DNA from: a virus
IMG/VR virus record: IMGVR_UViG_3300042731_006573
Location: 1-20,311 of that record
Strand: one strand, 5' to 3'
Length of the DNA: 20,311 nucleotides
In this document: one piece after another, positions 1 through 20,311 of the stretch
Numbering within the stretch: the stretch's first letter is position 1
How the letters are laid out: every line of letters begins with the position of its first letter
Translations under genes and position numbers: made by a program
The notes under the pieces: model-generated
What the model saw: only the letters and a program-made list of their open reading frames with translations
The model's database searches: none
What the model was told of the DNA's origin: nothing

Positions 1-1036
1 GTCCATTAAGAACACCAGCAAAAGTGTTTCCGGTATCGTCAACGTTCAAATTAGCTGACAGAGCTGGAGTGTAGTCCATCATGCCGGCAGCTGCAAGAGC
101 AGAAGCTACGTCTGAAGAAACGATAACAAAGTTACCTTTTCCTCGGCGAGTTTCTCGTGCAATTGTGTTTGCTTCACGCTCAATTTGCATGATCAAACCT
201 TTGAACTTCTCAACTGACCAACGGCCATCTGAGTCGCCATCTACGTCGAATACACCGTTTGTTGCAGTGTTAGATGTAGATGCACCAAGCTTTGCTTTTA
301 CGTTGATTGTACGAATTACTTCGCGGTTAATTTCAGCCAAGATTTCTGCTGACAAGATGTTTGCCAACTCGGACTCAGCGTCAAGACCATGAATTGCTTT
401 CAAGTCTTGTGCCAATTCCATTGTGTACTCAGCTTTAAGTGCACGACTCTTAGCAGTAACACTTGTTTTATCGATTGAGAAAGCCATCTCACCGAAAGCG
501 TTACCTGTGTTACCAAGAGCTTCAGCAGCTGAAGTGGCCATACCACCACCAACACCGAATGAATCTTCAATGGTGTCTGTGTTAGCATCAGTACCACCCT
601 GAGCCAATGATGAAGAATCACCACCGTGGCCAGTAGCAGGACCTGCACCGTCAGCACCAGAGAAGTCAGTGTCTGCTTCGTTGAATAGTGCTTCTGTACC
701 ACCTTGTGTTGAGTACTTTGACTTCATTGCAAAGATCAAACCAGTTGGGCCAGTCATAGGCTGAACACCTGCAACGTCGTATGCCATAAGGTTAGGCATT
801 GCTCGACGTACAAGCGAGATAAGTACTGGATCGAAAGTATCGATACCAGAACCAGTTGCGTTAGCAGCTGTTTCGTTTAGAGAACCAAATGCAGCGCGCT
901 CTTCACGCATTGCTTTTTCTTGGTTTTCTAGAAGAACAGCAGTTACGGACTTCCGATAGTTGTCCTGAATCGCAGGAACGTCAGCGTTCTCAAGGATCGG
1001 CTGCCATTTCTGTGTAGCATTTTCTGCATTAAACAT
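1..1036 (-). CDS. 23: Major capsid protein, T4 gp23 family (C-terminus cut by window edge)
   Basis: This is the hexamer-forming shell protein of the T4-like head. The reading frame is open from ATG at 1034-1036 to the left edge, giving 345 codons; the family is usually about 440-520 residues, so the C-terminal part lies outside. The N-terminus reads MFNAENATQKWQPILEN, and the frame continues with family landmarks such as VTAVLLENQEK (about residues 31-41) and RRAMPNLMAYDVAGVQPM. The start is supported by GGAGAT a few bases upstream. A sequence matching the T4 prohead protease rule (Leu/Ile-x-Glu) occurs as FGSLNE|TA, giving predicted cleavage after Glu55, at nearly the same place as in T4 gp23. 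It follows gp22 with a 19-base gap, as in T4. Identity is from recalled similarity and gene order and is very secure. The cleavage site is inferred. Confidence 0.97.
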   Translation of the reverse strand, partial: MFNAENATQKWQPILENADVPAIQDNYRKSVTAVLLENQEKAMREERAAFGSLNETAANATGSGIDTFDPVLISLVRRAMPNLMAYDVAGVQPMTGPTGLIFAMKSKYSTQGGTEALFNEADTDFSGADGAGPATGHGGDSSSLAQGGTDANTDTIEDSFGVGGGMATSAAEALGNTGNAFGEMAFSIDKTSVTAKSRALKAEYTMELAQDLKAIHGLDAESELANILSAEILAEINREVIRTINVKAKLGASTSNTATNGVFDVDGDSDGRWSVEKFKGLIMQIEREANTIARETRRGKGNFVIVSSDVASALAAAGMMDYTPALSANLNVDDTGNTFAGVLNG

Positions 1037-1055
1037 TTGTATCTCCTAAAGATTA

Positions 1056-2141
1056 CTACTTGTTAGTTTTTGCAAGAGCTTGAAGATATTGTGCCATTAC
1101 AGGTGAAACTTCAATTTCTTCACCATCTGCATTGGTAGCAATTTCTGCTTCTTCAATACTCTCAGTTACGGGTTGCTTAGCAAAGTAAGATTCTTTCAAT
1201 GTAGCTACTTTCTTAGCAAAAGTATCTGCATCTTCAAAATCAACATCTTCGACTAGCTCTTTCAGCTTTTCAGCTTCAGTTGCAGCTAGATCTTTTGATG
1301 CCTCTGCAATGATTTCAGAACGACGGAAACCAGTAACAGCTTCATTCAGACGAATATTGTCTTCAGTGCTTTGTGTTAGCTGATTTTCTAATTCTTGTAC
1401 TTGCTCAGCAAGATCATCTACCATATCCGATTTTGAATCTGGTACATCGATGTAATGCTCAGTAAATACACCTTTTAGTGCTTCCATAAATGATTCTGCA
1501 ATTTCAGTGCGCAAACCATTTTCAACAGCTACACGATTTTCTTCCATCCACTTCTCAACTACATAGTTAAGGTAACCATCTACCTTTTCTACAAGCTCAG
1601 ATTTGATAGCAGTAGTTTCTTCTTCTAGTTGATCTGTATATACAGATTCTAGACGAACAATCTCCTCAGAGATTTTTGATTTTACTGCAGCTTCAAAAAT
1701 TGTAGCAGCTTTTTCTTGAAAACCTTCAGACAAAGATTCATCAGCAGCAACAAGAGCGTCTAGGTCATCTTTAAAGTCATATGACTCTTTAACCTTACCC
1801 TTTGTTTCTACTACATCATCGTCATCGTCGTCGTCATCATCGTCATCGTCGCCTTCTTCATCTTCTCCCATAACTTTACCGTAGGCGGCCATTAGATCGT
1901 CTTTCTTCATTTTGGACATTTCTTTGTACATGGCATTAATCATACCAGCTTTAGTTTTCGGCATTTCACCTTCAGCAAGCTCTTCAGCTTCCTCATCGGC
2001 TACTGCTTCAACTTCAGCATCTTCCGCAATGCTTTCCTCGTTCTCAACTTCAACGTCTTCTGCGAGGTCTTCATCTTGGAGTTCTACTTCTGAAACGTCT
2101 TCAATGAGATCCAACTCTTCGTTTTTGGTCTCTTCAGACAT
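1056..2141 (-). CDS. 22: Prohead core scaffolding protein, T4 gp22 family, with acidic N-terminal extension
   Basis: This is the main internal scaffold around which gp23 assembles; in T4 it is later degraded by gp21. The product is 361 residues against about 269 in T4. The extra length is an N-terminal region of about 110 residues made mostly of Glu, Asp, Ala and Val, ending in a run of twelve Asp at residues 98-109. The rest is helical and coiled-coil-like, with an N-terminal SYDFKDDLDAL segment and a C-terminal block (about residues 280-325, containing EIIAEASKDLAATEAEK) typical of the family. AAGGAG precedes the ATG at an ordinary distance. It lies between gp21 and gp23 exactly as in T4. 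Several Leu-x-Glu sites (for example LSE near residue 138) could serve gp21. T4 gp67 carries a comparable acidic tail, which the gp67 candidate here lacks, so the acidic function may have moved to gp22 (inference). Confidence 0.93.
   Translation of the reverse strand: MSEETKNEELDLIEDVSEVELQDEDLAEDVEVENEESIAEDAEVEAVADEEAEELAEGEMPKTKAGMINAMYKEMSKMKKDDLMAAYGKVMGEDEEGDDDDDDDDDDDDVVETKGKVKESYDFKDDLDALVAADESLSEGFQEKAATIFEAAVKSKISEEIVRLESVYTDQLEEETTAIKSELVEKVDGYLNYVVEKWMEENRVAVENGLRTEIAESFMEALKGVFTEHYIDVPDSKSDMVDDLAEQVQELENQLTQSTEDNIRLNEAVTGFRRSEIIAEASKDLAATEAEKLKELVEDVDFEDADTFAKKVATLKESYFAKQPVTESIEEAEIATNADGEEIEVSPVMAQYLQALAKTNK
1815..1850 (-). repeat. GAT/GAC codon run encoding twelve aspartates
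   Basis: Thirty-six bases consist only of GAT and GAC codons on the minus strand, encoding Asp98-Asp109 of the gp22 scaffold. The mixed codons mean it is not a pure trinucleotide repeat. Such a tract can still change length by slippage, in steps of three without breaking the frame. Confidence 0.9.
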
Positions 2142-2164
2142 ATTTTACTCCTTGACAATTAGAG

Positions 2165-2809
2165 TTAAAGTTTTGAGAGGAAATCTTTCCACACCTTCAA
2201 TTGACTTTCAGCCAATTGGGATGAAGATGCACGCTTGATTTCAGTCTCATATTTTTCAATTTCTTGTGCCTTGAGTAGACCATTATCCCAAACCCATTCA
2301 ACGCCTTCCATAATCCCATTTACGAAAGCTTCCGGGGCTGAGGGGTCTTGAACAATGTCAACTGTTGCAAGCATAAAATCTTTGCCAACAACATTTACTC
2401 CGTTACGGTTCACAAGAGTACCCATTCCACGACTCGAAACACCCAGTTGAACACCGCCTTCGACCAAACCTTTTACAATTTGACCCATAGGAGTATCTAG
2501 TACGAGTGCCTTACCCATCACATTATTACCGTTCCAATTAAGTTCGGTAATACGATGAGATACTTTATCCAAATTAATAGTAGGTCCGTCTGGGTGGTTT
2601 AACTCACCAACAGCCCTACCTTTGGAAACCTGTTCGGTAACATATTTGTTAACTGCACTTTCCATCACATCACGAGGATATACACGACCATTTCTATTTT
2701 TAGATTCGGCCTGCATGAAGATACCTTCAATAACGACTTGTTTTTTGCCGTTTTTTTCCTCAGTTACATAACTAAGGCTATCCTCTAAATGTTCAGTAAT
2801 AAGTTTCAT
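2165..2809 (-). CDS. 21: Prohead core protease, T4 gp21 family
   Basis: This serine-type maturation protease is packaged in the prohead and cleaves capsid and core proteins after Leu/Ile-x-Glu before DNA filling. At 214 residues it matches the T4 protein (212). Features in order: an N-terminal strand region VVIEGIFMQAE (25-35), the NRNGRVYP segment (38-45), GELNHP with the probable catalytic His72, GVSSRG with the probable nucleophile Ser125 or Ser126, and the conserved DIVQDPSAPEAFV block (151-163) holding candidate acidic residues. Assignment of exact catalytic residues is by analogy with the T4/herpes-like protease fold. It starts four bases after the upstream stop codon and ends 24 bases before gp22. 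Order and length make the call very safe. Confidence 0.96.
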   Translation of the reverse strand: MKLITEHLEDSLSYVTEEKNGKKQVVIEGIFMQAESKNRNGRVYPRDVMESAVNKYVTEQVSKGRAVGELNHPDGPTINLDKVSHRITELNWNGNNVMGKALVLDTPMGQIVKGLVEGGVQLGVSSRGMGTLVNRNGVNVVGKDFMLATVDIVQDPSAPEAFVNGIMEGVEWVWDNGLLKAQEIEKYETEIKRASSSQLAESQLKVWKDFLSKL

Positions 2810-2813
2810 TAAC

Positions 2814-3035
2814 CTATGCTCCCATTAGATCTGCAAATTCTTTCGCAGATTTTTCTGCGTCTTTAACAGATTTATAATTATCGTCGAGAAGATTCCCGTC
2901 GATATAAACAGAAAATTTAGAACCTTTTTTCTTTATTACAGCTTGAGACTTCTTACCAACTTTCAACTTTTTTACTTCTTTTTCAGAAGCTTCATTCAGT
3001 TTCAGCTGGTGTCTCAGTTCCTTGAACTTCTGCAT
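2814..3035 (-). CDS. Small basic protein in the gp68 position, probable prohead core protein
   Basis: This is a 73-residue, lysine-rich protein whose central part (IKKKGSKFSVYIDGNLL, about residues 34-50) looks like a small beta unit, followed by a helix (about 55-72, SVKDAEKSAKEFADLMG). In T4 the slot between genes 67 and 21 is held by gene 68, a prohead core protein of 141 residues. This product is about half that length, so homology is suggested by position rather than clear similarity. Its start lies inside the end of the preceding gene (44-base overlap in another frame). AGGAAA stands about ten bases before the ATG. It ends four bases before gp21, so translation is probably coupled through this stretch. 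A role in binding the acidic core is inferred from its strong positive charge only. Confidence 0.7.
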   Translation of the reverse strand: MQKFKELRHQLKLNEASEKEVKKLKVGKKSQAVIKKKGSKFSVYIDGNLLDDNYKSVKDAEKSAKEFADLMGA

Positions 3036-3219
3036 CAGTACTAATTTCCTGTTCGATACTTGTTTCTACGCCATTATATACTTGATTAGCAAGATTAATT
3101 TTTTCTGCATCTAGTGCAGAAGAGATTTTATCTTGCATAATACTATTGAATACATTATTAGCATCAGATGTTTTACTATTTGCTAATGCATCAATTAAAT
3201 CAAAACTAGTATTAGACAT
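2992..3219 (-). CDS. 67: Small prohead core protein, gp67-like
   Basis: This 75-residue protein sits directly after the portal gene, the place of T4 gene 67 (80 residues), an internal head protein needed for correct head shape. The N-terminal half (SFDLIDALANSKTSDANNVFNSIMQDKI) matches the general pattern of gp67 relatives: a short helix, then a helix ending in a DKI/LDA-type segment (residues 30-39), then the ANQVYNG segment. The tail is acidic (EQEISTDAEVQGTETPAETE) but lacks the long Asp/Glu runs of T4 gp67. A T4-type late box lies just upstream, and AAGGTGA forms the ribosome binding site. The last 44 bases overlap the next gene in another frame. The identification rests on position, length and weak pattern similarity. 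Confidence 0.75.
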   Translation of the reverse strand: MSNTSFDLIDALANSKTSDANNVFNSIMQDKISSALDAEKINLANQVYNGVETSIEQEISTDAEVQGTETPAETE

Positions 3220-3239
3220 ATTTATTTCACCTTTTGTAA

Positions 3240-3247
3240 TATTTATA
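3240..3247 (-). promoter_or_regulatory. T4-type late promoter box TATAAATA before gp67
   Basis: The minus strand reads TATAAATA exactly, in the 33-base gap between the portal stop and the gp67 start. With initiation about six bases further on, the transcript would begin almost at the AAGGTGA ribosome binding site. It probably supplies extra late transcription for the gp67 to gp23 group. The consensus is established for T4; its use here is inferred. Confidence 0.75.
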
Positions 3248-3252
3248 ATAAA

Positions 3253-4761
3253 TTAAATTTCAACATCGCCTAAATCGTCTTCATCAGGGATGTCGCCACT
3301 CTTTCTTTCATCTTCAATTTGTTGATCCATAGTTTCAACTTCTTCTTCAGATTGCATTAGAATATTTTTACGTACCCAATCTTTTGAAAAATAACTACCA
3401 ACATATTCATCTAATTGAGCTAATAGTTCTAATCTTTCTCTTAAAATTTCTGCATCTTTTAATTCTGAAAAATGTGAGTCTTTAATAAAATCAACAGCTA
3501 GATCTTCTTTAATCTCTCGCCAGTCATTTTCAACAATAATACCTTTTAATATTAATTGTGTTTTCAAAAGATCTAAGAATAACCAAGAAAATTTCTTACG
3601 TAAACGATTAATAAATTTTTGAAACTTTACTTCATCCCTAGAAATTTCAGTAGAACGTCCTAATGAAAATTGCGCTTCTTGTTCTAATCTATTAACTGGA
3701 ACGTTTAACGATTTATATAATTTCTTTTGGAAATAGATAATATCATCTATTTGACCTAAATTTTCTCCACCAGGTAGAGTTGTAATTTCAGTACCTCTAC
3801 CGCCTTCACGTCTTGGAAGCCAAAAATCTTCCAACATAGACATGTGTTTTCGATCATCTTTGATTTCACCAGTTGATGCATCGTAAACAAGTTTATTACG
3901 ATATTGATTCATAATTCCGCGTAAGTATTCTTCTGATTTACCTTTCGGAAGGTTACCTACATCAATATAAAAAATTCTACGCTCTGGAGCTCGTGAAATA
4001 CGATAGATAACCAAAGAGTCTTCCATCATTCTCAATTGGTTAACTGGCTTAATTGCTTTATGCAAATACGATAAAACTTTTGATCGTGATACGTCTAGTA
4101 AACCTGATGTAGTATATTGCACTGCATCTTTAGAAATCTTAAGGCCCTGATTAGCTTTTGACAAAGTAGAATCTTGATAAAGATAATACTCTTCAATCTT
4201 TTTAATAATATTTGCGCCAGTCTTTGGATCTTTTTCTTGATCTAATTCTTTTACTTTACGAATCCTTGTAGGATCAATTGGTCTTAATTCCAATATTCCC
4301 TTCTTAGGACTTTTTTCGTCAATGATAATATGGTAAAACAATCTTCCATCAACATACCACTTTCTAAATATTTCATGACCATAATGATTGAATTGCAATA
4401 ATTCTACAATATTATCAAATTCTTCTCTAATTAATTTTTTAATATTATCAGGTTGATCTAAATCTTCAGTAACTAATTCTACTGGTGCAGAATTTGAATC
4501 TGAAACAATTGATTCATTTACAATATCTTCTACTGCGGCATCGCATTCAGGTTGTGTTGCAACATCTCTATATCGTCGAATAAGATCGGCTTCTGACTTA
4601 GCACCATCAGTGCCAGACATGTCTACATATTGGCCAAAGTATCCTCCAGCCTGAATATAGCTCGAACCATCATCTTCCATTGGTGCAACAAAAGATTGCT
4701 TTTTAGCAACTTCTTTTTCGTTGTCTTTTCGCTTAATTTCGAAACCGAATAATTCTGCCAT
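3253..4761 (-). CDS. 20: Portal vertex protein, T4 gp20 family
   Basis: This protein forms the twelve-subunit ring at one vertex of the head through which DNA is packaged and to which the neck attaches. It also nucleates prohead assembly. The 502 residues compare with 524 in T4. Recognisable parts are the N-terminal MAELFGFEIKRK segment, the RYRDVATQPECDAAVEDIVNE block (about residues 63-83), the RKWYVDGRLFYHIIID strand region (about 129-144), the ISRAPERRIFYIDVGNLPKGK block (about 255-275) and the LGRSTEISRDEVKFQKFINRLR segment (about 367-388). The C-terminus is acidic. The start is supported by AGGAT at a normal spacing and by the late box and hairpin upstream. Base composition is clearly more AT-rich than in gp18, gp19 and gp23. 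Confidence 0.97.
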   Translation of the reverse strand: MAELFGFEIKRKDNEKEVAKKQSFVAPMEDDGSSYIQAGGYFGQYVDMSGTDGAKSEADLIRRYRDVATQPECDAAVEDIVNESIVSDSNSAPVELVTEDLDQPDNIKKLIREEFDNIVELLQFNHYGHEIFRKWYVDGRLFYHIIIDEKSPKKGILELRPIDPTRIRKVKELDQEKDPKTGANIIKKIEEYYLYQDSTLSKANQGLKISKDAVQYTTSGLLDVSRSKVLSYLHKAIKPVNQLRMMEDSLVIYRISRAPERRIFYIDVGNLPKGKSEEYLRGIMNQYRNKLVYDASTGEIKDDRKHMSMLEDFWLPRREGGRGTEITTLPGGENLGQIDDIIYFQKKLYKSLNVPVNRLEQEAQFSLGRSTEISRDEVKFQKFINRLRKKFSWLFLDLLKTQLILKGIIVENDWREIKEDLAVDFIKDSHFSELKDAEILRERLELLAQLDEYVGSYFSKDWVRKNILMQSEEEVETMDQQIEDERKSGDIPDEDDLGDVEI

Positions 4762-4782
4762 GTAAAAATCCTAATTATAATA

Positions 4783-4811
4783 AAGAGAGGAGGAGTTATT
4801 CCCCCTCTCTT
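4783..4811 (-). terminator. GC-rich stem-loop between gp19 and gp20
   Basis: On the minus strand AAGAGAGGGGG pairs with CTCCTCTCTT-type sequence through an 11-bp stem (one G-U pair), with a seven-base loop AATAACT, followed by TTTATTATAATT. It could end transcripts coming from gp18-gp19. It also begins three bases after a late box, so transcripts from that promoter would carry it near their 5' end, where it may protect the mRNA rather than terminate it. The pairing is read directly; the role is uncertain. Confidence 0.7.
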
Positions 4812-4813
4812 AT

Positions 4814-4821
4814 TATTTATA
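4814..4821 (-). promoter_or_regulatory. T4-type late promoter box TATAAATA before gp20
   Basis: An exact TATAAATA on the minus strand lies between the gp19 stop and the gp20 start, about 52 bases upstream of the portal ATG. The stem-loop at 4783-4811 follows immediately, so a late transcript would start at or within its first arm. Function is inferred from the T4 gp55/gp33/gp45-dependent late consensus. Confidence 0.75.
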
Positions 4822-4827
4822 TGCTAC

Positions 4828-5361
4828 TTAAGAAGTAGTATTGGATTCCCAATACTGTACTTGAAGTTCTACAGTGAACTCTTCAATAGCATTTTCATTG
4901 TCGAATGACACGTCAATGGCTGCTACGTTCGTCGGCCATAGACCTCGGAATGTATAACCTTTAACTGATTCACCATCTTTATCAAGCTGATAAACAGACG
5001 CATCAGCATAATAGTTAGAAGGTGTTACTTCGCCTGAGTTAGCTGAGTGAGCATTAATATAATTCATCCACTTTTCGAATGAATCTCTCAGTAGGAAGTT
5101 TGTATCATTCAATACCGTGATTGTCCAAGGTTCAAATGTACGATCGCCCGCAATTTGAAGTTGACGCCCACGGAATGGAACAGTAATAGGTGCAATGACA
5201 GAAGCTGGAAGCTGAGCTGCTTTAATTAAAAAGCCACCCACTTCAGACTCGGCCGCACCCGCGATGCCAACAGGGAAGCCCATTTCAACCTTGAAAAGGT
5301 TTGAACGTGCGCCACCACCAATTAGCTTTGATTTGAAATCATCTACGCCTAAGATTGCCAT
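4828..5361 (-). CDS. 19: Tail tube protein, T4 gp19 family
   Basis: This protein stacks in hexameric rings to form the inner tube that the sheath surrounds and that carries DNA into the host. The product is 177 residues against 163 in T4. Typical parts are N-terminal DDFKSKLIGGGARSNLFKV (about 7-25), the AAQLPASVIAPITVPFRGRQL stretch (about 48-68), the DRTFEPWTITVLND strand pair (73-86), an EKWMNYINAH helix and the C-terminal EFTVELQVQYWE strand. It begins 12 bases after the sheath stop codon. The AAGGAGAA ribosome binding site overlaps that stop, so gp18 and gp19 are probably translated from one message. A hairpin downstream may separate it from gp20. Identity is clear from sequence pattern and gene order. 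Confidence 0.96.
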   Translation of the reverse strand: MAILGVDDFKSKLIGGGARSNLFKVEMGFPVGIAGAAESEVGGFLIKAAQLPASVIAPITVPFRGRQLQIAGDRTFEPWTITVLNDTNFLLRDSFEKWMNYINAHSANSGEVTPSNYYADASVYQLDKDGESVKGYTFRGLWPTNVAAIDVSFDNENAIEEFTVELQVQYWESNTTS

Positions 5362-5373
5362 TGTTTATTCTCC

Positions 5374-7071
5374 TTATTGACCAATAATTTCAGAGAATTC
5401 AACGCCGGTACGAGTCGCGATGAAGTTCAATGTGATGAAGTTAATTGAACGTGCAGGCTTGATATAGATGTCAGCCACAAATCGGTTAGCATCTACTACA
5501 GCACCTGGGTTATTTGTTACATCACAAACAACTGCAAAGTCGGTGATACCACGACGACCTTTGACATCCCGCAAGAATGGTTCTATCATATTGCGGAACA
5601 TTGCTCGGGTGAATTCGTCGTTGAATTCAAAGAGTTGAAACTTAGCTGCAGTCGCGACTGCTTTTTCCAAGGTAATAAACAAGCGACGTACGTTAATGCG
5701 ATCAAAAGGTCCAATCTTAGATTGTGCTGTTTTGTCGCCGAAAAGTACTGTGCCCTGTCCAGGGAATGAGACAATCGGATTAACTCGTGCTTTGTAAAGA
5801 GCATCACGATCAGCTTGCTTAGGATTATAAGCAACCTTTGTAATACCCAAAATTTGACCACGATTAAAGCCAGCTGGTGAGAACCAAGCGTCGGCTACGT
5901 TGTCAGTGTTTGCGCAAAGTCCAGCAACGTGCCCAGCGGCTGGGATAAAACGATACACGTCGTTGTATTTGTCGTAAACTTTTACTGCTGTAGAATCAAT
6001 TACACCGTAAGATGTTGAAGTCAATTGATTAGCAAATGCTGTAACATCAGCCATTGGTGTAGAAGTTCCTACAGTATCCTCGATTGGAGGAGAAACAAAT
6101 GCAACCACATCTTTACGTGCGGCCGCAATGGCTAAAATATAATTAGCCAAAGTCACATCGTCACCACCGTCTGCTCCAGGAACCGCAAACAATAGATTTA
6201 AGTCTACTGTTTCAGCGTCTTGAAGTAAATCAAAGGCAGTTTGCATTTCGCCAACTGTTGGTGTATTATCATCAGTACCATCAGCCAGTGACTCTGTAAT
6301 AGCCGCTGCTGTAATGCCATTGAGATAATCTCCAGCTGCAGTACCGTCTGCTGCGTGAACTGTTGTTACAACTCCAGCATGGGTTAGCAGGGAAGGATGT
6401 GCTCCAAACCAAATATATTTAGAATTAGCGTTGATTACGTCTGCATAGTAGTTTGATGTGCCTTGAGACGTTTTTGCGTCTGAAGCCTGAGATACAAATG
6501 GATGTACTTCAATAACCTCTCCTGGGTTACCTGTCCATTTACCATCTTCATCAATAACTGCGATATGCATTTCGTCATTAGAAGCGCTGCGATTATCTGC
6601 CCATGTTGACGTGCCGGGGGCAATGTCAAATTCGCCTTTATAGGCCCAACTATTAAATACTGTTGAGTCAGCAGGACATACAGAAACTTTTAGGGAGTTA
6701 CCTAATGTTCCTGGATATTTTGCTACCCATTCAGCAGTAATAGTTGCTTGGTCATAGTCATCGCGATTCTTGATTAGCTGTCCAGATCCACCAGTGGTTG
6801 CGTTAAGGTTGGTCGTGGCTGCACGAACAACTTTTAATGCGTTACCATAAGTTAGGAAACTAGCGGCTGTCAAGAAGTACTGCGCGGTGTTATCGTCTGG
6901 AGTCCCAAAGATCGCAGCGAGGTCCTTTTCAGAACCAACAGTGGTGATCTCTTCTACGGGTCCCCAGTTGAATGCGCCAGCAATGCCACCAATAGAGGTG
7001 GATACCGCTGGAATCACATTCGTTAGGTCAGTTTCTTTGACCTGAACTCCTGGTGATACTAGAAAAGCCAT
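5374..7071 (-). CDS. 18: Contractile tail sheath protein, T4 gp18 family
   Basis: This protein forms the helical sheath that contracts to drive the tube through the cell envelope. The 565 residues are shorter than T4 gp18 (659), with the difference probably in the variable, surface-exposed middle domains. The N-terminus (FLVSPGVQVKETDLTNVIP) and the C-terminal domain (ending RSINFITLNFIATRTGVEF and SEIIGQ) carry the conserved sheath core, including FRNMIEPFLRDVKGRRGI near residues 490-507. The start has a GAGAGGAA ribosome binding site. A late box lies about 83 bases upstream, giving a leader of about 75 bases. GC content is visibly higher than in the adjoining terminase gene, as expected for a high-copy virion protein under codon selection (inference). 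Confidence 0.97.
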   Translation of the reverse strand: MAFLVSPGVQVKETDLTNVIPAVSTSIGGIAGAFNWGPVEEITTVGSEKDLAAIFGTPDDNTAQYFLTAASFLTYGNALKVVRAATTNLNATTGGSGQLIKNRDDYDQATITAEWVAKYPGTLGNSLKVSVCPADSTVFNSWAYKGEFDIAPGTSTWADNRSASNDEMHIAVIDEDGKWTGNPGEVIEVHPFVSQASDAKTSQGTSNYYADVINANSKYIWFGAHPSLLTHAGVVTTVHAADGTAAGDYLNGITAAAITESLADGTDDNTPTVGEMQTAFDLLQDAETVDLNLLFAVPGADGGDDVTLANYILAIAAARKDVVAFVSPPIEDTVGTSTPMADVTAFANQLTSTSYGVIDSTAVKVYDKYNDVYRFIPAAGHVAGLCANTDNVADAWFSPAGFNRGQILGITKVAYNPKQADRDALYKARVNPIVSFPGQGTVLFGDKTAQSKIGPFDRINVRRLFITLEKAVATAAKFQLFEFNDEFTRAMFRNMIEPFLRDVKGRRGITDFAVVCDVTNNPGAVVDANRFVADIYIKPARSINFITLNFIATRTGVEFSEIIGQ

Positions 7072-7153
7072 GTTTATTCCTCTCTTCCAAAAAAAGATTA
7101 TAAGCTCGGGTTATTATATGTTTCATAATACGGATTTATTCTTCACTCGTATA

Positions 7154-7161
7154 TATTTATA
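7154..7161 (-). promoter_or_regulatory. T4-type late promoter box TATAAATA before gp18
   Basis: An exact TATAAATA on the minus strand lies three bases beyond the terminase stop codon. It starts a 92-base gap before the sheath gene, which would give gp18-gp19 mRNA a leader of about 75-80 bases. No convincing terminator is visible between gp17 and this box. Confidence 0.78.
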
Positions 7162-7163
7162 AA

Positions 7164-8762
7164 TTAATAAATTCCAGTATTTACGGTTTCCCAAACCATT
7201 CCATCTTCTCTTTCGTATTTATCATCTCTCCCATCGTCAAAATATCCGACAGGTACAATGTCGTCTTCCATTGCTTTTACTCTTTCAGCATAAAGCAATG
7301 ATTTCATGTTTATATCTGTAAGTTCTGTAAAAAATTGATTAGTAGTAAACCAACCAAAAAGAACTAAATTCATAACTAAATCGTCATGATTTCCATGTGA
7401 TGCCTGAAAACTGCTTCCTCTTGCTTCAAACGTAGATAATTCTATAATAGTTTCAGAATCGTATAATTTAAGTTTGTGTTGTTCTATTAAGTCCTTTATA
7501 TTAGAGCAACCAATTCTTTTAACTCTTTTAGTCATTGTTACGCCAATAGCATTTGCTTTTACTGCTGACTCAACAAAAACGTTTTCATATTCTAAATCAT
7601 AGTATAATCCATTACAAACAACAGTGCCTTGATCATTACTTTCAATAACAATATAAGCTTCGTTATACATATTAGCGAATTTATATATAATGTCTGGAAA
7701 GAGCAAAGGAGATATTTTATTATCTTGAAAAACAGCAACTTGTTCAAACGGTTTAGTTGATATATCAATTACATTAAATGTAGAATAATCTTGGCCTCTT
7801 CCCTTTGCTACATCAACAAACATCATATAATCATGATCTTCTATAGGATCTTTGTATATTCTCCATTCATTAGTTACTTTCAAAGGCTCTTCTGCTTGTA
7901 AACCTAATAAAATTTCTGGAGAAATAAGGGTATTTCCTGTTCCATGAAATGTATTTCCAAATTCTTGTTGGAATTGTAATTCAGAAGTATTTGCAACTGT
8001 TTGTCTTTTCCATTCTTCATCTCTTCCAGGAACATCATACCAATCTACACGATATGGTTTGAATTCATTAGTTCCTTGAACAGCTCCTTCCCATATTTTA
8101 TGAAATATATTTCCAATACCATTAGCTGTACTTGTAATAATTACTCGTGTGGAATCACCTGCTGATACTACTGGATATGTTGAAGTATAAAATTGATTTG
8201 CGTTTTCAACAAATGCAAATTCGTCCAAAAACAATAAATTGACTGACATACCACGAATTGAAGATCCCGAAGTAGCCGCTGCCATAATTCTGCTATTGTT
8301 TGAAAATTCAATAGATCCTTTATTTAGTACTTTACAACCAGGCTGTAAAAAGAAAGGAAGGTTTTCGAGCATAAGTGTAACTCGGGCCAGCATTTCTCTT
8401 GCAGTAGACCCTTTATTTGCTAATATTGCAATAGTTTTTTCTGGATTGAAAATAGCATACCATAAAAGATATGCAACAGAACTAATAGATTTACCTGATT
8501 GTCTACATGCTAAAACTACACTAAAACGATTTTCATTGAAGTGATCAAACATTTTTTCTTGATAAGGATACAATTCAAACGGAACTAATCCTTTATCAAG
8601 TGAAATAATTTTTAAGTATTTTTTAGCAAAGTACGCAGGATTTTTCATACATTTTGCGTATTCTTTAATTTGCTCTTTAGACCACTGCTGTTCTATTCCA
8701 TCCTTTTTTACATTTGGATTTCCTAAATAACCAGCCTCATTATTTTTCAGCGTCAATGACAT
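7164..8762 (-). CDS. 17: Terminase large subunit, T4 gp17 family (packaging ATPase-nuclease)
   Basis: This motor protein docks on the portal, pumps DNA with ATP and cuts the concatemer. It has 532 residues against 610 in T4. The ATPase domain shows Walker A CRQSGKS (86-92), Walker B LLFLDE (176-181) with catalytic Glu181, and a STAN coupling motif (211-214). The RNase H-like nuclease domain shows FVDVAKGRGQDYS with Asp317, VIESNDQ with Glu374, and GNHDD with Asp460/461, so all three metal-binding acidic positions appear intact. The first 23 bases overlap the end of gp16 in another frame, which favours coupled translation of the two terminase subunits. The gene is very AT-rich compared with gp18. 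Identity is secure. Confidence 0.98.
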   Translation of the reverse strand: MSLTLKNNEAGYLGNPNVKKDGIEQQWSKEQIKEYAKCMKNPAYFAKKYLKIISLDKGLVPFELYPYQEKMFDHFNENRFSVVLACRQSGKSISSVAYLLWYAIFNPEKTIAILANKGSTAREMLARVTLMLENLPFFLQPGCKVLNKGSIEFSNNSRIMAAATSGSSIRGMSVNLLFLDEFAFVENANQFYTSTYPVVSAGDSTRVIITSTANGIGNIFHKIWEGAVQGTNEFKPYRVDWYDVPGRDEEWKRQTVANTSELQFQQEFGNTFHGTGNTLISPEILLGLQAEEPLKVTNEWRIYKDPIEDHDYMMFVDVAKGRGQDYSTFNVIDISTKPFEQVAVFQDNKISPLLFPDIIYKFANMYNEAYIVIESNDQGTVVCNGLYYDLEYENVFVESAVKANAIGVTMTKRVKRIGCSNIKDLIEQHKLKLYDSETIIELSTFEARGSSFQASHGNHDDLVMNLVLFGWFTTNQFFTELTDINMKSLLYAERVKAMEDDIVPVGYFDDGRDDKYEREDGMVWETVNTGIY

Positions 8763-9096
8763 CTGTTTCTTCCATTTTTTTCAATAGCATTCTTTGTAGA
8801 TCTGTTGTTGAACCTACATATACATTATTTTGTGTAATATTTCCATTTGGAAGTGCTTTGGTATCTTCTATATTTTGAACTTCTTTTTTCTTCTTTTGTA
8901 ATTCCATTAGACGATCAGCTATTTCAGCATTTTGTTTCATCATATTAGATAATACTTCAAAAGCTCTAGGATGTTCTGATTCTCTAGCTAGTTCCATCAT
9001 TAATTCAATAGCTTCATCGCCTTTATCAGCTAAATTATAATATTTAGCTCGAGCGAATTCATAATCATCAACTACATCATCTTTTTTCGGGTTCAT
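8740..9096 (-). CDS. 16: Terminase small subunit, T4 gp16 family
   Basis: This DNA-recognition and regulatory subunit helps gp17 start packaging. It has 118 residues against 164 in T4, a length common among shorter marine relatives. The middle is strongly helical: EFARAKYYNLADKGDEAIELM (about 13-33), then AFEVLSNMMKQNAEIADRLMELQKKKKE (about 45-72), which forms the central coiled coil. The C-terminal NNVYVGSTTDLQRMLL segment resembles the gp16 tail. The start codon overlaps the gp15 stop as ATGA, and its 3' end overlaps gp17 by 23 bases, so gp15, gp16 and gp17 form a tightly coupled set. Assignment follows from position and helical pattern. Confidence 0.92.
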   Translation of the reverse strand: MNPKKDDVVDDYEFARAKYYNLADKGDEAIELMMELARESEHPRAFEVLSNMMKQNAEIADRLMELQKKKKEVQNIEDTKALPNGNITQNNVYVGSTTDLQRMLLKKMEETDVIDAEK

Positions 9097-9848
9097 GTCG
9101 TAATAGCTCCATCATCAGTAGTATCGATTCCAGTGTTAATATTATTTTCTCCACCAGTACCATCGGCAACAATTTCTTCTACAAATCCAAAATCATTTAG
9201 ATCACCTTGTAAAATATCAGCATCAGCCACAGTAATAACAGCCTGTTCTTTTACTGGTCCATAGAATCTAACTCTTAATTCAAAATCTAAAGTGTATATA
9301 ATAGCTCGTCTAGATAAAAAATCACCTTCATAATCTTCTGCCAATTGAACGCTACTTAATACAATAGGAACATCTGATTTTATTCCCATTTCTGGAACTT
9401 CATTAATTGTTATTGTATATTCAGGTTGAAAGTATGGCATAATTTGTTCTACAATCTGTAGACCATCATCTTGATTTTTTACCATAATTGATAATTGTAC
9501 ACCCATCAAATATGGTGCATATGTATAAAGAGTTTTCTTATTATTACCAGTTCCACCTCTTACTACCTTATTCATTTTAGGTAATTTAGTTGCAGAATCA
9601 TATGTCAAAGAAGTAATTTCGAAAGACATTCGTGGTAACTTAATTGCAACCTTCGGATCATTAAAATCTGCTTGCCCTTCTAATCTTGCCAAAAACTTTT
9701 GTTTAGGTCCATAGGCTAATGGAACTCGAGTAATTTGTTTTATTTCACCAGCAGAATCTTTTCGAGCTACTTTAATATTATTAAAGATTGTTCCGAAAGC
9801 AGAAATAGTTCTACGAATTGCTGAATGATAAAAATGATCATTTAACAT
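9093..9848 (-). CDS. 15: Tail completion / sheath stabiliser protein, T4 gp15 family
   Basis: In T4 this protein caps the finished tail as a ring and provides the head-joining surface. It has 251 residues against 272 in T4. The N-terminus (MLNDHFYHSAIRRTISAFGTIFNNI) and the central IKLPRMSFEITSLTYDSATKLPKMN and YAPYLMGVQLSIMVKNQDDGLQIVEQI blocks are typical of the family. The C-terminal 40 residues are variable and acidic or Thr-rich. It starts two bases after gp14 ends, and its TGA overlaps the gp16 start. The gene order gp13-gp14-gp15-gp16 is that of T4. Confidence 0.95.
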   Translation of the reverse strand: MLNDHFYHSAIRRTISAFGTIFNNIKVARKDSAGEIKQITRVPLAYGPKQKFLARLEGQADFNDPKVAIKLPRMSFEITSLTYDSATKLPKMNKVVRGGTGNNKKTLYTYAPYLMGVQLSIMVKNQDDGLQIVEQIMPYFQPEYTITINEVPEMGIKSDVPIVLSSVQLAEDYEGDFLSRRAIIYTLDFELRVRFYGPVKEQAVITVADADILQGDLNDFGFVEEIVADGTGGENNINTGIDTTDDGAITT

Positions 9849-9850
9849 TA

Positions 9851-10774
9851 CTAATCTCCAATATCACCGAATGGGTTATCTTCACTAAAATCAATAATTC
9901 CATCAGCGATCGTTTCAAATTCTTGGTTTCTTGATTCAGCATCATCAGCAAAAGCTCTATTTGTTACTGGATCATTTATATCATAAACATCAGTTACTGT
10001 CCAAGCTGCTCCAGATGTAACACCTTCCAATTGAGTAGCCAAGTGGAATTCATGGACTTTACCATCAGTGGTTGCCCAATCAGTAAGGAATATTTTTCTA
10101 GTTGTAGAATCAACAACTTCATAAGATACAACTCGACCAGTAATATATTCAGAAGAACCAGCCGAAGTTTCTTGTCTTACTGCTTCATTGATTTCAAAAT
10201 TAGTACCATTTGAATTATTTACAACCAATACAGTTTGTTGTGCAATTGTTTTATTAATACCATCAATACTAGCAACACCAGTATTAATTGATTCGCCAGA
10301 ATATTCAAACAATTCGCATTGTAATGTATAAGTTGGAAGATTCGATAACTGATAAAAAGGTGATTCATGCTCTACAAATCTTACTTCAAATAATGATTTA
10401 GATAGTGGTAAGTATATTAGATCACCTTCATTTGGTCTAACAGAACTTACTGAATTATTATCTAATCCAATATATTGTTCCCATCGTCTTTTCGAAACTA
10501 TAAAATTTGCTTGATCTCTAATTTCTACGCCAAACTTAGATAAAAGGTTTCCATCACCTTCAAATCCGTCAACGTTAGCAATATACATTTCCACCATGTA
10601 TGCATCTTCAAAATTAGATTCAATATCTTCATTAAGTATTGTATCTTCATGCACAACAGTGCGGGGCAAATAATAAACATCTTGCCCGTACATTTTTAGA
10701 GATTCGATTACAATATCTTCGTAAAGATGTTGCTCTGATCTAACCTTTTGACTGAAGTATACATTAGTAGCCAT
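9851..10774 (-). CDS. 14: Neck protein, T4 gp14 family
   Basis: With gp13 this protein closes the filled head and connects it to the tail. It has 307 residues against 256 in T4, with the extra length mainly in the middle (about residues 180-265), where the sequence becomes Thr/Asn-rich and beta-like (for example QQTVLVVNNSNGTNFEINEA). The N-terminus (YFSQKVRSEQHLYEDIVIESLKMYGQDVYYLPR) and the C-terminus (DFSEDNPFGDIGD) are family hallmarks. AGGATAA overlaps the gp13 stop and serves as its ribosome binding site, three bases after gp13 ends. The middle insertion could be a domain exposed on the neck; its function is unknown. Confidence 0.94.
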   Translation of the reverse strand: MATNVYFSQKVRSEQHLYEDIVIESLKMYGQDVYYLPRTVVHEDTILNEDIESNFEDAYMVEMYIANVDGFEGDGNLLSKFGVEIRDQANFIVSKRRWEQYIGLDNNSVSSVRPNEGDLIYLPLSKSLFEVRFVEHESPFYQLSNLPTYTLQCELFEYSGESINTGVASIDGINKTIAQQTVLVVNNSNGTNFEINEAVRQETSAGSSEYITGRVVSYEVVDSTTRKIFLTDWATTDGKVHEFHLATQLEGVTSGAAWTVTDVYDINDPVTNRAFADDAESRNQEFETIADGIIDFSEDNPFGDIGD

Positions 10775-10777
10775 TTG

Positions 10778-11527
10778 TTATCCTACATAAAAATCTGGTG
10801 GCATTTCATAGTTTAGTTGCATTTGTTCTTTTATTTGAGTTATTTCTTCAGTCGCATCATCAAATATTTGACGCCCATTTAGTGTGACACCTCCTGGAAG
10901 TTGCATACCTTCAAATTTTATTAAGTTAGCACCCCATTGTTGTTTTAGAAGTGCAGTTGTATATTGTTTCAAAAACATATCGTTATATACATCAGTATAT
11001 GTTGATGGGTCTACAATTCTCATTGCTTCTACAATCATGTAATCATTAGCTTTTACATCACTTTCCCAGTCAATATCTAAGTGTAATTCGTTCATATGTC
11101 TATTAAATCTTACAAATTCACCATGACCATTCAGTTTCATATCTAATAAAGATACATATTGTTGAATCATTTCATAATGAACTAAATCGCCAATATAACT
11201 TAAATCATACAAATCATTCAAATGTAATTGGTATTTTACCGAAAACATATTAATTGTATCTGACGAACTTGCAAATGGGAATACCCTTTTTACATAAAGA
11301 ATATTATCGTTCAAAGTAATATATTTATTAGTAATATCTGTAGACGTAATTTGATGTTTTAGATACACACGCATAGTTGCATCAGAATGATATTCCTGAT
11401 AGAATTGTAAAGCATCGTCAATACGATCTTCTATCTGATCTTCATCAACATTAATTTCAATAACTGGTGCACCTAACCGTCTAAGCGCGTAATCAGCCAG
11501 TTCTTGTCTTGTTGTAGGGTTTGCCAT
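10778..11527 (-). CDS. 13: Neck protein, T4 gp13 family
   Basis: This head-completion connector protein works with gp14 at the portal. It has 249 residues against 309 in T4. The N-terminal segment TRQELADYALRRLGAPVIEINVDEDQIEDRIDDALQFY (about 5-43) is the most conserved part of this family. The C-terminal block contains WGANLIKFEGMQLPGGVTLNG (about 205-225). AGGATAA, overlapping the stop of the upstream fibre gene, gives the ribosome binding site, so the neck genes are probably read on the same message as the fibre genes. Identity is secure from sequence pattern and order. Confidence 0.95.
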   Translation of the reverse strand: MANPTTRQELADYALRRLGAPVIEINVDEDQIEDRIDDALQFYQEYHSDATMRVYLKHQITSTDITNKYITLNDNILYVKRVFPFASSSDTINMFSVKYQLHLNDLYDLSYIGDLVHYEMIQQYVSLLDMKLNGHGEFVRFNRHMNELHLDIDWESDVKANDYMIVEAMRIVDPSTYTDVYNDMFLKQYTTALLKQQWGANLIKFEGMQLPGGVTLNGRQIFDDATEEITQIKEQMQLNYEMPPDFYVG

Positions 11528-11531
11528 AATT

Positions 11532-12599
11532 TTATCCTAACGCGATTGATAATGCAATTGCATCATCGGTAGTTGCTGTATTTGCTGGTAATGAAAAGTT
11601 AATTACCCCAGTTGAATTATTATATGAAAGTCCAGATCCAGTAACTGATATTGCTGCTCTAGAAGTTGGTGTAATAGATGAGTAAAAGTTTTCGTCATCA
11701 TTCAAAGCTGCTGCCAGCTCATTCAAAGTATCCAATCCAGTTGGTGCACCATCAAGGATATTATTTACTTGTGTTGTTACATATGATTGCGTAGCATAAT
11801 TATTTGTAGAAAGATAACTTGCTACTCTAGCATCTGTATAATAAAGATTAGTACTACCTTCTGATACTGTATCTGTATTTCCTTGAGTAAATGAAATAGC
11901 ACCGGTTGTTGAATTATAACTTAGAGATCCAGTTGCACTAATAGATCCTCGAGCTCGAGCAGTTGTAAAATATAAATTAGTAGAACCTTCTGTTACATCA
12001 TCAGTTGAACCTGTTAATTCACTTAATTGATCTTTACTTGCTACTTGAGAATCAACATATGCTTTAACAGATTGTTGTGATGGAATTTGAGTAGCACTGT
12101 TGCTAACCATATCATCTTCATCAACAATTGCATTACTAATTCTAGCATCCGCTCGAGAATTTGTAAAATATAAATTAGTAGAACCTTCAGAAAGATCATC
12201 GGTATCTTGATTGCTAATATCTAAATTTGTACCAACTTGTAATGCTATCCTGGCATCTGCTCTTGCATTTGTATAATACAAATTTGAACCTTCTGATACA
12301 TTTCCTGTATCTTTTGTAGCAAGCCTAGCATCCCATCTCGCATTTGTATAGTAAAGATTAGTACTACCCTCTGCAAGATCATCAGTTGTATTATCTGACA
12401 AATTTTCTTCGTTTACTGCAGCCCATTCTAATCCATTAGCAGTGGAATTGACTTTTAGAAATTGGCCAGCTGTTCCTATTGCGGTTAATCCAGTACCGCC
12501 ATGAGCAGTTCCAACAGCTTCACCCGTTTGAAATTCGGCAAGACCAGTAGCATTATTACTACTATCAAATACTGTTCTAATTGGTGTTTTTATTGCCAT
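11532..12599 (-). CDS. Fibre-like virion protein with five EGSTNLYYTNARADAR-type repeats
   Basis: This 355-residue Ser/Thr/Asn-rich protein is probably an elongated trimeric fibre or whisker, judged by composition and position before gp13, where T4 has wac (fibritin) and short-fibre genes. An N-terminal TAHGGTGLTAIGTAGQFLKVN segment (31-51) is common in phage fibres. Five copies of a motif EGS(T)NLYYTxARADAR follow at about residues 77-92, 103-117, 138-153, 204-218 and 247-259. Between them stand QIPSQQSVKAYVDSQV (171-186) and later LDTLNELAAALNDDENF (289-305), both recurring tail-fibre motifs. No chaperone or peptidase domain is visible. It starts 11 bases after the preceding gene. The receptor, if any, cannot be read from the sequence. 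Confidence 0.75.
   Translation of the reverse strand: MAIKTPIRTVFDSSNNATGLAEFQTGEAVGTAHGGTGLTAIGTAGQFLKVNSTANGLEWAAVNEENLSDNTTDDLAEGSTNLYYTNARWDARLATKDTGNVSEGSNLYYTNARADARIALQVGTNLDISNQDTDDLSEGSTNLYFTNSRADARISNAIVDEDDMVSNSATQIPSQQSVKAYVDSQVASKDQLSELTGSTDDVTEGSTNLYFTTARARGSISATGSLSYNSTTGAISFTQGNTDTVSEGSTNLYYTDARVASYLSTNNYATQSYVTTQVNNILDGAPTGLDTLNELAAALNDDENFYSSITPTSRAAISVTGSGLSYNNSTGVINFSLPANTATTDDAIALSIALG
11821..12383 (-). repeat. Five diverged tandem repeats inside the fibre-like gene
   Basis: Copies lie near 11821-11867, 11950-12005, 12140-12200, 12245-12300 and 12322-12383. Each encodes an EGS(T)NLYYTxARADAR-like unit. At DNA level they form subtypes: two contain TAAAGATTAGTACTACC on the plus strand (11851 and 12353 regions), two contain TATAAATTAGTAGAACC (about 11970 and 12169), and one is intermediate. 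This pattern suggests past duplication of larger blocks or recombination between units. Confidence 0.8.
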
Positions 12600-12610
12600 C
12601 TATAATATTC

Positions 12611-13225
12611 CTAAAATGAAAACAATGATATACCAGAAGCTATTTTAGAGCCATTCGATAATGTAAAATTCTTAAAGATTCTAGAATCTGATAAATTTTG
12701 CTTAAACGTAAAAGTTGCTGCTGAACTACTTAATCCTCCAGCGTTAGTAAAGAATGGAACATTAATACTTGAAACTTGGTCATTTAGTCCAAGCGTAACT
12801 TCATTTCCATCTTCATCTGTAACACTATCAGTTACAGTCGCAATTTGAGCTTGTGTAGCTCCAGTAGCTACCTTAGATCCAGCTGGTAAAATTGCACCAT
12901 TAGCAGAAATGGTAATATTACCAGAACCATCTGATGAAATAGTTGCTCCACCAATGTCAATTGTATTTCCAGCTAGATATAATTCGTTAAATCTTCGTGT
13001 TGGTGATCCAAGATTGTATGCTTCATTTGTATCAGGAATTATATCTTCTTTTACAGCAGAAGCATCAAAAGGTTTTATTGTTAGAACTTCATCAGCTCCA
13101 TCATTCTTCTTAAAAAATAATCTACCATCATAAGTATTAACTGCTAATTCACCTAACTCCAAATCAAATGGAGTTGGAATAGATCCAGCAACAGAACTTC
13201 TTTTTATTTTGACAGTGGCAGCCAT
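12611..13225 (-). CDS. Putative fibre or tail-associated protein with KIKRSS N-terminus
   Basis: This 204-residue structural-type protein begins ATVKIKRSSVAGSIPTPFDL and continues with LGELAVNTYDGRLFFKKNDG (about 24-43), an N-terminal signature shared by many phage tail-fibre and adhesin proteins that probably fixes them to a common attachment point. The rest is Gly/Ser/Thr-rich and beta-like (for example GGATISSDGSGNITISANGAILPAG), ending in SLFSF. The start overlaps the upstream stop as TAATG. Its ribosome binding site, GGAGGT, is built into the last codons of the upstream gene (DGGTF). The same KIKRSS-type N-terminus occurs in the next gene upstream, which points to paralogous anchoring domains. 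The exact virion role is not known. Confidence 0.7.
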   Translation of the reverse strand: MAATVKIKRSSVAGSIPTPFDLELGELAVNTYDGRLFFKKNDGADEVLTIKPFDASAVKEDIIPDTNEAYNLGSPTRRFNELYLAGNTIDIGGATISSDGSGNITISANGAILPAGSKVATGATQAQIATVTDSVTDEDGNEVTLGLNDQVSSINVPFFTNAGGLSSSAATFTFKQNLSDSRIFKNFTLSNGSKIASGISLFSF

Positions 13226-14808
13226 TAAAAAGTACCTCCATCAACTTCTCTAATAGATACTTGCCCACTAGCAACTGTAAAATCTACATTACTAAATGCA
13301 GCAATACCTTTATTTGTATATGTAGCAATTTCGGCAGCAATTGCAAATTCGCCATTTACTACAGTTGAATTAATTCCTTCAGCACCAACTATTGTTAAAG
13401 CACCACCGGCTAAATTTACTGTATCGCTACCTGTATCTCCTGCAATATCAAATATAGTATCCAACGCAGTAGTTGTAACACTAGTAACTCTACCTTTTGC
13501 ATCTACTGTAAAAGATGGAATAGAAGTTGCTCCACCATAAGTTCCAGCTGTTACACCAGAATTTGCTAACGTCGTAGTAAGAAGAATATTTGATGATCCG
13601 TCAAAACTTTCTGCACCAGTTATATCACCACCAAGTGTAATAGTTCGTGCAGTAGATAATGAATCAGCAGTTGTTGCTCCGCCAGACAATGTACCAATAA
13701 ATGAATTTGCTTGTATATTGTTTGTTGTATACCACCTGTCGTTTAGTTCATCCCAAACAAATTGGACATTTGGCATAGTGCCTCGTTCAATTTCTATTCC
13801 AGCATTTTGAGAAGGAGAACCAGTTTCATCAGAATTCAAAAGAAGAATTGCATCTCCAATATTTACTTCATTAGAATTTACAGTTGTGGTTGTACCATTT
13901 ACTATTAGATCGCCTTGAACAACCATATTGCCAGAAGCATAAACTCCTGATGCAGTAATATCGTCTGAGTATAATGTTCCATTGACTGTAATATTATTAA
14001 ATGCTACGTCAGCACTGGTTGATACATCTTGCCCAATTGAAAATGTTGGATTAATACCTTCACCGGCATCTCCATTTGTTATAGTGACACCCGTTCCTGC
14101 TGTTACTTCTCCAACATAATTACCTGTAGTATGAGTACCAAGGGCAACAGAATTATTTGAAAGTGTAGTTGCAATTGAAACGTTTCCAAGATTTGATACA
14201 GTTCCTGAACCAGTCACAGTTCCGGTAATTGCGATATCGAAATCATTTACGTCAAAATCAATAGCATCTCCTACGTCGTCATATGTGACAGAAATACCAT
14301 TTTGCACTCCACCTGAAATTAAAGCGCCAGTTACATCTTGGATTTGTTCATGATCAACCAAGGCATCAACATAAGCTTTGGTCGCGGCATCAGATGAAGC
14401 AACAGGTGTAGCAACTGAAATAATTCTACTATTTGAAACTGAAACATTTCCATTTCCATTTGGTGCTAATATTACTTGACCATCAGTATTTGTAGCAGTA
14501 ATACTATTATTATTAATATTAATATTATCAACATCTAATTTATCAATTTTATTATTAGAATCTGTGACTATTGCAGAATTAGCAGTAACTGTTCCTTTTG
14601 TGTGGTCTAACATATCTGTAAAATATTGACCACCAATTACAATGTGAGAAGCAGCATCTCCACCAGTTTCTACACCGGCACCAATGTAAAGTCTACCACC
14701 ACCACTTACTGTTTCGTAATTGGCACTAGAATATGCTAATACACCGGCTCCAAGAGTTGATGGATCTCCTGAAGTTGAGGATCTTTTGATTCTAATAACT
14801 GATGACAT
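13225..14808 (-). CDS. Large fibre-like virion protein with RIKRSS N-terminus
   Basis: This 527-residue Thr/Ser/Gly/Asn-rich protein is the longest of the fibre group. The N-terminus SSVIRIKRSSTSGDPSTLG resembles that of the following gene. A segment VATPVASSDAATKAYVDALVDHE (about 131-153) is a widespread tail-fibre motif forming a trimer-type junction. The later parts are repeated beta-rich stretches such as YTTNNIQANSFIGTLSGGA and TLGGDITGAESFDGSSNI, as in other long fibres and adhesins. It ends in EVDGGTF, whose codons contain the ribosome binding site of the next gene, and both ends use TAATG overlaps. A GGTGAG ribosome binding site precedes it, inside the upstream EGGEY codons. No enzymatic motif is recognised. 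Confidence 0.72.
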   Translation of the reverse strand: MSSVIRIKRSSTSGDPSTLGAGVLAYSSANYETVSGGGRLYIGAGVETGGDAASHIVIGGQYFTDMLDHTKGTVTANSAIVTDSNNKIDKLDVDNININNNSITATNTDGQVILAPNGNGNVSVSNSRIISVATPVASSDAATKAYVDALVDHEQIQDVTGALISGGVQNGISVTYDDVGDAIDFDVNDFDIAITGTVTGSGTVSNLGNVSIATTLSNNSVALGTHTTGNYVGEVTAGTGVTITNGDAGEGINPTFSIGQDVSTSADVAFNNITVNGTLYSDDITASGVYASGNMVVQGDLIVNGTTTTVNSNEVNIGDAILLLNSDETGSPSQNAGIEIERGTMPNVQFVWDELNDRWYTTNNIQANSFIGTLSGGATTADSLSTARTITLGGDITGAESFDGSSNILLTTTLANSGVTAGTYGGATSIPSFTVDAKGRVTSVTTTALDTIFDIAGDTGSDTVNLAGGALTIVGAEGINSTVVNGEFAIAAEIATYTNKGIAAFSNVDFTVASGQVSIREVDGGTF

Positions 14809-15077
14809 TAATACTCACCGCCTTCTATTATAGTATCGTCTTCCATCGTACTTTTGGCAACAAATTTACCAACAAGATCATTGTATATTAAAACCGCGCC
14901 TTTTTCTAAATTTGTAGCATCAACATCTGAAAGTTCAGATATTCTACCAACTGTTCCTACACCTAATTTTTGTACTTCAATCCTTTGGCCACTACTTGTT
15001 CGACCAACAATTGTATTGGTATTACTAGTGCTAATTCGCGCTGATAATGATTGCGAATTTTGAGAGATTGTAGTCAT
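14808..15077 (-). CDS. Small fibre-operon protein of unknown function
   Basis: This 89-residue protein is not assigned to a named family. It begins Ser/Asn-rich (TISQNSQSLSARISTSNTN), then IVGRTSSGQRIEVQKLGVGTVG (about 23-44), then a compact LSDVDATNLEKGAVLIYNDLVGKFVA segment (48-73) of a type that recurs in marine T4-like fibre proteins, ending in IIEGGEY. The C-terminal Gly-Gly-x-aromatic ending matches that of the next gene (DGGTF), suggesting a shared structural end or a constraint from the overlapping ribosome binding site. TAATG couples it on both sides. It is probably a virion component by context; the conclusion is inference. Confidence 0.6.
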   Translation of the reverse strand: MTTISQNSQSLSARISTSNTNTIVGRTSSGQRIEVQKLGVGTVGRISELSDVDATNLEKGAVLIYNDLVGKFVAKSTMEDDTIIEGGEY

Positions 15078-15412
15078 TAAGAAGTCCTAGTTACGCGTGG
15101 TGTTACTTCAAGTTGTCCTTCAACAACCCTTGTAACTACATTAGCTAATTCTATTTCTACATCGTATACAAACCGGCCGGCTTTCATAGCCCCAGTTTGC
15201 GCTGCAGTAAGAGTAATAGTTAATTCGCCATTTGTAGGAGTATTTGCAGTTACAGTAAAGTCGACAGCCGTAGAAGAACTATAAGTTTTTCGTATTTGTC
15301 CTCTGTAAATATATCCAGTCAAATCTACTAAAGCGCCATCTGAGTTTGATACAGTGACAACTGAAGAGAAATCAGATCCTTGATCAACCGTAAGATTAGC
15401 GTAAATTGCCAT
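15077..15412 (-). CDS. Beta-sandwich-like virion protein leading the fibre operon
   Basis: This 111-residue all-beta protein is first in the minus-strand fibre group. It starts AIYANLTVDQGSDFSSVVTVSN, followed by LVDLTGYIYRGQIRKTYSSS (about 28-47) and a second half FVYDVEIELANVVTRVVEGQLEVTP (about 82-106). The pattern of an initial strand, a DLTGY-x-QIR segment and a closing VxGxLxVTP strand resembles N-terminal domains of phage baseplate or fibre-attached proteins such as BppU-like modules, but I cannot confirm this. GGAGAA precedes the ATG at a normal distance. Two late boxes lie upstream at 15439 and 15509. A structural role is inferred from context and composition. Confidence 0.62.
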   Translation of the reverse strand: MAIYANLTVDQGSDFSSVVTVSNSDGALVDLTGYIYRGQIRKTYSSSTAVDFTVTANTPTNGELTITLTAAQTGAMKAGRFVYDVEIELANVVTRVVEGQLEVTPRVTRTS

Positions 15413-15438
15413 TTCAAATTCTCCAAATGATTTTATAC

Positions 15439-15446
15439 TATTTATA
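15439..15446 (-). promoter_or_regulatory. T4-type late promoter box TATAAATA (proximal, fibre operon)
   Basis: An exact TATAAATA on the minus strand lies 27 bases before the first fibre-operon start codon, giving a leader of about 20 bases that still contains the GGAGAA ribosome binding site. It is probably the main late promoter for the five fibre genes and perhaps for gp13 onward. Confidence 0.78.
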
Positions 15447-15456
15447 ATTTTTACTG

Positions 15457-15485
15457 TTTACAGATCTGGTCACTTGTGATATAAT
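15457..15485 (+). promoter_or_regulatory. Strong sigma70 / T4-early-type promoter for the heptose operon
   Basis: TTTACA at 15457-15462 (inside GTTTACA, matching the T4 early -35 GTTTAC pattern), then a 17-base spacer, then TATAAT at 15480-15485 preceded by TGA, an extended -10. Initiation would be near 15492, about 35 bases before the GTG start. It would let host RNA polymerase read the sugar genes early in infection. The sequence match is direct; the timing is inferred. Confidence 0.78.
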
Positions 15486-15492
15486 ATAAATA
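15485..15492 (+). promoter_or_regulatory. T4-type late promoter box TATAAATA for the heptose operon
   Basis: An exact TATAAATA on the plus strand shares its first base with the last base of the early -10 box, forming TATAATATAAATA. The operon therefore appears able to use both the host-type and the phage late polymerase form, with start points a few bases apart. Confidence 0.72.
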
Positions 15493-15508
15493 ACTGTATG
15501 CTTGATAG

Positions 15509-15516
15509 TATTTATA
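15509..15516 (-). promoter_or_regulatory. T4-type late promoter box TATAAATA (distal, within the heptose operon leader)
   Basis: An exact minus-strand TATAAATA lies inside the 5' leader of the plus-strand operon and touches its AGGA ribosome binding site. Transcription from it would run leftwards through the early promoter at 15457-15485 into the fibre genes. It may be a second fibre promoter and could also interfere with the sugar operon late in infection (inference). Confidence 0.65.
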
Positions 15517-15526
15517 GGATTTCTAT

Positions 15527-16387
15527 GTGATAAATGTAATTGGTGACATTATTATAGATGAATATTGGCAGGGTCGAACAACTAGACTTTCTCCAGAAGC
15601 TCCCGTCCCTATTGTAGAACTAGGTGCTAAACATATTTCGCTTGGTGGAGCTGCAAACGTATATTCAAATATAAAATCATTAACTAAAGAAGTTAATCTA
15701 TACGGTATGGTTGAAGAGCAATACCGTGAACATTTTGACGACACAAGTCATCTTATTGACGTACCGAAAATGCCAGTAAAAATTAGAGTATTATCGGACT
15801 CTCATTATGTTACAAGAATAGATGACGAAGAATATATGAATAATAATGAACTTATAGATCATTTTGTTTTATCATCTAGTTCATGGAAAAGAGACAATAT
15901 ATTTTTCATATCTGATTATGCCAAAGGAACAATTGCTCATCCAGATGCAATCATAAATTACTTAAATATTCATGAACAAAAAATAATAGTAGATCCAAAA
16001 TTAAGTTTAGACCATTATAAAAAAGTATGGATACTAAAGCCAAATAGAAAAGAATTTGAAGAATACGCTGGTAAATCAAGTAATATAAAAGGAATTCAAC
16101 AAAAAGCTTTTCAAGTATTAAAAGAATTAGAAATTGAAAATTTAATTATTACTCTATCAGAAGATGGAGTATTGTGGGTTTCAAAAGACAAATGGAAACA
16201 TATTCCAACAAAAGCAAAAAGCGTATATGATGTAACTGGCGCTGGAGATACTTTCGGAGCAGTTTTAGCTTGGTGTTTAGATCAAAGATGCGGGATAGAA
16301 GAATCTCTAGTAACTGCTAATAAAGCTGCAGCAAAAGCGGTATCAAAACAAGGTACATATGTAATTACTCAAAAGGATCTTAGATGA
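15527..16387 (+). CDS. hldA: D-glycero-beta-D-manno-heptose-7-phosphate kinase (HldE N-domain / HldA-like, PfkB family)
   Basis: This enzyme phosphorylates D-glycero-D-manno-heptose 7-phosphate at C1 using ATP, the second step toward ADP-heptose for LPS inner core. The 286 residues closely follow the kinase half of HldE: VIGDIIIDEYW (4-14), TRLSPEAPVP (19-28), GGAANV (40-45), SDYAKG (129-134), DPK (156-158), KPNRKEFE (171-178) and the PfkB signature VTGAGDT (236-242) with catalytic base Asp241. It is somewhat shorter than the E. coli domain (about 318), mainly between residues 60 and 85. GTG at 15527 is chosen because it is in frame with the first conserved strand and AGGA lies seven bases upstream; the ATG at 15525 runs straight into TGA. 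The TGA overlaps the next ATG as ATGA, so the two HldE halves are separate but coupled. Confidence 0.93.
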   Translation: MINVIGDIIIDEYWQGRTTRLSPEAPVPIVELGAKHISLGGAANVYSNIKSLTKEVNLYGMVEEQYREHFDDTSHLIDVPKMPVKIRVLSDSHYVTRIDDEEYMNNNELIDHFVLSSSSWKRDNIFFISDYAKGTIAHPDAIINYLNIHEQKIIVDPKLSLDHYKKVWILKPNRKEFEEYAGKSSNIKGIQQKAFQVLKELEIENLIITLSEDGVLWVSKDKWKHIPTKAKSVYDVTGAGDTFGAVLAWCLDQRCGIEESLVTANKAAAKAVSKQGTYVITQKDLR

Positions 16388-16782
16388 GGAAAGTTTTTAC
16401 AAATGGATGTTTTGATATTTTACACAGTGGCCACGTAGATTATTTGAAAAGATCTAAATTATTAGGTAATCATCTAATAGTTGGATTAAATTCAGATGCA
16501 TCTGTCAAAAGATTAAAAGGACCATCTCGGCCTATTAATAATCAAGAAGATAGAAAATTTGTATTAGAAAATTTATCTTGTGTTGATGAAGTTATTATTT
16601 TTGATGAAGATACTCCATACGAATTGATTCAAAGTATAAGACCTAATATTATTACAAAAGGTGGTGATTACAAAATTCAGGATGTAGTTGGACATGATAT
16701 AGTTCAATATACATATATAATTCCATACAAAAAAGGTTATTCTACTACCGATATTATTGAGAGGATAAATGATGAGACTTGA
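16384..16782 (+). CDS. hldC: D-glycero-beta-D-manno-heptose-1-phosphate adenylyltransferase (HldE C-domain / HldC-like)
   Basis: This enzyme transfers AMP from ATP to heptose 1-phosphate, giving ADP-D-glycero-D-manno-heptose and pyrophosphate. The 132 residues match the C-terminal half of bifunctional HldE: VFTNGCFDILHSGHVDYL (4-21) contains the nucleotidyltransferase HxGH motif (14-17). GLNSDASVKRLKGPSRP (34-50), the TKGGDYK segment (91-97) and the ending GYSTTDII (118-125) are all near-diagnostic. Its ATG overlaps the kinase stop (ATGA), reproducing the domain order of HldE as two adjacent polypeptides. This may reflect splitting of a fused ancestor or acquisition of a naturally split HldA/HldC pair. 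Identity is strong; activity is untested. Confidence 0.93.
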   Translation: MRKVFTNGCFDILHSGHVDYLKRSKLLGNHLIVGLNSDASVKRLKGPSRPINNQEDRKFVLENLSCVDEVIIFDEDTPYELIQSIRPNIITKGGDYKIQDVVGHDIVQYTYIIPYKKGYSTTDIIERINDET

Positions 16783-17137
16783 AGGATTTGTTGAAAAGGG
16801 CTGGGGACACGAATTAATATGGGCTACAAATGAAAAATATTGTGGCAAATTTCTAAAATTTAATGAAGGTGCTCAGTTTAGCATGCATTTTCATCGAGAA
16901 AAAGATGAAACTTGGTATGTTCTTGACGGCAAATTTATTGTAGAATGGATTGATACTAAAGACGCAACTTTACATAAGAAAGAATTGAATCAGGGAGATA
17001 CTTGGCATAATCCGCCATTACTTCCTCATAGAGTATATTGCATAATTGCTGGAAGTTTAATTGAAGTTTCTACCGCAGATTCCGTAGAAGACAATTATCG
17101 GGTTATGAAGGGCGATTCACAAAATGGGAAGATTTAG
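16769..17137 (+). CDS. Single-domain cupin, mannose-6-phosphate isomerase type II-like
   Basis: This 122-residue beta-barrel protein begins VEKGWGHELIWATNEKYCGK (8-27), followed by a metal site pattern HFH (40-42), Glu47 in EKDETWYVLDGK (44-55), and His87 in NPPLLPHRVY (81-90), then SLIEVSTAD (96-104). These match small cupins annotated as mannose-6-phosphate isomerase-like, which often accompany sugar-nucleotide genes; the true substrate is usually unknown. It overlaps the adenylyltransferase by 14 bases, and GAGGAT lies just before its first ATG. Its place inside a heptose pathway suggests an isomerase or epimerase acting on a heptose or a phosphorylated precursor, or a supporting role. It is not homologous to GmhA (SIS fold), so it cannot simply be called a replacement for the missing first step. 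Confidence 0.8.
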   Translation: MMRLEGFVEKGWGHELIWATNEKYCGKFLKFNEGAQFSMHFHREKDETWYVLDGKFIVEWIDTKDATLHKKELNQGDTWHNPPLLPHRVYCIIAGSLIEVSTADSVEDNYRVMKGDSQNGKI

Positions 17138-17849
17138 TTCTGATACTGTAGAAGCAAATACAATACAAAATAATCAAATTGCTTCTTATAATACTGGTCA
17201 ATATAAACCTAAAGGTGGAATGACTCAAGGGCCTTCAGAAGAACAAATGCGTATGCAAGAAATGCAAGCTTCTTGGCCTCAATCATTTCCAAAAGCAATT
17301 ATAGGACTTGATCGCGATGGAGTAATTAACTTTGATCGTGGTCATTATCTTACTAAAATTGAAGAATGGGAACCCATCCCTGGATCTCTTGAAGCTATTC
17401 GAATGATAAGATTAAAAGGATATAAAGTTGTTATTCTAACAAACCAAGGTGGAATAACAAAAGGTTTGCAAACTCACGATCAAGTAGAAGCTATTCATCA
17501 ACACATGATGAAAGTATTTGGTGAAGCCGGAATTTTTTCTATTGATGGATTATTTTATTCAGAATCATCGATGAAAGAAGATTATTATGCTAAACCAAAT
17601 ATTGGTATGTTTCATCGTGCAGAAAAAGAATTATTTAATGGTAAAAGATTCAAACAAGGTGGATTTTATGTTGGTGATAAAATGAGTGATCTAAAAGCAG
17701 CTTATAAAATTGGAGCAAAACCTATTTTAGTAAGAACTGGTCACGGACAAGAAACTGAACCATTACTCAATAAATTCTCTGCAGAGAAAATTCGTAAGAA
17801 AACTAAAGTATTTGATTCTTTATTAGATTTTGCAAAGGCATTAAAATGA
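17124..17849 (+). CDS. gmhB: GmhB-like HAD phosphatase (heptose-1,7-bisphosphate 7-phosphatase) with N-terminal extension
   Basis: The expected reaction removes the 7-phosphate from D-glycero-D-manno-heptose 1,7-bisphosphate. HAD motifs are complete: GLDRDGVIN (61-69) with Asp63/Asp65, ILTNQGG (104-110) with Thr106, Lys157 in AKPNIGM (156-162), and YVGDKMSD (182-189) with Asp185/Asp189. Two things are odd. First, the Cys/His zinc-binding loop of E. coli GmhB (between motif II and Lys) is replaced by YSESSMKEDYYAKP with no Cys. Second, about 56 residues precede the usual start; they are Gln/Asn/Met-rich and look disordered. The next ATG inside (residue 33) has poor ribosome binding site spacing, so the long form is kept. 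It overlaps the cupin by 14 bases. A HisB-N-like histidinol-phosphate role is less likely given the neighbours. Confidence 0.86.
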   Translation: MGRFSSDTVEANTIQNNQIASYNTGQYKPKGGMTQGPSEEQMRMQEMQASWPQSFPKAIIGLDRDGVINFDRGHYLTKIEEWEPIPGSLEAIRMIRLKGYKVVILTNQGGITKGLQTHDQVEAIHQHMMKVFGEAGIFSIDGLFYSESSMKEDYYAKPNIGMFHRAEKELFNGKRFKQGGFYVGDKMSDLKAAYKIGAKPILVRTGHGQETEPLLNKFSAEKIRKKTKVFDSLLDFAKALK

Positions 17850-18751
17850 TTATTGTAACAGGTGGTTTCGGATTTATTGGTTCTAATATTATTCGTAACT
17901 TAAATAAAAGAGGTCAAACAAATATATTTGTTGTTGATGATCTTACAAATGGCCATAAATTTAAGAATCTAGCCGATTGTTACTTTAATGATTATTTTGA
18001 TGTTGATTCATTTTTTGATGAATTTCCAGAACATCTTTGGAAACAAGTAAAAGAAATTTATCATGAAGGAGCAATTTCTTCTACTACAGAATGGAATGGT
18101 AAACTTGTAATGGAAAGAAATTATAAGTTTTCTGATAAACTTTTGCAAAAAGTAATGGAACATTGCATTTCATTTTCATATGCTTCATCAGCTTCTGTTT
18201 ATGGAAATACAACTCACTTTACTGAAGATCAACAGCTAGAACCTTTGAACATGTATGCATATTCAAAATATATGTTTGATAAGAAAATTGAAAATCTTAT
18301 GAAACTTGAATGGTATGAAAAGTCGCCATTAAGAATTCAAGGGTACAGATATTTTAATGTATATGGAGATGGTGAAGAACATAAAGGTGATCAAGCATCT
18401 CCAATTGCAAAATTTACTAAACAAGCAAAAGAAACTGGTATTATCGAAGTTTTTGAAGGATCAGAAAATTTTAGAAGAGACTTTGTTAATGCCGAAGATC
18501 TTGCTATAGTAAAAATAGAAATGCTAGAACGAAGTATTTCTGGTATTTTTAATGCTGGATCTGGCGTGGCTGTATCTTTTATGCGAATAGCTGAATTAAT
18601 AGCGCGCAAATATAATGCACAAATAAAAGTTGTTCCTTTTCCAAATCATCTTAAAAATCATTATCAAACTTTTACACAGGCTAATACAAGTAAATTACAA
18701 ACTGTGGGATGCCCAGTATTATTTAGATCAGTAGAAGATTATTTAAGATAA
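17846..18751 (+). CDS. hldD: ADP-L-glycero-D-manno-heptose 6-epimerase (HldD)
   Basis: This enzyme inverts C6 of ADP-D-glycero-D-manno-heptose to give ADP-L-glycero-D-manno-heptose, the donor for LPS heptosyltransferases. The 301 residues follow HldD closely: NADP-binding GGFGFIGSN (6-14), VVDDLTNG (29-36), HEGAISSTTEWNGK (73-86), YASSASVYG (112-120), catalytic MYAYSKYMFD (136-145) with Tyr137 and Lys141, RYFNVYG (168-174), EEHKGDQAS (177-185) with Lys180 matching the second catalytic Lys of E. coli, and FEGSENFRRDFV. These positions distinguish it from generic SDR sugar epimerases. ATG overlaps the upstream stop (ATGA-type). It is the last gene of the plus operon, 52 bases from the convergent carbamoyltransferase. 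Confidence 0.94.
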   Translation: MIIVTGGFGFIGSNIIRNLNKRGQTNIFVVDDLTNGHKFKNLADCYFNDYFDVDSFFDEFPEHLWKQVKEIYHEGAISSTTEWNGKLVMERNYKFSDKLLQKVMEHCISFSYASSASVYGNTTHFTEDQQLEPLNMYAYSKYMFDKKIENLMKLEWYEKSPLRIQGYRYFNVYGDGEEHKGDQASPIAKFTKQAKETGIIEVFEGSENFRRDFVNAEDLAIVKIEMLERSISGIFNAGSGVAVSFMRIAELIARKYNAQIKVVPFPNHLKNHYQTFTQANTSKLQTVGCPVLFRSVEDYLR

Positions 18752-18755
18752 AAAA

Positions 18756-18775
18756 AGGGACCCATCAGGGTCCCT
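18756..18775 (-). terminator. Rho-independent terminator of the carbamoyltransferase gene
   Basis: A perfect 8-bp stem AGGGACCC/GGGTCCCT with a four-base loop. On the minus strand it is followed by at least six T residues, the classic intrinsic terminator form, and lies about 28 bases after the stop codon. On the plus strand it is followed by AAAAGTTTG, so it would be a poor terminator for the hldD end unless it acts in both directions. Confidence 0.88.
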
Positions 18776-18803
18776 AAAAGTTTGATTTACGTTTATTATT
18801 ATT

Positions 18804-20311
18804 TTATGCAGCTTCCTCAGTAATATCATCTGCAATTGCAGAATCCTCTACCTCAGTATCATCTTCCTTAGACAAGGAAAGATTCGTTTCGCACTTAAGC
18901 AGTTTACCAAGTTCAGGTAAGTACATATAATCAAGTGCAGAATTTCTTAATGTATCAATAGCATCATCAATAGTTTCAACCAATGGCTCTCCAGCTAAAT
19001 TAAAGCTAGTATTGAATATAATTGGAACACTAGTTTCATCACGAAATGCTTCAATCAAATTATAATAATTTTCATTTTGTTCTTTAGTTACTGTTTGTAC
19101 TCTACAAGTACCATCAACATGAATAACTGCAGGAATATCCTGAGCTTTATCTTCTTTTGCGTCAACTGCATACATCATATAAGGAGATTCTTCTAATGTT
19201 GACATATCAAACCAGTCACTTGCAAATTCACTCATCATTGAAGCTGCGAATGGTCTAAACCATTCTCGCCCTTTGACTTTATTTACAGTATCTTTACCAT
19301 CTGGATCGCGGGGATCATAAAGGATAGAACGATTTCCTAGAGCTCTAGGTCCGGCTTCCGATCTACCTTGGAAAATAGTTACAATATTTCGATCTGCAAT
19401 CAATTTAGCAACATCTGCTGGAGTTGCATCTGTCAATTCACAATCTTCATATTGTTCTAAGTTATATGTAGAAGGATCATACTTTGGACCCAAATAAAGA
19501 GTTGTTAGTGGTTCATTAATAAATTCAATCTGATCTATTTGTGATCGCATCCACCAAGCTAATTTAGCTAATCCTATAGCTGTACCGCCATCATGTGAAA
19601 CTGGATCTACGTAGAAATTAATATCAATATCTTTTTCTTTAAAGTATTTAATGTATTGATAATTAGCTACACAATTAAGACCATAACCTCCAGCCAAAAC
19701 AATATTTTTAATTCCAGTTTGTGCATTTGCTCCTAGCATTAAATTAAGCATAGCAAATTCACTCATTTTTTGAGTTTGAAATGCTAAATCAGCAGCTGCT
19801 TCAGGCAAAGCTTCTGGATCTTTATGCCAATCGTAAGGATCTTCTTGATTCCAACCTTCTAAAAGATTTGGATAGCGTTGCGTATCTACAGTTGCACCAG
19901 CTGGAAATTGCGGAATTACAGCGTTTTTATTTCCTCTACCATTTTCATATAATTGAGGTAAATCTTTATTGTATTTGCCGTATGAAGCAAGTCCCATAGT
20001 TTTTCCTGCTTCAATAAATCCAAAGCCCAAGTATTGAGATACCGCTTCATATACCTTTACAATCCCAGCTGTATCATCAAAAAGATTATTTCCAAGGTGC
20101 CTAATACGAGCCTTTGAACCTTCATTATGGCCATATTGCTTAAATCCTGGTTCAACACCTTTTTCTTTTGAAGCAACATAAATTGACTCAGTTTCCCATC
20201 CTTTTGTAATAGGAGCTTTTGGATCTTCTGGATCGGCAGACATAGTATGATAAGAGCCGGCTCCATCAACTACAATACAAATTGCTTCATCAAATCCTGA
20301 ATTGAAAAATG
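18804..20311 (-). CDS. NodU/CmcH-family carbamoyltransferase (N-terminus cut by window edge)
   Basis: The family uses carbamoyl phosphate and ATP to place a carbamoyl group on a hydroxyl of a sugar or other small molecule. The frame stays open to the right edge (about 501 codons visible), so the ATG at 20243 is internal; residues before it read FNSGFDEAICIVVDGAGSYH, a conserved family block. Numbered from that ATG, QYLGFGFIEAGKTMGLASYG (70-89), NIVLAGGYGLNCVAN (180-194), DPVSHDGGTAIG (213-224), and the C-terminal domain signature GRSEAGPRALGNRSIL (293-308) and FNTSFNLAGEP (410-420) are all present. The His residues of the N-terminal metal site would lie outside the window. The last 25 residues are an acidic tail. 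It is convergent with hldD. The acceptor is unknown: heptose, another glycan, or hydroxymethylated DNA bases, as reported for some phage relatives. Confidence 0.92.
   Translation of the reverse strand, partial: FFNSGFDEAICIVVDGAGSYHTMSADPEDPKAPITKGWETESIYVASKEKGVEPGFKQYGHNEGSKARIRHLGNNLFDDTAGIVKVYEAVSQYLGFGFIEAGKTMGLASYGKYNKDLPQLYENGRGNKNAVIPQFPAGATVDTQRYPNLLEGWNQEDPYDWHKDPEALPEAAADLAFQTQKMSEFAMLNLMLGANAQTGIKNIVLAGGYGLNCVANYQYIKYFKEKDIDINFYVDPVSHDGGTAIGLAKLAWWMRSQIDQIEFINEPLTTLYLGPKYDPSTYNLEQYEDCELTDATPADVAKLIADRNIVTIFQGRSEAGPRALGNRSILYDPRDPDGKDTVNKVKGREWFRPFAASMMSEFASDWFDMSTLEESPYMMYAVDAKEDKAQDIPAVIHVDGTCRVQTVTKEQNENYYNLIEAFRDETSVPIIFNTSFNLAGEPLVETIDDAIDTLRNSALDYMYLPELGKLLKCETNLSLSKEDDTEVEDSAIADDITEEAA

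Follow-up and report, generated by a model that had tools for sequence, protein, structure and literature searches.

The window analysed here is a 20.3-kb viral fragment from a phage that is T4-like, Kyanoviridae-like and marine, and it has no close DNA relatives in the phage collection. Its minus strand carries a T4-like virion operon and its plus strand a divergent operon, and the 114-base gap at 15413-15526 is the exact space between the fibre-assembly and kinase genes with which these begin (Table 1). The fibre-assembly protein occurs in 120 phage records, cyanophages and pelagiphages for the most part. The plus-strand operon covers most of the enzymes for ADP-L-glycero-D-manno-heptose: a split HldE, in which kinase and adenylyltransferase are two separate proteins, together with GmhB-like and HldD-like enzymes and a cupin besides; the GmhA isomerase was not seen within the window. 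The kinase matches PfkB in Pfam (2e-27) and rfaE_dom_I in NCBIfam (3e-70, below the family cut-off), while rfaE_dom_II (adenylyltransferase) and heptose_epim exceed their NCBIfam cut-offs and GmhB (phosphatase) falls under its own. The operon probably changes a surface sugar of the host or of the virion.

Three smaller features were seen along the window. An out-of-frame ATG with TGA directly after it overlaps the kinase start (15524-15538, ATGTGATAAATG). A strong terminator-like hairpin, AGGGACCC...GGGTCCCT, with its T run on the minus strand, sits at 18756-18775 between the convergent epimerase and carbamoyltransferase genes. Next to the major capsid gene, the minus-strand ORF at 1056-2141 contains a stretch of about 12 aspartates within its highly acidic N-terminal half.

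Table 1. Genes and promoter sites at the divergent junction (window coordinates)
Feature	Position	Strand	Details
Virion operon		-	capsid, prohead, portal, tube, sheath, terminase, neck and fibre genes, named from translations
Fibre operon gene 1, L-shaped-tail-fibre-assembly-like protein	15077..15412	-	PHROG 3304, 1e-23
Proximal late box, fibre operon	15439..15446	-	exact TATAAATA; predicted +1 15433
Early promoter (sigma-70, T4-early class), sugar operon	15457..15485	+	gTTTACA-17-TGaTATAAT; predicted +1 15492
Plus late box, sugar strand	15485..15492	+	exact TATAAATA; predicted +1 15498
Sugar-operon leader, 35 bases	15492..15526	+	holds distal minus box and AGGA-type ribosome site
Distal late box, fibre operon	15509..15516	-	exact TATAAATA, inside sugar leader; predicted +1 15503
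Sugar operon	15527-18751	+	ADP-heptose route enzymes
Sugar gene 1, heptose-7-phosphate kinase-like (HldE domain I)	15527..16387	+	GTG start
Remaining sugar genes	16384..18751	+	heptose-1-phosphate adenylyltransferase, cupin, GmhB-like phosphatase, ADP-heptose 6-epimerase

The preliminary description had counted one early and three late promoters in the gap, and all four sites are read there directly in the sequence. The early promoter consists of TTTACA (15457-15462), a 17-base spacer ending in TGA, and TATAAT (15480-15485), and it is the sole 12/12 match to TTTACA-N16/18-TATAAT in the whole window. The first T of the plus late box is the last base of the early -10. With an overlap this close, the "four promoters" are better described as four recognition sites, which span 78 bases (15439-15516), or about one RNA polymerase footprint. 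The proximal minus box precedes the fibre-assembly ATG (15412) by 26 bases. The distal one is only 10 bases away from the kinase GTG (15527), ahead of it, and is oriented away from the kinase, leftward over the sugar promoters; its nesting in the sugar leader, also part of that description, is confirmed and conserved. Because this box is so near the kinase yet points away from it, it serves as a warning that annotating late promoters by proximity alone can pick the wrong operon.

No unusual RNA fold was found in the sugar leader (fold z-score 0.04). A leader hairpin formed from the TATAAATA/TATTTATA inverted repeat was rejected, since transcripts from the predicted starts would begin where the first arm ends or beyond it, and their folding is no better than that of shuffles. 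A dimer operator built on the same repeat is unlikely, with 16, 17 and 18 bases between the arms and unrelated loops.

Motif classes and conservation

Across 11 clade sequences, 103 of 132 copies of TATAAATA (78%) stand at most 120 bases upstream of a same-strand start, as against 6-38% for ten permuted 8-mers in the same test, and the octamer is a genuine late-promoter motif in this clade. It also lies within 110 bases upstream of the fibre-assembly homologue in 46 of 49 distinct regions. Homologues of gp55, searched with a Melnitz-1 query, are present in every longer relative tested (G004, G006, G007, G010, HTVC008M, Mosig, S-PM2, P-SSM2, Syn9, T4 and RB49). One of these, G004, also bears the kinase. 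The window is a 20-kb fragment on which gp55 is not expected, and its phage is presumed to encode gp55, gp33 and gp45. The boxes resemble T4-type late promoters (gp55/gp33/gp45) in being exact copies of TATAAATA upstream of virion genes, with gp55 in relatives. They differ in that two of the three are nested with, or oppose, an early promoter.

The -35 element of T4 early promoters is GTTTAC (PMC1524935), and it is present here, since a G precedes TTTACA. The 17-base spacing, the TGn and the TATAAT -10 are likewise those of the T4 early class. The window promoter differs from that class in having a T tract (TTTTT, 15448-15452) at -40 to -44, which is AT-rich but not A-rich as in an UP-like element, and in the late box that overlaps its -10. 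TTTACA-17-TATAAT recurs upstream of genes elsewhere in the clade. The earlier assignment of the motifs to early and late classes is upheld. Among distant kinases, 42 of 63 distinct upstream regions hold a sigma-70 promoter of at least 11/12 within 80 bases, against 0.7% in the control, which marks the early promoter as a family habit of the sugar kinase and favours early expression of the gene. The possibility that the plus TATAAATA is a normal part of clade early promoters was discarded, as the other TTTACA-17-TATAAT promoters precede different sequences.

Two peculiarities of early promoters were met along the way. In many distant relatives (L108-L180), a near-perfect kinase TTGACA-17-TATAAT sits at the extreme end of the preceding gene, its -10 only a few bases before the ATG. 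In a few early promoters, an inverted repeat of 7-10 bp encloses the -35 hexamer in its loop, e.g., ATAGGCAGGG-TTTACA-TTCCCTGCCTAT, which gives the look of a promoter overlapped by a terminator or an operator (G001:13515-13543, L182; G007:72080 and 89485, L253 and L254; RB49 30148). Such a stem around the -35 is not enriched across all early promoters.

The promoter cluster is not due to chance. When the gap was shuffled 20,000 times with its dinucleotides preserved, at least three late boxes appeared once, and none of 1000 shuffles of the whole window placed that many within a 114-base span; an 11/12 sigma-70 match arises in 117 of 5000 gap shuffles. The viral collection yields two other contigs with this junction, G001 (kinase 77% identical) and G002 (65% identical), as well as a contig, L007, that is identical to the window there. 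When window, G001 and G002 are aligned, the invariant columns number 24/24 in the late boxes, 11/11 in the early hexamers and 32/79 in the rest of the gap. For the late boxes this gives a Fisher p of 2e-8, an optimistic value as the alignment is itself anchored on these motifs. The plus late box and the distal minus box are identical in all three. At this junction, 23-25 bases separate the early -10 from the distal box. The flanks of the plus late box score as is typical of the clade in the window and in G001; those in G002 score under about three quarters of clade late boxes, and the box is absent in G003 and G005. In view of its absence from G003 and its weaker flanks in G002, the plus late box could instead be an AT-rich discriminator.

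Opposing starts and the proposed exclusion

Transcription starts were predicted from T4 consensus positions, with the early element at -12 to -7 and the late one at -13 to -6. The start of the distal minus box falls 11 bases from the early start and 5 bases from the plus late start, so by consensus positions these starts, which face each other on the two strands, and the polymerase footprints around them overlap. T4 and E. coli values are assumed for the footprints and for the strength of the late promoters. Where promoters overlap, they interfere chiefly by competing for polymerase (PMC6593788). The preliminary description had proposed that transcription from the distal box would pass antisense through the early promoter and could thereby turn down the sugar genes. 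The first half follows from position, as any transcript from this box must run antisense over the sugar promoters. The second half is not supported as worded: with starts only 5-11 bases apart, polymerase complexes would overlap, making competition likelier than antisense elongation. Opposing promoters able to suppress one another in cis are known elsewhere, for example pR/pE in phage 186 and PR/PRE in lambda. Those lie 320-340 bases apart, whereas the starts in the window are nearly superposed and belong to different temporal classes.

From these positions we infer start sites, timing, exclusion and net effect as follows. Early in infection, host sigma-70 polymerase would start the ADP-heptose operon rightward from gTTTACA-17-TATAAT. 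Once the late sigma factor (gp55 type) and the sliding clamp become active, leftward transcription of the fibre operon would start from the two minus TATAAATA boxes, while the plus TATAAATA that overlaps the early -10 would maintain some rightward sugar transcription. Since the four sites occupy about one polymerase footprint, complexes bound there would exclude each other. When the distal minus box is in use, the sugar promoters would be blocked by promoter competition, with antisense passage playing a lesser part. The net effect would be strong sugar expression early, reduced yet not abolished late, with the proximal minus box guaranteeing expression of the fibre genes. This nested early/late cluster with mutual exclusion is the reading that we favour, and we consider it somewhat probable. 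The late turn-down of the sugar genes in the preliminary description may thus occur but would be incomplete: the conserved plus-strand late box should keep the genes on, so the operon is predicted to be transcribed late as well, in line with what has been suggested for RB49 and S-PM2. Judged from sequence, strong early and reduced late sugar transcription is the most likely behaviour.

The face-to-face layout was sought in 16 sequences by scanning for early promoters that face a late box at most 40 bases away, with an ATG filter on the gene start. An opposing late box just behind an early -10 was found only at sugar-kinase promoters, in 5 of the 16 sequences including the window. The scan itself returned G001, G002, G003 and G005 (0.01-0.02 expected each by random shift). 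The window promoter was found separately, being outside the ATG filter because its kinase begins with GTG, versus ATG in G001, G002 and G003. The same scan found no opposing early/late pair in T4, RB49, S-PM2, HTVC008M, Melnitz-1, G006 or G007, and it refutes a general T4-like habit of opposing early and late promoters. The parts are of known kinds, and it is the nested arrangement that seems special to the sugar-kinase junction.

Related promoters, origin of the distal box and alternative readings

In RB49 and S-PM2, a middle mode has been proposed to arise from early and late promoters that overlap (PMC2984593), which substitute for it in phages without MotA/AsiA. The window matches these in the same-strand overlap of a sigma-70 early promoter with a TATAAATA-type late promoter (TATAATAAATA in S-PM2, TATAATATAAATA in the window); here the overlap joins 15480-15485 and 15485-15492 and is kept in G001 and G002. 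In contrast, the window promoter drives an acquired sugar operon and not a homologue of a T4 MotA-controlled gene. It thus works like the RB49/S-PM2 type without being a member, since the gene downstream is a heptose kinase. It also adds the opposing late box close to the starts, which neither of those phages has by the same scan.

The RB49/S-PM2 middle-type genes, and further same-strand overlaps at the S-PM2 site, at Melnitz-1 47407 and at G004 3113, suggest an alternative in which the junction holds a dual early/late promoter and nothing more. The sugar operon would then be on throughout, and the fibre operon would have redundant tandem promoters packed beside it with no regulatory effect; such tandem boxes do occur without a sugar operon. 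This is possible, though we would not expect it, as starts on opposite strands and this close together can hardly be independent, and as the opposing box is retained in G003 and G005 despite the absence of the plus late box.

Tandem TATAAATA pairs lie upstream of the fibre-assembly gene in 11 of its 49 distinct regions. In eight of these the upstream gene is on the same strand, there is no sugar operon, and the boxes are 15-41 bases apart; at the three sugar junctions they are 70-72 bases apart. The 12-base upstream flank of the distal box, ACATAGAAATCC, matches 10/12 bases of ACATAGAAAACG, the flank of the outer of two tandem boxes that precede this gene in G009, a sister contig without the sugar operon there; this is the best match outside the G001 orthologue. 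Because of this common flank, the distal box is probably the ancestral outer late promoter of the fibre operon, now nested in the sugar leader, with the sugar promoter between the members of the pair. What speaks against a purely local origin is that the kinase -10 is closely followed by a minus late box in G003 and G005 too, where the minus-strand neighbours differ from those of the window.

These observations bear on the idea of an early-off switch, in which the distal box would have evolved so that late transcription from it silences the sugar operon as the virion genes are activated. The nested position is conserved, the same layout recurs at the G003 and G005 kinases beside other minus-strand neighbours and with no plus late box, and how T4 halts early transcription is still unexplained (PMC2988021). 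We nevertheless find this unlikely: given the plus late box, sugar transcription is expected to go on late, and the distal box seems to descend from a tandem pair older than the sugar operon here. A selected cis switch at the sugar-kinase junction is doubtful but merits somewhat more credence; in it, mutual exclusion would let the late promoter inside the early leader stop or dampen the early promoter once late transcription sets in. If true, it would be a local early-shut-off device travelling with an auxiliary sugar island to different late-gene sites (window, G003 and G005), and no middle promoters are recognised in the cultivated members of this phage group. Marine T4-like phages are without recognisable middle promoters (PMC2984593; PMC9004378).

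Finally, the relative arrangement of the sites could have arisen without selection on it, if islands inserted beside late genes keep the nearest late box and genome compaction alone places it in the kinase leader. Gaps are small in these phages; in the 45-49% relatives only some 25 bases separate the genes, so that the minus late box touches the start codon of the kinase or extends into it. Such neutral packing is nonetheless very improbable, as the spacing and all boxes are kept in three phages despite the strongly diverged rest of the gap, an argument limited by the possibility that every box is kept for the sake of the operon it serves. The favoured reading, mutual exclusion within a nested cluster, would make this conserved site a small, testable model for the timing of an acquired metabolic island relative to the virion genes.

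A comparable sugar island is found in the Prochlorococcus phage P-SSM2, with a Nol-like carbamoyltransferase, heptose adenylyltransferase, kinase, cupin-type 'cysteine dioxygenase' and epimerase. It too adjoins tail-fibre genes, but its gene order and orientation differ, and its kinase is mid-operon. In G003, the neck-gene region is interrupted by two extra ORFs, L010:2252-2971, which is on the opposite strand and has a GIY-YIG-like start, and L010:3691-4359; both are likely mobile endonucleases.
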